A stretch of 64,000 nt of DNA from Prevotella sp. (GTDB lineage Bacteria; Bacteroidota; Bacteroidia; Bacteroidales; Bacteroidaceae). The stretch lies in assembly GCA_022511065.1 (NCBI GenBank), contig JAFLSG010000006.1:1-64000 (forward strand), in the 5' to 3' direction. The notes under the pieces are model-generated. The model saw only the letters and a list, made by a program, of their open reading frames with translations, did not search any database and was not told the DNA's origin. The number at the start of each line of letters is the position of its first letter. Positions within the stretch are counted from its first letter, which is position 1. This document shows positions 1 to 64,000 of this stretch, in pieces. The position numbers and the translations under genes are program-made.

Positions 1-98
1 CCGCTTCCTTGTACTACTTCTGTCTGTGCAATCTGTCAAAGAACTCTTTCTTTTTGTACCTTCCACCCCGCTGAAGGGCGAAAGCGGGTGCAAAGGTA
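1..98 (-). promoter_or_regulatory. Probable rRNA operon promoter and leader (16S expected just left of the window, minus strand)
   Basis: Minus strand reads TACCTTTG (98..91), then ...AAAGAGTTCTTTGACAGATTGCACAGACAGAAGTAGTACAAGGAAGCGG at the window edge, resembling Bacteroidales pre-16S leaders (TTCTTTGACA...). The 16S itself is outside the window. Confidence 0.6.
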
Positions 99-384
99 AT
101 GCTTTCCCGAATACCAACCAAAACTTTTCAACGGAAATTTCGATATAAATGCAAAATTTTCCACTTGTTTGACATAAATCAAAGAAATGAGCCCGCAAAG
201 GAAGGAAAAAGGGAGGAAAACAGGGAAAAACGGGCCTAATAAGGCAGCGAGGACGGATGCCTGTCCGCTCACATATATTATACCAAATATATGCTTCTCC
301 GCCCCCATATATGACAAACGCCCCGGTTTTTCCCCGCACATGGCAGACAGTCCAGTACACGGCTGTCATCCCCGAATCTGCTTC

Positions 385-560
385 TTTATATATAATATTT
401 AAGGTACGCGCGCAGGATTTTAGGCTCGACGATGTCCCATTTTGTGCTCCGCGATGCAACTCTGGAGCACAAATCATGCAACTGTCGAGCACAAAATGAA
501 GCATCGCGAAGCACAAAATGGCGCACTACGGAGCACAAAATGAGACTTCGTCGAGCTAAG
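385..560. repeat. TATATAA...GGTACGCGCG motif followed by 22-bp GAGCACAAAATG repeat array (copy 1)
   Basis: GGTACGCGCGC at 403-413, then units such as GAGCACAAAATGAAGCATCGCG at 22-bp period, with inverted copies on the left; second copy at 8647-8850. Confidence 0.85.
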
Positions 561-665
561 GGGGGGAAATGGCCATGCAATAAACGGGGCGGACCATTAC
601 AAAGCATATTCAAATGAAAGAGGGAAATGGACACATCACCCCGTTTTGAATACTGCTATGATTGC

Positions 666-790
666 GCCATATAAGTATATGGCTTGGGTTTGGAATTTAC
701 AAGTCGTAAGTATAACGTTTAGGCATCACAAGTATGGTATTTAGAGGTCGTAAGTATAGTATTTACGATGCCTAAACACTATAGTAACGC
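666..790. repeat. Dyad plus four approximate 22-bp tandem units (TCGTAAGTATAGTATTTA family)
   Basis: GCCATATA-AG-TATATGGC (666-683); units at 703-724, 725-746, 747-768 and a diverged unit 769-790; GTTTAGGCATC/GATGCCTAAAC inverted pair. Confidence 0.7.
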
Positions 791-802
791 TTTTTAACTT
801 TT

Positions 803-864
803 GCAACTGGCAATCTTATCAAAATAACCAGCCATCTTATCAGCGTAAGAAGGCTACTTATTAG
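803..864 (+). repeat. 21-bp repeat family (YxxNQPS when translated), intergenic copy
   Basis: Reads C-N-W-Q-S-Y-Q-N-N-Q-P-S-Y-Q-R-K-K-A-T-Y-stop; related arrays at 15.84-15.97, 22.58-22.65 and 59.61-59.80 kb. Confidence 0.65.
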
Positions 865-982
865 AACGACTTATCCATAAAGTTTCGCTTTCTCGGAAAT
901 AATGTGTATCTTTGCGGCGGAAAAACTCGAGGAGAGTAATTACAACTTTGCACACATTATTATAACTATAAGACTAAAAAAG

Positions 983-1585
983 ATGAGAAAAATGAAGATT
1001 TTAGCAGTGGCTTTTGCCGGCCTGATGGCAATGGGCTGCGGAAGCATGGGACAAGCACTTGGGTCTGTATCCAAGGGGAACGGCATCGTGGACGCCATCA
1101 CAAGCGTAATCGGACTTGACAAAGTGACCGCAAAGAACTTGGTCGGGACATGGAAGTACAACAGTCCAGGCTGTGCCTTCACGTCGGAGAACCTGTTGGC
1201 AAAGGCAGGCGGTGAGGTGGCTGCCGCGCAGATTGAAGAGAAGTTGCTGCCCTATTACCAGCAGGTGGGGCTGTCTTCCGCTAACACGTACATCACCTTC
1301 AACGAGGACGGGACATTCACTTCGAAGATTGCCGGCACGACTTTCAACGGGAAATACACCTTTGACGAGGCTACGCAGCAAGTCAAGTTGCAAGGTTTGC
1401 TGCTCAGCATCAACTGCTACACGAAGAAAGCAACGGGCGGCATCTCCATCCTGTTCGAGGCAAAGAAACTGCTGACACTGCTGCAGACGATGTCAAAACT
1501 GAGCGGTAATGCGAACTTGCAGACCATCGGTGAGCTGAGCCAGAACTATGACGGCGTGCGCATCGGTTTCGATATGAAGAAGTAA
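983..1585 (+). CDS. DUF4923-type lipoprotein
   Basis: Lipobox-like AFAGLMAMGC; LVGTWKYNSPGCAFTSENLLAKAGGE resembles the DUF4923 family. ATG at 983 preferred over 902; TATCTTTG at 907-914. Confidence 0.75.
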   Translation: MRKMKILAVAFAGLMAMGCGSMGQALGSVSKGNGIVDAITSVIGLDKVTAKNLVGTWKYNSPGCAFTSENLLAKAGGEVAAAQIEEKLLPYYQQVGLSSANTYITFNEDGTFTSKIAGTTFNGKYTFDEATQQVKLQGLLLSINCYTKKATGGISILFEAKKLLTLLQTMSKLSGNANLQTIGELSQNYDGVRIGFDMKK

Positions 1586-1619
1586 TTATTGCAAAAATAT
1601 ACATAATTATTTGGTTGAA

Positions 1620-1643
1620 TGCAAAATAATGCGTAATTTTGCA
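1620..1643. promoter_or_regulatory. Candidate ArgR operator overlapping the argR promoter
   Basis: Perfect dyad TGCAAAAT-aatgcgta-ATTTTGCA overlapping a -7-like TAATTTTG (1635-1642) upstream of argR. Confidence 0.5.
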
Positions 1644-1669
1644 ACCGATTTTTGTATAAATATACCAGC

Positions 1670-2146
1670 ATGAAAGTTAAGAACAACAGATTAGAGGCAT
1701 TAAGACTCATCATATCAAGCCAGCAGCTTGGCAGCCAAGATGAGTTGCTGAATGCCCTACGAAAGGAAGGCTTCAAAATCACGCAGGCCACGCTGAGCCG
1801 CGACCTGAAGCAATTGAAAGTGGCAAAAGCTGCATCAATGAGTGGAAATTATGTCTATGTGCTGCCTAATGAGACGATGTACAAGCGTGTAAGTTCGCCC
1901 AACAGCATCCGGGAGATGATGAAGGTGCCGGGATTTATCAGCATCAACTTCTCTGGTAACATAGGCATTATCAAGACACGACCGGGATACGCCAGCTCCA
2001 TCGCATGGAACATTGACAACAGCGACATTCCGGAAATCGTGGGAACCATCGCTGGTGACGACACCATCTTCGTCGTCATCAAGGAGGGAGTAACGCATCA
2101 GGAGGTGAGCGAAGCACTGAACGATGTGGTGCCCAATATGAAATAG
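1670..2146 (+). CDS. argR: Arginine repressor ArgR
   Basis: N-terminal winged helix (ATLSRDLKQLKVAK), C-terminal oligomerisation domain, first gene of an arg cluster. Confidence 0.92.
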   Translation: MKVKNNRLEALRLIISSQQLGSQDELLNALRKEGFKITQATLSRDLKQLKVAKAASMSGNYVYVLPNETMYKRVSSPNSIREMMKVPGFISINFSGNIGIIKTRPGYASSIAWNIDNSDIPEIVGTIAGDDTIFVVIKEGVTHQEVSEALNDVVPNMK

Positions 2147-2168
2147 GACAGAATGTTGAACAATAAAA

Positions 2169-2789
2169 ATGGAACAAGAGGAAATTGAAATTTTTGTAGC
2201 AGGACCGGAACACGAGAAGTACGTGGACACTATCTTAGAGACGATTGCGGAAGCTGCAAAAGTGCGCGGCACGGGAATCGCCAAGCGGACGCACGAGTAC
2301 CTGACCAAGAAGATGCAGGAGGCCAAGGCTGTGATTGCCCTGACAAAAGACGGCAAATTTGCAGGCTTCAGCTACATCGAAACGTGGGAAAACCAGCAGT
2401 ACGTGACCACATCGGGACTTATTGTGCATCCCGACTATCGAGGTCACCACGTGGCAAAGCGCATCAAGGACATGACCTTCTCCCTCGCGCGTACCCGTTG
2501 GCCGCACGCAAAAGTGTTCTCGCTGACAAGCGGAGCTGCCGTGATGGCCATGAACACGGCATTGGGCTATCAGCCCGTGACATTCGCCGACCTTACCGAC
2601 GACGAGGCTTTCTGGAAGGGATGCGAGGGCTGCGTGAACGTGGATGTACTACACCGCACAGGACGGAAATACTGCATCTGCACGGCCATGCTCTATGACC
2701 CGACAGAACACCTCCCCGCCAAAATACCCGATGAGGTCATCGAGCGGATACGCCGCATAGACGGGGAAGCAAACGAACAAAAAGATTAA
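2169..2789 (+). CDS. GNAT-family N-acyltransferase in the arg operon (candidate N-acylglutamate synthase)
   Basis: GNAT acyl-CoA motif GLIVHPDYRGHHVAKRIKD; between argR and argG; CEGC and CIC cysteines in the C-terminal half. Confidence 0.8.
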   Translation: MEQEEIEIFVAGPEHEKYVDTILETIAEAAKVRGTGIAKRTHEYLTKKMQEAKAVIALTKDGKFAGFSYIETWENQQYVTTSGLIVHPDYRGHHVAKRIKDMTFSLARTRWPHAKVFSLTSGAAVMAMNTALGYQPVTFADLTDDEAFWKGCEGCVNVDVLHRTGRKYCICTAMLYDPTEHLPAKIPDEVIERIRRIDGEANEQKD

Positions 2790-4004
2790 ATGACAAAAGA
2801 TATGGCAAACAAGAAAGTTGTAGTAGCTTTTTCGGGAGGTCTTGACACCTCCTACACGGTGATGAAATTAGCCCAAGATGGTTGGGATGTATATGCTGCC
2901 TGCGCCAACACCGGCGGATTCAGCGAGGAACAACTGAAGAAGAACGAGGAGAACGCCTATAAGTTGGGAGCGGTACAATACGTGACGCTCGACGTGACGC
3001 AAGAATATTATGCCAAGTCGCTGAAATACATGATTTTCGGCAACGTACTGCGCAACAATTGCTATCCCATCTCCGTCAGTTCCGAGCGCATCTTCCAAGC
3101 CATCGCCATTGCACGCTATGCCAAGGAAATCGGCGCAGACGCCATTGCCCACGGCTCAACCGGCGCAGGCAACGACCAGATACGCTTCGACATGACTTTC
3201 CTCGTGATGGCACCGGGTGTGGAAATCATCACGCTGACCCGCGACAAGAAACTGACCCGCAAGGAAGAAGTAGATTACCTGAACGAACACGGATTCTCCG
3301 CAGACTTCGCCAAACTGAAGTATTCCTATAACGTGGGCATCTGGGGTACAAGCATCTGCGGTGGTGAACTGCTCGACCCGACACAGGGGCTGCCCGAAGA
3401 GGCATACCTCAAGCACGTAACGGCAGAAGCGCCTGAAGCAGAATTGCGGATTACGTTCGAGAAAGGAGAAATCACCGCCGTGAACGGTGAGAAGTTCGAC
3501 GACCGTGTGGCAGCAATTCAAAAGATAGAGGAAATCGGTGCATCCTATGCCATCGGGCGCGACTGCAACGTGGGTGATACGATTATCGGTATTAAGGGAC
3601 GCGTGGGCTTCGAGGCTGCCGCTCCCAAACTCATCATCGAGGCACACCGCCTCTTGGAGAAATCAATACTCAGCAAGTGGCAGCAGTATTGGAAAGACCA
3701 AGTAGCCAACTGGTACGGAATGTTCCTGCACGAGAGCCAGTATTTGGAGCCGGTAATGCCAGACATCGAGGCAATGCTGACCTCCAGCCAGCGCAACGTG
3801 AACGGCACGGCCATCCTCAAGCTCCGTCCTTACGGATTTGAGACTGTCGGCATCGACTCTAACGATGACCTGACAAAGAGCAAGCTCGGAGAGTACGGCG
3901 AGACTCAGACCGGTTGGACTGCCGACGAAGCCAAGGGTTTCATTAAGGTTAGCTCCACGGCACTGCGTGTGTATTACGGAATCCATCCCGACGAACAGCG
4001 ATAA
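2790..4004 (+). CDS. argG: Argininosuccinate synthase
   Basis: VVVAFSGGLDTSY ATP-binding motif; AHGSTGAGNDQIRFD. Confidence 0.96.
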   Translation: MTKDMANKKVVVAFSGGLDTSYTVMKLAQDGWDVYAACANTGGFSEEQLKKNEENAYKLGAVQYVTLDVTQEYYAKSLKYMIFGNVLRNNCYPISVSSERIFQAIAIARYAKEIGADAIAHGSTGAGNDQIRFDMTFLVMAPGVEIITLTRDKKLTRKEEVDYLNEHGFSADFAKLKYSYNVGIWGTSICGGELLDPTQGLPEEAYLKHVTAEAPEAELRITFEKGEITAVNGEKFDDRVAAIQKIEEIGASYAIGRDCNVGDTIIGIKGRVGFEAAAPKLIIEAHRLLEKSILSKWQQYWKDQVANWYGMFLHESQYLEPVMPDIEAMLTSSQRNVNGTAILKLRPYGFETVGIDSNDDLTKSKLGEYGETQTGWTADEAKGFIKVSSTALRVYYGIHPDEQR

Positions 4005-4005
4005 A

Positions 4006-5010
4006 ATGATTAGAATAGGTATATTGGGAGCAGCAGGCTATACGGGAGGCGAACTCATTCGTCTGCTGCTCAACCACCCGGAGGCGGAGATTGTATTCGC
4101 CAATTCGGAGAGTAATGCCGGGAATCCTGTGAGTGATGTGCATGAGGGTCTCTATGGTGAAACAGACCTGACCTTCACGAACGAACTGCCGTTCGACGCG
4201 GTGGATGTGGTATTCTTCTGCTTCGGTCACGGAAAAAGCGAGGCATTCCTGAAGGAGCACAGCATTCCAGAACACGTGAAGATTATCGACTTGGCACAGG
4301 ATTTCCGCATCAAGGGTAATCACGACTATGTCTATGGTCTGCCGGAACTGAACAGGGTGGCAATCCAAGGGGCGCAGCACGTGGCTAATCCAGGATGCTT
4401 CGCCACCTGCATTCAACTCGGACTGCTGCCTGCCGCCAAGCTCGGACTGCTGACACAGGACATCAGCGTGAATGCCATCACGGGAAGCACCGGTGCCGGG
4501 CAAAAGCCAGGAGCCACCACGCATTTCTCTTGGCGCAACAACAACCTAAGCATTTACAAGGCTTTCACGCACCAGCATCTGGCAGAGATTTACCAATCGC
4601 TGAACCAGTTGCAAAAGGAGAGCGGACAGGCACTTCCCCCTTTGGGAACAGAGGAGGGGGCGACCATCGACTTCATCCCCTACCGCGGTGACTTCGCCCG
4701 GGGCATTTTTGCCACCGAGGTTATCCGTCTGCCCAAAGGCTATAATGGTAGCGACATCATTGCCGCTTACAAAGACTTCTATCGAGATGCCGCTTTCACG
4801 CACTATGTAGAGAAGCCACTCGACCTCAAGCAGGCAGTGAACACCAACAAGTGCCTCGTCCACATTGACGCTTTTGACAGCAAGCTGCTCGTCACTTCCG
4901 TCATCGACAATCTTCTGAAAGGAGCTGTCGGACAGGCAGTACAAAACATGAATCTGATGTTTGGCATCGACGAGACTGCCGGACTGAAACTTAAAGCAAG
5001 CGCATTCTAA
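4006..5010 (+). CDS. argC: N-acetyl-gamma-glutamyl-phosphate reductase
   Basis: IGILGAAGYTGGELIRLL; HVANPGCFATC active-site Cys. Confidence 0.95.
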   Translation: MIRIGILGAAGYTGGELIRLLLNHPEAEIVFANSESNAGNPVSDVHEGLYGETDLTFTNELPFDAVDVVFFCFGHGKSEAFLKEHSIPEHVKIIDLAQDFRIKGNHDYVYGLPELNRVAIQGAQHVANPGCFATCIQLGLLPAAKLGLLTQDISVNAITGSTGAGQKPGATTHFSWRNNNLSIYKAFTHQHLAEIYQSLNQLQKESGQALPPLGTEEGATIDFIPYRGDFARGIFATEVIRLPKGYNGSDIIAAYKDFYRDAAFTHYVEKPLDLKQAVNTNKCLVHIDAFDSKLLVTSVIDNLLKGAVGQAVQNMNLMFGIDETAGLKLKASAF

Positions 5011-5013
5011 GCA

Positions 5014-6141
5014 ATGAAACTATTCGACGTATATCCCCTCTTTGACGTGAACATCGTGAAAGGTCAAGGCTGCAAGGTCTGGGACGACAAGGGGCAGGAG
5101 TATCTTGACTTGTATGGCGGGCACGCCGTCATCTCCATCGGACACTCGCATCCGCACTATATCGAGAAAATCACAGAGCAAGTGTCAAAGCTCGGTTTCT
5201 ATTCCAACTCGGTAATCAACAAACTGCAAGTAGAACTTGCGGAGCGGTTGGGGAGCATCTGCGGGTACGATGACTATCAGTTGTTCCTCATCAACTCCGG
5301 CGCGGAAGCCAACGAGAACGCCCTGAAGCTTGCCTCGTTTACCAACGGGCGCAAGCGCGTGCTTTCCTGTCAGAAGGCATTCCACGGGCGCACAAGTCTT
5401 GCCGTGGAAGCAACTGACAATCCGAAGATTATCGCACCCATCAACAACAACGGTCACGTGACTTATCTGCCGCTGAACGACCTCCCCGCTTGGGAGGCGG
5501 AGTTAGCGAAAGGTGATGTCTGTGCTGTCATTATCGAGTGCATCCAGGGTGTCGGCGGCATACAGATGGCTACCGCCGAGTTCGCGCAAGGCCTTGCCAA
5601 AGCATGCAAGCAGCATGGGGCAGTCCTCGTCTGCGACGAGATACAATGCGGCTACGGACGAAGTGGACGCTTCTTCGCCCATCAGTGGCTCGGCATCAAA
5701 CCAGACATCATCACGGTCGCCAAAGGTATCGCCAACGGTTTCCCGATGGGCGGTGTACTGATTTCTCCCGAGTTCAAACCCGTTTATGGGCAACTTGGCA
5801 CTACGTTCGGCGGCAATCACCTTGCATGTGCCGCAGCACTTGCTGTGCTTGATGTGTTCGAGCAAGAACAGCTTGTGGAGAATGCTCGTGAGACGGGTGA
5901 CTACCTCATGGGCGAGATTAAGAAGATAGATAGTCCGAAGATTAAGGATGTGCGCGGGCGCGGACTGATGATTGGCATCGACCTCGACTGCCCGCATAAG
6001 GATGTGCGCCAACCGCTCATTTATGAGCAGCACTGCTTTACGGGTTGTGCGGGCACTAACATTCTGCGCCTCCTTCCCCCTCTCTGTCTAAGTAAGGCGG
6101 AGGCGGACGAGTTCATCAACCGACTGAAGAAATGCCTATGA
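5014..6141 (+). CDS. argD: Acetylornithine aminotransferase family, class III aminotransferase
   Basis: NSGAEANENALKLA, VCDEIQCGYGRSGRFFAHQ, VAKGIANGFPMGG (PLP Lys); arg operon context. Confidence 0.92.
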   Translation: MKLFDVYPLFDVNIVKGQGCKVWDDKGQEYLDLYGGHAVISIGHSHPHYIEKITEQVSKLGFYSNSVINKLQVELAERLGSICGYDDYQLFLINSGAEANENALKLASFTNGRKRVLSCQKAFHGRTSLAVEATDNPKIIAPINNNGHVTYLPLNDLPAWEAELAKGDVCAVIIECIQGVGGIQMATAEFAQGLAKACKQHGAVLVCDEIQCGYGRSGRFFAHQWLGIKPDIITVAKGIANGFPMGGVLISPEFKPVYGQLGTTFGGNHLACAAALAVLDVFEQEQLVENARETGDYLMGEIKKIDSPKIKDVRGRGLMIGIDLDCPHKDVRQPLIYEQHCFTGCAGTNILRLLPPLCLSKAEADEFINRLKKCL

Positions 6142-6914
6142 AGATAGCAATGATTGGCGCCGGAGCCATGGGTGGCGCAACGGTGGAAGGCCTCATCAAG
6201 TGCGAGTCCATTCGCAACGGGGACATCATCGTCAGCGACCCATCCGCAGCCGTGCGCGAAAAGTTTTCCATGCAGGGAGTGTCAGTCACTACCGACAACT
6301 TTCAGGCAGCCCAAGAGACGGACATTGTATGCGTATGTGTCAAGCCGTGGTTTGTGGAACAGGTGCTGAAAGGTATTGCTCCCGCACTTAATGCGAGCCA
6401 CAAGATGCTTGTTGTCATTGCTGCGGGTATTCCGTCGGCAGACATCCATCATTGGGTGCCCAACTGCCCACCACTTTTCCTCGTCATTCCCAACATCGCC
6501 ATTGCGCATCTTTCGTCAATGACCTTCATCGTCCCCATCGGGGCATCGGAGGAGCAGACGGCGGTAGTGAAGACCCTTTTCGACCAGATGGGTACTGCCC
6601 TACTCACTGACGAAAAGCACCTCGCCGCAGGCACAACCCTTGCTTCCTGCGGTATTGCCTACGCCATGCGCTACATCCGCGCAGCTTCCGAAGGCGGTGT
6701 GGAGATTGGATTCAAGGCTGACGAGGCAAAGCAGGTTGTGATGCAGACGCTGAAAGGTGCGGTGGACTTGTTGCAGGCAAGTGGCATGCACCCCGAACAA
6801 GCCATCGATCTTGTCACTACGCCCGGTGGACTGACCATCAAGGGACTGAACGAGATGGAACACGCTGGATTCACTTCAAGCGTCATCCGCGGACTCAAGG
6901 CAAGTCTGAAATAA
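6132..6914 (+). CDS. proC: Pyrroline-5-carboxylate reductase
   Basis: MIGAGAMGGATVEGL Rossmann motif; SGMHPEQAIDLVTTPGGLTIKGL. Confidence 0.92.
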   Translation: MPMKIAMIGAGAMGGATVEGLIKCESIRNGDIIVSDPSAAVREKFSMQGVSVTTDNFQAAQETDIVCVCVKPWFVEQVLKGIAPALNASHKMLVVIAAGIPSADIHHWVPNCPPLFLVIPNIAIAHLSSMTFIVPIGASEEQTAVVKTLFDQMGTALLTDEKHLAAGTTLASCGIAYAMRYIRAASEGGVEIGFKADEAKQVVMQTLKGAVDLLQASGMHPEQAIDLVTTPGGLTIKGLNEMEHAGFTSSVIRGLKASLK

Positions 6915-6951
6915 CCTGATAACAATAGCAGACGGAGGCAATACAACTGGC

Positions 6952-7755
6952 ATGGACTATACGCTGAACATACACGGCAGACTGTTGGAGCTTGACAAGC
7001 CCCGCGTGATGGGCATCCTCAACGTAACGCCCGACTCGTTCTATGCCGGCAGCCGAAAGCAGATGGAACGGGAGATTGCCTCGCGCGCCCTGCAGATTGT
7101 GGAGGAAGGCGGTACAATCATTGATGTCGGCGCATGCTCCACACGCCCCGGAGCTGATGAAACGACAGAGGCGGAGGAGATGAACAGACTGCGTTTCGGA
7201 CTGGATATAATACACCGTGAACTGCCCGATGCCATCCTTTCGGTCGATACCTTCCGCCCCGATGTAGCACGAATGGCGGTGGAGGAGTTCGGAGCCGGCA
7301 TCATCAACGATGTGAGCGAAGGGGCTAGCCCTGCCATCTTCCGTATGGTGGTACAGCTCCGTGTGCCTTACGTGCTTACCTCCGTTCAGCCCACGCTTCG
7401 CGAGATGTTGCTCAGTTTTGCGGAGAAAGTGCAAAAGCTGCGTGACCTCGGTGCGAAAGACATCATCCTCGACCCCGGTTTCGGTTTCGGGAAGACCCTC
7501 GAACAGAACTACCGACTGCTGAATGAATTAGAGAAACTCTCGGTCATGGAACTCCCGCTATTGGTGGGTATCTCCCGCAAATCCATGATATACAAACTAC
7601 TCGGCATCACACCCGAGGAAGCCCTCAACGGCACGACCGTGCTAAATACTCTCTCGCTGATGAAAGGTGCCTCCATCCTCCGCGTACACGATGTGAAAGA
7701 AGCGGTGGAGTGCTGCAAGCTGACAAGACTACTGAACGATAACCCGCTAAAATAA
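6952..7755 (+). CDS. folP: Dihydropteroate synthase
   Basis: VMGILNVTPDSF; IIDVGACSTRPGA; LDPGFGFGKT. Confidence 0.95.
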   Translation: MDYTLNIHGRLLELDKPRVMGILNVTPDSFYAGSRKQMEREIASRALQIVEEGGTIIDVGACSTRPGADETTEAEEMNRLRFGLDIIHRELPDAILSVDTFRPDVARMAVEEFGAGIINDVSEGASPAIFRMVVQLRVPYVLTSVQPTLREMLLSFAEKVQKLRDLGAKDIILDPGFGFGKTLEQNYRLLNELEKLSVMELPLLVGISRKSMIYKLLGITPEEALNGTTVLNTLSLMKGASILRVHDVKEAVECCKLTRLLNDNPLK

Positions 7756-7761
7756 CATACT

Positions 7762-8541
7762 GTGTTTTTCCAATTCGGCATAAAAGACTTCATCGACATC
7801 CTGCTCGTGTCCATGATGCTCTACTATTTCTACCGGCTGATGCGCGAGTCGCGCTCGCTGAACGTGTTCATCGGCATCATGATTTTCATCATCGCGTGGC
7901 TCTTCGTGTCGCAGATACTTGAGATGCGCCTGCTCGGCTCCATCTTCGACAAGTTAGTCAGCGTGGGAGTGATAGCACTCATCGTGATTTTCCAAGAAGA
8001 CATCCGCAAATTCCTCTACAGCATCGGGGCAAGGCAGGGCATGCGCGCCATCCGCAAATTCTTCCTCACGGCAAAGGAGAGGGAGCAGGACAAGTTCGAC
8101 ATCAAGACAACCATCATGCCCATTGTCATGGCAGCGATGAACATGAGCAAGGGAAAAGTCGGCGCACTGATTGTCATCGAGCGTGCCGTACCGTTGGAGG
8201 ACATCATCAGTACGGGCGAGCAGATAGACGCAAACATCAACCAGCGGTTGATAGAAAACATCTTTTTCAAGAACTCTCCCCTGCACGACGGTGCGATGGT
8301 TGTTTCCAAGAAGCGCATCAAGGCGGCAGGGTGTATTCTGCCTGTCAGCCACGACTTGGATATTCCCAAGGAATTAGGACTCCGACACCGTGCGGCAATG
8401 GGCATTTCACAGGAAAGCGATGCGGTGGCTGTCGTTGTCTCCGAGGAGACGGGCGGCATCTCCGTCGCCTCCAAAGGCGAGTTCCGCCTCCGCCTATCTG
8501 CCGAGGAGCTTGAGAGCATCCTGACGAAAGAGCTTGTATGA
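7762..8541 (+). CDS. cdaA: Diadenylate cyclase CdaA (DisA_N domain)
   Basis: N-terminal TM helices; LHDGAMVV and LGLRHRAAMGISQESDAVAVVVSEETG motifs; GTG start. Confidence 0.92.
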   Translation: MFFQFGIKDFIDILLVSMMLYYFYRLMRESRSLNVFIGIMIFIIAWLFVSQILEMRLLGSIFDKLVSVGVIALIVIFQEDIRKFLYSIGARQGMRAIRKFFLTAKEREQDKFDIKTTIMPIVMAAMNMSKGKVGALIVIERAVPLEDIISTGEQIDANINQRLIENIFFKNSPLHDGAMVVSKKRIKAAGCILPVSHDLDIPKELGLRHRAAMGISQESDAVAVVVSEETGGISVASKGEFRLRLSAEELESILTKELV

Positions 8542-8646
8542 CAGGATTTGTCTTGTAATTTAGTCATTCCCATTACAGCATTCACCCTGTGTAAAACCAT
8601 CAGGACGAAAGTTACCGAAAAGCCCCATTTTTCGTTTTCTCTGCCT

Positions 8647-8850
8647 TATACTATATAATTAAGGTACGCGCGCGTAGGATTTTGTGCTCGACGATGCGCC
8701 ATTTTGTGCTCCGGCGTGCAACTGTGGAGCACAGATTGAGGAACTGTCGAGCACAAAATGAGACATCGCGGAGCACAAAATGGCGCACTACGGAGCACAA
8801 AATGAGGTGTCGTCAAGCACCAGACAAAATATCGTCCCGCACAGAATGGG
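8647..8850. repeat. TATATAA...GGTACGCGCG motif plus 22-bp GAGCACAAAATG array (copy 2)
   Basis: Same motif and units as 385-560; perfect 19-bp inverted arms at 8695-8713 / 8769-8787. Confidence 0.85.
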
Positions 8851-8993
8851 ATTGTGCTTAACGGGGGTAAGGATACGGATGTACGGAATTTTCAATATAG
8901 CATGGTTCTCTTATATTTGTACTATAAAGCGGGGCGTGACTTAATTTTCTGAAAAATAAACTGATTGTTTGTGGGCATTCAGATTATTTTTTA

Positions 8994-9001
8994 TACTTTT
9001 G
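8994..9001 (+). promoter_or_regulatory. Bacteroidetes-type -7 element (TACTTTTG) for pta-ackA
   Basis: TACTTTTG with upstream TTTG at about -33 spacing, about 50 nt before the pta start. Confidence 0.5.
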
Positions 9002-9048
9002 CAATCAGAAAGTGACAAAAGTACAGTCTAAATTAAATAAAACAAACT

Positions 9049-10059
9049 ATGGATTTATTAAATCAAATTGTTGCGCGCGCTAAGGCAAACAAGCAGCGCA
9101 TCGTGCTCCCCGAGGCAACGGAGGAGCGCACACTTCGTGCGGCAGACAAGGTGCTTGCCGACGACATCGCGAACATCATCCTCATCGGCAATCCCGATGA
9201 AATCAACAAACTGGCAGGAGAATGGAGCTTGCAGCACATTGGCAAGGCCACCATTATCGACCCAGAGAATAACCCGAAGAGCGAGGAATATGCAGAGAAA
9301 CTTGCTGAGATTCGTAAGAGCAAGGGCATGACCATCGAGCAGGCTCGTGAGTTGATGAAAAATCCGCTCTATCTCGGCTGTATGATCATCAAGACGGAAG
9401 GGGCTGACGGTCAGATTTCCGGCGCACTTTCCACGACAGGCGACACGCTGCGCCCCGCACTCCAGATTATCAAGTGCGCCCCGGGCATCAGTTGCGTGAG
9501 CGGTGGTATGCTGCTTATCTCCAAAGAGAAGCAATATGGCGAGGATGGCGTACTCGTAATCGGCGATGTGGCAGTGACCCCGATGCCCGATGCTGCCCAG
9601 TTGTCGCAGATTGCCGTCTGCACGGCACAGACCGCAAAGTCGGTGGCAGGTTTCGCTGACCCACGCGTAGCCATGCTGAGTTTCTCCACCAAGGGAAGCG
9701 CCAAGCATGAGGTGGTAGATAAGGTGATTGAGGCTACCCGATTGGCAAAAGAGCTCGACCCGACGCTGAAGGTGGATGGTGAGTTGCAAGCTGATGCCGC
9801 ACTCGTGCCGAGCGTAGGTCAGAAGAAAGCTCCTGGTTCTGACATTGCGGGCAAGGCCAACGTGCTTGTGTTCCCGAACCTTGAGGTGGGTAACATCGGT
9901 TACAAACTCGTGCAGCGCCTTGGTGATGCTATCGCCATCGGTCCGATTCTCCAAGGCATCGCTCGCCCTGTGAACGACCTGAGCCGTGGTTGTTCGGTTG
10001 ATGATATTTACTACATGGTAGCCATCACGGCTTGCCAGGCTATGGACGCAAAAAAATAA
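9049..10059 (+). CDS. pta: Phosphate acetyltransferase
   Basis: RIVLPEATEERTLRAA; PDAAQLSQIA; SGALSTTGDTLRPALQIIK; adjacent to ackA. Confidence 0.95.
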   Translation: MDLLNQIVARAKANKQRIVLPEATEERTLRAADKVLADDIANIILIGNPDEINKLAGEWSLQHIGKATIIDPENNPKSEEYAEKLAEIRKSKGMTIEQARELMKNPLYLGCMIIKTEGADGQISGALSTTGDTLRPALQIIKCAPGISCVSGGMLLISKEKQYGEDGVLVIGDVAVTPMPDAAQLSQIAVCTAQTAKSVAGFADPRVAMLSFSTKGSAKHEVVDKVIEATRLAKELDPTLKVDGELQADAALVPSVGQKKAPGSDIAGKANVLVFPNLEVGNIGYKLVQRLGDAIAIGPILQGIARPVNDLSRGCSVDDIYYMVAITACQAMDAKK

Positions 10060-10069
10060 TCAAAAGAAT

Positions 10070-11260
10070 ATGAAGATTCTCGTATTGAACTGTGGGTCAT
10101 CCTCTATCAAGTACGCATTGTACGACATGGATGACAAGCGCGTGATGACATCGGGCGGCGCGGAGCGCGTCGGTCTTGACGGCGCATTCGTGAAAGTGAA
10201 ACTTGCCAACGGCGAGAAGAAACAAATCATGCACGACATCCCCGAGCATACCGAGGGTGTGAAGTTCATCTTCTCGTTGCTGACCGACCCTGAAATCGGT
10301 GTTATCAAGTCGTTGGACGAGATTGATGCCGTTGGTCATCGTATGGTGCATGGCGGTGAGAAGTTCAACAAGTCTGTTGTGCTGACCGACGAGGTGCTGA
10401 AGGTTTTCGAGGAGTGCTCCGACTTGGCTCCGCTGCACAACCCCGCTAACCTCAAAGGTGTGAACGCTGTAAAAGAACTGATGCCGAACCTGCCGCAGAT
10501 TGGTGTGTTCGACACGGCATTCCATCAGACGATGCCCGCCAAGGCATATATGTATGCCATTCCCTACGAGCTGTATGAGCAATACGGCGTGCGCCGCTAT
10601 GGTTTCCACGGCACCTCCCACCGCTATGTGTCTGCCCGTGCATTGGAATTCCTTGGCATGCAGGCAGAGGGTACGAAGGTAATTACCTGCCATGTAGGTA
10701 ATGGTGGTTCCATTGCTGCCGTAGTAGATGGCAAGTGCGTAGATACCTCGATGGGGCTCACTCCGTTGGAGGGTCTCGTGATGGGTACGCGCTCTGGTGA
10801 CATCGACGGTGGTGCCATCACCTTCCTTGAGAAAAAACTCGGGCTTGACCCCGACGGCATGAGCAATCTGCTGAACAAGAAGAGCGGTGTGGCTGGTATC
10901 ACGGGCGGTTCATCGGATATGCGCGATGTAGAGAATGCCGCAAAGGAAGGCAACGAGCGCGCAAAATTGGCACAGGACATGTACTTCTACCGCATCAAGA
11001 AATACATCGGCGCTTATGCGGCAGCGATGGGCGGCGTGGATGTGATTGTCTTCACTGCCGGCGTAGGCGAGAATCAGGTTTCCATGCGCTCCGAGGTCTG
11101 CAAAGGCTTGGAATTCCTCGGCGTGAAGTTCGACGAGGCGAAGAACAGTGTGCGCGGCGAGGAGGCTATCATCTCTGCCGATGACTCGAAAGTCAAGGTT
11201 GTGGTCATCCCCACTGACGAGGAGCTGATGATTGCCACCGACACGATGAATCTGCTGTAA
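10070..11260 (+). CDS. ackA: Acetate kinase
   Basis: ILVLNCGSSSIKY; DTAFHQTMPAKAYMYAIPYELYEQYGVRRYGFHGTSHRYV. Confidence 0.97.
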   Translation: MKILVLNCGSSSIKYALYDMDDKRVMTSGGAERVGLDGAFVKVKLANGEKKQIMHDIPEHTEGVKFIFSLLTDPEIGVIKSLDEIDAVGHRMVHGGEKFNKSVVLTDEVLKVFEECSDLAPLHNPANLKGVNAVKELMPNLPQIGVFDTAFHQTMPAKAYMYAIPYELYEQYGVRRYGFHGTSHRYVSARALEFLGMQAEGTKVITCHVGNGGSIAAVVDGKCVDTSMGLTPLEGLVMGTRSGDIDGGAITFLEKKLGLDPDGMSNLLNKKSGVAGITGGSSDMRDVENAAKEGNERAKLAQDMYFYRIKKYIGAYAAAMGGVDVIVFTAGVGENQVSMRSEVCKGLEFLGVKFDEAKNSVRGEEAIISADDSKVKVVVIPTDEELMIATDTMNLL

Positions 11261-11273
11261 GAAGCAGTACAAC

Positions 11274-11326
11274 GTGAGTTCGACGAGAAGACGATGCCCC
11301 ATGCATTGTCGTTTCGCCGAACTCAC
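11274..11326 (+). terminator. Large imperfect hairpin after ackA
   Basis: GTGAGTTCGACGAGAAGACGATGC ... GCATTGTCGTTTCGCCGAACTCAC, about 20/24 pairs, followed by an A/T-rich stretch. Confidence 0.6.
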
Positions 11327-11352
11327 ATTAAAATATATATTTTTAAAACAAT

Positions 11353-13017
11353 ATGAAAAAAAGCATTTTTTCCATCATGCTGTTGCTTTGCTTCACTGCC
11401 TGCAACACGGATCTTACTGAAATCGAAGAACGGCTCGACCAACTTGAGCAGGAAAGCGAAGACCTCAAGAAAGAAGGAGAGGAACTCAAACAGGAAGGAG
11501 AAGACCTCAAGAAGGAAGGGGAACAACTGGAAAAAGACATTGAGGACAAAAACAAGGAACTGGACGATTTCTTACAACAGAAAAACGAGCCTCAACTGAT
11601 TTCCTTTGAGTTCTTAGCATCGGACAATCCCATGCAACTCGTTGAGAATACTGCATGCGAAATTGTTGGTGACAATGTCGTGGAATGTTGGATTGCCAAT
11701 ATTACCAGCGATAAACTATTGATTCCGCGTTTCGAGTTTAAAGGCGAAAGTCTTACCATTGATGGGAAAAAAGCTGAAAGTGGTGTTACTATTTTCGATT
11801 TCAAAAAACCTGTTACGCTAACTATAACCAATGCACAACAGACTAAGAATTACACCGTTTATGTGCATTCATATACTGGTCTGCCCGTACTATGGATAGA
11901 AACGACAAACAGGGAAGATATATCCGTGGACAATAAGTATTACAATGCAGCATTTAAACTGGTGGAAGATGTAAAGACCCGGGCTCCAGGAGATATTATC
12001 GAGGCAAGTGTAAAGATTAAAAATGTCGGGGAAATAAAATGGTACGTATCTGATGTTTGGCCTTCTCAGCAAATTGGCAAAAACTCATATGCCATCACAT
12101 TTACCAAGAATATTTCCCTCTTAGACGAACCGCAAAACAATGACTGGGAACTTTTTACCAACGCGGATGACAACACGATGCTCCGTAACCAAACTGCTTT
12201 CTATATGGGGAAAATCAGTAATCTAAGTTTCACTCCGCGTTTCCATTATGTGGAGATGATGCTTAATGGCAGATATTATGGCACCTATATGTTAGGAGAC
12301 CGATTGGAGAACAACACATATAGAATAAACGTAGGACTTAATGGATATATCTTGAAGATTGATGCTACCACCACAGGGTCGCATTTCAGCACCAAAAAGC
12401 TTGAGCAACCAGTAAGCATCATGGCTCCAAGCACGCTGACCGGTGATAACAATTATAAATATATTGCAGATTACCTTGACGCTACGGAAAGTGCTTTGTT
12501 CGGTTCAAATTTCACGGATGTTAACGAAGGGTGGCAAAAATATTTGGACATGGATTCATTTGTTGATTGGTATCTAATCAACGAGATTGCCAAAAACGAG
12601 AATGGAGCGTTTCAGGCTGACTGCTATATGCACCTTAAAAGGGGCGAGAAGTTGAAGATGGGACCGCTTTGGAAGTTTGAGTATGCTTTTGCCAACGGCT
12701 GGAACTCTGAGCCAAGCGGTTTTGTAATCAAAAACACCAATTGGTTCAAGCGCCTGTTTGAAGATCCTGCGTTTGTAGAAAAAGTAAAGGAGCGTTTTGC
12801 CTATTTCTATGCCCATAAGAATGACATCATCAACGAGATTAACGCAAACGGGCAATATCTGAAATATTCTGTACGAGAGAACGATAATAAGTGGGGAGTT
12901 TTTGCTGATTACAAATCTTCAAACTTAGATACGTGGATTATATATCAAAATGAAGTCAGCTCAATGAAAAGATGGCTGGAGTCACGATTTGAATGGTTAA
13001 ACGGCGCATTGCCATGA
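11353..13017 (+). CDS. CotH-like lipoprotein, apparent pseudokinase
   Basis: Lipobox CFTAC; heptad coiled coil (KKEGEEL KQEGEDL KKEGEQL); co-linear with the downstream CotH paralogue, but GRGNST becomes NVGEIK and WDFDIAFG becomes WKFEYAFA. Confidence 0.8.
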   Translation: MKKSIFSIMLLLCFTACNTDLTEIEERLDQLEQESEDLKKEGEELKQEGEDLKKEGEQLEKDIEDKNKELDDFLQQKNEPQLISFEFLASDNPMQLVENTACEIVGDNVVECWIANITSDKLLIPRFEFKGESLTIDGKKAESGVTIFDFKKPVTLTITNAQQTKNYTVYVHSYTGLPVLWIETTNREDISVDNKYYNAAFKLVEDVKTRAPGDIIEASVKIKNVGEIKWYVSDVWPSQQIGKNSYAITFTKNISLLDEPQNNDWELFTNADDNTMLRNQTAFYMGKISNLSFTPRFHYVEMMLNGRYYGTYMLGDRLENNTYRINVGLNGYILKIDATTTGSHFSTKKLEQPVSIMAPSTLTGDNNYKYIADYLDATESALFGSNFTDVNEGWQKYLDMDSFVDWYLINEIAKNENGAFQADCYMHLKRGEKLKMGPLWKFEYAFANGWNSEPSGFVIKNTNWFKRLFEDPAFVEKVKERFAYFYAHKNDIINEINANGQYLKYSVRENDNKWGVFADYKSSNLDTWIIYQNEVSSMKRWLESRFEWLNGALP

Positions 13018-14693
13018 TGAAGAAGATACTACCACTTGTCTTGGCTTTCATTTGCCTATCTTCATGTACGAAAGATCTTGAAGAATATTTTTCCCGCGCT
13101 GATGAGCTGGAAATGGCGAATGGTGCCCAAAAAGACAGCAATAAAGAACAAAAGGACAGCAACCAAGACCAGAAGGACAGGAATAAGGACTTAGGGGAGA
13201 GTGCTGACAGTCTGCGAAACAGGATTGACAGTCTTCTTGCGGCAGGTGATGACCCTCTTAAAACCAAACTGCTGTCTATGGAGTTCCTTTCAAGTGATAA
13301 CCCAACACTTAACCAGAACATCAAGTGTGAGATTCTGGGAGATAGTGTCGTTGAATGCTGGATTCCTGGAATAAATGCCAACAAGCAATTGATCCCTCAT
13401 TTTGAAATCCAAGGAAACAGCATTACCATTGATGGATCAGGCGCTATTAGTGGCACGACGAAACACGATTTTAGAGTTCCTGTCCCCTTGGTTGTTACGG
13501 GAGCTGACAAGACCGTAAAATATATGGTGTATGTGCATTCATATACTGGTCTTCCTATTCTCAAAATTGATACCGAAGGCGAAATGCCTATCATATCAAA
13601 GGAGGAATACCTGACGGCTCGTATGACATTGACGGAAGATGTAGTGACACGTAGTGCAGGCAAGACCATAACAGCAGACCTACAGATCAAAGGGCGAGGT
13701 AATTCCACATGGGGACTGCCGAAGAAGCCTTATCGCATGAAATTCTTTGAAAAGACTTCATTATTAGGAGAAAGTAAAGACAAATCATGGGTTCTGCTTG
13801 CCAATTATACCGACAAGTCTATGCTACGCAATCAGCTGGCATTCTATTTGGGTCAGATGAGCAACTTGGACTGGACACCCAGTGGGCATTTCGTAGAGGT
13901 CATCCTCAACGGGAAATACAATGGAACGTATTTGCTGGCCGAGAAAATCAAGGTTGCCAACCATCGCGTAGCTGTAGGGGATGACGGTTTCTTGTTAGAG
14001 GTTGAAGCAAGAGCGCCAAATGAAGATGGCTCTCGCTATTTCTTTTCCAATCATATTGATTACGCGATTGACATTTCCGAACCAGAAGTGGAGTTTGATG
14101 ACGACAACTTCAATTATATACAGGATTATGTCTTGGCTACGGAAGAAGCTCTTTTCGGTCCTTTCTTCAGAGATGCGAATGAGGGGTGGCAACGTTACAT
14201 CGACTTGGATTCTTTCGTTGATTGGTATCTGATTCATGAAATTGCGAAAAATGAAGATTCAATGTTCCATTACAGTTGCTACATGAACCTGAAGCGAGGT
14301 GGCAAACTGAAAATGGGACCAATCTGGGATTTTGATATCGCTTTTGGAAATGTAAAGGAAAAAAATACAACCGCCATGAAGCCTGAGGGACTTATGCTGG
14401 ATTGGTCGCAATGGTACACCCGACTTTTCCAAGACCCGGTTTTCGTTGCGAAGCTCAAAGAGCGATACAACTATTTCTATAGGCATAAGACGGATCTTCT
14501 TTCTTCTATCAACAGGGATGCCCAATATTTGAGGTATTCTGCACAAGAGAATCAGAACAAGTGGGGCACCTTCTATCATTACACTTACAAGCAATATGAT
14601 ATTTGGGGAAGCTATCAGAATGAAGTCCAGTCGCTGAAAGAGTGGTTGAACACCCGTATGGAGTGGTTGAAGAACTATTTTGACAGATTATAA
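13014..14693 (+). CDS. CotH kinase family lipoprotein
   Basis: Lipobox CLSSC; LQIKGRGNSTWGLPKKPYRMKF, LLANYTDKSMLRN, FVDWYLIHEIAKNED, GPIWDFDIAFGN; ATGA overlap with the upstream gene. Confidence 0.88.
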   Translation: MMKKILPLVLAFICLSSCTKDLEEYFSRADELEMANGAQKDSNKEQKDSNQDQKDRNKDLGESADSLRNRIDSLLAAGDDPLKTKLLSMEFLSSDNPTLNQNIKCEILGDSVVECWIPGINANKQLIPHFEIQGNSITIDGSGAISGTTKHDFRVPVPLVVTGADKTVKYMVYVHSYTGLPILKIDTEGEMPIISKEEYLTARMTLTEDVVTRSAGKTITADLQIKGRGNSTWGLPKKPYRMKFFEKTSLLGESKDKSWVLLANYTDKSMLRNQLAFYLGQMSNLDWTPSGHFVEVILNGKYNGTYLLAEKIKVANHRVAVGDDGFLLEVEARAPNEDGSRYFFSNHIDYAIDISEPEVEFDDDNFNYIQDYVLATEEALFGPFFRDANEGWQRYIDLDSFVDWYLIHEIAKNEDSMFHYSCYMNLKRGGKLKMGPIWDFDIAFGNVKEKNTTAMKPEGLMLDWSQWYTRLFQDPVFVAKLKERYNYFYRHKTDLLSSINRDAQYLRYSAQENQNKWGTFYHYTYKQYDIWGSYQNEVQSLKEWLNTRMEWLKNYFDRL

Positions 14694-14728
14694 GCATTTG
14701 TAAATTATACAATTCAATTTGCAGACCT

Positions 14729-15748
14729 ATGAGAATCGTCACCTTCGGCGAAGTGTTGCTTCGTTTTTCCAAGGACAGCCACATGCGGTTGTCGCAGGGG
14801 AATGTGATGAACGCCAATTTTGGCGGAAGTGAGGCGAATGCGGCCGTTTCGTTGGCGATGCTTGGCAATGACGTGCGCTACGTTACTTGCTTGCCGAACA
14901 ATGACATTGGGAAAGCCTGCAAGATGCGATTGCAGGAATTGGGACTTGATACCAAGCATATCCATTGGGGAGGCGAACGAATGGGGACGTACTATTTTGA
15001 GGATTCCGTCTCCATCCGTTCGCCTCACATTGTATATGACCGCAAAGGCTCGGCATTCTATTCGCTGAAGCCGGGGATGATTGACTGGCAAAAGGCTTTT
15101 GAGGGAGTGGATGTGTTTCATTGCTCGGGCATTACGTGTGCCGTTTCGCAGGATGCCGCTGATGCGACCTTTGAGGCTGTGCAAACGGCAGACAAGATGG
15201 GACTGACGATTGCCTGTGATATCAACTACCGCAAGAACCTTTGGAATTATGGTGCGCGTGCGCAGGAAGTGCTGCCTGAACTCATGCAATATAGTGATAT
15301 CATCTTCGGCGATGCCGGCGAATGGGAACTTGTATCGGGTTTGCCACGCATTCCTTTCAAGGCGATGGATTCCAACTATCCGATTGATGCCGAAGCATAT
15401 ACGGAAATGTTCAGCCGTATCGCCGAGCGTTTCCCACGATGCAAGAAATTCATCCTTGGTTTGCGCAATGAGATATCCACCAACCATCATACGCTTTCTG
15501 GCGTGCTTTATGACCGCAAACGACTTTTCACTACGCACATCTACGATATCAACCCAGTTATTGACCCGATGGGTGTTGGCGATGCTTATCTCGCCGCTTA
15601 TCTCCATGCGCATCTTAACCGCTCCGATGATGATCAGCGAAATTTAGACTTCGCTTTGGCGGGCTCTGCATTGAAAAACTCCGTCAGCGGGGATTTTAAC
15701 CTCTCCACAGAGGAGGAAATAGAGGATTTGCTGGCACTACATTCGTAG
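14729..15748 (+). CDS. PfkB-family sugar kinase (2-keto-3-deoxygluconate kinase-like)
   Basis: FGGSEANAAVSLAMLG; DPMGVGDAYLAAYLHAH. Confidence 0.82.
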   Translation: MRIVTFGEVLLRFSKDSHMRLSQGNVMNANFGGSEANAAVSLAMLGNDVRYVTCLPNNDIGKACKMRLQELGLDTKHIHWGGERMGTYYFEDSVSIRSPHIVYDRKGSAFYSLKPGMIDWQKAFEGVDVFHCSGITCAVSQDAADATFEAVQTADKMGLTIACDINYRKNLWNYGARAQEVLPELMQYSDIIFGDAGEWELVSGLPRIPFKAMDSNYPIDAEAYTEMFSRIAERFPRCKKFILGLRNEISTNHHTLSGVLYDRKRLFTTHIYDINPVIDPMGVGDAYLAAYLHAHLNRSDDDQRNLDFALAGSALKNSVSGDFNLSTEEEIEDLLALHS

Positions 15749-15837
15749 TATAGGGAGTATTTCATCATAATGTAGTGGGGTAATAATGAAACCAATGGTG
15801 GAAAAGAGTTCCTATTATTCTAATAACAATAGCATCT

Positions 15838-15972
15838 TGGCGAAATAATATGGCATGTTGGCAAAATAAGAAATCTCCTCACAACGATAAGATGCCTTCT
15901 CAGTATGATAATATGGCATCTTATCAAGATAAAGTGGCACCTTATGCGAATAAGATGCCACTTTATACGAAG
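15838..15972 (+). repeat. 21-bp repeat array reading in frame into the following GNAT gene
   Basis: HNDKMPS QYDNMAS YQDKVAP YANKMPL YTKG; several in-frame ATGs inside units. Confidence 0.7.
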
Positions 15973-16470
15973 GGGAATCGCACAATACGACTTGCAGAGC
16001 CGGAGGATGTGCCACGCATCATGGAACTGATAGAATGCGGAAGGCAAAAGATGCGGGCTGCGGGGAATATGGAGCAATGGACTGATGGCAATCCGAAACA
16101 GGAGGTTATCGAGAATGACATCGCGCGGGGGGATAGTTATCTTATGGAGGAGGATGGGAAACCGATTGCCACTTTTGCTTTCGTGGAGGGGCCTGACATC
16201 ACTTATAACCAGATTTATCAGGGGAAATGGTTAGATGATTTGCAGCCCTGTCACGTCATCCACCGCATCGCGAGCACACCTGATGTCCATGGGGTGCTGA
16301 GAGATGTACTTGACTATTGTTTCCGCCGAACCAACAACATCCGTATTGATACCCACCGTGATAATACGCCCATGCGCAATGCCTTGGAAAAGTATGGCTT
16401 CGGCTATTGCGGCATCATCTATCTTTTGGATGGTGCAGAGCGATTGGCTTACCAGCGCATCAATCTATAA
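15850..16470 (+). CDS. GNAT-family N-acetyltransferase (start uncertain)
   Basis: NRTIRLAEPEDVPRIMELI ... RIDTHRDNTPMRNALEKYGFGYCGIIYL. Start may be 15850, 15955 or another ATG in the array. Confidence 0.78.
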   Translation: MACWQNKKSPHNDKMPSQYDNMASYQDKVAPYANKMPLYTKGNRTIRLAEPEDVPRIMELIECGRQKMRAAGNMEQWTDGNPKQEVIENDIARGDSYLMEEDGKPIATFAFVEGPDITYNQIYQGKWLDDLQPCHVIHRIASTPDVHGVLRDVLDYCFRRTNNIRIDTHRDNTPMRNALEKYGFGYCGIIYLLDGAERLAYQRINL

Positions 16471-16559
16471 TCCGCTCGTTTCCTTGCGTTTAAAGGCGTG
16501 CGCCCACAATAATTCGCTTACTCCCAAACCTTCAGAAAAACATACCCTCAATAACCGGA

Positions 16560-17243
16560 TTACTTCCGCGCCTTCAAGAAAGCATTCACTTGGTCTGCAA
16601 TCTGGCGATGACCCTTGATGGAAGGATGACCGGCAATCTTGTGGATATCCGCCAGTTCGATGCAGGGAACACCATAATGCCCGCAGATTTCTTTCACCGA
16701 CGTATTGATGTCATCCTTCAGCTCGCTGTTCAGAATGAAATAAATCTCGGTATTTATATACCGGTTGGTCATCCACTCGAGCATCCGCGCCAAGGCAGGA
16801 CGGAACTCGTAAAGGTCAGCCTTCGTGATGTTCTCGTATTTATACTCACCGATGGGCGCACCTGCCCAACTATCGTTCGTTGCACCGAAGATGAAGATGA
16901 CATCGGGATAACCGAGATTATCCATACGGGTGTTGAACGAGCGCTCGCTATAGTCATTACCATTATAGCCTGTGTAACTGATGGTTGCGCCCGAATAAGA
17001 GTTGTTGAGACATAGCCGCCATCCGTTTTCAGCAATCACCTGATGCCACCATGTCTGACGAACATCAGAAACATCCGTGTTCGAGGCAGGATTCTTTGCA
17101 TAATACCACAATTCGTTGGTGCTGGGCGTGATATAGCCCTCGAAGGTGGAATACGAGTCACCGAGTATCGACACAGACTTGGTTTGTGCCGACATTGTGC
17201 CGCTACACAGGGCGGCAAGAATCATAATCAGTAGTTTTTTCAT
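16560..17243 (-). CDS. Secreted SGNH/GDSL-type hydrolase
   Basis: Signal peptide MKKLLIMILAALCSGTMSAQ; VSILGDSYSTFEGY; FIFGATNDSW; HPSIKGHRQIA. Confidence 0.8.
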   Translation of the reverse strand: MKKLLIMILAALCSGTMSAQTKSVSILGDSYSTFEGYITPSTNELWYYAKNPASNTDVSDVRQTWWHQVIAENGWRLCLNNSYSGATISYTGYNGNDYSERSFNTRMDNLGYPDVIFIFGATNDSWAGAPIGEYKYENITKADLYEFRPALARMLEWMTNRYINTEIYFILNSELKDDINTSVKEICGHYGVPCIELADIHKIAGHPSIKGHRQIADQVNAFLKARK

Positions 17244-17244
17244 A

Positions 17245-18009
17245 TCATAGTTTGCTTTGTCCTTCAATATACTGAGACACAAATAGGTGGCTGCCGTCAT
17301 AGACGACATAAGAAAAGTGGCTAATCCAGTCGCCAAGGATAATCATCCGCGCCTTCTTCGTCAGTTGCAGATCCACCTCGATGTGCCGATGGCCGTAGAT
17401 GAAATAATCCACATTGGAATGATGCTGGATATATTGCTTCGTGAAAAGCACGAGATGCTCGCGGCTCTCACCCATATAAGGCGGTTCCTCGCCATTGGGT
17501 CTTTTCAGCCGCGAATGCTTTGCCCAGTTCAACCCGAACCACATCGCCCAACGGGGATGGAGGTTAGAGAATGCCCATTGGCAGAATGGGGAATGGAACA
17601 CCTTGCGGATGATTTTGAACTTCCTATCCGGGTCGCCCAATCCGTCGCCGTGCGCCAAAAAGAACATCTTTCCATAAATCTCCGTAGTCTCGGGATGCTT
17701 ATGAAGAATCACCCCACACTCTTCTTCCAGATAATTGTACGCCCAAATATCGTGGTTGCCCGTGAAATAATGCACCTCCACACCCATATCGGTCAGTTCC
17801 GAGAGCTTGCCGAGAAAGCGGGTGAAGCCACGGGGCACCACATATTTATATTCGTACCAGAAATCGAACATATCACCCAGCAGATAGACCGCCGATGCCT
17901 TCTCCTTGATGGAATCGAGGAAGCGCACAAGCCTACGCTCCTGCATCCGCCGATGAGGGACGGCAAGAGACCCCAAGTGGGCATCGGAGAGGAAATAGAC
18001 ATTCTTCAT
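17245..18009 (-). CDS. lpxH: UDP-2,3-diacylglucosamine diphosphatase
   Basis: Calcineurin-like motifs SDAHLGS, LLGDMFDFWYEY, GNHD, HGDGLGDPD, YGHRHIEVD. Confidence 0.88.
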   Translation of the reverse strand: MKNVYFLSDAHLGSLAVPHRRMQERRLVRFLDSIKEKASAVYLLGDMFDFWYEYKYVVPRGFTRFLGKLSELTDMGVEVHYFTGNHDIWAYNYLEEECGVILHKHPETTEIYGKMFFLAHGDGLGDPDRKFKIIRKVFHSPFCQWAFSNLHPRWAMWFGLNWAKHSRLKRPNGEEPPYMGESREHLVLFTKQYIQHHSNVDYFIYGHRHIEVDLQLTKKARMIILGDWISHFSYVVYDGSHLFVSQYIEGQSKL

Positions 18010-18010
18010 A

Positions 18011-18337
18011 CTACATAAATCCAAGTTCCAACTGAGCCTCTTCGGACATCATACTCTGATCCCAAGCCGGCTCAAACACGAGATTCACGTTCGCCCCCTT
18101 CACACCCTCGACGCTCTCCACCTTCGTGCGCACGTCTTCGAGAATAAAGTCGGCGGCAGGACAATTAGGAGCGGTAAACGTCATATCAAGTTCCACCGAT
18201 GCATCGTCCTGCACATCTATCTTGTAAATCATCCCCAAGTCGTAGATATTGACGGGGATTTCCGGGTCATAGACGGTCTTCAACACATCCACAATCCGCT
18301 CTTCTATTTGTGTCTTCTCTTCCTGTGTCATTTTCAT
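18011..18337 (-). CDS. MIP18/DUF59-family Fe-S assembly protein
   Basis: VYDPEIPVNIYDLGMIYKI; MTFTAPNCPAADFI; TATCTTTG promoter at 18359..18352 minus. Confidence 0.87.
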   Translation of the reverse strand: MKMTQEEKTQIEERIVDVLKTVYDPEIPVNIYDLGMIYKIDVQDDASVELDMTFTAPNCPAADFILEDVRTKVESVEGVKGANVNLVFEPAWDQSMMSEEAQLELGFM

Positions 18338-18465
18338 TCGTTTACGGCAGACAAAGATAGGCAAAGTTTTCCGATTGACCAAATCTCTTATACAAAATGA
18401 CGTTTTCTTTGTCAAAAAGCGAACTTTATTTTGCACTTCGGAAAAAAAGTGTTTCCTTTGCACCC

Positions 18466-19353
18466 GTGAACGAGGCGAGCCCTATATTGACCATTACCGG
18501 GTCAGACTCCACCAGTGGGTCGGGTATGCAGGCGGATATCAGGACAATATCGGCTCTGGGAGGCTACGCCCTGTCTGCCGTCACCTCCATCACGGTGCAG
18601 ACCACGCTGGGCATCCAGCAGTTTCACGACATACCTGCGGAAATCGTAGGCGGGCAGATAGATGCGGTGATGAACGACTTTCAGCCGCAGATTGTGAAGC
18701 TCGGTATGATCCGCACATTGGAGACGCTTGATGTCATCATCCACGCGCTGAAGAAATACAAGCCCCGGCACGTTATTCTCGATGCGGTGGTACTCTCATC
18801 AAGAGGCGATGCACTTGTATCCGAGGAGGTTGCGTGGGCCATACGGCGGAGATTGCTGCCACTCTGTACGCTTGTCATTCAGCACGATGAGACGCAAATG
18901 CACGGATTGGCCAATCGCTATGCAAGTGCCGTGGCGGTCTATCTGAGCAAGGGAGAGACGGCAGAGAAAGCACAGGAGATGGCGCGCAGCTATATCAGTA
19001 CGCAGATTGCCCGCACCAGTGACTTGCAGGGAAGAGGCAGCGAGCTCTACAATGAGTTCATCAACATCGTGGAGAGCCACCATCAGACAAACAGCGATGT
19101 GCATTTCTATGCAGACCAACTGAACGTGAGCAGCCGCTATTTAGCGCAAGTGACAAGGCGCATCAGTGGGAAAGCCCCGAAGACCATCATCGACGAGTAC
19201 CTGATTCAGGGAGTGGAGCGGCAACTGGCAACGACCGACAAGACCATTCAGGAAATCGCCTACGACTTCGGTTTTTCATCGCAAGCCCACTTCACGAAGT
19301 TCTTCAAGAAGATGAGGGGCACAAGTCCGACAAATTTCAGAAAACAAAATTAA
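18466..19353 (+). CDS. ThiD-like (HMP/pyridoxal kinase fold) domain fused to AraC-type DNA-binding domain
   Basis: SPILTITGSDSTSGSGMQADIRTISALGGYALSAVTSITVQTT (ThiD-like N-terminus) and DKTIQEIAYDFGFSSQAHFTKFFKKMRGTSPTNFRKQN (AraC HTH). GTG at 18466 or ATG at 18397. Confidence 0.85.
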   Translation: MNEASPILTITGSDSTSGSGMQADIRTISALGGYALSAVTSITVQTTLGIQQFHDIPAEIVGGQIDAVMNDFQPQIVKLGMIRTLETLDVIIHALKKYKPRHVILDAVVLSSRGDALVSEEVAWAIRRRLLPLCTLVIQHDETQMHGLANRYASAVAVYLSKGETAEKAQEMARSYISTQIARTSDLQGRGSELYNEFINIVESHHQTNSDVHFYADQLNVSSRYLAQVTRRISGKAPKTIIDEYLIQGVERQLATTDKTIQEIAYDFGFSSQAHFTKFFKKMRGTSPTNFRKQN

Positions 19354-19362
19354 GATAAAGCA

Positions 19363-20241
19363 ATGAGTACACAAAACAGACAAGAATTGAACAAGAATCT
19401 CGCCCAGATGTTGAAGGGCGGAGTGATTATGGATGTAACCACCCCCGAGCAGGCCAAGATTGCAGAGGCTGCAGGTGCTTGTGCGGTGATGGCATTGGAG
19501 CGTATTCCCGCCGATATTCGTGCGGCTGGTGGCGTGTCCCGCATGAGCGACCCGAAGATGATTAAGGGCATTCAGGAAGCAGTGACTATCCCCGTAATGG
19601 CAAAGTGCCGCATCGGCCACATTGCGGAGGCTCAGATATTGCAGGCGATTGAGATTGACTACATCGATGAGAGCGAGGTACTCAGCCCCGCCGATAACAT
19701 CTACCACATTGACAAGACGAAGTTTGATGTTCCCTTCGTTTGCGGAGCCAAAAATCTCGGAGAAGCGTTGCGCCGTATTGCTGAGGGTGCAACGATGATT
19801 CGCACGAAGGGCGAGCCGGGTACGGGCGATGTAGTTCAGGCAGTGAGCCACATGCGTCTGATGCAGAGCGAGATTCGTCGTCTTGTATCTATGAGCGAGG
19901 ATGAGTTGTTTGAAGCAGCCAAGCAGTTGCAGGCTCCCTACGAGTTGGTGAAATATGTTCACGAGAACGGTAAGTTGCCCGTGGTGAACTTTGCCGCAGG
20001 TGGTGTGGCAACGCCCGCCGATGCTGCCCTGATGATGCAACTCGGTGCAGAGGGTGTGTTCGTGGGTAGTGGTATCTTCAAGAGCGGCAATCCCGCCAAG
20101 CGTGCTGCCGCCATCGTGAAGGCCGTCACCAATTACAATGACCCGAAGATACTCGCAGAACTTTCCGAGGATCTGGGCGAGGCAATGGTCGGCATCAACG
20201 AACAGGAGATCGAACTGCTGATGGCAGAGCGCGGAAAGTAA
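19363..20241 (+). CDS. pdxS: Pyridoxal 5'-phosphate synthase, PdxS subunit
   Basis: [48 protein letters not shown]. Confidence 0.97.
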
Positions 20242-20256
20242 CTGACTCTTTCAAAT

Positions 20257-20811
20257 ATGACGAAGATTGCAGTATTAGCACTTCAGGGAGCATTTGCCGA
20301 ACACGAGCAAATGCTCCACCGTTTAGGTGCAGAGACATTCCAGATACGTCAGCTTGCAGACTGGCAACAGCCGAAGGACGGGTTGATTATTCCCGGTGGC
20401 GAATCCACCGTGCAATTAAAACTTCTGCGTGAACTTGACTTGCTGAATCCTGTAAAAGAGGCAATCCTCAATGGACTGCCCGTATTCGGAACGTGCGCCG
20501 GATTGATACTCCTTTCACAATCCCATTTGGCAACGATGGACATTGAAGCCCAGCGTAACGCCTACGGCAGGCAGCTTGGAAGTTTTTACACCGAAGAGGA
20601 TATGGCGGAAGTGGGCAGTAAGGTGCCAATGACCTTCATCCGTGCGCCCTATATTAGTAAGGTGTACGGCGATGCCCGTATTCTGGCAGAAGTAGAGGGT
20701 CGCATCGTGGCAGCCCGTCAGGGGAATCAGTTAGTGACGGCTTTCCATCCCGAACTCAACGAAGATACCCGCATCCACGAGTATTTCCTTGCGATGACCC
20801 ATCAGGCTTGA
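20257..20811 (+). CDS. pdxT: Pyridoxal 5'-phosphate synthase glutaminase subunit PdxT
   Basis: [53 protein letters not shown]. Confidence 0.97.
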
Positions 20812-20820
20812 GGCGACGCC

Positions 20821-21507
20821 TCAAAGTTTACCCTGCTCATAATAGGAGTAATATTGCCCGTCGGTGATGATAACGTGATCCATGAAATGGATGCGCATCA
20901 CATCGCAGGCTTTCTTGATACTACGCGTCAGTTCATCATCCTGTCGGCTCGGAGTGAGATTGCCGGAAGGATGGTTGTGGCAGACAGCAAGAATGGTGGC
21001 ATTGGCGAGAATCGCCTCACGGAGAATAATTCGGATATCAACCGAGACTTCGGTAATGCCGCCGTGAGAGATACACACTTTCTTGATGAGACGGAAATGC
21101 TGATTGAGCAGCAAAGCCCAAAACTCCTCCACATCAAGATCCTGCAACTGAGGGTGCATCTCGTTATACACCCTTGTGGCACTTCCCAAGTCGGGGCGTT
21201 GCTCCGGCTTTTCCTTTTGTCGGCGCTTACCGAGTTCACAGGCAGCAAGGATGCTGATAGCCTTCGCCTCCCCTATCCCATTGTAGTCGCATAATTCGTG
21301 GATGGACTTTTTCCCGAGCGTGTTCAGGTTGTTCTTGCAATCATTGAGTACGCGCTTCATCAAGTCCACGGCACTCTCTTTCGCAGAACCCGAGCCGATG
21401 AGAATAGCCAATAGTTCAGCGTTGCTCAGTGCCTCCGCCCCGAGATTAGCCATCTTTTCGCGTGGACGATCTTCTGCCGCCCATTGGTTGATATTAAGTT
21501 TTTCCAC
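20821..21507 (-). CDS. radC: RadC-family (JAB/MPN) protein
   Basis: DRPREKMANLGAEALSNAELLAILIGSG; HNHPSGNLTPSRQDDELT; DHVIITDGQYYSYYE. Confidence 0.92.
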   Translation of the reverse strand: MEKLNINQWAAEDRPREKMANLGAEALSNAELLAILIGSGSAKESAVDLMKRVLNDCKNNLNTLGKKSIHELCDYNGIGEAKAISILAACELGKRRQKEKPEQRPDLGSATRVYNEMHPQLQDLDVEEFWALLLNQHFRLIKKVCISHGGITEVSVDIRIILREAILANATILAVCHNHPSGNLTPSRQDDELTRSIKKACDVMRIHFMDHVIITDGQYYSYYEQGKL

Positions 21508-21540
21508 AGTAATGATTTAAAGTTGTGAGGTTGAAGGTAG

Positions 21541-22578
21541 TTATTGGTAGAAGGTCTTTTCAAATGCTTGGAACTCATCCTGTCCTCGGATGCACCGTTT
21601 CCACCATGCTTCCAAGAACCCGAAGCCATAGCCCATCAACTGGACAAATGCCGCGGGGACGCTGAGCAACCCTACTTTCAGGCTCTTATTTTTCATGGAC
21701 GAGTCAATAAAGATAATCAAGCTGTATAATAGGATCGGCAGCCACGGAGCCGCACAAAGCCAATACCACCGATGCACATCATCGTAATGCATCAAGGCAC
21801 GACCGACGGCAGAAACAAGGACAAGCACGATTACTCCCAAAGTGAACACGGCAGGCAGCAGATGCACAAGTTTCAGCGTGCCGGGATGCCGCTTGGTGAG
21901 ATTGATGCGCGCAATACCACTATTATACACCTGACGGAAAAACTTTCGGAAGTCAGTGCGCCGTTTATGCCATACCCATGCCTCGGGGAAAAGCCTCGTC
22001 TTATAACCCGCCTCCACAATGCGATAGGAGAAATCAATGTCCTCCCCGAAGCGCATCTTGGAGAATCCGCCTAATTTCAGATATAAGTCACGGCGAATGC
22101 CCATATTGAATGAACGGGGATAAAACTTGTCGAGCTTTGCCTTTCCGCCGCGTATTCCGCCCGTCGTGAAGAAAGAAGTCATCGAGTAAGATATGGCTTT
22201 CTGCACATCGGTAAACGAATCGTGCGCGGCATCAGGCCCGCCAAAGGCATCAGCAGACTCTTGCCCAAGCTCGTCGTCCACCGCCTTCAAATATCCTTCC
22301 GGCAAAACCACATCAGAGTCAAGCACAATCAGCCAATCACCCTGCGCACGCTCTGCCCCATAATTGCGGCTCTGCCCGGGACCACTATTCTCTTTCCAGA
22401 AATACTTCGCATCGAGCCTGTCCGCATACTTCTCAACCACGGACTTGCAATCCTGCGACGAACCATCCTCCACGACAAGCACCTCAAAGTCCTTCATGCG
22501 CTGGGCGCAAAGACTTTCCAACAGCTCATCCACCTCATCGGGACGATTGAATACGGGAACGATAATGGAGTATTTCAT
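21541..22578 (-). CDS. Family 2 glycosyltransferase
   Basis: MKYSIIVPVFNRPDEVDELLESL; VVEDGSSQDC; VLDSDVVLP; C-terminal TM segments. Confidence 0.87.
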   Translation of the reverse strand: MKYSIIVPVFNRPDEVDELLESLCAQRMKDFEVLVVEDGSSQDCKSVVEKYADRLDAKYFWKENSGPGQSRNYGAERAQGDWLIVLDSDVVLPEGYLKAVDDELGQESADAFGGPDAAHDSFTDVQKAISYSMTSFFTTGGIRGGKAKLDKFYPRSFNMGIRRDLYLKLGGFSKMRFGEDIDFSYRIVEAGYKTRLFPEAWVWHKRRTDFRKFFRQVYNSGIARINLTKRHPGTLKLVHLLPAVFTLGVIVLVLVSAVGRALMHYDDVHRWYWLCAAPWLPILLYSLIIFIDSSMKNKSLKVGLLSVPAAFVQLMGYGFGFLEAWWKRCIRGQDEFQAFEKTFYQ

Positions 22579-22650
22579 AGTTTCATAAAAAGGATAGTTA
22601 TTGCAATAAGAAGGCTGGTTATGAAGATAAGGAGGCTGGTTATAGAGATA
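22579..22650 (-). repeat. 21-bp repeat array immediately upstream of and in frame with the GT2
   Basis: YLYNQPP YLHNQPS YCNNYPF YET, then MKYSII. Confidence 0.7.
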
Positions 22651-22682
22651 ATATGTATTGGCGGAATTCCGCCAATACATAT
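22651..22682. repeat. Perfect 32-bp palindrome between efp and GT2
   Basis: ATATGTATTGGCGGAA|TTCCGCCAATACATAT. Confidence 0.9.
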
Positions 22683-22692
22683 AAGCATAATC

Positions 22693-23259
22693 TTACTCCT
22701 TCACGCGCTGGAGATAAGAACCGTCGCGCGTATCAACCTGAATCAGGTCGCCCTCGTTGATGAACAGGGGAACACGAACCTCAACGCCAGTCTCCAACGT
22801 AGCGGGCTTCAGCGTGTTAGTGGCGGTATCGCCCTTCACACCCGGCTCTGAATGAACAACGCGCAGGTTGGTCTTTACAGGCATCTCGGCATAGAGGATA
22901 GTGCCGTCAGTGGTGTCGCTTACTACCTCCACGATGTCGCTCTCCTTCATATACTCATGGCCGATAACAAGCTCGGTGTCAATGGGAATCTGCTCGAATG
23001 TCTCCTGATTCATGAAGATGCGGCCTTCCTGATCCTCGTAGAGATACTGATAGGGGCGGCGCTCGATGACAACGTCCTCCAACTTCTCACCGATGTTGAA
23101 GCGGCGCTCCAATACGCGGCCGTCGCTGACGTTCTTCACCTTGATGATCATGATGGTGTTACCCTTGCCCGGCTTGCGGTGCTGAAAGTCGATGCAAACC
23201 CAGATGCCACCATCCATGCGGATGGCTGTTCCTTTTTTAATGTCTTGTGAATTAATCAT
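22693..23259 (-). CDS. efp: Elongation factor P
   Basis: MINSQDIKKGTAIRMDGGIWVCIDFQHRKPGKGNTIMIIKVKNV; TACCTTTG at 23304..23297 minus. Confidence 0.94.
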   Translation of the reverse strand: MINSQDIKKGTAIRMDGGIWVCIDFQHRKPGKGNTIMIIKVKNVSDGRVLERRFNIGEKLEDVVIERRPYQYLYEDQEGRIFMNQETFEQIPIDTELVIGHEYMKESDIVEVVSDTTDGTILYAEMPVKTNLRVVHSEPGVKGDTATNTLKPATLETGVEVRVPLFINEGDLIQVDTRDGSYLQRVKE

Positions 23260-23432
23260 ATAAGCTAAATGTTTTATTTTTATGCTATTTCGGGTGCAAA
23301 GGTACTGCTTTTTCGGAAAAAACACAAAAACTCACGCTAATTTTCGCATAAAACTTGCGTATTAAAAAAGAAATGAGTAATTTTGCAGCCCGAAATTGGA
23401 TGGAATTATCATAAATAAAAAAGTATAAAGCA

Positions 23433-23588
23433 ATGAAAAGAACGTTTCAGCCCCACAATCGCCGTCGCGTGAACAAGCACGGCTTCCGTGAGAGAATGGC
23501 CACGAAGAACGGTCGCCGCGTATTGGCAGCCCGTCGCGCCAAAGGTCGCAAGAAGTTAACGGTTTCTGACGAGCATCACGGAAAGTAA
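23433..23588 (+). CDS. rpmH: 50S ribosomal protein L34 (not in the supplied ORF track)
   Basis: Translation [51 protein letters not shown]. Confidence 0.97.
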
Positions 23589-23701
23589 AATCCGGGGGTT
23601 CAAAGGAAAAATAGGTTAAAACAGAAAGAAGTGGAGGGTAATCTTTGCTTCTTTCTGTTTTTTTAACTACCTTTGCGCCTAAGAAAACGAAGACAAAGAA
23701 A

Positions 23702-24352
23702 ATGAAAGTTAGGGAATTCTTCGGCAAGTTTGCAAGCGCCTACCTTCTGGGCCACCTTCTGGCGATGGTGGTGGTTCTTTTTCTGCTGGGACTGGGCGTG
23801 AAATATGGCTTAGAGTGGTACACTCGCCACGATCAGGCCATCCCTGTCCCGAAATTAGAGGGAATGCTATACGCCAAAGCCCGGGACATCGTGATAGAAA
23901 AGGAACTGAACATCATCGTCAGCGATTCCGGTTACAACAAGCAACTGCCAGCCAATTGCGTGTTGGTGCAGAATCCTGCACCGGGTATGCTGGTGAAGGC
24001 AGGGCATACCATCTACGTGACATTGAACTCCCCGTCGTCCCCCTCCTTCCCCATCCCTGACATCGTGGACAACAGCAGCTATCGCGAGGCGGAGGCCAAG
24101 TTGATGGCATTAGGCTTCAAGCTGCTCCCGCCCCAACGGACTGCCGGAGAGAAGGATTGGGTTTACGGCATCCTGTGCCGTGGCCGCAAGGTATCTGCCG
24201 GCGAGCATATTTCCATCGAGCATCCGCTCACGCTCATCATTGGTAGCGGAAACTACGGGGAAGGAGAAGATGATGATGACGCCGACTATATTGAGCCTGA
24301 ATATCAGATGATGTTTGGAGAGGCTGACGACTTTGAGGAAGTTTCGGAATGA
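23702..24352 (+). CDS. PASTA-domain membrane protein
   Basis: Single TM, then PASTA-like repeats (IPVPKLEGMLYAKARDIVIEKELN...; FPIPDIVDNSSYREAEAKLMALGFKL); acidic tail. Confidence 0.85.
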   Translation: MKVREFFGKFASAYLLGHLLAMVVVLFLLGLGVKYGLEWYTRHDQAIPVPKLEGMLYAKARDIVIEKELNIIVSDSGYNKQLPANCVLVQNPAPGMLVKAGHTIYVTLNSPSSPSFPIPDIVDNSSYREAEAKLMALGFKLLPPQRTAGEKDWVYGILCRGRKVSAGEHISIEHPLTLIIGSGNYGEGEDDDDADYIEPEYQMMFGEADDFEEVSE

Positions 24353-25431
24353 TGACGGACGATTGGTTGGACATTTCCGAAGAACTGGAGCCTGGCACTG
24401 AGATTGAGGGGGGCGAGGCTGACGGACTACTTTATGAGCATTTCCGCATAGAAGTCGATAAGGGTCAGGAGGCTGTCCGTATCGACAAGTTCTTGGCGGA
24501 GCATCAGCCGCACTCCAGCCGCAACCGCATCCAGAAAGCCGCCGATGCGGGGTTCATACATGTAAACGGAACGCCCGTAAAGAGCAACTACAAGATACGC
24601 CCCGGCGATGTAGTCACGCTGATGCTCGACCGCCCGCACTATGACACGACCATTGAGCCGGAAGATATTCCCCTCGATGTCGTATATGAAGACAATGACC
24701 TGATGGTCATCAACAAGCCCGCCGGCTTTGTGGTTCACCCCGGATGCGGCAACTTCAGCGGGACACTGGTCAATGCCGTGGCTTGGCATTTGAAGGATTT
24801 GGAGAGTTACGACCCCAATGACCCGGAAGTGGGTCTGGTGCATCGCATCGACAAGGATACCAGCGGACTGCTCGTCATCGCCAAGACGCCCGATGCCAAG
24901 ACCGCGCTCGGCAAGCAGTTCTTCAACAAGACGACCCACCGCAGTTACAATGCTTTGGTATGGGGTAACTTCGTGGAGAACGAGGGAAGAATAGAGGGCA
25001 ACATCGGGCGCGACCCGAAAGACCGTCTTCGCATGGAGGTGTTCCCCTCGGATTCCGAGATTGGCAAGTCTGCTGTCACCCACTATCGGGTAATGGAACG
25101 CTACGGTTATGTGACGCTCGTGGAGTGTATCCTCGAGACGGGACGCACCCATCAGATACGCGCCCACATGAAGCATATCGGTCACCCGTTGTTCGGCGAT
25201 GAGCGGTATGGGGGCACGGAGATCAGGAGGGGCGAGCGCACGGCGAGTTACAAGACTTACATCCAAAACTGCTTCAAACTCTGCCCGCGACAGGCACTTC
25301 ACGCCCGAACGCTCGGTTTCGTGCATCCTACCACGGGCAAGCAGATGGACTTTACTTCGGATTTGCCGCAAGACATGGCGGCACTGATAGACAAATGGAG
25401 AAATTACGCTAAAATCAAGAATCAAGACTGA
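24349..25431 (+). CDS. RluA/RluD-family pseudouridine synthase
   Basis: S4 domain; VHRIDKDTSGLLVIAKT; ETGRTHQIRAHMKHIGHPLFGDERYGG. Confidence 0.92.
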   Translation: MMTDDWLDISEELEPGTEIEGGEADGLLYEHFRIEVDKGQEAVRIDKFLAEHQPHSSRNRIQKAADAGFIHVNGTPVKSNYKIRPGDVVTLMLDRPHYDTTIEPEDIPLDVVYEDNDLMVINKPAGFVVHPGCGNFSGTLVNAVAWHLKDLESYDPNDPEVGLVHRIDKDTSGLLVIAKTPDAKTALGKQFFNKTTHRSYNALVWGNFVENEGRIEGNIGRDPKDRLRMEVFPSDSEIGKSAVTHYRVMERYGYVTLVECILETGRTHQIRAHMKHIGHPLFGDERYGGTEIRRGERTASYKTYIQNCFKLCPRQALHARTLGFVHPTTGKQMDFTSDLPQDMAALIDKWRNYAKIKNQD

Positions 25432-25437
25432 TACTGT

Positions 25438-26430
25438 ATGAATGAATTGAAGAGAAACATTGCCATCGTGTATGGCGGCGACTCATCGGAACACGACGTT
25501 TCCCTGCGCTCTGCACAGGGGCTATACTCCTTCTTCGACAAGGAGCGATACAATGTATATACCGTCGATATCAAGGGATTAGACTGGCACGTGGAACTTG
25601 CGGACGGCAGCACTTCCAAGATTGACCGCAACGACTTCTCTTTCGTGGAGGATGGTAAAAAGGTGCTGTTCGACTATGCTTATATCACCATCCACGGCAC
25701 ACCGGGAGAAAACGGACTGCTGCAAGGCTACTTCGAACTGATTGGTATGCCGTACAGCACAAGCGGCGTGCTTGTCGAGGCACTTACTTTCGATAAGTTC
25801 GTGCTTAACCAATACCTGCGCGGCTATGGGGTCAGCGTTGCCGATTCCCTGCTGATACGCAAGGGTTATGAGGAGCTTGTCTCCGACGATGAGATAGAGG
25901 AGCGCATCGGAATGCCCTGCTTCGTGAAGCCTGCTGCCGATGGTTCATCATTCGGTGTGTCCAAGGTAAAGAACAAAGACCAGCTGGCTCCCGCCATCCG
26001 CAAGGCAATGATGGAAAGCCCGGAGGTAATGGTGGAGAGTTTCCTCGAGGGTACGGAGATTTCCATCGGGGTCTATAAGACAAAGGAGAAATCGGTGGTA
26101 TTACCCGCAACGGAAGTGGTGACTGCCAACGAGTTCTTCGACTATGATGCGAAATACAACGGACAGTCACAGGAGATTACCCCCGCACGCTTGCCGGAGG
26201 ATATGACTGAGCGTGTGCGCCAGATTACGAGTCATATCTATGACATCCTGCATTGCAACGGACTTATCCGCATTGACTATATCATCTCCAAGGAGGGCAA
26301 GATTTCCATGCTTGAGGTGAACACGACGCCTGGCATGACTGCCGCCAGTTTCATCCCACAACAGGTGCGCGCTGCCGGCCTTTCCATGACCGACGTACTG
26401 ACAGAAATCATAGAAAACCAGTTTGCATGA
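25438..26430 (+). CDS. ddl: D-alanine--D-alanine ligase
   Basis: IAVVYGG-like start; CFVKPAADGSSFGVSKV; RIDYIISKEGKISMLEVNTTPGMT. Confidence 0.94.
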   Translation: MNELKRNIAIVYGGDSSEHDVSLRSAQGLYSFFDKERYNVYTVDIKGLDWHVELADGSTSKIDRNDFSFVEDGKKVLFDYAYITIHGTPGENGLLQGYFELIGMPYSTSGVLVEALTFDKFVLNQYLRGYGVSVADSLLIRKGYEELVSDDEIEERIGMPCFVKPAADGSSFGVSKVKNKDQLAPAIRKAMMESPEVMVESFLEGTEISIGVYKTKEKSVVLPATEVVTANEFFDYDAKYNGQSQEITPARLPEDMTERVRQITSHIYDILHCNGLIRIDYIISKEGKISMLEVNTTPGMTAASFIPQQVRAAGLSMTDVLTEIIENQFA

Positions 26431-27605
26431 TTAATCCTGAGTTCGACGAGATACGGCCGTATGAGCCGGAGGAGATGCAAGAGGCGTTCAACGACCTGTT
26501 GAACGACCGGCAATTTCAAATGGTGTTGAAAGGGTTTGCCCCGTGGCTGCCCAAATCCGTGCGCAACGGTTTGCTCCGCCTCGCCTTTCTCGGCGTGAAG
26601 TCTCCCCTCGCCTTCCAAAAGCGTTTCATGCGCCCCGTGGTGCAGCACATCATCAACCGCCATACCGACGGCACGACATTCGATGACCACGCCCTCGCAG
26701 AGGCAGACCCGCAGAAATCCGCTCGCTACACTTTCATCAGCAATCATCGTGACATCGTGCTCGACTCAGCCTTTCTGAATTTGCTGCTCGTCAAGGGTGG
26801 TTATCCCACAACGGTGGAGATTGGCATCGGAGACAACCTGCTGATTTATCCGTGGATCAAGCGGTTGGTTCGCATGAACAAGGCTTTCACCGTGCGCCGT
26901 GGACTGTCCCCAAAAGAGACGCTCCGCGCCAGTCAGTTGATGAGCCGCTATATCCACTATGCCGTCACGGAAAAGAAGGAGAACATCTGGATTGCGCAGC
27001 GTGAGGGCCGCGCCAAGGATTCTGACGACCGCACACAGGATGCCGTGCTGAAGATGTTGGCGATGGGTGCGCCCGAAACGGCGAAGACACCTGCCGACAA
27101 GTTGCGCGACCAGAACATCGTGCCGCTTACCATCTCTTACGAATACGACCCGTGCGACTATCTCAAGGCACAGGAGTTTCAGCAGAAGCGCGACAATCCC
27201 GGTTTCAAGAAAAGCCGTCAGGACGACCTCGATAATATGAAGACGGGCATCTTCGGCTATAAGGGGCGTGTCGTCTATCGCCCTGCCACACCCATCAACG
27301 CATGGATTGACGAATTGGCAGAACTGCCCAAGACGGAGTTCTACACGACGTTGAGTGAGCGGATGGACAGGGAGATTCACAGGAACTACGAACTTTATCC
27401 CTGCAACTATATCGCATTCGATACGCTCAACGGCAACACAGAGCATGCTGACCACTACACCGATGCCGACAAGGCTCGCTTTGAGAACTATCTGAACGGT
27501 CAGATAGCGAAGATTTCCCTCCCCAACAAGGACGAGGCTTTCCTCCGTGAGCGTATTCTCACGATGTATGCCAATCCGCTCAAAAACAAACTTGCCGCAA
27601 GATGA
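26427..27605 (+). CDS. 1-acyl-glycerol-3-phosphate acyltransferase-like protein
   Basis: FISNHRDIVLDSAFL (HxxxxD); IWIAQREGRAKD; VPLTISYEYDPCDYLK. Confidence 0.75.
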   Translation: MINPEFDEIRPYEPEEMQEAFNDLLNDRQFQMVLKGFAPWLPKSVRNGLLRLAFLGVKSPLAFQKRFMRPVVQHIINRHTDGTTFDDHALAEADPQKSARYTFISNHRDIVLDSAFLNLLLVKGGYPTTVEIGIGDNLLIYPWIKRLVRMNKAFTVRRGLSPKETLRASQLMSRYIHYAVTEKKENIWIAQREGRAKDSDDRTQDAVLKMLAMGAPETAKTPADKLRDQNIVPLTISYEYDPCDYLKAQEFQQKRDNPGFKKSRQDDLDNMKTGIFGYKGRVVYRPATPINAWIDELAELPKTEFYTTLSERMDREIHRNYELYPCNYIAFDTLNGNTEHADHYTDADKARFENYLNGQIAKISLPNKDEAFLRERILTMYANPLKNKLAAR

Positions 27606-28276
27606 GAAAGATGCTCTGTGCCCTCTGCGCCGCCTTCGGCATCCTCGCCTGTACCCAAGATGCATACGACAAGGGCGAAGGGAAATACTCCCTGATGCGC
27701 GGTGATTTCGCCGAGGCGCGGGTCAATGGCGACAAGAGGATTGACCAGATTATCACGGATGACAACGAGGTGTTGCCCACCACGGAGCTCGTAACCACCA
27801 AATGGATTGCTACTGCAGACACCACTTACCGTTGCATGCTATATTATAATAAGGTGGAAACCGCCAACGGCAAGCCTGCGGCAGAAATCATCTCCATTGG
27901 TCAAGTGCCCTGTCCTGCCGTGAAATCCGTGTCCGAATTCGGACAAGAGGTGCGCACTGACCCCGTCAAGTTCGAGAGTGCATGGCTCAGCAAGTCAGGC
28001 AAATACCTGAATTTGAGCCTCTTATTGATGACGGGCGTGACGGATGACACCGCAGCCGTGCAGAAACTCGCCGTCATCGTCGACACCCTCCTGCTCCATT
28101 CTGACAACACGCGCGCACTCCATCTCCGCCTCCATCACGACCAAGGCGGTGTGCCGGAATATTATTCCACCCAGACTTATCTCAGCCTTCCCACCGACAG
28201 CCTTCCCACCGATACCGTCCATTTCAGCATCAACACCTACAACGGTATCGTCCAAAAATCCTTCGTTTTACAATAA
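27602..28276 (+). CDS. Lipoprotein, possibly NigD-like
   Basis: Lipobox GILAC; remainder matched only by general similarity. Confidence 0.45.
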   Translation: MRKMLCALCAAFGILACTQDAYDKGEGKYSLMRGDFAEARVNGDKRIDQIITDDNEVLPTTELVTTKWIATADTTYRCMLYYNKVETANGKPAAEIISIGQVPCPAVKSVSEFGQEVRTDPVKFESAWLSKSGKYLNLSLLLMTGVTDDTAAVQKLAVIVDTLLLHSDNTRALHLRLHHDQGGVPEYYSTQTYLSLPTDSLPTDTVHFSINTYNGIVQKSFVLQ

Positions 28277-28383
28277 TGTGACGGAGTGACGGAAGAAAAC
28301 CAACTTTCGTACAAGGATGTATTAAAGTAAGAGATTAATACATCTATATAAAAAGTTCATATTTCTTCCGTCACTCCGTCACA
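28277..28383. repeat. Nested inverted repeat: perfect 22-bp outer arms and 10-bp inner stem
   Basis: TGTGACGGAGTGACGGAAGAAA (28277-28298) / TTTCTTCCGTCACTCCGTCACA (28362-28383); GATGTATTAA (28316-28325) / TTAATACATC (28335-28344). Confidence 0.9.
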
Positions 28384-28491
28384 CCCAAGAGGGAAATAGG
28401 CTGCAAAGCAAATGAAAAGAGCCTCCAAACGGAGTGAAAGGAGGCTTCAAACACATCGTTTGGAGCGTGCAAACGAAAACAATGCCTGCTG

Positions 28492-28518
28492 CTATATATT
28501 ATATAAAGGTACGCGCGT
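28492..28518. repeat. Third copy of the TATATATAA..AAGGTACGCGCG motif
   Basis: CTATATATTATATAAAGGTACGCGCGTG; compare 385-413 and 8647-8674. Confidence 0.7.
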
Positions 28519-28678
28519 GAGAGGGCGGCACGCTACACATGAAAAACGACATTGTAGAATATACGCTTATTCAACGCATTTAACGTTTTTTATATTAAAA
28601 CGGGGCAAGAACTGCACAAATGTGAAAAAAGTATCACTATTCGCCAAAATAATACGGCGTTTTTTTGGAAATAATCAT

Positions 28679-28686
28679 TACCTTTG
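28679..28686 (+). promoter_or_regulatory. Bacteroidetes-type -7 element for the susC operon
   Basis: TACCTTTG preceded by TTTTTTTGG; leaves an approx. 215-nt leader before susC. Confidence 0.5.
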
Positions 28687-28905
28687 TACCCGATTCAGTA
28701 TGCCTAACCGCATCTTTTGGCAATAATTATATAAGATAACTAATAACGAAACTATAACGTATGAGCAGAAACAACTCCTCCTAACGTGATGGCAGCGCAG
28801 GCCGGGAAAGGGCTTGCGAGGCAGGGGAATGCGTATTTGCAAATTCTCCCAAAGCAACTTACTTGTGTTTGAAATAACCAAATTAACTATAGTAAATACT
28901 TAAGT

Positions 28906-31900
28906 ATGAACAAATTAAGAAAGACAGCGCTGCTGATGGGTATCCTCGTCCTTTCGGGATTGGGTTACTCGTCAAAGGCCAATGCCGCTGAATCAGTCCA
29001 AGACGTTCAGCAGGCGACAAAGAAGATTACAGGTACTGTAGTCGATGCAATGGGTCCGGTCATCGGAGCCAGCGTAGTGGAGAAAGGTACCACGAACGGT
29101 ACCGTTACTGACTTCGACGGAAAGTTCACGCTCAACGTGAATCCCGGTGCGACCATCGTTGTGTCGTTCATCGGCTTCGAGACACAGGAGGTGAAGGTCG
29201 GCAGTCAGGAGAATTACCAGATTGTGATGCGTGACGACAACGCCGTGCTCGAGGAAGTGGTGGTTGTCGGCTACGGTGTGCAGAAGAAGAAGTTGGTGAC
29301 GGGTGCAACGGTTCAGGTGAAGGGTGAGGACATCGCCAAGCTGAACACGACCAACGCCCTGACCGCCATGCAGTCAAGCACGCCGGGTGTGCAGATTACC
29401 CAGAGTTCTTCTCAGCCGGGTAAGGGCTTCAAGGTAAACATCCGTGGTGTCGGTACGATTGGTACTTCTTCCCCATTGCTGATTATCGACGGTATCCAGA
29501 GCGGTACTGCCGATGACGGTCTGAACGGCTTGAACCCGAACGATATCGAGAGCATCGACGTGTTGAAGGATGCTGCCTCTGCAGCCATCTACGGTGCACG
29601 TGCTGCCAACGGTGTAATCCTCGTGACCACCAAGCAGGGTAAGGCCGGCAAACTCCAGATTCAGTACGACGGTTTCGTAGGCTGGTCGAATGCTTACAAG
29701 GCTCCCGCATTGTTGGGTGCTAAGCAGTATATGCAGCTGATCAACGAGGTGAACTTCAACACCTACGGAACAGCTACGGATTGGAGCAGCCTCGTGCCCG
29801 CACATATTCTGAACAAGATTAACCAAGGTTGGGATGGTACTGACTGGTTCAAGGAGTACGAGAACAAGAACGCCCTCCAGTTCAGCCACGCTGTAACCTT
29901 GACGGGTGGTACTGACCGCTCCAAGTTCTCCATGAGCTTGAACTACAGCTCTAATGAGGGTATTCTCGGTGCTAACAATGCTTCCGACTACAAGCGTTAC
30001 GGCGGTCGTATCAACTCTGAGCACATCGTGCTGCAAGGCAAAGACTTGCTCGGCGAGAGCCACGACCTGCTGACCATCGGTGAGAACCTCTCCTACTGGT
30101 ATCACAGCAGCCACGACCTCGCAGAGGGCAACGGTTACTGGAACATCATGCAGGGTGCTTACACAGCTTCTCCGCTCGTAGAGCCTTACAACCCAGACGG
30201 TACACTCACCTCTTACCGCGACAACGGTGCTGGCTACAGCGACATGATTTACTCCAACCCGCTGAACCATTTCCTCAATGGTGGTTACAACTCGCTGAAC
30301 CGCAACCGTGACTTCGGCGTAGGCGGCACTTTCTACTGGATTGTAGAGCCTATCAAGAACTTGCGCTATCGCGGTCAGTTCAACACGGGCTACAGCGCAG
30401 GCTACAGCCGCAGTGCTTCGCTCCCCTTCTCGTCAAGCTCTACGAGTGCAAGTGCGAACTACGGTCTCAGCATGAATCAGTGGATGAGTTCGAGCTTCAC
30501 ACTTGAGAACACTATTTCATACATTCTGCCGAAACTCGGTAAGAACACCATCGATGTATTGGTGGGTCAGTCTATCGAGCGCTCACACTGGAGCAGTGGC
30601 ATGAACTTATCGTTCTCCGTCAATGAAGAGAACCTGAATTCAATGGTGCTCAACGGTTGGGACTTCAATGTACCCAACAACTATGAGGGTCAGTATATCA
30701 CTGGTCACGGCGGTTACGACAATCCCATGCAGGGCAGCATCGCTTCGTTCTTCGGTCGTGCCAACTGGAACTATGACGAGAAATACATGGCTACGGTTAT
30801 CCTCCGTGCCGACGGTTCGAGCAACTTCGCCCGCGGTCATCGCTGGGGTTACTTCCCCTCAGTATCTGCAGGTTGGGTGCTGACAAATGAAAAGTTCCTT
30901 GAGAGCACACGCTCTTGGATGGATTTCTTGAAGCTCCGCGCTTCTTGGGGTCAGAACGGTAACTGTAACATTGGTAACTTCTACTATCTGTCCAACATTG
31001 CATTCTCGCCTACAGGCTATGCCGACTACGGCTATAAGTTCTCAAGCGACATGAACTACACCGTTGGTCAGAACAACTATCAAACTGGTGCATACGCAAA
31101 GAACGCTCCCAACCCCGACGTAACTTGGGAAACTTCTGAGCAGTTGAATATCGGTATCGATGCCCGCTTCATCAGCGGTCGCCTCGGTTTGGCTTTCGAC
31201 TGGTATAAGAAGACTACGAAGGACTGGCTCGTACAGGCTCCTATCAACGAGGTGCTTGGTTATGAGGAAGCCGCCTATATCAATGCCGGTGACGTGGAGA
31301 ACACTGGTTTTGAGCTTGCCCTTTCTTGGCGCGACCAGATTGGCAAGGACTTCTCTTACCATGCCAACGTGAACGTGGCTACCAACAAGAACGAGGTTAC
31401 CAAGCTCGGTACTGCTTCCGGCAAACTCGGTGACGGCACTTCCAACGCACTCTTCCAGAACTCTTCTTACATATCTCTCGTGGAGAAAGGCCATGCCATT
31501 GGCTATTTCTCAGGTATGTCTTACAGCGGTGTATGGCAGAATCAGGCACAGATTGATGCTGCCCGCGCAGCCGGCAAGGCCGTGCTTGCTGACGCACAGC
31601 CTGGTGACTTCATCTGGGACGACTGGAACGGCGACGGTGAGATTTCACTCTCTGAGGACCGCCACGAGATTGGTAACCCGCATCCCGACGTAACCCTCGG
31701 TATCAGCCTCGGCGCTGAGTGGAAGGGCTTCGACTTCGGTATCACGGGTTCGGGCGCATTCGGTATGCAGGTGGCACAGTGCTACCGCACCGCTCTGCTC
31801 GCTAACCAGTATCAGAACTGGACGGTAGATGCATTTGACCGTTGGCACGGTGAGGGCACGAGCAACACGCAGTCTCGCCTTGCTGTTGGTACGACCAACG

Positions 31901-32181
31901 AGCAGTGGGTTTCTTCCCGCTACATCCAGAATGCTGACTACTTCAAACTCCAGAACATCACGTTGGGTTACGACTTCACCAGACTGTGGAAGTCTTCTCC
32001 TTTCAGCCAGTTCCGCCTCTACGTACAGGCGCAGAACCTCTACACCTTCACGGGCTACACGGGTGTTGATCCCGAGGTCGGCTCCAATGGTGGTAACGGC
32101 GGTAGCTGGGTACGCGGTGTTGATGTAGGTCTCTATCCTTCCGCACGTACCTTTATTGTTGGTGCAAGCATCAAGTTCTAA
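28906..32181 (+). CDS. SusC/RagA-family TonB-linked outer membrane protein
   Basis: Carboxypeptidase-regulatory-like N-terminus (ITGTVVDAMGPVIGASVVEKGTTNGTVTDFDGKF), plug VVVGYGVQKKKLVTGATVQV, IDVLKDAASAAIYGARAANGVILVTTKQG. Confidence 0.97.
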   Translation: MNKLRKTALLMGILVLSGLGYSSKANAAESVQDVQQATKKITGTVVDAMGPVIGASVVEKGTTNGTVTDFDGKFTLNVNPGATIVVSFIGFETQEVKVGSQENYQIVMRDDNAVLEEVVVVGYGVQKKKLVTGATVQVKGEDIAKLNTTNALTAMQSSTPGVQITQSSSQPGKGFKVNIRGVGTIGTSSPLLIIDGIQSGTADDGLNGLNPNDIESIDVLKDAASAAIYGARAANGVILVTTKQGKAGKLQIQYDGFVGWSNAYKAPALLGAKQYMQLINEVNFNTYGTATDWSSLVPAHILNKINQGWDGTDWFKEYENKNALQFSHAVTLTGGTDRSKFSMSLNYSSNEGILGANNASDYKRYGGRINSEHIVLQGKDLLGESHDLLTIGENLSYWYHSSHDLAEGNGYWNIMQGAYTASPLVEPYNPDGTLTSYRDNGAGYSDMIYSNPLNHFLNGGYNSLNRNRDFGVGGTFYWIVEPIKNLRYRGQFNTGYSAGYSRSASLPFSSSSTSASANYGLSMNQWMSSSFTLENTISYILPKLGKNTIDVLVGQSIERSHWSSGMNLSFSVNEENLNSMVLNGWDFNVPNNYEGQYITGHGGYDNPMQGSIASFFGRANWNYDEKYMATVILRADGSSNFARGHRWGYFPSVSAGWVLTNEKFLESTRSWMDFLKLRASWGQNGNCNIGNFYYLSNIAFSPTGYADYGYKFSSDMNYTVGQNNYQTGAYAKNAPNPDVTWETSEQLNIGIDARFISGRLGLAFDWYKKTTKDWLVQAPINEVLGYEEAAYINAGDVENTGFELALSWRDQIGKDFSYHANVNVATNKNEVTKLGTASGKLGDGTSNALFQNSSYISLVEKGHAIGYFSGMSYSGVWQNQAQIDAARAAGKAVLADAQPGDFIWDDWNGDGEISLSEDRHEIGNPHPDVTLGISLGAEWKGFDFGITGSGAFGMQVAQCYRTALLANQYQNWTVDAFDRWHGEGTSNTQSRLAVGTTNEQWVSSRYIQNADYFKLQNITLGYDFTRLWKSSPFSQFRLYVQAQNLYTFTGYTGVDPEVGSNGGNGGSWVRGVDVGLYPSARTFIVGASIKF

Positions 32182-32206
32182 TCATCATTAAAACAGAATA
32201 GAAGAT

Positions 32207-34036
32207 ATGAAAAAGATATATTTCATGGCAATCGCGGCGCTCTTCGCATTTTCTTCTTGCGAGGACTTCCTCGATTCCACAAACTATACGCAGTCGTCAA
32301 GCGACAACTATCCGGCTTCAGCTGCCGACCTGAACAAGGAGCTGGCCGCCCTCTACGGTGTGATGAACCAGTTTGCCAACGACCCGTTGCAGACCCCGTG
32401 GCTTGTGCCCAACTTCATGTCTGACGACTTGAACGGCGGTGGCGGTACAGGTGACGTGGAGGCACACGCCGTGAGCCATCTGATGACTAACAAGGAAAGT
32501 CTTTACGATGTGGCTTGGCACTGCACATACGTAGGTATTTCTCGTGCCAACGCTATTATCAACAGCGTGGATGCCTTCGATTGGACTGGTCAGGAGACAA
32601 CCCGCAACCAGTTGCTCGGTGAGGCTTACTTCATGCGCGGCCTGTTCTATCTCTGGGGCGTGCAGTTCTGGGGTGACATTCCCGCCTATTGGGCAGCAGC
32701 CGCTCCCGATCCCTGCCCACAGGAGAGCGCAGAGGATGTTATCATGCCGCATATCCTTGCTGACTTCGTGACTGCATCCAACCTGATGACCCACGGTGCT
32801 ACCCAGCAGGGTGACGGTCATGCAACGAAGGGTGCTGCCGAAGGCTATCTGGCTCGTGCCTATATGTTCTATCAGGGCTTCTACAAGAAGGCCGGTGAGC
32901 TTGCCAACGCTTCTTTGGCAGATGTAGAACTGCCCGAGCAGGAAGGCGTAAACGGCAATCTTTCTAAGTCGCAGGTGGTTTCCTATTTGGAGGATGCTAT
33001 CAACAATGGTGGCTATCGCCTTGTAGATGACTTCCGTCGCCTCTGGCAGTACACCAACGAGCTGACCGCTCCCGACTATCCTTACGTAGCAGACTTGGCT
33101 GCCGAGGGCAAATACTGGGCAGGCAACGGCAACGAGGAGCAGATGTTCCAGGTACAGTTTGGTAACATGGCTTCTTGGAATGGTACGATTGGTATGGGCT
33201 TCACGAACATGACTTCTCTCTACTGCGGTCTCCGTTGCGATGACGACGGTGCAGGTCATGTCAATGGTGGTGCTGAGACTTTGCCTTTCGGACAGGGCTG
33301 GGGACAGGGTACTGTCAATGCCAACCTGTGGGATGACTGGTCTGACGCTGACCCGCGTAAGAAGGCTACTATCCTTGATGCACAGAGCGAGCTTGCAGGT
33401 TTCGTATTCACAACGAGCTGCTCCGAGGATGCCGGCTACTACAACAAGAAGATTATGCCTGTTACTTGCTCTCAATCTACTTTCAGCGATATGAGCGTGA
33501 ACTACACATGGTGGGGCGTTTGGCGTGCAAACAACACTTCTGCTGTCAATAACAACGGTAACTCCTTCCAGGGTGACCACTATGCCGACATCATTCTGCT
33601 CCGTCTTGCCGACGTGATGCTGATGCACTCCGAGCTGACGGGTAATGCCGACAATATGAACAAGGTACGCGCACGTGCCGGTCTGGAGCCGACCACCTAC
33701 TCTTGGCAGAACATCAAGAACGAGCGCCGCTTTGAGCTTGCAGGTGAGGGTATTCGCTTCAACGATCTGCGCCGCTGGTCTGGTAAGGATGCCGGTGCAA
33801 GCTGTGAGGCTGCCGTGGCATTGGAGCGTCAGAACGGTTCGCGCGTGAACTACACCGGCCGTTGGAGCGCCATCAAGCACTCCTCAAGCTGGGCACAGCG
33901 CTATGCCGACACCAACGGCTTCCTGCCCATCCCGCCCGCACAGATTAACCTGATTGCCGACGAGGCCGTGCTGAAGCAGAACAAGGGTTGGTACGACGGC
34001 ACGGATTGGAATATGTCCGGTACTCCGATTTATTAA
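32207..34036 (+). CDS. SusD/RagB-family nutrient-binding lipoprotein
   Basis: Lipobox FSSC; RANAIINSV; AYFMRGLFYLWGVQFWGDIP; DIILLRLADVMLMHSE; NERRFELAGEGIRFNDLRRW. Confidence 0.96.
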   Translation: MKKIYFMAIAALFAFSSCEDFLDSTNYTQSSSDNYPASAADLNKELAALYGVMNQFANDPLQTPWLVPNFMSDDLNGGGGTGDVEAHAVSHLMTNKESLYDVAWHCTYVGISRANAIINSVDAFDWTGQETTRNQLLGEAYFMRGLFYLWGVQFWGDIPAYWAAAAPDPCPQESAEDVIMPHILADFVTASNLMTHGATQQGDGHATKGAAEGYLARAYMFYQGFYKKAGELANASLADVELPEQEGVNGNLSKSQVVSYLEDAINNGGYRLVDDFRRLWQYTNELTAPDYPYVADLAAEGKYWAGNGNEEQMFQVQFGNMASWNGTIGMGFTNMTSLYCGLRCDDDGAGHVNGGAETLPFGQGWGQGTVNANLWDDWSDADPRKKATILDAQSELAGFVFTTSCSEDAGYYNKKIMPVTCSQSTFSDMSVNYTWWGVWRANNTSAVNNNGNSFQGDHYADIILLRLADVMLMHSELTGNADNMNKVRARAGLEPTTYSWQNIKNERRFELAGEGIRFNDLRRWSGKDAGASCEAAVALERQNGSRVNYTGRWSAIKHSSSWAQRYADTNGFLPIPPAQINLIADEAVLKQNKGWYDGTDWNMSGTPIY

Positions 34037-34063
34037 TTCTCACAACTTTAAAGAAAAAGCAAT

Positions 34064-35578
34064 ATGAAAAAATCAATATTATTGTTCGCAGTGGCACTGG
34101 GGATTCTCACGTCGTGCGACCCCATCAAGGAGGAGAAGGACTTCAACGTGACCAATATTGCCGCTTCCGAACTGCTGAACGGTGCTGAGTTCGCACAGTA
34201 TGCAGACGAGGCATGCACCACGCCGGCGGCTGATGGTAACTACATCAAGTTCAACATCCCGAGCGTGTCGAGTATCACGGCCTACACCTTGCAGGCTGAC
34301 GGCTCAGAGTTCGTTATCTCCCGTGGTAAGGCCGGTGGCGTGATGGGGCTGTTCCCGCGCCGTGGTTCTGATCCCAATCAGACAGTTTATTTCCGTTATA
34401 CCAACCAAGACGGTCAGGACATTGTTGCCTCCAAGGATTTCAATGTGTTTGTTTCCGGCGAGTTGGATCCGGCAGTAAGATTCCTTGCTTCCAACGATTA
34501 TGGTGAGAAGACCTGGAAATGGGACCCGTCCATCACGGGTGCCGTATGGGGTAACATGGGTTACTGCGGTGGCGCAGGTGCTGATGTTGGTCTTGCTGGT
34601 AACGGTCAGTGGTGGGGTGTAACCTCTACCGAGGAGTTCAATGGTCAGTTACAACACACCGAAGACGGCACTAACCATGGTGACGGTGACCTCAATGCTT
34701 ACATGGTATTCTCTGAAGATGGGCTAATCAAATGTTTCGATGCTGATGGAAATGTAATTCGCGAAGGAACATTCGCAGTTAGCAATTACAATCCCAATGA
34801 CCCCACTGCATGGAAAGTAGGCGATTTGGTAACATCTGCTGGTGCAATTCTTTGGCCTTACCAGATTAACTGGTGGGACACAGGGCACGACCAAAACCCA
34901 TTCCCGACAACTTTTGAGATTGTCTATTTAACGGCAGACAAGATGACGCTCGTATATCCCGATGGTGGTGACTTCGGCGCGCTTGGCGGCTGGGGCGAGG
35001 CTTCGTTCTGGCATTTCTACAGCGACACCGACCTCTCCGGTATGGCTGCCGGCTATGATGAAGGCAAGAGCTGGACTTGGGACACTTCCGTTACGGGTGC
35101 TGTATGGGGTAACATGGGCTACTGCGGTGGCAATGGTGCTGCTGTTGGTACTTCTGGTGAAGGCCAGTGGTGGGGTGTTACCTCCACTGACGAATTCAAC
35201 GGTCAGTTACAACACACCGAGGATGGTGTGAACCACGGCGATGGTGACCTGGATGCATTCATGGTTCTCGGCACTGACGGCACTATCAAGCGCTGCGCTG
35301 CCGACGGTTCTGTCATCAACAGCGGTACTTACGAGTTCGTTCCTGTAAAGGGTAACGACTGGAAGGTTGCCAACCTGAACACGACTGCCGGTACCATTTT
35401 GTGGCCTTACCAGATTAACTGGTGGGACACAGGGCACGACCAAAACCCATTCCCAACAACTTTTGAGGTTGTCTATCTGACAGGTGACAAGATGACGCTC
35501 GTATATCCTGATGGTGGCGACTTCGGTGGTCTTGGTGGCTGGGGCGAGGCTTCGTTCTGGCACTTCAAGGCGAAGTAA
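34064..35578 (+). CDS. SusE/F-like surface lipoprotein with a duplicated C-terminal domain
   Basis: Lipobox GILTSC; two copies of a ~180-aa unit (WKWDPSITGAVWGNMGYCGG... / WTWDTSVTGAVWGNMGYCGG...). Confidence 0.75.
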   Translation: MKKSILLFAVALGILTSCDPIKEEKDFNVTNIAASELLNGAEFAQYADEACTTPAADGNYIKFNIPSVSSITAYTLQADGSEFVISRGKAGGVMGLFPRRGSDPNQTVYFRYTNQDGQDIVASKDFNVFVSGELDPAVRFLASNDYGEKTWKWDPSITGAVWGNMGYCGGAGADVGLAGNGQWWGVTSTEEFNGQLQHTEDGTNHGDGDLNAYMVFSEDGLIKCFDADGNVIREGTFAVSNYNPNDPTAWKVGDLVTSAGAILWPYQINWWDTGHDQNPFPTTFEIVYLTADKMTLVYPDGGDFGALGGWGEASFWHFYSDTDLSGMAAGYDEGKSWTWDTSVTGAVWGNMGYCGGNGAAVGTSGEGQWWGVTSTDEFNGQLQHTEDGVNHGDGDLDAFMVLGTDGTIKRCAADGSVINSGTYEFVPVKGNDWKVANLNTTAGTILWPYQINWWDTGHDQNPFPTTFEVVYLTGDKMTLVYPDGGDFGGLGGWGEASFWHFKAK

Positions 35579-35601
35579 GATTATAGTTTAATTATTTCAT
35601 C

Positions 35602-35725
35602 ATTTGTGCGGATAGTTGGAACAAGTTGTTCGGACTATCCGCACACTTTGTTCCGATGCTTTGCACAAGTTGTGCAGATGGTCTGCACACTTTGTGCAAA
35701 TATCCCGCACAACTCGTGGGAATAT
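35602..35725. repeat. 22-bp dyad repeat array GTGCAGATGCTTTGCACAAGTT (copy 1)
   Basis: Alternating TTGTGC/GCACAA half-sites; related array at 53391-53514. Confidence 0.85.
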
Positions 35726-35774
35726 TTTCAATAAATTATTGCGCAGTTTAGAAACTTTGCGTACCTTTGCAACG

Positions 35775-37475
35775 ATGAGCCATAAAGGAATGGCAAGAAA
35801 CATAACGGTGGGGCTGTCGGTGCTGATGGGCATCGGCGTGTTCTTGTTTTGGAACACGGCTTATCCCCATGCCCTCTCTTACCAAGAGCAGTATCAGCTG
35901 TTCCTGTGGACGGGTGACTATCTGCGGGAGCGGGGAGGCGTGCCGGGGGGCGTGGCGGACTGGCTCGGGGAATTCATCGTGCAGTTCTATCGTATCGAAT
36001 GGTTAGGAGCTTTGCTGTTGGCACTGTTATTCGTGGCGTTGCAGCAAGTGGTGAGGATGGTCACGGGGTTCGGACTGCCGAGTTTCGTGCCATCGGTACT
36101 ACTTTTTTGGCTGTTGGGCGACCCGAGCGTGCTGTTAGGTTATGTGATGGCACTCATCATTGCAATCAGTTCTGCCGGAATCATGGGATATATCGGACGG
36201 AAAGCAGAGCGGACGAGAATTGCAAAGATTATCGGAAAGTGGGGGGATATTCTTATCGTGCCGATAATCTATTGGGTAGTCGGGCCTTTGGCGTGGGTGT
36301 ATGTGCTGCTGCGGATAGTGGGATATGCCCAGAAGGAAGGATGGAGAAACGGATGGAAACTTGGATGGATTGCCGTTTATCTCGCTGTGCTCCAAGTGGT
36401 TGCTTATCATTTCCTATTAACGCAATGGCAGGCGGAGGCAGTCATGCTGCCGATGCAATACTACCGAATTCCGCTGATGATGAACGGACTGATGTGGGGC
36501 ATTCCCCTCGTCATCATTATCTTGGCGGGGCTTTCCACTTTCAAAAAGGACTTTTGGCAGACTTCCAGAACACGACGGACAAGCATCGTTGCGCCTGTCA
36601 TCCAAGCAATAGAAATCTTAGGATTAGCCGCACTCACATGGGCAGCCATCAGCAAAGGATATGACAAGGACATGTACGAGCTGATTCGGCAAGACTATTT
36701 GGTGCGGAACGAGCGATGGGACGAGATTGTGAAGCGGGCGCAGGAATATCAGGTAAAGACCCCGTTCTGGTCGAACTGCGTAAATCTTGCCTTGGCGCAG
36801 AAGCGGCAGTTGGCAGACCGAATGTTCGACTTCTACCAAAGCGGAGAAGATGCATTGTTGATGCCCCGCGTGAGAGACCTCACTTCCATGCTGCCTACGG
36901 CAGAGGCTTTTTGGCGATTGGGTATGGTGAACTCCGCGCAACGATATATGTTCGACACCCAAGAATCCATCCTGAACGGTCGGAAAAGCGGGCGCTGCAC
37001 CCAACGCATTGCGGAGTGCATGCTCGTGAACGGACATTACCGCACGGCAACCAAGCAGCTCAATCTGCTGAAAAAGACACTCTTTTATCGCGAATGGGCA
37101 CAGGAAGCAGAGGCACTCCTCGGACAGGAGGAAAAGATAAACGCCCATCCCGTCTATGGCAAGTTGCGCAGACTGAGATACAAAGAGGACTTCTTATATA
37201 GTTATGAGGAGATGGACAAGATGCTTGGGCTACTCTTCATGAACAATCCCGAGAACAAGATGGCACTCGATTACTTCATGGGAGAGATGCTGCTGAAGGG
37301 GAACTTGCAGGGATTCCAACAGTACATGGGTGCGGTACAGCAATACGGAGGCTACCGAATGATGCCCATCGGTTATCAGGATGCGATGCGGTGCATTCAG
37401 ATGCAGGGCAACGTGCCCGGCTCACCATACGCCAACTACGCCAAGCGGATGATGGCAGGAAGGAGGGACTCATGA
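35775..37475 (+). CDS. DUF6057-like polytopic membrane protein, paralogue A
   Basis: YPHALSYQEQYQLFLWTGDYLRERGGVPGG, multiple TM segments, C-terminal TPR-like region; TACCTTTG at 35762-35769. Confidence 0.65.
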   Translation: MSHKGMARNITVGLSVLMGIGVFLFWNTAYPHALSYQEQYQLFLWTGDYLRERGGVPGGVADWLGEFIVQFYRIEWLGALLLALLFVALQQVVRMVTGFGLPSFVPSVLLFWLLGDPSVLLGYVMALIIAISSAGIMGYIGRKAERTRIAKIIGKWGDILIVPIIYWVVGPLAWVYVLLRIVGYAQKEGWRNGWKLGWIAVYLAVLQVVAYHFLLTQWQAEAVMLPMQYYRIPLMMNGLMWGIPLVIIILAGLSTFKKDFWQTSRTRRTSIVAPVIQAIEILGLAALTWAAISKGYDKDMYELIRQDYLVRNERWDEIVKRAQEYQVKTPFWSNCVNLALAQKRQLADRMFDFYQSGEDALLMPRVRDLTSMLPTAEAFWRLGMVNSAQRYMFDTQESILNGRKSGRCTQRIAECMLVNGHYRTATKQLNLLKKTLFYREWAQEAEALLGQEEKINAHPVYGKLRRLRYKEDFLYSYEEMDKMLGLLFMNNPENKMALDYFMGEMLLKGNLQGFQQYMGAVQQYGGYRMMPIGYQDAMRCIQMQGNVPGSPYANYAKRMMAGRRDS

Positions 37476-38935
37476 GGAATCTGATACGGATATTGGCAGT
37501 CATCACGCTACTGGCAGCATGCTCGTCAAAGCCAGAGAACGTGACTATGACGGACGAGTTGCCCGCGATTTACCCTGACTATATAGGCGTGACCATTCCC
37601 GCAGGCATCGCCCCGTTAGACTTTAACATGATGGATGAGGCGGTAGATTGCATCGACGTTACCGTGAGAGGTTCGGAAGGAGGAGAGTTGCACTGCAACG
37701 GCGCATGGGCAAAGTTTGGTATTGACGACTGGCATGCGCTGACGGAGCAGAACAAAGGAGGCAAACTGACACTTACCGTCTGCGCAAGGAAAGACGGAAA
37801 GTGGACACAATACAAGGACTTTGAGATTTACGTGAGCCGTGAAAGGCTTGACGACTGGGGACTGACCTACCGGCGCATCAAGCCCGGCTACGAGGTAGGT
37901 GGCGACATCGGCATCTATCAGCGTGACCTCCACACATTCGAGGAATACCCGATACTAACGGAAACGGCCGTACCCGGGCGCTGCATGAATTGCCACACCG
38001 CCAACCGCACCAATCCCGCGCTATTTACGACCCAGATACGAGGTGAGGGCGGTGGTACGCTCATCCAAAGAGACGGGAAGCAGACATGGCTTAATACCAA
38101 GACCGACGCAACGAAGGCAGCAGGCTCATACGCCTATTGGCATCCGTCTGGCGACTACTGCGCCTACGCCACCAACTCGGTGCATCAAGCATTCTTCGTG
38201 GGAACGGGGCAGCGGATAGAGGTGTATCACCGATTTAGTGATATCATGGTACTCGACACCCGCACCAACGAGTTGTTGCTCACTCCGCTGCTGCAAACGG
38301 AGGACTTGGAGATATTCCCTGCCTTCTCCGCCGATGGAAACACCCTCTATTACAGCACATCGAAGCCCTGCCGCGTGCCGGCGGAATATGAAAAGGTAAA
38401 ATGCAGCCTATGCGCTATCTCTTTTGATGCAAAGACGGGCAAGTTTGGGGAGCGGGCAGACACGCTGCTCAACGGCGAGGAAGCAGACAAGAGTTTTACC
38501 CTGGCACGTCCCTCGTATGACGGGCGGTGGCTGATGTACTGCCAATCAAGCCGCAGCAACTTCCCCGTAGCGCAGACCGATGCCGACTTGTGCCTGATGA
38601 ATCTTGAAACGGGAGAGACGCGCGTATTGGATGAAGTGAACAGTCCGCAGACCGAGAGCTATCATAACTGGAGCGAGAACAGCCGATGGTTCGTCTTCGG
38701 CTCCAAGCGGGAGGACGGCATGTATATGCGGCTTTACCTTGCAGCCATCGATGCACAGGGGAACATATCAAAGCCTTTCCTACTGCCGCAGCGTAATCCC
38801 CGGAAGTTCTATCAGGAAATGATGGACTCCTATAACTGTCCCGACTTCACCAAGGAAAAGGTGGAGTTTGATGCCCACGAAGCATATAGGCAGGTATTCG
38901 AGGACAAGCGGGTGCAGGTGCGGGTCAGGCAATGA
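37472..38935 (+). CDS. Lipoprotein with TolB/PD40-like beta-propeller and c-type heme motif CMNCH, paralogue A
   Basis: Lipobox LLAAC; IYPDYIGVTIPAGIAPLDF; CMNCHT at 37982-37996; propeller-like FSADGNTLYYS, PSYDGRWLMY. ATGA overlap with upstream gene. Confidence 0.75.
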   Translation: MRNLIRILAVITLLAACSSKPENVTMTDELPAIYPDYIGVTIPAGIAPLDFNMMDEAVDCIDVTVRGSEGGELHCNGAWAKFGIDDWHALTEQNKGGKLTLTVCARKDGKWTQYKDFEIYVSRERLDDWGLTYRRIKPGYEVGGDIGIYQRDLHTFEEYPILTETAVPGRCMNCHTANRTNPALFTTQIRGEGGGTLIQRDGKQTWLNTKTDATKAAGSYAYWHPSGDYCAYATNSVHQAFFVGTGQRIEVYHRFSDIMVLDTRTNELLLTPLLQTEDLEIFPAFSADGNTLYYSTSKPCRVPAEYEKVKCSLCAISFDAKTGKFGERADTLLNGEEADKSFTLARPSYDGRWLMYCQSSRSNFPVAQTDADLCLMNLETGETRVLDEVNSPQTESYHNWSENSRWFVFGSKREDGMYMRLYLAAIDAQGNISKPFLLPQRNPRKFYQEMMDSYNCPDFTKEKVEFDAHEAYRQVFEDKRVQVRVRQ

Positions 38936-38948
38936 CACATAACAAGAG

Positions 38949-39614
38949 ATGAAGAAAAGAATGAAGAATATGAAGAAAATGCTATTATGCCTGATGGCTG
39001 CCGCAACGGTTATCTGCGGCTGCCGCAACTCGGGCGAGTGCCGCATCAGCGGTACGGTGAACGGAGAGCAGTATGAAGGGAAGCGCATCTTCCTCGTACC
39101 GCTCTATGGCCCTGCCACGGCAGAGACCGTAGATTCCGTGGAAATCAAGAACGGCAAGTTTGCCTTCACGCCCGACTCGATGCAGATGTATAAGATTCTG
39201 CTCGACTATCATTTCCGTTTCGGGCTGCAACCGCTGCTCGTGGTTGGTGAGCCAGGTGACATCACGGTGACGATAGACTCCGTAAGCCATGCCTATGGCA
39301 CACCGCAGAATGATTCCCTTGAGCAATGGAAGACCCACAAGGAAATGCACGACAAGCAGCTTCTGATGATGCGCAAAAACATCGAGAACTTGAAAATGGC
39401 TGGCCGCATGGAGGAAGCAGATAGTCTGAAGCAGTACGCCGACAGTTTCCACCTCGTGCATAAGAACTACACGCGCCGTATGGCAGAGGACCTGAAAGAA
39501 GGTCCGCTGCATGAATTCCTCAAGAGCCTCTATCCGCTGACCTACCAGCGCAAATACCCCGACGGTCGTACCGTGACAATGAATGCTGACACGAATGAAG
39601 AGATTCCTGAGTAA
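38949..39614 (+). CDS. DUF4369-like lipoprotein without a C-terminal thioredoxin domain
   Basis: Lipobox VICGC; CRISGTVNGEQYEGKRIFLVPLYGPATAETVDSVEIKNGKFAF. Confidence 0.7.
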   Translation: MKKRMKNMKKMLLCLMAAATVICGCRNSGECRISGTVNGEQYEGKRIFLVPLYGPATAETVDSVEIKNGKFAFTPDSMQMYKILLDYHFRFGLQPLLVVGEPGDITVTIDSVSHAYGTPQNDSLEQWKTHKEMHDKQLLMMRKNIENLKMAGRMEEADSLKQYADSFHLVHKNYTRRMAEDLKEGPLHEFLKSLYPLTYQRKYPDGRTVTMNADTNEEIPE

Positions 39615-41286
39615 GCACGCAGACCTTCTGCTGACTTTAGTGTTCGGCTTGGCGGTGTTCCTGTTCTGGAAACTCCGCTATCCGTTTGCGCTGACCTATC
39701 AGGAGCAGTTTCAGTTCTTCCTGTTCGATGGGGATTACTTTGCAGAGCGGATGGCAGAGCCAGGAGGACTTGCACGCTATGTGGCTGAGTTCCTTGTGCA
39801 GTTCTATAATGGCGTGACCATCGGTGCGGCAATTCTTGCCGTGCTGTTCATGACCATTCAACTACTGACATGGCAACTGATGAAGAAATCCTGCGATGGC
39901 TCTTGGTACCCGCAGAGTTTTCTGCCACCTCTCATGCTGTGGTATGCGATGGGCGATGAGAACGTGATGCTGACATACACCGTGGCACTTATTATGGCAA
40001 TGGCAATGACATTAGTTCTCCAGCAATTCAAGGAAAGCGGGGTGAACAAGTGGATATGGTGGGGAAGCCTTATCATCGCGATTCCCCTACTCTACTGGTT
40101 ACTTGGCCCGATGGTGCTGTTTGTGGCAATAGCTGTGATGCCCGTGTCCGTTCTCTATGCCGCAGCGTGTATCTTCTTGAGCGCACGGATGCTACCCTTC
40201 CCACTCCAAAGGCTATTGCTCGGCATTGACTATTACCGTTTCCCCGAAACGCTGCCATACATATTGATGGCGATACCCGTTGTCATCTTCTTGTTGGCAT
40301 ATTGCACCCGCTTTCTGCCGAAAGCAAAGAGTTGGATGGTTGGGGCTGCAGCAGTGGTTGTGGCAGTTATCGGACTGATGTGTGGGTTTGGCTTCGAGGA
40401 AAAGAAATACGAACTGATAGAATACGACTATTTGGTGCGCATCAAGGACTGGAACGGTATCATCGCCAAAGCAGACAAGCAGACACCTGACCTGCCGATG
40501 AGCGTATGCGCCACCAATCTGGCATTGGCAATGACCAACCAATTGGGAGAGCGGGCTTTCGACTTCTATCAGCGGTCGAGCGAGGGACTATTGCCACCCT
40601 TTGAGCGCAACTTTGCCACAACGATGCTGACTGGCGAGGCTTATTTCCACTTAGGACTGGTAAACACGGCGCAACGCTTTGCCTTTGAAGCGATGGAGGC
40701 CATACCGAACTACAACAAGAGTGCCCGTGCGGTGAAACGGCTGGCAGAGACAAACCTGATAAACGGACAATATGAGGTGGCAAGGAAATACCTGCGGATG
40801 TTGGAAAAGACAATCTTCTACCGCCCGTGGGCAAAGCGCACCATGACGCTATTAGGGGATGAGCAGAAAATTGACACGCATCCGCTCTATGGTACTTTGC
40901 GGAAATATCGTCTGCAAGAGGATTTTCTATTTAGCGACCAGGAGTTGGATAAGATATGCGGGCAACTATTCCTACACAACCAACAGAACCAGATGGCGGC
41001 GCAATATCTGCTGATGGCTCCCTTGCTCGACCGGGACATTCCCCGTTTTATGCAGTATGTGCAGGTGGTGCAGAACCGCATACAATACAATCCCCGCAGT
41101 TGTCAGGAGGCGATAGCCTTTGCATTTATGCAACAGCGCCAGCAACCGCCACGAGGCGTGGTCAATCAGATGATACTGCAACAGATGAATGACTTCGCAC
41201 GCATCTATTCGGCGGGCGGGAAGAATGCGCCGGAATTGGAAAGATTCAGAAACACGGTATGGTATTACTTAACGGTAGGAAAATGA
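39595..41286 (+). CDS. DUF6057-like polytopic membrane protein, paralogue B
   Basis: YPFALTYQEQFQFFLFDGDYFAERMAEPGG; co-linear with paralogue A. Confidence 0.65.
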   Translation: MKRFLSKHADLLLTLVFGLAVFLFWKLRYPFALTYQEQFQFFLFDGDYFAERMAEPGGLARYVAEFLVQFYNGVTIGAAILAVLFMTIQLLTWQLMKKSCDGSWYPQSFLPPLMLWYAMGDENVMLTYTVALIMAMAMTLVLQQFKESGVNKWIWWGSLIIAIPLLYWLLGPMVLFVAIAVMPVSVLYAAACIFLSARMLPFPLQRLLLGIDYYRFPETLPYILMAIPVVIFLLAYCTRFLPKAKSWMVGAAAVVVAVIGLMCGFGFEEKKYELIEYDYLVRIKDWNGIIAKADKQTPDLPMSVCATNLALAMTNQLGERAFDFYQRSSEGLLPPFERNFATTMLTGEAYFHLGLVNTAQRFAFEAMEAIPNYNKSARAVKRLAETNLINGQYEVARKYLRMLEKTIFYRPWAKRTMTLLGDEQKIDTHPLYGTLRKYRLQEDFLFSDQELDKICGQLFLHNQQNQMAAQYLLMAPLLDRDIPRFMQYVQVVQNRIQYNPRSCQEAIAFAFMQQRQQPPRGVVNQMILQQMNDFARIYSAGGKNAPELERFRNTVWYYLTVGK

Positions 41287-42767
41287 GAAAGACAACAAGC
41301 ATACGGTTCTTGGGGGGGGTATCATTCCTTGTCCTCCTACTGCTGACGGCCTGCACCCACAAGGTGGAGAACCCCACGGCGGTAAACGAACTGCCGAAGA
41401 TATACCCCGACTACGCGGGGGTGACGATTCCCGTAGAGATTGCCCCGCTGAACTTCAACTACATCGGCGGAGAGGCTGACCGAATAGATGTAGTGGTCAA
41501 GGGCAGCAAGGGAGGCGAGTTGCATACGCAAGGCGAATATGCTGACTTTGACATTGACGACTGGCATCGGATGACAGAGCAGAACAAAGGTGGTACGCTG
41601 ACCTTCACCGTTTGCGTGGAGCAAGATGGAAAATGGCTACAATACAAGGACTTCACCGTCAATATCAGTCCATATGCGCTCGATGAATGGGGACTGACCT
41701 ACCGCCGCATTGCACCCGGCTATGAGGTATTCAGTAAGATGGGGCTCTATCAGCGCGACCTCACGAACTTTGATGAGTTTGCCATCATTGAGAATACGCA
41801 AGTGCCGGGCATGTGTGTGAATTGCCATACCGCCCAACAGACCAACCCAGACAAGTTTGTCTTCCACGTGCGTGGAGACCACGGCGCCACGATGTTTCAG
41901 ATAGACGGAAAGCGGGAATGGCTGAAAGCAAACAACGACCAGTTGGGCGGCTCAATGGTCTATCCCTACTGGCATCCAAGCGGAAAATACTGCGCTTTCT
42001 CCACCAATCAGACGCGGCAGGGCTTCCATGTTGTGCCTAACGAGCGCATTGAGGTGTTTGACCTGTCGAGCGATGTATTTGTCTATAACCCAGAAACGCA
42101 CGAGGTGCTTACCGACTCGCTGCTCTCTACAAAGGAATGGAGCGAAAACTCACCCGTGTTCTCGCCAGATGGCCACACCTTATATTATATGACGTGCCAC
42201 CAGATGGAATACCCCGCCCACTACAAAGAGGAGAAGTATAACCTTTGCAAGATTGCGTTTGACCCAGAGACGGGCAAGTTTGGCGAGCGGGTGGATACGC
42301 TCTTCAATGCCGTGGCAATGGGTAAAAGCCTGACATGGCCACGCCCTTCATACGACGGGAGATATATGATGTTCACGCTGATGGACTACGGTTACTTCTC
42401 CATCTGGCACGAAGAGAGCGACCAATGGCTGCTCGACCTGCAGACGGGAGAGGCGCGGGAGATGAAAGAGGTGAACAGTCCCAAGGCGGACAGTTACCAC
42501 AACTGGAGCCTGAATTCCCACTGGTTTGTATTCACCAGTCGGCGAGACGATGGATATTACAGCCGCCTCTATTTGGCAAGCATTGACGAAAAGGGTAATA
42601 TCTCCAAGCCGTTCATGCTGCCGCAGCGGAATCCACAGGAGTATTACGGGGAGAGCATCTACTCCTTCAATACCCCCGACTTTACCAAGAAGAAAGTGGA
42701 GTTTGATGCCTACAACGCCGGGCAGGAGATTCTTTCAGACAAGCGGGTAGCGACTAAGGTAAGGTAA
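41283..42767 (+). CDS. TolB-like propeller lipoprotein with CVNCH motif, paralogue B
   Basis: Lipobox LLTAC; IYPDYAGVTIPVEIAPLNF; CVNCHT at 41814-41828; ATGA overlap. Confidence 0.75.
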   Translation: MRKTTSIRFLGGVSFLVLLLLTACTHKVENPTAVNELPKIYPDYAGVTIPVEIAPLNFNYIGGEADRIDVVVKGSKGGELHTQGEYADFDIDDWHRMTEQNKGGTLTFTVCVEQDGKWLQYKDFTVNISPYALDEWGLTYRRIAPGYEVFSKMGLYQRDLTNFDEFAIIENTQVPGMCVNCHTAQQTNPDKFVFHVRGDHGATMFQIDGKREWLKANNDQLGGSMVYPYWHPSGKYCAFSTNQTRQGFHVVPNERIEVFDLSSDVFVYNPETHEVLTDSLLSTKEWSENSPVFSPDGHTLYYMTCHQMEYPAHYKEEKYNLCKIAFDPETGKFGERVDTLFNAVAMGKSLTWPRPSYDGRYMMFTLMDYGYFSIWHEESDQWLLDLQTGEAREMKEVNSPKADSYHNWSLNSHWFVFTSRRDDGYYSRLYLASIDEKGNISKPFMLPQRNPQEYYGESIYSFNTPDFTKKKVEFDAYNAGQEILSDKRVATKVR

Positions 42768-44202
42768 AGTGCCTTGCTTCCTGTTGCATCGCCCTTGCCA
42801 CATCATCGACATCGAAAGGAACCTTGCCCTTCCCTATTTCCGGGGCATTGAAGGACTTCAGGCAATTGTCGTAAAACTGAGGATGCTGCTGAGGCAAACA
42901 AAAAGGCTTCTTAGCGCGCCCATTGGCATCTATATAACAATAATAAGGCTTCCCGTACAAACCGTCATCCCGCTTGGAGGCAAAGACGAACCAACGCGAG
43001 TTGCTGCTCCATGAGTGATAGGTGTCACTCTTCGCGCTATTCACCACGCCGAGCGTATCAATGCGCCCCGTCTGCAAGTCCATCATCTGCAAATCTGCCT
43101 CGGGATGCCAGATGGGGAACGTGCCATAATCCGCAACGGTGTATAGCAGATAACGACCGTCAGGGCTGATGCGGGGATGACATACGGAGGCATCCTTATA
43201 ATTCACAAGCGTATCTACCTGTGTACCAATCGTTCCTGTCGCCTCGTCAAATCCGATGCGCACCAGACTATAGCGCAGTTTTTTAATCTCCGAAGGCAGA
43301 CTGACGCTGTCGGCAACACAATAGTAAATATGCTTCCCATCGGGAGAGAAAGTCGGGAATGTCTCAAAGTGCAGGCTATCGCTCAATAGCGGAGAGGAGA
43401 TAATCCGTTGCTTCTCCAAGTCTGCCACAAAGATATTCGACTCGGAATCATACACCTCCAAGCGCTTGCTTGCGTCGCTATGGAAGGCGGGGATAATCTT
43501 GTTGGTGGAATAGACAATATAACGCCCAGTGGGACTGAAGCCGAAATAGACGCTGCCGGGGATGTCCAACTTGCTTAACTTCCCACCCTGATTGAGGATG
43601 GCACCGCCACCCGCACCGCGCACATACATCATCGAGAGGTTAGGGTCTTGACTACCAAATGTGTGGCAATTCATGCAACGATTGTCCAACTGCTCATAAT
43701 GACCAAGGGCATTCACCTCGAAATTCTCCACGCAACGCTGCTGAATCTGCAAGTGATTCCATATCTCATAGTCTGGCTCAATCAAGCGATACGTGAGGTA
43801 AGGGTCTATCTCATCCTTCACCACATCCCATTGGAAACGTTGATACTGAATCCATTTGCCATCGACAAGCGCGGTAACGGTAACATATAATGGTTTGCCG
43901 GCAGCCTCTTTCAGCAACGCTTTCCATTCATCCATACCAAAAACCACCTCATTGCCCCGTGCATTCACTTTAATGGATTTCTGGTAAGGGTCAATCACCT
44001 CGGGAGCCTCAACCCTCACCTCCACCGCTTCGCAATCAGTCCGCAACAGGAAATTCAGCGGGGCGATGTTCTGCGGAATGGTGATATCACGATAGTCGGG
44101 ATAAATGGGCGCAGGTTCTTCAATGATGCTAACATTCTCCGGCACGGGCGTACAAGAGAGCAGACACCACAGGGCGAGCAGGGATATTACACAATGTTTC
44201 AT
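42754..44202 (-). CDS. TolB-like propeller lipoprotein with CMNCH motif, paralogue C
   Basis: Lipobox LLSC; IYPDYRDITIPQNIAPLNF; CMNCHT at 43677..43663. Confidence 0.75.
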   Translation of the reverse strand: MKHCVISLLALWCLLSCTPVPENVSIIEEPAPIYPDYRDITIPQNIAPLNFLLRTDCEAVEVRVEAPEVIDPYQKSIKVNARGNEVVFGMDEWKALLKEAAGKPLYVTVTALVDGKWIQYQRFQWDVVKDEIDPYLTYRLIEPDYEIWNHLQIQQRCVENFEVNALGHYEQLDNRCMNCHTFGSQDPNLSMMYVRGAGGGAILNQGGKLSKLDIPGSVYFGFSPTGRYIVYSTNKIIPAFHSDASKRLEVYDSESNIFVADLEKQRIISSPLLSDSLHFETFPTFSPDGKHIYYCVADSVSLPSEIKKLRYSLVRIGFDEATGTIGTQVDTLVNYKDASVCHPRISPDGRYLLYTVADYGTFPIWHPEADLQMMDLQTGRIDTLGVVNSAKSDTYHSWSSNSRWFVFASKRDDGLYGKPYYCYIDANGRAKKPFCLPQQHPQFYDNCLKSFNAPEIGKGKVPFDVDDVARAMQQEARHFTLP

Positions 44203-45623
44203 ATTTCCGGCGCTTTAACCTTATCAAAATAATACCAATAACTCCCCTTGAAGCGGGCGTTACCGCGCTGTTTATTGTAGTCCATAAAGCGTTGCACTAT
44301 GTCAGGGCGCTGAATGTATCGCCGCCACTCCTCTTGCGGGGCATCCGAACCGGCAAGCCAAATGCAAAGTGCTTCCTGATAGAGCGTTTTGACGCGTGGT
44401 TTGCCCGTTTCCATGCAATAGCGGTCATAGTCGCGCTTGAAGTTAGCGATGTCTTTTAGCAGCAGATTGCTGCACAGGATATAGTCAAGTGCAACGGTGT
44501 TGTCGGGATTCGTATCAAGTAGTTGCATCATCAGGAAATGGGCATTGTCGGTAGTGGTGATGGTGTCATGGCGGTTCACGAAACGCATCTTGTCCCGATA
44601 GATACTCTCCCCGTTTGCCCTGATATTCCGCGCCCAAGCCCGATAGGCGAGGGTCTTGTCAAGCAGCCGCAAGTATTTCTCAGCCGCCAATGTGTCACCG
44701 CTGACAATGCTGCACTCCGCCAATCGTCGTATCATTCTGACATTACGATTATCGCGACTGAACACGTTGGCCATCATGGCAGCCCGCTCGGTGAAAGTCA
44801 TATCGCCCAAAACCCAATAGAGTTCGTTCATGTTGCGGATGGTCAATAGCGGCGTTTCCGGGCCGATTTTATAGAAAGTGCCTAATTCATTGGGCGTGAA
44901 TGACAACAAGTGGTCGGGAAGTTGCCCGCGCTGTGCCTGCACGAGGTTATAGAAGAAAAGCATTTCCTTCGTCCATTGCTCCGAACCTTCCACCATCCCA
45001 ATGACTTTTCCGTAGTTGCCGAAATAATATTCATTATCTACCGCAAAGTCTTTTTCTAAGATAAAATCAGGCATTCCGACCTTCTTGATTTGCGGAAAAC
45101 CAAAAAGCAAGTAGGCAGGAAGAAGGGAGGTTGCCAAGCAGATGCATCGCAATCCCCATCTCCGTTTTCCCCTTTGACCTTTGATGAAAGATACCAACCA
45201 CAGTACACACGCCCAGCCTATCATCGAGATAGTGGAGGAGAGGCGGTAGGTATGACTGAAATGGCAGACGGCGAAAAACGTCATCACACCGATGGAAACC
45301 GCAAAGGCAACGTGCCGATTGCATCCGAAATTCTTGAGCGCAAGATGCAATATGCCCCCAAGCGCAAGTAGGCAGAGGGTCACAAGGGTTGCCCCCACAT
45401 ATAAATAATAGAAGAACTGCGTCAGGAAATCACCCACCAATACCGCCAATCCACCAGGATGCTCAAAATAAGTAGAGACATAATCCCACGACCAGAGGAA
45501 TATCTGACTCTGCTCCTGATAGAAGAAATGGTAGGGATAGCAGAACTGGAAGAACACGAAACAGGCACAAGCCCACAGGACTCCCAGCACTACTTGGTAA
45601 TATCTTCCGCAGAACTCTCTCAT
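44199..45623 (-). CDS. DUF6057-like polytopic membrane protein, paralogue C
   Basis: YPYHFFYQEQSQIFLWSWDYVSTYFEHPGG; coupled to both neighbours by 4-nt overlaps. Confidence 0.65.
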   Translation of the reverse strand: MREFCGRYYQVVLGVLWACACFVFFQFCYPYHFFYQEQSQIFLWSWDYVSTYFEHPGGLAVLVGDFLTQFFYYLYVGATLVTLCLLALGGILHLALKNFGCNRHVAFAVSIGVMTFFAVCHFSHTYRLSSTISMIGWACVLWLVSFIKGQRGKRRWGLRCICLATSLLPAYLLFGFPQIKKVGMPDFILEKDFAVDNEYYFGNYGKVIGMVEGSEQWTKEMLFFYNLVQAQRGQLPDHLLSFTPNELGTFYKIGPETPLLTIRNMNELYWVLGDMTFTERAAMMANVFSRDNRNVRMIRRLAECSIVSGDTLAAEKYLRLLDKTLAYRAWARNIRANGESIYRDKMRFVNRHDTITTTDNAHFLMMQLLDTNPDNTVALDYILCSNLLLKDIANFKRDYDRYCMETGKPRVKTLYQEALCIWLAGSDAPQEEWRRYIQRPDIVQRFMDYNKQRGNARFKGSYWYYFDKVKAPEI

Positions 45624-46648
45624 CCCAAGATGCGCTCCAACTCGTCAAGATCCTCGTCCGTCGTTGCCCAACTGGTCACGAAACGGCAGATGGTGCGGTG
45701 CTTGTCTGCCTGTCCCCAATGCGTGAACACCACTTCCTTGCTCAACTCATCCACCGTCTTGTTGGGAATGATGATGAACTGCTGATTGGTCGGCGAGTCG
45801 ATATAGAACTCAAAGCCCTTCTTTACAAAGATGTCCTTCATCCGCATCGCCATCTTGATGGCGTGACGAGAGAGGTCGAAGTAGAGGTTATCCGTGAACA
45901 ATGCCTCGAACTGCAACCCGATAAGCGCACCTTTGGCAATCACTGCGCCGTGCTGCTTCTGGATGGAGAAGAAGTGCTTGTGCGCATTCTGATGCGTGAA
46001 GACCACCGCCTCTCCGCATAAAGCACCTATCTTTGTGCCTCCGATATAGAACACATCGCAGTGGCGCGCGAGGTAAGGCAAGGTGATGTCGCACCCGTCT
46101 GCCATCAGGCCATAGCCCAATCGCGCCCCGTCGATGTATAGGGGAATCTCATATTTCTGGCAGACTTGGTAAATCGCATCCAACTCTTGAGCGGTATAGA
46201 GTGTACCGAACTCGGTCGGGAAAGTGATGTAAACAAGTCCGGGGAACACCGCATGGGCATTATTTCCGTCGTGTACGAAGTCGTCAAGATACTTGTCAAG
46301 CACCTTTGACTCCAACTTCCCGTCTTTCTCAGGCAGCGTGATAATCTTATGTTCCGTGAACTCCACGGCGCCCGCCTCGTGCACATTGATATGCCCCGAA
46401 CTCACGCAAATCACGCCCTCATACTGATAGAGCATCGAGTCGATGGTCGTCGCATTCGTCTGCGTGCCGCCCGTCAGGAAATAAATCTGGGCCTCCGGCA
46501 GTCCGCACGCCTCGCGGATGCGCTCCTTTGCCCGCTCGCTAAACTCGTCAAATCCGTAGGGGGTGGGCCGGGCATCATTATGCCTCACCAGATTCTCTAA
46601 CACTTTCGGGTGCGCCCCGTTATTGTAGTCACATTCAAATGAAATCAT
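45620..46648 (-). CDS. ltaE: Low-specificity L-threonine aldolase / beta-eliminating lyase
   Basis: FECDYNNGAHPKVLENL; FLTGGTQTNATTIDSML; YIGGTKIGALCGEAVVF (PLP Lys). Confidence 0.85.
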   Translation of the reverse strand: MISFECDYNNGAHPKVLENLVRHNDARPTPYGFDEFSERAKERIREACGLPEAQIYFLTGGTQTNATTIDSMLYQYEGVICVSSGHINVHEAGAVEFTEHKIITLPEKDGKLESKVLDKYLDDFVHDGNNAHAVFPGLVYITFPTEFGTLYTAQELDAIYQVCQKYEIPLYIDGARLGYGLMADGCDITLPYLARHCDVFYIGGTKIGALCGEAVVFTHQNAHKHFFSIQKQHGAVIAKGALIGLQFEALFTDNLYFDLSRHAIKMAMRMKDIFVKKGFEFYIDSPTNQQFIIIPNKTVDELSKEVVFTHWGQADKHRTICRFVTSWATTDEDLDELERILG

Positions 46649-46659
46649 AGCATCGTATT

Positions 46660-47622
46660 TTAAAGAGACTCAAGCATCCTTTTTATTACCACGGAACAAC
46701 TGATTTCGCGGTTAGCCGCCTCGGGAATCACAATGGAATTAGGCGACTCGATGACCTCATCCGTCACGATAAGATTGCGGCGGACAGGCAGACAATGCAT
46801 AAACTTGCCGTCGTTCGTCCACGACATGTGCTCGGCATCCACCGTCCACGCCATATCCTTTGAGGTAATCTTTCCGTAGTCCGCCAGGTTGGTCACGCCC
46901 GGATTACTCCAGTTCTTGGCATAAATGAAGTCTGCGCCCTCAAAGGCTTTCCGCTGATTATACTCCACACGGGCATTGCCCACAAACTTCGGATCAAGTT
47001 CATAGCCCTCAGGATGGGTAACGACGAAGTCCACATCGGCGGCATTCATCCACTGCGCGAATGAGTTAGGCACAGCCTGTGGCAGGGCACGGCAGTGTGG
47101 TGCCCAGGTCAGCACAACCTTCGGGCGCGCCGTTTTCTTGTATTCCTCAATGGTGATAAGGTCGGCAAAAGCCTGAAGCGGATGCACCGTAGCCGTCTCC
47201 ATTGCGAACACAGGACGACCCGAATACTTGATAAACTGATTCAGCACGGTCTCGGCATAGTCATACTCACGGTCGGAAAGACCCGCGAAAGAGCGCACGC
47301 CGATAAGGTCGCAGTAGCATCCCATCACAGGAATCGCCTCCAACAGATGCTCCGACTTGTCCCCATCCATAATCACGCCACGCTCCGTCTCCAACTTCCA
47401 TGCGCCGGCATTCACGTCGAGCACGATGACATTCATGCCCAAGTTCATCGCTGCCTTCTGCGTAGAGAGGCGGGTGCGCAGGGAGTTATTGAAGAAAATC
47501 ATCATCAGGGTCTTGTTCTTACCCAGATGCTGATATTTGAAACGGTCGTTCTTGATCTCCTGTGCCTCGGCGAGTGCTTGACGGAGGTCGCCGATATCCT
47601 CCACATTGATAAAGCTCTTCAT
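46660..47622 (-). CDS. argF': N-acetyl/N-succinylornithine carbamoyltransferase
   Basis: MMIFFNNSLRTRLSTQKAAMNLGMNV; MDGDKSEHLLEAIPVMGCYCDLIGVRSF; HCLPVRRN. Confidence 0.9.
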   Translation of the reverse strand: MKSFINVEDIGDLRQALAEAQEIKNDRFKYQHLGKNKTLMMIFFNNSLRTRLSTQKAAMNLGMNVIVLDVNAGAWKLETERGVIMDGDKSEHLLEAIPVMGCYCDLIGVRSFAGLSDREYDYAETVLNQFIKYSGRPVFAMETATVHPLQAFADLITIEEYKKTARPKVVLTWAPHCRALPQAVPNSFAQWMNAADVDFVVTHPEGYELDPKFVGNARVEYNQRKAFEGADFIYAKNWSNPGVTNLADYGKITSKDMAWTVDAEHMSWTNDGKFMHCLPVRRNLIVTDEVIESPNSIVIPEAANREISCSVVIKRMLESL

Positions 47623-47655
47623 CTATCTTGTGATTTAATTCTATGCTATTTCAAC

Positions 47656-48900
47656 TTACGGGCGTATCTGCCCCTCTCCCTCAACGAACCATTTATAAGT
47701 GGTGATTTCCTCCAATGCCATCGGTCCGCGAGGTCCAAGTTTCTGGGTGCTGATGCCTATCTCCGCACCGAGACCGAACTGAGCGCCGTCGGTGAAAGAG
47801 GTTGGGGCATTCCAATAAACGCAGGCGGCATCCACGTGCAACTGGAATTTGCGGGCAACCTGCCCGTCTTGCGTGATGATTGCCTCACTATGCCCGCTCC
47901 CGTATCTGTCAATATGCGCCAAAGCCTCCTCAAGTGAGGCTACAGCCTTAACCGCAAGCTTATAGTCCATAAACTCCGTGCCGAAACTCTCGTCGGTGGC
48001 GGGTTCAAGTAAGGGATATCGACCTTCGAGGGAAGAAAGCGCCTGCGCATCGGCATAGATAACGACATGCTGCTCCGCCATCGGAGCAACAAGCTCTGCC
48101 AGTTCTCCAAGACGGCTCTCATGCACAAGCAAGCAATCAAGCGCATTGCAGACAGAGACGCGGCGGGTCTTGGCATTGTTAATGATAGCCTTACCCATCG
48201 TGAGGTCACCATCCTTGTCAAAGTAAGTATTCACCACGCCGGCTCCCGTCTCAATGACAGGCACGCGCGCCGTATCGCGAACGAAATCAATCAGCTTGCG
48301 CCCGCCACGCGGGATGCAAAGGTCAATATAGCCGACGGCATTCAGCATCTCGGCTGTTGCCTCATGGGTTGCGGGCAGCAGAGCCACGGCAGCGGTAGGA
48401 ACACCATAGCGGGTAAGTACCTCATGGATGACTGCCACTTCCTCGCGATTGGAGCAATCGGCATCCTTGCCGCCTTTCAGCACACAAGCGTTACCGCTCT
48501 TGAAACAAAGCGAGAATACATCGAACGTGACATTGGGGCGCGCCTCGTAAATCATGCCTATCACGCCAAATGGCACACTGACGCGGCACAACCGCAAACC
48601 ATTCTCCAATGTCCTTTCCTTTGTGATATGCCCAAGTGGGGAGGGAAGTTTGGCGACATTGCGCATATCCGAGGCAATGCCTTCCAAGCGACTTTCGGTC
48701 AGCAGCAGACGGTCATAGAGCGGATTCGTGCGCTCCATCTTCTCCAAATCCTCCGCATTTGTCTTAAGGATTCGCACCTTATTATATATAAGGTGGTCGG
48801 CCACGGCCCGGAGTATCTCGTTACGCTCCTCGTCCGTCATCAAGGCAAGATGCTTGGCGGCTTGCCTTACCTGCTCGAAAGTTTCCTTCAGTTTCATCAT
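47656..48900 (-). CDS. proA: Glutamate-5-semialdehyde dehydrogenase
   Basis: [38 protein letters not shown]; adjacent to proB. Confidence 0.94.
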
Positions 48901-49670
48901 TGTTTTGGAATAAACTCCGTATGCGGCGTGTCCTTCGGCTTCTCCACAAGGTCTTGCAGGATATTGTCGCGCATACCGTTGGCGATAATCACACGGATGC
49001 CATGGCGCGCTGCCAGACTTGCCGTGTGGTATTTCGAATGCATCCCACCACGACCGAATGCGCTCTTTTCCGCCTTGATATACTGCGAGAGGTCTGTGCC
49101 CGGCATAACCGTGCGTATGATCTCCGCCTCCGGGTCATCAGGATTGCCCGTATAGATGCCGTCAATGTTGGAGAGCAGCACTAACGTGTGGGCGTTCATC
49201 ATCTTGGCAATGAGACCGCTCAACTCGTCATTGTCGGTGAACATCAACTCCGTCACCGACACCGTGTCGTTCTCATTCACGATAGGCACCACGCCATTCT
49301 CTAACATCACCGTCATGCACGCCCGCTGATTCTCGTACTGCTCACCCGGTTGGAAGTTCTCCTTCATCGTGAGCACTTGGCCCACATGAATCTGGTACTC
49401 GCGGAACAGGTCGTAGTAAAGCCCCACGAGTTTTACCTGCCCAAGTGCGGAATACAACTGCCGCTGCTCCACCGAGTCGAGCGAATGCTCCACCTTCAGT
49501 TCTTGACGACCACACGCCACCGCTCCCGAGGACACAAGTATCACCTCATAGCCTTGCAAGCGCAGCCATGCCACCTGATCCACTAATGCCGACATCCGCG
49601 TAACATCCAGTTTCCCGTCTGCCCGCGTCAGCACATTGGAGCCGACCTTGACGACTATCCGTTCTTTCAT
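48897..49670 (-). CDS. proB: Glutamate 5-kinase
   Basis: [51 protein letters not shown]. Confidence 0.94.
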
Positions 49671-49673
49671 CTG

Positions 49674-51326
49674 CTATTTCTGATTATCCTTCTCCCGAAT
49701 CTCCACACGGCGAATCTTTCCGCTGATGGTCTTCGGCAGTTCATCGACAAACTCGATGATACGGGGATACTTATAGGGAGCGGTCTCCCGTTTTACGTGC
49801 TCCTGCAGTTCCTTGACGAGTGCATCGCCCGCCTTGCTCTTCCATTCCTTGCCAAGCACGACGGTTGCCTTGACCACCATGCCGCGAATCTCATCGGGCA
49901 CACCGGTTACGGCGCATTCCACGACAGCGGGATGCGTCATCAGCGCCGACTCTACCTCAAACGGACCGATGCGATAGCCGGAGGACTTGATAACATCATC
50001 AATGCGACCTTCAAACCAATAGTAGCCGTCCTCATCGCGCCAAGCCACGTCGCCCGTAAAGTAATAGCCGTCGTGCCAAGTCTGCCGCGTCAGTTCCTCA
50101 TCGCGGTAATACTCCTTGAAAAGACCGATGGGTTTCTTGTCGCCCACCTTCACTACGATTTCTCCCTTCTCACCGTCCTCACAGGGAGTGCCGTCGGGCT
50201 TCAGCAAGTCGATCTCGTACTGACCGTTGGGCATACCCATCGAACCGGGCTTCGGCTTCATCCAAGGCATCGTGCCGAGGGTCATCGTGGTCTCCGTCTG
50301 TCCAAATCCCTCCATCATCTGGATGCCGGTCTTTTCTTTGAACTTGTCGAACACGGCGGGATTGAGTGCCTCACCGGCGGTGGTGCAGTATTTCAACGCC
50401 GAAAGGTCATACTTGGAAAGGTCCTCGCGAATCATGAAGCGGTAGATGGTCGGGGGCGCGCAGAACGAGGTCACGCGGTATTTCTCCATCTGGCGCAGCA
50501 TCGTATCGGCGTTGAACTTCTCATGGTCAAAGACGAACACCGTCGCCCCGGCAAACCATTGGCCATAGAACTTGCCCCAAACGGCCTTGCCCCAACCCGT
50601 GTCTGCCACGGTAAGGTGGAGCGAACCCTCGTGCAGATTATGCCAGAACACGCCCGTAGTCAGGTGTCCCATCGCATAGAGGAAATCGTGCGCCACCATC
50701 TTCGGCTCGCCCGAGGTGCCGCTGGTGAAGTACATCAGCATCGTGTCGCTGTTCTCGTTCCGCTCTGCGGGACGGACAAATGCAGGGGCATTGCCGATTT
50801 CCTTGTGCCAATTGTGGAAGCCTTCGATGTCGCCGAGTGCCACGAGCACCTCCACGGTGGGGCTTTCCGGCAGCGCGAGCTTAATCTGCGAGGTCACATA
50901 TTCGTCATCCACGCAGATGATGGCCTTCACCGAGGCACGGGTATTGCGATACACGATGTCGTGCTTGGTCAGCATGTGCGTGGCGGGAATCACCACCGCG
51001 CCGAGCTTGTGCAGGGCAAGCATCGTCACCCACCACTCATAGCGGCGCTTCAATATCAGCATCACGGGGTCGCCTTTCCCGATGCCCAACGACTGCAAAT
51101 AACTGGCTGCCTGGTCGGTTTCCTCCTTCAGTTTGGCAAAGGTCGTGCGTATCTCCGCCCCGTTGTCGTCCGTCCACAGCAGCGCAAGGTTCTCCGGGGC
51201 TTCCTCCGCCCACGCGTCCATGACATCGTAAGCAAAGTTAAAGTGCTCCGGGATGATAAATTCCAAGTTCTTATTGTAATCCTCTACAGACGTGAACGTC
51301 GTCTGCTTCAAAAATCTTTCTACCAT
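49674..51326 (-). CDS. AMP-binding acyl-CoA synthetase
   Basis: LMYFTSGTSGEPKMVAHDF; GFGQTETTMTLG; YWFEGRIDDVIKSSGYRIGPFEVESALMTHPAVVECAV; KTISGKIRR. Confidence 0.93.
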   Translation of the reverse strand: MVERFLKQTTFTSVEDYNKNLEFIIPEHFNFAYDVMDAWAEEAPENLALLWTDDNGAEIRTTFAKLKEETDQAASYLQSLGIGKGDPVMLILKRRYEWWVTMLALHKLGAVVIPATHMLTKHDIVYRNTRASVKAIICVDDEYVTSQIKLALPESPTVEVLVALGDIEGFHNWHKEIGNAPAFVRPAERNENSDTMLMYFTSGTSGEPKMVAHDFLYAMGHLTTGVFWHNLHEGSLHLTVADTGWGKAVWGKFYGQWFAGATVFVFDHEKFNADTMLRQMEKYRVTSFCAPPTIYRFMIREDLSKYDLSALKYCTTAGEALNPAVFDKFKEKTGIQMMEGFGQTETTMTLGTMPWMKPKPGSMGMPNGQYEIDLLKPDGTPCEDGEKGEIVVKVGDKKPIGLFKEYYRDEELTRQTWHDGYYFTGDVAWRDEDGYYWFEGRIDDVIKSSGYRIGPFEVESALMTHPAVVECAVTGVPDEIRGMVVKATVVLGKEWKSKAGDALVKELQEHVKRETAPYKYPRIIEFVDELPKTISGKIRRVEIREKDNQK

Positions 51327-51331
51327 ATCGC

Positions 51332-51889
51332 CTATTCTACTGTAAATGCCAAAAACTTAACCGCCTGCTGCCCGATGGCTCTCATGCCGTGGGGCTTGGT
51401 GGAATCGAAATAGATGGAGTCGCCCTCCTCAAGCACGATGGTCTTGCCGTTGATATACAACTCCATCGCCCCTTCCAGCACAAGGTTGAACTCCTGACCC
51501 GCGTGGGTATTCTTATACACGGTGCGTGCCTCGGGTTTCGGCTCGACGGTGACGATGAACACCTCCGCCTTGCGCTCTGCAAAGCCACTTGCCAGACTCT
51601 GATACTTGTAAGCCTTCGTGCGCTCCACGCTCATGCCCTGTCCTTTGCGCACCACCGAGTAAGAGCGCATGTGTGGCTCTTCGGCAAACATCAGCGCATC
51701 AGCCGATACGCCATACTTGTGGGCAATCTTCATCAAGTTGGAGATGGTAATATCCACCTCGCCACTTTCAATCTTCTCATACACTTCCAAAGGAATACCG
51801 CACGTGTCGGCTACTTCCTGTGCCGTCAGGTCGAGGACATCGCGCAACCCGCGCAACCGCTCGCCAATCTGCCTTAATTGCTCGTCCAT
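51332..51889 (-). CDS. XRE-family regulator with C-terminal cupin
   Basis: LRDVLDLTAQEVADTCGIPLEVYEKIESGEVDITISNLMKIA; cupin AGQEFNLVLEGAMELYINGKTIVLEEGDSIYFDSTKPHGM; minus TAATTTTG at 51926..51919. Confidence 0.9.
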   Translation of the reverse strand: MDEQLRQIGERLRGLRDVLDLTAQEVADTCGIPLEVYEKIESGEVDITISNLMKIAHKYGVSADALMFAEEPHMRSYSVVRKGQGMSVERTKAYKYQSLASGFAERKAEVFIVTVEPKPEARTVYKNTHAGQEFNLVLEGAMELYINGKTIVLEEGDSIYFDSTKPHGMRAIGQQAVKFLAFTVE

Positions 51890-52010
51890 AATTCTGTGTT
51901 TTGTTTGATTCTTTGCTGCAAAATTACATAAAAAAAGTGAGATTGAGCGGATTGTTTATAAAAAATCAAAAACATTTCGTACCTTTGTGCCATCATCTAA
52001 ACCGAGCCTT

Positions 52011-53345
52011 ATGGACATTAAAGAATTATACAAGCTCTATTTGGAGCATCCCTGCATCACCACCGATAGTCGTGACTGCCCTGCGGGAAGCATCTTCATC
52101 GCACTAAAAGGCGAATCGTTCAACGGTAATCAGTTTGCTGCCTCGGCGCTCGAAAAGGGATGCGCCTATGCCATTATTGACGAGCCTGAATATGCAAAAA
52201 ACGACCGTTTCATCGTCGTTAAGGACTGTCTCCAAACCTTCAAGGACCTCGCCCGAGAGCACCGCCGCCGCTTTGACATCCCCGTTATCGGCATCACGGG
52301 CACCAACGGAAAGACCACGACCAAGGAACTTATCGCCGCCGTGCTCGCCCAGAAATACAACGTGCTCTATACGCAAGGCAACTTCAACAACGATGTCGGC
52401 GTGCCTAAGACACTCTTCCGACTGACGGAAGCACACGAGATTGCGGTGGTGGAGATGGGCGCAAGCCATCCCGGAGACATCAAGACATTGGCAGAGACAG
52501 CCGAACCGACCTGCGGCCTCATCACGAATGTGGGGAAAGCGCACCTTCAGGGCTTCGGCTCGTTTGAGGGAGTCATCAAGACGAAGTGCGAGCTTTACGA
52601 CTTCCTACGCACCCGGGAAGACGGTCTTGTGTTCCTCAATGCCGACAACGAGTACCTGCTGAACGAGATAGACGACGAAGACACGCTCTGGATAGCACCC
52701 TACTCCACCGACCCCGACAAGCAGGAATCGTGTATCAGCGGTGAGGTTATCTCCTGCTCCCCCTTCCTGAAATTCCGTTGGCGCGAGCCGCTGATGACCT
52801 TGGAGGAAGAGGGCCGCTCCACGAAATGGCATAAGGTGCAGACGAAACTCGTGGGTGCTTACAACATTGACAACCTATTGGCTGCCGTAGCCGTAGGCAT
52901 CAACTTCGGCGTGGAGCGCAAGAAGATTTGCGCTGCCCTCGAAGAATACACGCCCTCAAACAATCGTTCGCAGATGACGGTCACGGAGAAGAACCATCTT
53001 ATCGTGGATGCCTACAACGCAAACCCATCAAGCATGATGGCTGCACTGGAGAACTTTCAGATGATGGAGGTAAGTGGCAAGATGGCGATTCTCGGCGATA
53101 TGCGGGAGCTCGGCACGGCCTCGGCAGAGGAGCATCAGCGCATCGTGGACTATCTCGCAGCCACCAACATCAAGGAAGTGTGGCTCGTAGGCGATGAATT
53201 CGCCCAGACCCGCTGCGACTATCGTAAGTTCAAGGATGTGGAGGAAGTGAAGGCCGCCATCCAAGCGCAGCAGCCCGAAGGTCGTCACATCCTCATCAAA
53301 GGCTCTAACGGAATCAAGCTTTTCCTGTTGCCGGAACTGCTTTAG
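52011..53345 (+). CDS. murF: UDP-N-acetylmuramoyl-tripeptide--D-alanyl-D-alanine ligase
   Basis: IGITGTNGKTTTKELIAAVL; GNFNNDVGVPKTLF; VDAYNANPSSMMAALENF. Confidence 0.95.
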   Translation: MDIKELYKLYLEHPCITTDSRDCPAGSIFIALKGESFNGNQFAASALEKGCAYAIIDEPEYAKNDRFIVVKDCLQTFKDLAREHRRRFDIPVIGITGTNGKTTTKELIAAVLAQKYNVLYTQGNFNNDVGVPKTLFRLTEAHEIAVVEMGASHPGDIKTLAETAEPTCGLITNVGKAHLQGFGSFEGVIKTKCELYDFLRTREDGLVFLNADNEYLLNEIDDEDTLWIAPYSTDPDKQESCISGEVISCSPFLKFRWREPLMTLEEEGRSTKWHKVQTKLVGAYNIDNLLAAVAVGINFGVERKKICAALEEYTPSNNRSQMTVTEKNHLIVDAYNANPSSMMAALENFQMMEVSGKMAILGDMRELGTASAEEHQRIVDYLAATNIKEVWLVGDEFAQTRCDYRKFKDVEEVKAAIQAQQPEGRHILIKGSNGIKLFLLPELL

Positions 53346-53390
53346 TTCCCGTCAGGAATCCCCCATTTCATCGTATCAAAGTGTTTCAGG

Positions 53391-53514
53391 ATTTGTTCGG
53401 ATAGTTGGAACAACTTGTGCAGATGCTTTGCACACTTTGTGCAGATGCTTTGCACAAGTTGTGCGGATAGTCTGCACACATTGTGCAAATAGTCCGCACA
53501 ACTCATGGGAATAA
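53391..53514. repeat. 22-bp dyad repeat array GTGCAGATGCTTTGCACAAGTT (copy 2)
   Basis: GTGCAGATGCTTTGCACACTTT / GTGCAGATGCTTTGCACAAGTT / GTGCGGATAGTCTGCACACATT / GTGCAAATAGTCCGCACAACTC. Confidence 0.88.
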
Positions 53515-53555
53515 GTCGTGTCAGGGAAAGGAATGGTGTCGGCAGTCGGAAAACT

Positions 53556-54617
53556 TTAGAGATACTGCTTTTTAAGTTTCTCCGCCTTACGGGAAAGTTT
53601 CTTGAGTTGTTTCTCCGGGCGCCACTTGGGGAACACGTTCTTCAGTTGATATTTCGCGGCTTCCTCGGAAGAAATGACGGTTTCAACGGTGTTTTTGTTA
53701 TCATCCAACGTAAAGGTAATGATGTTGGAGGATGGGGTAATGTCGTTACCCTGCAGGTCGGTCGTGTGATACTCACGGAAATCACTGTTGATGGTACGCA
53801 TCCCCTGCGGGTCAAAACGGGAGGGGAGCAGGAGGTCGGGCGTGAGTAGGGTGGTGTTGAGCCATACGCAGTGAGGCGTTTTCTGCCATCCGCGTGCATA
53901 AAGGAACTTGGAAAGACGGCTCTCAATGGTGCAATCGCTGAAGATATAGCCCCACGGGGTGTCCAAAGTACGGGGTGCGGCAATCACATCTTCGCCCGTT
54001 CCATCGGTGTTTCGAGGCTCCGTCACAATCAGGCAGTGGTCGAAGAACACATCGCCTGCACCGCAGATAAAGTCTATCGTGCCGTGAATCTCGGCATCGA
54101 GCAGATAAGTCTGCCCCTCCACATTATCCGTATAATAGGTGTCCTGATACGATAGCATACGCACGCGGTTGAGGATGGAGCGTGTGCCTTTGTCGTGATA
54201 GCAGACGGCTCGCCCTGCCGCCCCGCTGTGATAGTAGTCGAGCGCATTCTGGAGGGTAAGGTCTTGCAGGAAGATTCCCGATGCCATGTTGCGGATGGTC
54301 GCAGTCTTGCTGATTCCCTCCATTTCAACGGGCGGCGTGTTCTTGATTATCGTCCCTGCCATGCTCTGTCCTATCAGCGAGATGTTATGCCCCGTTAGCG
54401 TCGTCAGCGTCCGCTCGCCCAAATCGTAAAGCCCGTCGGGAATCAGGATATACAATTGCTTTGACAGCGAGTCGGCATTCTGCCTGTTAGCCTCATCAAT
54501 CGCTTCCAAGAGGCTACCGGCATCGCCCGCCTTTACGACAATCACACGCTCACGCGCGCTAACCAACACACTGACAGCCATCAGCACGACGGCACACAAA
54601 ATCCTTAATTTTCCCAT
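53556..54617 (-). CDS. Secreted pectinesterase-family protein
   Basis: Signal peptide; YQDTYYTDNVEGQTYLLDAEIHGTIDFICGAGDVFFDHC; basic C-terminal tail. Confidence 0.85.
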   Translation of the reverse strand: MGKLRILCAVVLMAVSVLVSARERVIVVKAGDAGSLLEAIDEANRQNADSLSKQLYILIPDGLYDLGERTLTTLTGHNISLIGQSMAGTIIKNTPPVEMEGISKTATIRNMASGIFLQDLTLQNALDYYHSGAAGRAVCYHDKGTRSILNRVRMLSYQDTYYTDNVEGQTYLLDAEIHGTIDFICGAGDVFFDHCLIVTEPRNTDGTGEDVIAAPRTLDTPWGYIFSDCTIESRLSKFLYARGWQKTPHCVWLNTTLLTPDLLLPSRFDPQGMRTINSDFREYHTTDLQGNDITPSSNIITFTLDDNKNTVETVISSEEAAKYQLKNVFPKWRPEKQLKKLSRKAEKLKKQYL

Positions 54618-54686
54618 ATTTCTTAATTTTTATCTCTTTTTCTGCAAGTATTTCAAATAATTGATGTATCTTTGCACCCGCAAAAG

Positions 54687-54759
54687 CGGGATGTAGCGCA
54701 GTTGGTAGCGCACTACGTTCGGGACGTAGGGGTCGGGCGTTCGAGTCGCCTCATCCCGA
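54687..54759 (+). tRNA. tRNA-Pro (anticodon CGG)
   Basis: Cloverleaf: CGGGATG/CATCCCG acceptor, CTACG-TTCGGGA-CGTAG anticodon arm, GGGCG-TTCGAGT-CGCCT T arm; TATCTTTG promoter just upstream. Confidence 0.95.
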
Positions 54760-54769
54760 CAGAGCAGAA

Positions 54770-54806
54770 AAGGATGAAGCCATCAAGGCTCCATCCTTTC
54801 TTTTTA
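54770..54806. terminator. Bidirectional hairpin terminator between tRNA-Pro and the aldo/keto reductase
   Basis: AAGGATGAAGCC-ATCAA-GGCTCCATCCTT followed by TCTTTTT. Confidence 0.8.
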
Positions 54807-56213
54807 TCCCTCCATGACACCATCAGGGTTGCGCTTCAGGTTCTCGATGAATTCGTCAATTTTCCGCAGTTCGCGGGGGATACGGATGTTCTGCGGGCAA
54901 TGAGGCTCGCACTGACCGCACTGGATGCAGTGGTCAGGCTGACGGTCGCGCGGCACGACGCGCTCAAGACTGACGAGATACTGACGGCGGTGCTTCCGAT
55001 ATTCATCGTCGCCCACACCATAAGGCAGCGTTCCCTCGTTCTTGCACTTGTTGTAATGCACGAAGATGGCAGGGATGTCTATGCCGTAAGGGCAGGGCAT
55101 ACAATACTGGCAGTCGTTGCAGGGAATGTTCTCCAGACCCACGATGCGCTGCGCAATCTCTTGGTCGAGCGTATGCATTTCCTCCTCATTCAGGGGAACG
55201 AGCGGGCAATACGACAGCAGATTGTCTTTCAGATGCTCCATGTATGTCATACCGCTCAGCACGGTCAGTACACCTTCGTGCGTGCCCGCATAGCGGAATG
55301 CCCACGATGCAACACTCTTGGCCGGGTCGAGTCCCTTGAGCTGTGATACGATATACTGCGGGAGTGTTGCCAGGCGGCCACCCAACAGCGGTTCCATCAC
55401 CACCGACGGAATGCCCCTGCTCCATAGTTCCTTGTAGAGATAGCTTGCGTCCGTATTACGCTTATTGATTTCATCGGCAAAGTCCCAGTCAAGGTAGTTC
55501 AGTTCTATCTGAACGAAATCCCAGCGATATTTGTCCTGTTGCTCCAAAAGCCAGTCGAATACGCCGACATCCCCGTGGAACGAGAAACCGAGGTTGCGAA
55601 TCCTGCCCGCCTCGCGCTCCTTCAGCAGATAGTCCATCACGCCATTGTCAATGTAGCGCTGCTTGAATTCCTCCAATCCACCGCCACCTACACTATGCAG
55701 CAGGTAGTAGTCGATGTAATCAACCTGCAACTCCTTCATCGAGTTGTGATACATTTCGATGGACTTCTCAAGCGTCCAGTAATCCTTATTGAAATTGGAG
55801 AGTTTCGTAGCCACATAATAGCTGCTGCGCGGATGTTTTTTCAGGGCAATACCCGTGCTACGCTCCGACACGCCACGACAATAGACGGGTGATGTATCGA
55901 AATAGTTCACGCCATGCTCAATGGCATAATCCACCAACTTGTTAATCGTCTCCTGGTCGAATTCATCGGAATCGGGCAGCATCGGCAGGCGCATCATACC
56001 ATAGCCGAGCAGCGACACTTTATCTTTTGCGGTGGAGTTGGTGCGGTAGGTCATCTTACCCACGGGCGGTTCCACCTGATTCTTGTATTCCTCAACAGCC
56101 GATTCCTGCACCTTGTTACTCTTCTTGCAGCCAGTCAGCGTGGCGGCGGTGGCGACAGTTCCCGCTCCGAAGAGTTTCAGGAAGGAACGACGCGATATAT
56201 TCTTGTTTGCCAT
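54804..56213 (-). CDS. Tat-signal aldo/keto reductase with C-terminal 4Fe-4S domain
   Basis: SRRSFLKLFGAGTVATAATLTGC (Tat motif plus lipobox-like Cys); AKR fold YFDTSPVYCRGVSE; CNDCQYCMPCPYGIDIP and CIQCGQCEPHCPQNI. Confidence 0.9.
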   Translation of the reverse strand: MANKNISRRSFLKLFGAGTVATAATLTGCKKSNKVQESAVEEYKNQVEPPVGKMTYRTNSTAKDKVSLLGYGMMRLPMLPDSDEFDQETINKLVDYAIEHGVNYFDTSPVYCRGVSERSTGIALKKHPRSSYYVATKLSNFNKDYWTLEKSIEMYHNSMKELQVDYIDYYLLHSVGGGGLEEFKQRYIDNGVMDYLLKEREAGRIRNLGFSFHGDVGVFDWLLEQQDKYRWDFVQIELNYLDWDFADEINKRNTDASYLYKELWSRGIPSVVMEPLLGGRLATLPQYIVSQLKGLDPAKSVASWAFRYAGTHEGVLTVLSGMTYMEHLKDNLLSYCPLVPLNEEEMHTLDQEIAQRIVGLENIPCNDCQYCMPCPYGIDIPAIFVHYNKCKNEGTLPYGVGDDEYRKHRRQYLVSLERVVPRDRQPDHCIQCGQCEPHCPQNIRIPRELRKIDEFIENLKRNPDGVMEG

Positions 56214-56226
56214 AATCCTTACAACA

Positions 56227-57729
56227 TTAAATCATTTTATGAACTTCGTGACCCTCCACCATAATCGCCGAGAACGGACGGGAAGGACATACATACTCAC
56301 AGGCACCGCAACCGATGCAGACAGTCTCATTGATAGCAGGCACAAGCGGCGAATTCTCATCGTCCTTGTCCAAGTGAACCATCTCGATGGCACCCGTAGG
56401 ACAATGGCGGGCGCAGTTGCCGCACTTCACGCCGTCGGTGATGGGCACACAGTTCTTCTGAATCCACACCGCATGACCAATCTGCACGGAAGATTTAGCG
56501 ATTTCATCGAGAGGCTTAATCGCACCGGCAGGACAAATATCCGAGCAACGCGTACATTCCGGGCGGCAATAGCCACGTTCGTATGACATCACAGGCTGCA
56601 TCAGGTTGAGCAAGTCTGTAGATGGGCGAAGCACATCATTCGGGCACTCAGATACACAGAGTTGGCAACCCGTGCAATGTTGCGCCATATTGCGGGCAGA
56701 AATAGAACCCGGAGGGGTGAGCGGAGTCTGACGGCTCGGAGCAACCTTATCCTCCAAATCCGCCAAGCCACCATCCATCAACTTTTCCTTCTTCTGCGCC
56801 ATCGCAGCTGTCGTAACGAGTGCCGTGGCAAGGAGGAAAGAACGCTTGGAAGCATCGGGGGCGGAAGCACCTGCATCACCTGCCGGCTGACCTGCCTGCT
56901 TGGTGGCTGAAGTCACCTTCGAGGGAGCCGCATAGCGCAGAGCGCCGGACTTACAACTGCCAATGCAATCGCCACAAACCACGCAACGGCTGTAATCCAC
57001 CGTGTGCGTCTTATAGTCAATGCAAGCGGCCTTGCAATTCTTAGAGCACAGCGAGCAACCGTGGCACTTTTCCTCATCAAACCGCACTTTCAGCCAAGAG
57101 AAGCGGGCAAAGAAAGAGAGTACAGTACCTACCGGGCAGATGGTATTACAATAGGTGCGCCCGTTGCGCCACGCAAGGACAACCAATATAAGCAATGTAA
57201 CAAGCGCAATGATGAATACGGGGAGGCTTTTCATCCACACATCCACCGAATAGAACATATAGCTGTCAGCCTCTTCCGCCAATTTTGCGAAGAGATTGTT
57301 TCCTAATTTCCACAACGGCTGAAACAGCATCGTGGCAATCCTACCGTAAGCACTATAAGGTGCGAGCAGCTGAACGACGGAACCGATGCCGGCCGCCAAA
57401 GCCACCACCATCACGCCCAGCATGGAATAGCGCAGCCAAGAGATGGCCTTCGAATAAGAATACTTGTTCTTCTTACGATGGAATCGGGCAATCACGTCTT
57501 GAAGCGTGCCCAACGGGCAGATGACAGAGCAATAGATTCTGCCAAAGACAAGCGTCAGCAGCACAAGAGCGGCAATCACCGCCACGTTAAGCGCCAGCAC
57601 CGCCGGCAGGAACTGAATCTTGGCAAGCCAGCCAAGCCATGCGTGCAATGTCCCCGTAAAGTCGAGGAACAGCAGGGTAATGAGTGCGAAGAGCACCACG
57701 GCAAGCACCGTTCTGATTTTTTTAAGCAT
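56227..57729 (-). CDS. NapH-like membrane domain fused to NapG-like 4Fe-4S domain
   Basis: RIYCSVICPLGTLQDVIAR, NTICPVGTVLSFFARFSWLKV, multiple CxxCxxCxxxC clusters, internal KRSFLLATALVTTAAMA segment. Confidence 0.85.
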   Translation of the reverse strand: MLKKIRTVLAVVLFALITLLFLDFTGTLHAWLGWLAKIQFLPAVLALNVAVIAALVLLTLVFGRIYCSVICPLGTLQDVIARFHRKKNKYSYSKAISWLRYSMLGVMVVALAAGIGSVVQLLAPYSAYGRIATMLFQPLWKLGNNLFAKLAEEADSYMFYSVDVWMKSLPVFIIALVTLLILVVLAWRNGRTYCNTICPVGTVLSFFARFSWLKVRFDEEKCHGCSLCSKNCKAACIDYKTHTVDYSRCVVCGDCIGSCKSGALRYAAPSKVTSATKQAGQPAGDAGASAPDASKRSFLLATALVTTAAMAQKKEKLMDGGLADLEDKVAPSRQTPLTPPGSISARNMAQHCTGCQLCVSECPNDVLRPSTDLLNLMQPVMSYERGYCRPECTRCSDICPAGAIKPLDEIAKSSVQIGHAVWIQKNCVPITDGVKCGNCARHCPTGAIEMVHLDKDDENSPLVPAINETVCIGCGACEYVCPSRPFSAIMVEGHEVHKMI

Positions 57730-57735
57730 AAAGTT

Positions 57736-58485
57736 TTATTTAGTTAATGTTACGATTCCAATACTTAATTCATACAACAACCATATCGGCAACGCCACCA
57801 CAAAGAGCGTGAAAGCATCAGTAGTAGGGGTGATGATGGCAGACACTATCAGTATCGCCACGATGGCGTGCCTCCGCCAACGGCTCATCAGCCCTGCGTT
57901 TATCAGTCCCATCTTCGCCAACAGCCAGCTCACCACCGGCAGTTCAAAAACGATTCCCATCACGAGGTTCATCATGATCAGCGTATCGACATACGACTGG
58001 AGGGTCAGCATATTCGCCACGTCATCACTCACCTGATATGTTCCCAGAAACTTCACCGTCAGCGGGAAAATCAGGAAATAGTTGAGCGCCGTGCCCAGCA
58101 TGAACATCACGTAGCCGCTCGTCACGAGCGTCGTAGCATACCGTCTCTCATTCTCATAGAGCGCCGGCGAGACAAAGCGGAACAACTGGTAGAGTATATA
58201 GGGCGACACCACCAGAATACCCGCATAGAACGCCGTCCGCATGTGTATCATAAACTGCTCCGTCAGCCCGATGTTCATCAGCGAGATGCTGAACGGTTCG
58301 ATGCCCATCAGCCTGTACGTAATGAAATCACTGCTGCGGGGCGCGAGCACGATGGCAAACAACTCATCCTTCAGGTAGAATACCGCCACCGCCGCCAATG
58401 CCGTCATCACGAAGATGCGAATCAGCACAGCCCGCAACTCGTCGAGATGATCCCAGAACGTGAGGCTCTGCTCCTGTTCACTCAT
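57736..58485 (-). CDS. tatC: Sec-independent protein translocase TatC
   Basis: [41 protein letters not shown]; six-TM pattern. Confidence 0.94.
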
Positions 58486-58684
58486 CCTTCCCAGATTGCT
58501 TCTTCTCGTCGCTATCCGAATCCGTCACCTCGTTCATACCCTCCTTGAAACTCTTGACGCCCTTGCCAAGCCCTTTCATCAGTTCGGGTATCTTCTTGCC
58601 GCCGAACAACAGCAAAACGACGAGGGCAATGACCAGAATCTCTGATGTGCCCAAGCCGAACAAGAGTATTTTCGTACCTATCAT
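58478..58684 (-). CDS. tatA: Sec-independent protein translocase TatA
   Basis: [52 protein letters not shown] at 58718..58711 minus. Confidence 0.94.
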
Positions 58685-58912
58685 AAACAAGTATGGTTTA
58701 GTATGGTGTGCAAAGATAGGAATAAATTTCGAAATAGCGAGCATATTCCCGCGCATTTTTCAGTTTTTGCCTTGCTCTTTCGGGATATTATAGTATATTT
58801 GCCCCGCCATTCATCCGAGAAGGCTTAGTGAATCTTCGAGTTCCCCTTATAGAGTTCGGATGTTTGGCATTTTTATTGCCCCGTTTTTTCATTATAAAGC
58901 CCCATCCTCCCC

Positions 58913-59986
58913 TCAATACTCAACATACGGCAATAGCCGGTCTATTGCCTCCTGTGTGAAATCCTCCAAGAGACTCAAGTCATTCAGGCTCTTGAGCGCA
59001 CCGCGCAGACGGCGATAGTCAGTGATTGCACGCGCCTGATAATAACTGACATAAGGATGCCGTTTCAGTTCATTAAGTGTCAGCCGATTCACGTTCAGGC
59101 GGCGGGGATTCGGATTGCTGACGCGCAGATATTTCTTGGCATCGGCAGGAAAATCCTCGATTTCATCGAGTTGATTGATATCTACATAACCTCCCAAACG
59201 CTCACCATATTCCACTATCTTCCGCGCAAAATAAGACCCGATGCCAGGCACTCTTTTCAGTTCTGCGGTGTCAGCGGTGTTGAGAATCACGTATTCGCCC
59301 TCCTTGATTTTCTTTGGATAACGAGCGGTATGCTGCGCAGAATTATTAGCGGCTGACATTCCCTCCCCTTTAATCAATGTAGCCGCAGGACGATAATCTT
59401 CGGAAATGCGGATATAGGGAGCCAACTCACGGTATTGCTTGACAGTCAATCCATAAAGCTTAGCGAAGTCGGTAGGCTTCTGATAGACTCCCCCAGCAGC
59501 ACGATAGCGGTAGATGGCACGAACTTGCCACGGCTTTAAGCCAAGACGAAGCAATTGGGTGCTATCAGCCGTATTGGGGTCAAAGGGGAAACGCTCAGCA
59601 TGCGGTCGATTTGCCGACTTGTCATCATAATTGCCCGTTTTACCGCCATAATCTCCCATTTCATCGGGATAATCAGCATTGCCATTAGCATAAAACGAGT
59701 GGTTGTTGGAATAAGAGGACGGGCTATCGTAATAACCAGCCTTGTTATGCGCATAAGATGCCTGATTATCAGAATAAGATGCCCGGTTATTGCGATAAGC
59801 AGCATGGGCATCAGCCCCATTGGCAATATTGGCATAGCCAAGGCTATCCTCTTCGCCCGCAAAGCCAGTCATATCGTTCTCTTCGCCCATAAAGAAAATG
59901 ACGCAAAAAGCCGCGGCAAGCATACCAAGCAGCGTAAGAATCACTTTGCGGTCGGACTTCTGAAGATAGAAGAAGTCGCGAATCAT
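58913..59986 (-). CDS. ComEA-like helix-hairpin-helix protein with N-terminal TM and 7-aa repeat linker
   Basis: FDPNTADSTQLLRLGLKPWQVRAIYRYRAAGGVYQKPTDFAKLYGL; LNTADTAELKRVPGIGSYFARKIVEYGERLGGYVDINQL; third HhH at C-terminus. Confidence 0.85.
   Translation of the reverse strand: MIRDFFYLQKSDRKVILTLLGMLAAAFCVIFFMGEENDMTGFAGEEDSLGYANIANGADAHAAYRNNRASYSDNQASYAHNKAGYYDSPSSYSNNHSFYANGNADYPDEMGDYGGKTGNYDDKSANRPHAERFPFDPNTADSTQLLRLGLKPWQVRAIYRYRAAGGVYQKPTDFAKLYGLTVKQYRELAPYIRISEDYRPAATLIKGEGMSAANNSAQHTARYPKKIKEGEYVILNTADTAELKRVPGIGSYFARKIVEYGERLGGYVDINQLDEIEDFPADAKKYLRVSNPNPRRLNVNRLTLNELKRHPYVSYYQARAITDYRRLRGALKSLNDLSLLEDFTQEAIDRLLPYVEY
59609..59797 (-). repeat. Nine 21-bp units encoding Y-x-[DN]-[NK]-x-[AP]-S heptads within the ComEA-like gene
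   Basis: YRNNRAS YSDNQAS YAHNKAG YYDSPSS YSNNHSF YANGNAD YPDEMGD YGGKTGN YDDKSAN. Confidence 0.85.
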
Positions 59987-61335
59987 AGAATCCCGAACTG
60001 ATGGAGGAAAATCATGATGATGCACGCGGGAACGACAAACCTGACGGCAAAGAGCCACGCCGTGAAGAAAATCTCTTTAATCGTGCTGTTATTCGTGAAT
60101 TCATCGTGAACTAATCGGCGATTGGCAAACCATCCGAGTAGGATGCTCGTCAAGAAAGCACCCGCAGGCAGCATCAGTTGGGCGGTAAGGAAATCGCAGA
60201 AGTCCATCAGCGACATTCCAAACACTTGCAGGTCCGAATATGCGCCTACGGAGAGGGAGCAGAAGATGCTGATGACCGCGCAGACAATCGTCAGAATCCA
60301 AGCCGCTTTCCGCCGAGGTTGCTGAAGTTCTTCATGAAAGAACGCAGTGCCTATCTCGTGCATCGAGATGGTGGAGGTAAGTGCCGCGAAAACCAAGAGG
60401 GCGTAGAAAAGGATGGAAATCGCGTAGCCAACAACGGGCCAATTTCCAAATGCCTGTTGGAATACGTTGGGCAGGGTGATGAATATCAGCGAGGGACCGC
60501 TATCGGGCTGCACACCCACGGAGAAGGCTGCGGGGAAAATCATCAATCCCGCAAGAATGGCGATGGCGGAGTCAAGCAGGGCTATCTGGCCTGCAGACTT
60601 CAGCAGATTCGTATCTTTCTTGAAATAAGAGGCGTAAGTGCAGAGGCATGCCGTTCCCAAACTAAGGGAGAAGAATGCCTGACCCAATGCCTCTAAGAAC
60701 ACATTACCGCTAACTTTCGAAAAGTCGGGCTTCAAAAGGAATTCAATACCCTTCCCCGAACCGGGAAGCATACAGGAGGCAACCACGAGTATCACCAAAA
60801 GCAGCAAAAGCAAGGGCATCAGCAATTTAGAGGCCCGCTCGATTCCCTTATTCACGCCGCACGACACCACGAAATGGGTTATCAATACGAATCCGACCGC
60901 CCACAGGCAGGGACTGAGAGCATCGCTTGAGAACGTGACGAAATAGTCCTTGACATATTGGGCATCACCATTCAGATTTCCAGCCACCGAGGCAAACAGA
61001 TATTGCAGGCACCACCCCGCCACGACGGCATAGAATCCGAGAATAATGGTGGAGGTGAGGATACCAAGATAGCCGATGAAACGCCAGTTTTTGCCGCCGA
61101 TGCTCCCATAGGCACGCGCCGCGTTAGACTGCGCATGCCGTCCCACGATGAACTCGCCAATCATGCCGGGAATGCCCAGGAGGAACACACAGGCGAAATA
61201 GATGAGGATAAAAACGCCTCCCCCATTCTGTCCCGCCATAAAGGGGAATCTCCATACATTGCCCAGACCTACCGCCGAGCCTGCCGTCGCCAAGACTATC
61301 GCCAACTTGCTGCCAAAAACGCCTCTGTTCTCCAT
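59983..61335 (-). CDS. Neurotransmitter:sodium symporter (SNF) family transporter
   Basis: FGSKLAIVLATAGSAVGLGNVWRFPFMAGQNGGGVFILIYF; FFSLSLGTACLCTYASYF. Confidence 0.93.
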   Translation of the reverse strand: MENRGVFGSKLAIVLATAGSAVGLGNVWRFPFMAGQNGGGVFILIYFACVFLLGIPGMIGEFIVGRHAQSNAARAYGSIGGKNWRFIGYLGILTSTIILGFYAVVAGWCLQYLFASVAGNLNGDAQYVKDYFVTFSSDALSPCLWAVGFVLITHFVVSCGVNKGIERASKLLMPLLLLLLVILVVASCMLPGSGKGIEFLLKPDFSKVSGNVFLEALGQAFFSLSLGTACLCTYASYFKKDTNLLKSAGQIALLDSAIAILAGLMIFPAAFSVGVQPDSGPSLIFITLPNVFQQAFGNWPVVGYAISILFYALLVFAALTSTISMHEIGTAFFHEELQQPRRKAAWILTIVCAVISIFCSLSVGAYSDLQVFGMSLMDFCDFLTAQLMLPAGAFLTSILLGWFANRRLVHDEFTNNSTIKEIFFTAWLFAVRFVVPACIIMIFLHQFGIL

Positions 61336-61343
61336 AGCCTAAT

Positions 61344-62723
61344 TTACAGAAGTCCGAATTGATGCAGGAAAATGAACAAGATGCAAAGCGGGCAGATGTA
61401 CTTCACCAGGAAAAGATAGAAATGGAACATCGCACCATTACGCAGAGTCCCCCAGTTGGTAAACTCATTGCGCACAATCTTGTGAGGGGCAAACCAGCCG
61501 ATGAAGATGCAGGTCAAAAAACCCACCAACGGCAAGAACAACTGACCCGTCACGAAATCGAACAAATCAAAGAGCGACTTGCCGAACAATTCCAGATATC
61601 TCCATGCACCCAAAGACAACGAGCAGACCGAACCCATGACCAATGTCGCCAAGGACACCATCAAAGCTGCCTTCTTGCGGGTTATCTTCATCTCCTCGTG
61701 CAGGAAAGCCGTACTCACCTCATGGAGTGATATCAGCGAGGTCAATGCCGCCAACGACAGCAGAGCATAGAACAGCAAGGAAATCACATAACCAAGCGTA
61801 GGATTGCCCCCGAATGCCTGTTGGAATACGTTGGGCAGGGTGATGAATATCAGTGAAGGCCCGCTATCGGGACTCACACCCACAGAGAAGGCGGCGGGGA
61901 AAATCAATAGTCCCGCCAAGATAGCCACGATGAAATCGATGATTCCTATCTGCACCGCCGACATCGTAAGATTGGTATGGCGTGAGAAATAGCTCGCGTA
62001 TGTGCAAATACAACCCATTGCGATGCTGAGGGAGTAGAATGACTGTCCGAGAGCCGCCAGGAATACATCACCCGTAATCTTTGAGAAGTCGGGCTTGAAC
62101 AGGAACTCAATGCCCTTGTCCGCATTGGGCAGCATACACGATGCCACGACGATAATCAGCAATAATATAAATAAGGTGGGCATCAACATCTTGGAAGCCC
62201 GCTCAATACCATCGCGCACACCATGCTCGATAATCAGAAAGGTGGTCAGTATGATGATGAAAGTCCAGAATATCGGCTTCACGGGATCTTGCGAGAAGGT
62301 GGCGAAATAAGAGGTTACATATTCCGGATTGCCCTGTAACTTACCGAATAGCGAAGCCCAGATGTATTCAAGGCACCACCCGGACACTACTGCATAGTAA
62401 CCAGTAATAAGAAATCCCGTCAGCACACCCATATATCCGATAACCGACCACATCGAATTGCCGGACATTCTGCGGAAAGCCCTCGCCGTGTTCGACTTGC
62501 CATGACGGCCAATGATGAACTCGCTGATCATGCAGGGAATGCCCAGCAGCAGAATGCAGAACACGTAGATGATGATGAATACGGCGCCGCCGTTCTCGCC
62601 TGCCATATATGGGAAGCGCCATATATTGCCCAAGCCCACTGCTGAACCTGCAGTGGCCAAGATGACGCCAAGCTTACTCCCGAAACTCGCCCTTTCCAAT
62701 TTTGCCATAGGTACTTTTTTCAT
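61344..62723 (-). CDS. Neurotransmitter:sodium symporter (SNF) family transporter, tandem paralogue
   Basis: FGSKLGVILATAGSAVGLGNIWRFPYMAGENGGAVFIIIY; minus TACTTTTG at 62741..62734. Confidence 0.93.
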   Translation of the reverse strand: MKKVPMAKLERASFGSKLGVILATAGSAVGLGNIWRFPYMAGENGGAVFIIIYVFCILLLGIPCMISEFIIGRHGKSNTARAFRRMSGNSMWSVIGYMGVLTGFLITGYYAVVSGWCLEYIWASLFGKLQGNPEYVTSYFATFSQDPVKPIFWTFIIILTTFLIIEHGVRDGIERASKMLMPTLFILLLIIVVASCMLPNADKGIEFLFKPDFSKITGDVFLAALGQSFYSLSIAMGCICTYASYFSRHTNLTMSAVQIGIIDFIVAILAGLLIFPAAFSVGVSPDSGPSLIFITLPNVFQQAFGGNPTLGYVISLLFYALLSLAALTSLISLHEVSTAFLHEEMKITRKKAALMVSLATLVMGSVCSLSLGAWRYLELFGKSLFDLFDFVTGQLFLPLVGFLTCIFIGWFAPHKIVRNEFTNWGTLRNGAMFHFYLFLVKYICPLCILFIFLHQFGLL

Positions 62724-62781
62724 AATTCCGTTGCAAAAGTATAAAATATTTCTTACTTTTGCATCCAAATAGAAAGTAAAT

Positions 62782-63174
62782 ATGATTTTTTTGCTGCAAA
62801 CTATCAAAAAGTACCCTGTCTCATCCGTACTTTTCGCGATAATCTGGTATTTGTCATTCTTCACACCGCCCCAAACGGAACTTAACGATGTGGCATTCAT
62901 TGACAAATGGGTACACATCATCATGTATGGAGGCACATGCATAGTATTATGGATAGAATACACCCGCAAGCACCTCACCGCCGATTACGGGAAACTATTC
63001 CTTTGGGCTTGGTTGGCACCAATCCTTATGAGTGGCATCATCGAACTGCTACAAGAATACTGCACAAACGGCAGGCGCACAGGGGATTGGCTTGATATGG
63101 CAGCCAATGCCGCGGGAGTGACACTCGCCGCCGTTATCGGTTTGTTGATTCTCCGCTTTCGCGCCAAGTACTGA
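62782..63174 (+). CDS. VanZ-family protein
   Basis: Four predicted TM helices; DKWVHIIMYGGTCIVLW; GIIELLQEYCTNGRRTGDWLDMAANAAG; TACTTTTG at 62754-62761. Confidence 0.82.
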   Translation: MIFLLQTIKKYPVSSVLFAIIWYLSFFTPPQTELNDVAFIDKWVHIIMYGGTCIVLWIEYTRKHLTADYGKLFLWAWLAPILMSGIIELLQEYCTNGRRTGDWLDMAANAAGVTLAAVIGLLILRFRAKY

Positions 63175-63634
63175 AAGGGTGCTTCAAGAGGTGTGAATTG
63201 TAATATCTGCGGTCACCCGTCACTTCACGACCGATGAAACCAGGCTTTTCAAAGGGCTCATCCTCAGATTGCAACTCAACTTCGGCAATCACAAGCCCCT
63301 CATTCTCACCGTAAAATTCATCCACTTCAAACGTATGGCTTCCGCTTTTCACAAGAAAGCGGGTCTTGTCAATCATTCCAGGCTCGCAGAGTTTCAACAA
63401 TTGCTCGGCCTCATCAAGCAGAATCTCCTTTTCAAACTCATAGCGGCTAAGCCCTTTTTCATCAGAAGCCCCTTTGATGGTCAGATAGCCCTTATCGTCA
63501 CGAATACGCACGCGGACGGTGCGACCACGCTCACTACAAATATATCCTTGCTTGATGCGGCTACTACTAAAAGCTTCTCGCCTGTAACCATCGTTACAAA
63601 CGAGAAACTTCCTTTCAATCTCCAAGCCGCTCAT
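63134..63634 (-). CDS. CYTH-domain protein
   Basis: MSGLEIERKFLV; IKQGYICSERGRTVRVRIRDDKGYLTIKG; EVDEFYGENEGLVIAEVEL. Confidence 0.9.
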   Translation of the reverse strand: MSGLEIERKFLVCNDGYRREAFSSSRIKQGYICSERGRTVRVRIRDDKGYLTIKGASDEKGLSRYEFEKEILLDEAEQLLKLCEPGMIDKTRFLVKSGSHTFEVDEFYGENEGLVIAEVELQSEDEPFEKPGFIGREVTGDRRYYNSHLLKHPFSTWRESGESTNR

Positions 63635-63774
63635 CAAACGACGTAAACAGAGAAGATGACGAACGCAATAGCCAATACGACTAACACGCCGAATATCCAA
63701 TTCAAGACTTTCTTGCCACTCTCCTCTTGTTTCTTCTCGTAAGCGACACGCTTCGCATTACCTTTCTTGCTCAT
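63634..63774 (-). CDS. 46-aa single-TM small protein (not in ORF track)
   Basis: MSKKGNAKRVAYEKKQEESGKKVLNWIFGVLVVLAIAFVIFSVYVV; TGATG overlap with the CYTH start. Confidence 0.65.
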   Translation of the reverse strand: MSKKGNAKRVAYEKKQEESGKKVLNWIFGVLVVLAIAFVIFSVYVV

Positions 63775-63794
63775 AATCGTTGTTTTTATGGTTA

Positions 63795-64000
63795 TTATTT
63801 ATCTTCGTCATTCACGGGGAATTCCATCAGGTAAGACTTGATGAAGTCATCGATGCCGCCATCCATCACCCCATCCACATCCGTGGTCTGGTAGTTGGTG
63901 CGATGATCTTTCACGCGACGGTCGTCAAACACATACGAGCGTATCTGGCTGCCCCACTCTATCTTCTTCTTGCCTGCCTCAATTTTCGCCTGTGCTTCCA
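63795..64000 (-). CDS. prfB: Peptide chain release factor 2, C-terminal part (runs off the window)
   Basis: ...[51 protein letters not shown]. Confidence 0.93.

Follow-up and report, generated by a model that had tools for sequence, protein, structure and literature searches.

A recurrent pair of a DUF6057 membrane protein and a CxNCH propeller lipoprotein beside a SusC/SusD operon in Prevotella, a candidate heme-bearing accessory unit

What might three paralogous gene pairs, in each of which a DUF6057 membrane protein gene precedes one for a propeller lipoprotein bearing a single CxNCH motif, be doing directly behind a SusC/SusD operon in a Prevotella genome? The pairs occupy positions 35775-45623 of the window, by which we mean the whole 64,000-nucleotide stretch of DNA analysed. 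The reading we tentatively favour, at slightly less than even confidence, is an accessory unit of Sus-type loci in which a membrane protein with a tetratricopeptide-repeat-like (TPR-like) tail would serve a dedicated, probably heme-bearing periplasmic propeller lipoprotein. The genes concerned are as follows.

28906 to 32181, forward strand: SusC/RagA TonB-dependent transporter (TIGR04056, E 1.9e-256), upstream of the array and on the same strand as its first two pairs.
32207 to 34036, forward strand: SusD/RagB lipoprotein (PF07980 and PF14322).
34064 to 35578, forward strand: third lipoprotein, in the SusE position, with two internal repeats and no Pfam family; homologues occupy the same position.
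35775 to 37475, forward strand: DUF6057 membrane protein of pair 1, 566 aa (PF19529, E 2.4e-133, 446 bits), with a YQEQ..F..DY..PGG..QF loop and a TPR-like tail.
37472 to 38935, forward strand: propeller lipoprotein of pair 1, CMNCHT (PD40, E 1.5e-6), with lipobox and CxNCH supported by alignments.
38949 to 39614, forward strand: DUF4369 lipoprotein between pairs 1 and 2 (PF14289, E 1e-10), its position kept in many relatives.
39583 to 41286, forward strand: DUF6057 membrane protein of pair 2, 567 aa (PF19529, E 3.1e-173, 578 bits; AlphaFold2 pLDDT 95).
41283 to 42767, forward strand: propeller lipoprotein of pair 2, CVNCHT (PD40; AlphaFold2 pLDDT 93; best Foldseek match TolB).
42754 to 44202, reverse strand: propeller lipoprotein of pair 3, CMNCHT (PD40, E 8.7e-16), convergent to pair 2.
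44199 to 45623, reverse strand: DUF6057 membrane protein of pair 3, short at 474 aa (PF19529, E 3.3e-126, 423 bits), with fewer helices (about five transmembrane segments).

The initial annotation had described three two-gene pairs here, and all six open reading frames were recovered, with the DUF6057 gene first in each pair and ATGA-type overlaps of 4 nt between partners (37472-37475, 41283-41286 and 44199-44202). That annotation had recognized neither the SusC/SusD operon nearby nor the DUF4369 gene. For the pair 2 membrane protein, the longest frame opens at the ATG at 39583; the start chosen earlier was the next in-frame ATG, at 39595. All three membrane proteins are full members of PF19529, far above the Pfam gathering cut-off (29.8 bits), and PD40 is the sole Pfam match of the lipoproteins, above cut-off in all three. 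In alignments the lipoproteins share 39-55% mutual identity with C.NCHT invariant, and the DUF6057 proteins 30-39%; the likeness among the pairs is well beyond chance. This anatomy is established directly here. A PHROGs search gave no match. The 3' ends of the convergent lipoprotein genes of pairs 2 and 3 overlap by 14 nt (42754-42767), and the start of the pair 3 DUF6057 gene overlaps by 4 nt with a threonine-aldolase-like gene (Beta_elim_lyase, 45620-46648, reverse strand). Upstream of the latter is an ornithine/aspartate carbamoyltransferase-like gene, and both neighbours recur in loci L134 and L199.

The association of the two families extends well beyond the window. A gene-neighbourhood survey of 79 related loci from close relatives placed DUF6057 directly upstream of 123 of the 127 lipoproteins with enough upstream sequence, the commonest spacing being a 4-nt overlap (39 cases). 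Across an order-level sample of 199 genomes the families coincide (Fisher p about 3e-24), and 45/48 lipoproteins adjoin a DUF6057 gene, which lies directly upstream on the same strand in 40. Full-length lipoprotein matches and over-cut-off DUF6057 matches also fall in the same three genomes of a 300-genome phylum sample, and about three quarters of the genomes in a family-level sample (136/181) carry the lipoprotein. Partner distances co-vary in a mirror-tree comparison of 102 pairs (r = 0.86), whereas 1000 shuffles of partners, made within a locus only, gave a mean of 0.25 and a maximum of 0.52; thus, the pairs are cognate units. Pairing and co-divergence are direct results, and that each lipoprotein would work with its own DUF6057 is strongly supported, with co-divergence as the strongest evidence. 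The earlier proposal of an obligate functional unit gains strong support from adjacency, co-occurrence and the co-divergence of cognate partners; rare co-occurrence, which would have counted against it, is the opposite of what the phylum and order samples contain.

Two additional complete pairs lie on contigs C21 and C49 of the same genome (2.65 Mb, 103 contigs, about 91% complete), which therefore holds five. For both partners, the closest kin of each window copy are same-position copies in other species, so the pairs are old paralogues and not products of recent duplication. A lone degenerate DUF6057 gene, without the YQEQ loop or a lipoprotein partner, occurs on contig C27 (L127, 8207-9370) beside a glycogen-branching-enzyme-like gene. 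Named relatives are mostly rumen or gut Prevotella, Segatella, Xylanibacter and Bacteroides, and the two-gene units recur in gut and rumen Prevotella-type bacteria.

With residues numbered as in pair 2, the lipobox Cys, C178, C181 and H182 are invariant in 166/166 lipoproteins, an observation directly contrary to the loss of CxNCH among homologues that would have weakened a heme assignment. The motif is also present in all four distant homologues in which a propeller is joined to TPR repeats. Other candidate ligands are common but never universal: H406 in 155/166 (Pro in the other 11), H231 in 152/166 and H376 in 142/166. A distal Met or His, which the initial annotation had raised as a check, was not found in universal form, no His or Met besides H182 being shared by all 166. 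The AlphaFold2 model of the pair 2 protein (81 sequences, mean pLDDT 93) consists of a propeller preceded by an N-terminal beta domain; the cytochrome-c-like insertion that the initial annotation had asked about was not seen in it. In this model, built without heme, CxNCH lies in the beta-strand that opens the first blade (residues 178-185) and not in a helix. In ordinary cytochromes c, CxxCH is part of a helix. The family thus matches c-type cytochromes in being exported with an invariant CxxCH (166/166), and departs from them in the modelled absence of a helical CxxCH within a cytochrome fold. With the motif in a propeller strand and H182 as the sole universal ligand, any bound heme would have an unusual setting and at most one certain axial ligand.

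Among solved structures, TolB is the best Foldseek match to the lipoprotein model; the matches also include metal-binding propellers (oligogalacturonate lyase and thiocyanate dehydrogenase) and, weakly, the cobalamin-binding lipoprotein BT2095. The lipoprotein profile matched mainly TolB and peptidase propellers among PDB sequences, and neither a cytochrome nor hydrazine synthase. The window proteins share PD40 repeats with TolB/PD40 propellers but differ from TolB in having CxNCH at blade 1, their own N-terminal domain and a lipobox; assignment as TolB itself was rejected (equivalog TIGR02800, 15-31 bits against a cut-off of 343 bits). Other Bacteroidota have a broader family of CxNCHS propeller proteins with TPR repeats on the same chain (L012, L013, L084, L085), and no PDB relative bearing the CxNCHS motif was found. 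These distant CxNCHSFS proteins share CxNCH at the propeller start and an H406 equivalent with the window lipoproteins; they are longer and carry the TPR on the same chain, whereas here it resides on the separate DUF6057 protein. The hydrazine synthase alpha subunit combines a propeller with an unusually ligated c-type heme in one chain (PMC12758564, PMC12607021). By analogy, this shows that the two can share a chain, although that heme sits in a separate middle domain, CxNCH lies within the propeller here, and we found no sequence match between the proteins.

As for cytochrome c assembly genes, the Prevotella genome encodes a fused CcsBA (System II). Among near-complete genomes of the family-level sample, a PF01578 (System II/CcsA-type) gene is present in 88/90 with the lipoprotein and 22/33 without it (p = 7e-6, uncorrected for relatedness, related genomes not being independent samples). 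The order sample gave 21/21 genomes with the lipoprotein or DUF6057 against 137/178 others (p = 0.009), with one 61%-complete genome (G310), bearing a single DUF6057 and no PF01578, counted among the others. One of the two exceptions to 88/90, G506, has CcsB. In the second, G533, which is nominally 99% complete, neither CcsA nor CcsB was found, yet it carries CxNCH lipoproteins including a CLNCH form (loci L252-L254 cover G506 and G533); either the assembly has a gap here or the heme reading is challenged. Invariance of CxxCH and co-occurrence with System II both favour a covalent heme. Thus, the earlier suggestion of a heme-carrying protein stands in these two respects, and is held back by the strand setting, the lack of a universal distal ligand and G533. 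The CcsBA cluster itself, on contig C82 (L124, 6423-13121), also contains a Rid-like (PF01042) gene next to CcsBA, a CANCH lipoprotein and porin-like, CGSCH/CHLCH di-heme and imelysin-like proteins. The Rid-like gene is found again in six loci, adjoining DUF6057-lipoprotein arrays or close to them. The idea that NrfA is this genome's main cytochrome client was set aside, as no NrfA was found there.

For the membrane partner, the initial annotation had described a conserved YQEQ..DY..PGG loop, many transmembrane helices and a TPR-like tail; the loop and the tail hold, and pair 3 has fewer helices. By hydropathy the long forms are ambiguous, with seven or eight transmembrane segments, compared with about five in pair 3 and about three in the paralogue on C21; some other short relatives have even counts. 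An odd number with the N-terminus inside would put the TPR tail in the periplasm, a tentative placement. Conserved residues concentrate in the first loop (E41, Q44, F46, Y52, P60-G62, Q73, G81) and the tail (R382, R386, E389, K402, L407, W416). None of the His residues reaches 75% conservation, an argument against a heme-b electron carrier. The confident pair 2 model has no match at E <= 0.001 among PDB structures, and its weak hits fall mainly among TPR and other helical-repeat proteins; as modelled, DUF6057 lacks a PDB fold match beyond its TPR tail.

Genomic context, which is observed directly, places the array beside glycan-uptake genes. The order SusC, SusD and third lipoprotein typical of Sus-like loci, with susC and susD adjacent (28906-34036), lies directly upstream, about 196 nt separating the third lipoprotein from pair 1. 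The two repeats of that lipoprotein (34064-35578) are very similar to each other (WGNMGYCGG..QWWGVTST..). In relatives, SusC/SusD genes precede 38/71 arrays by no more than three same-strand genes and lie downstream of 3/80, counts in which many loci are orthologous and hence not independent; part of the arrays are not near SusC/D. A DUF4369 lipoprotein is often found between pairs 1 and 2 of relatives, and several single-pair relatives sit among GH10-esterase, GH43-CBM6, GH3, GH35, GH26 and BACON-GH5 genes. Relatives of the cassette lie in xylan-type utilization loci (GH10, GH43, GH3). Within the window, no glycan-degrading enzyme was recognized adjoining the array.

How far do other explanations account for these data? 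CxNCH may be no heme site, its Cys pair and His instead binding another metal or forming a structural or redox disulfide in a ligand-binding or enzymatic propeller. We regard this as unlikely, though a serious contender: the motif is predicted in a strand at the start of blade 1, metal-binding propellers are among the fold matches, and the Asn (N180) is retained in 164/166 lipoproteins despite not being needed for plain heme attachment. The exact CxxCH pattern in all 166 sequences and in the distant homologues, together with the association with cytochrome c assembly genes, argues in the other direction. The genes could instead form a metal-chelate uptake unit like XusABC or BtuBG: a TonB-dependent transporter would deliver an iron or heme complex, the lipoprotein would capture or reduce it, and DUF6057 would act as the inner-membrane partner. 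The XusABC xenosiderophore system has the same general plan of transporter, propeller lipoprotein and inner-membrane partner (PMC13142918), and BT2095 is a weak fold match. We nevertheless consider such uptake improbable, as it is SusC and SusD that accompany the array here, and the relatives lie among glycoside hydrolases. XusC is moreover a PepSY protein, which DUF6057 is not, so that the present unit, with SusD, a CxNCH motif and no PepSY protein, resembles XusABC in plan without being a member.

Other possibilities turn on the role of DUF6057. It could be a dedicated maturation factor, similar to the TPR proteins NrfG and CcmI, that would deliver its cognate apolipoprotein to the heme ligase and would not be a long-term working partner. 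Its TPR-like tail, the strict one-to-one co-divergence and the co-occurrence with CcsBA-type genes would all suit this role, to which we give little credence: a polytopic membrane domain that has a conserved loop of its own exceeds what a TPR chaperone needs, and family searches found no sequence link from DUF6057 to CcmH or NrfG. Far less probable still is a GT-C-type membrane glycosyltransferase with the lipoprotein as its accessory. A first periplasmic loop with a conserved acidic residue and PGG, short helices after the first transmembrane segment and the TPR tail are reminiscent of such enzymes. Against this stand the lack of a solved structure matching at E <= 0.001, short paralogues without much of the membrane domain, and a negative hhalign comparison with TMEM260/DUF2723, in which the controls (a cytochrome assembly family and the lipoprotein alignment) were negative as well.

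For the Sus-locus accessory unit that we favour, the following sequence of events may be envisaged. The lipoprotein would be exported, lipid-anchored and folded as an N-terminal beta domain with a TolB-like propeller, and a single heme c is most likely held covalently by its CxNCH at the start of the first blade, with System II (CcsBA) attaching it in the periplasm. DUF6057 would be the inner-membrane partner, and we infer that its periplasmic loop and TPR tail recognize their own lipoprotein by contact. Together they may serve SusC/SusD-type glycan-uptake loci in the periplasm behind the importer. There, the heme, for which one axial His is certain and no distal ligand is fixed, would either bind an incoming ligand or modify it by redox chemistry, although both reaction and ligand are speculative. 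A bolder reading, which we think possible but rather doubtful, is a new kind of cytochrome, with a covalent c-heme on the first blade of a TolB-like propeller and a dedicated membrane TPR partner, recruited repeatedly into polysaccharide utilization loci of anaerobic Bacteroidales for a redox, ligand-binding or gas-sensing step.

Few systems of gut and rumen bacteria have been studied as much as polysaccharide utilization loci, whose inventory is regarded as largely known. Our literature searches (DUF6057; PD40 with cytochrome; cytochromes in polysaccharide loci) found no publication on this system and none naming the DUF6057 family. The pairing of DUF6057 with a CxNCH lipoprotein and with SusC/SusD thus appears undescribed, and the pair is not a known Sus part. 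The five matched pairs in one genome provide natural sets for studying how membrane proteins and lipoproteins recognize their partners. If the proposed role is correct, a recurrent module of these loci would introduce into glycan capture a redox or heme element that was not expected. It would also point to a set of clients for cytochrome c assembly machinery in anaerobes such as this Prevotella, in which no NrfA was found.
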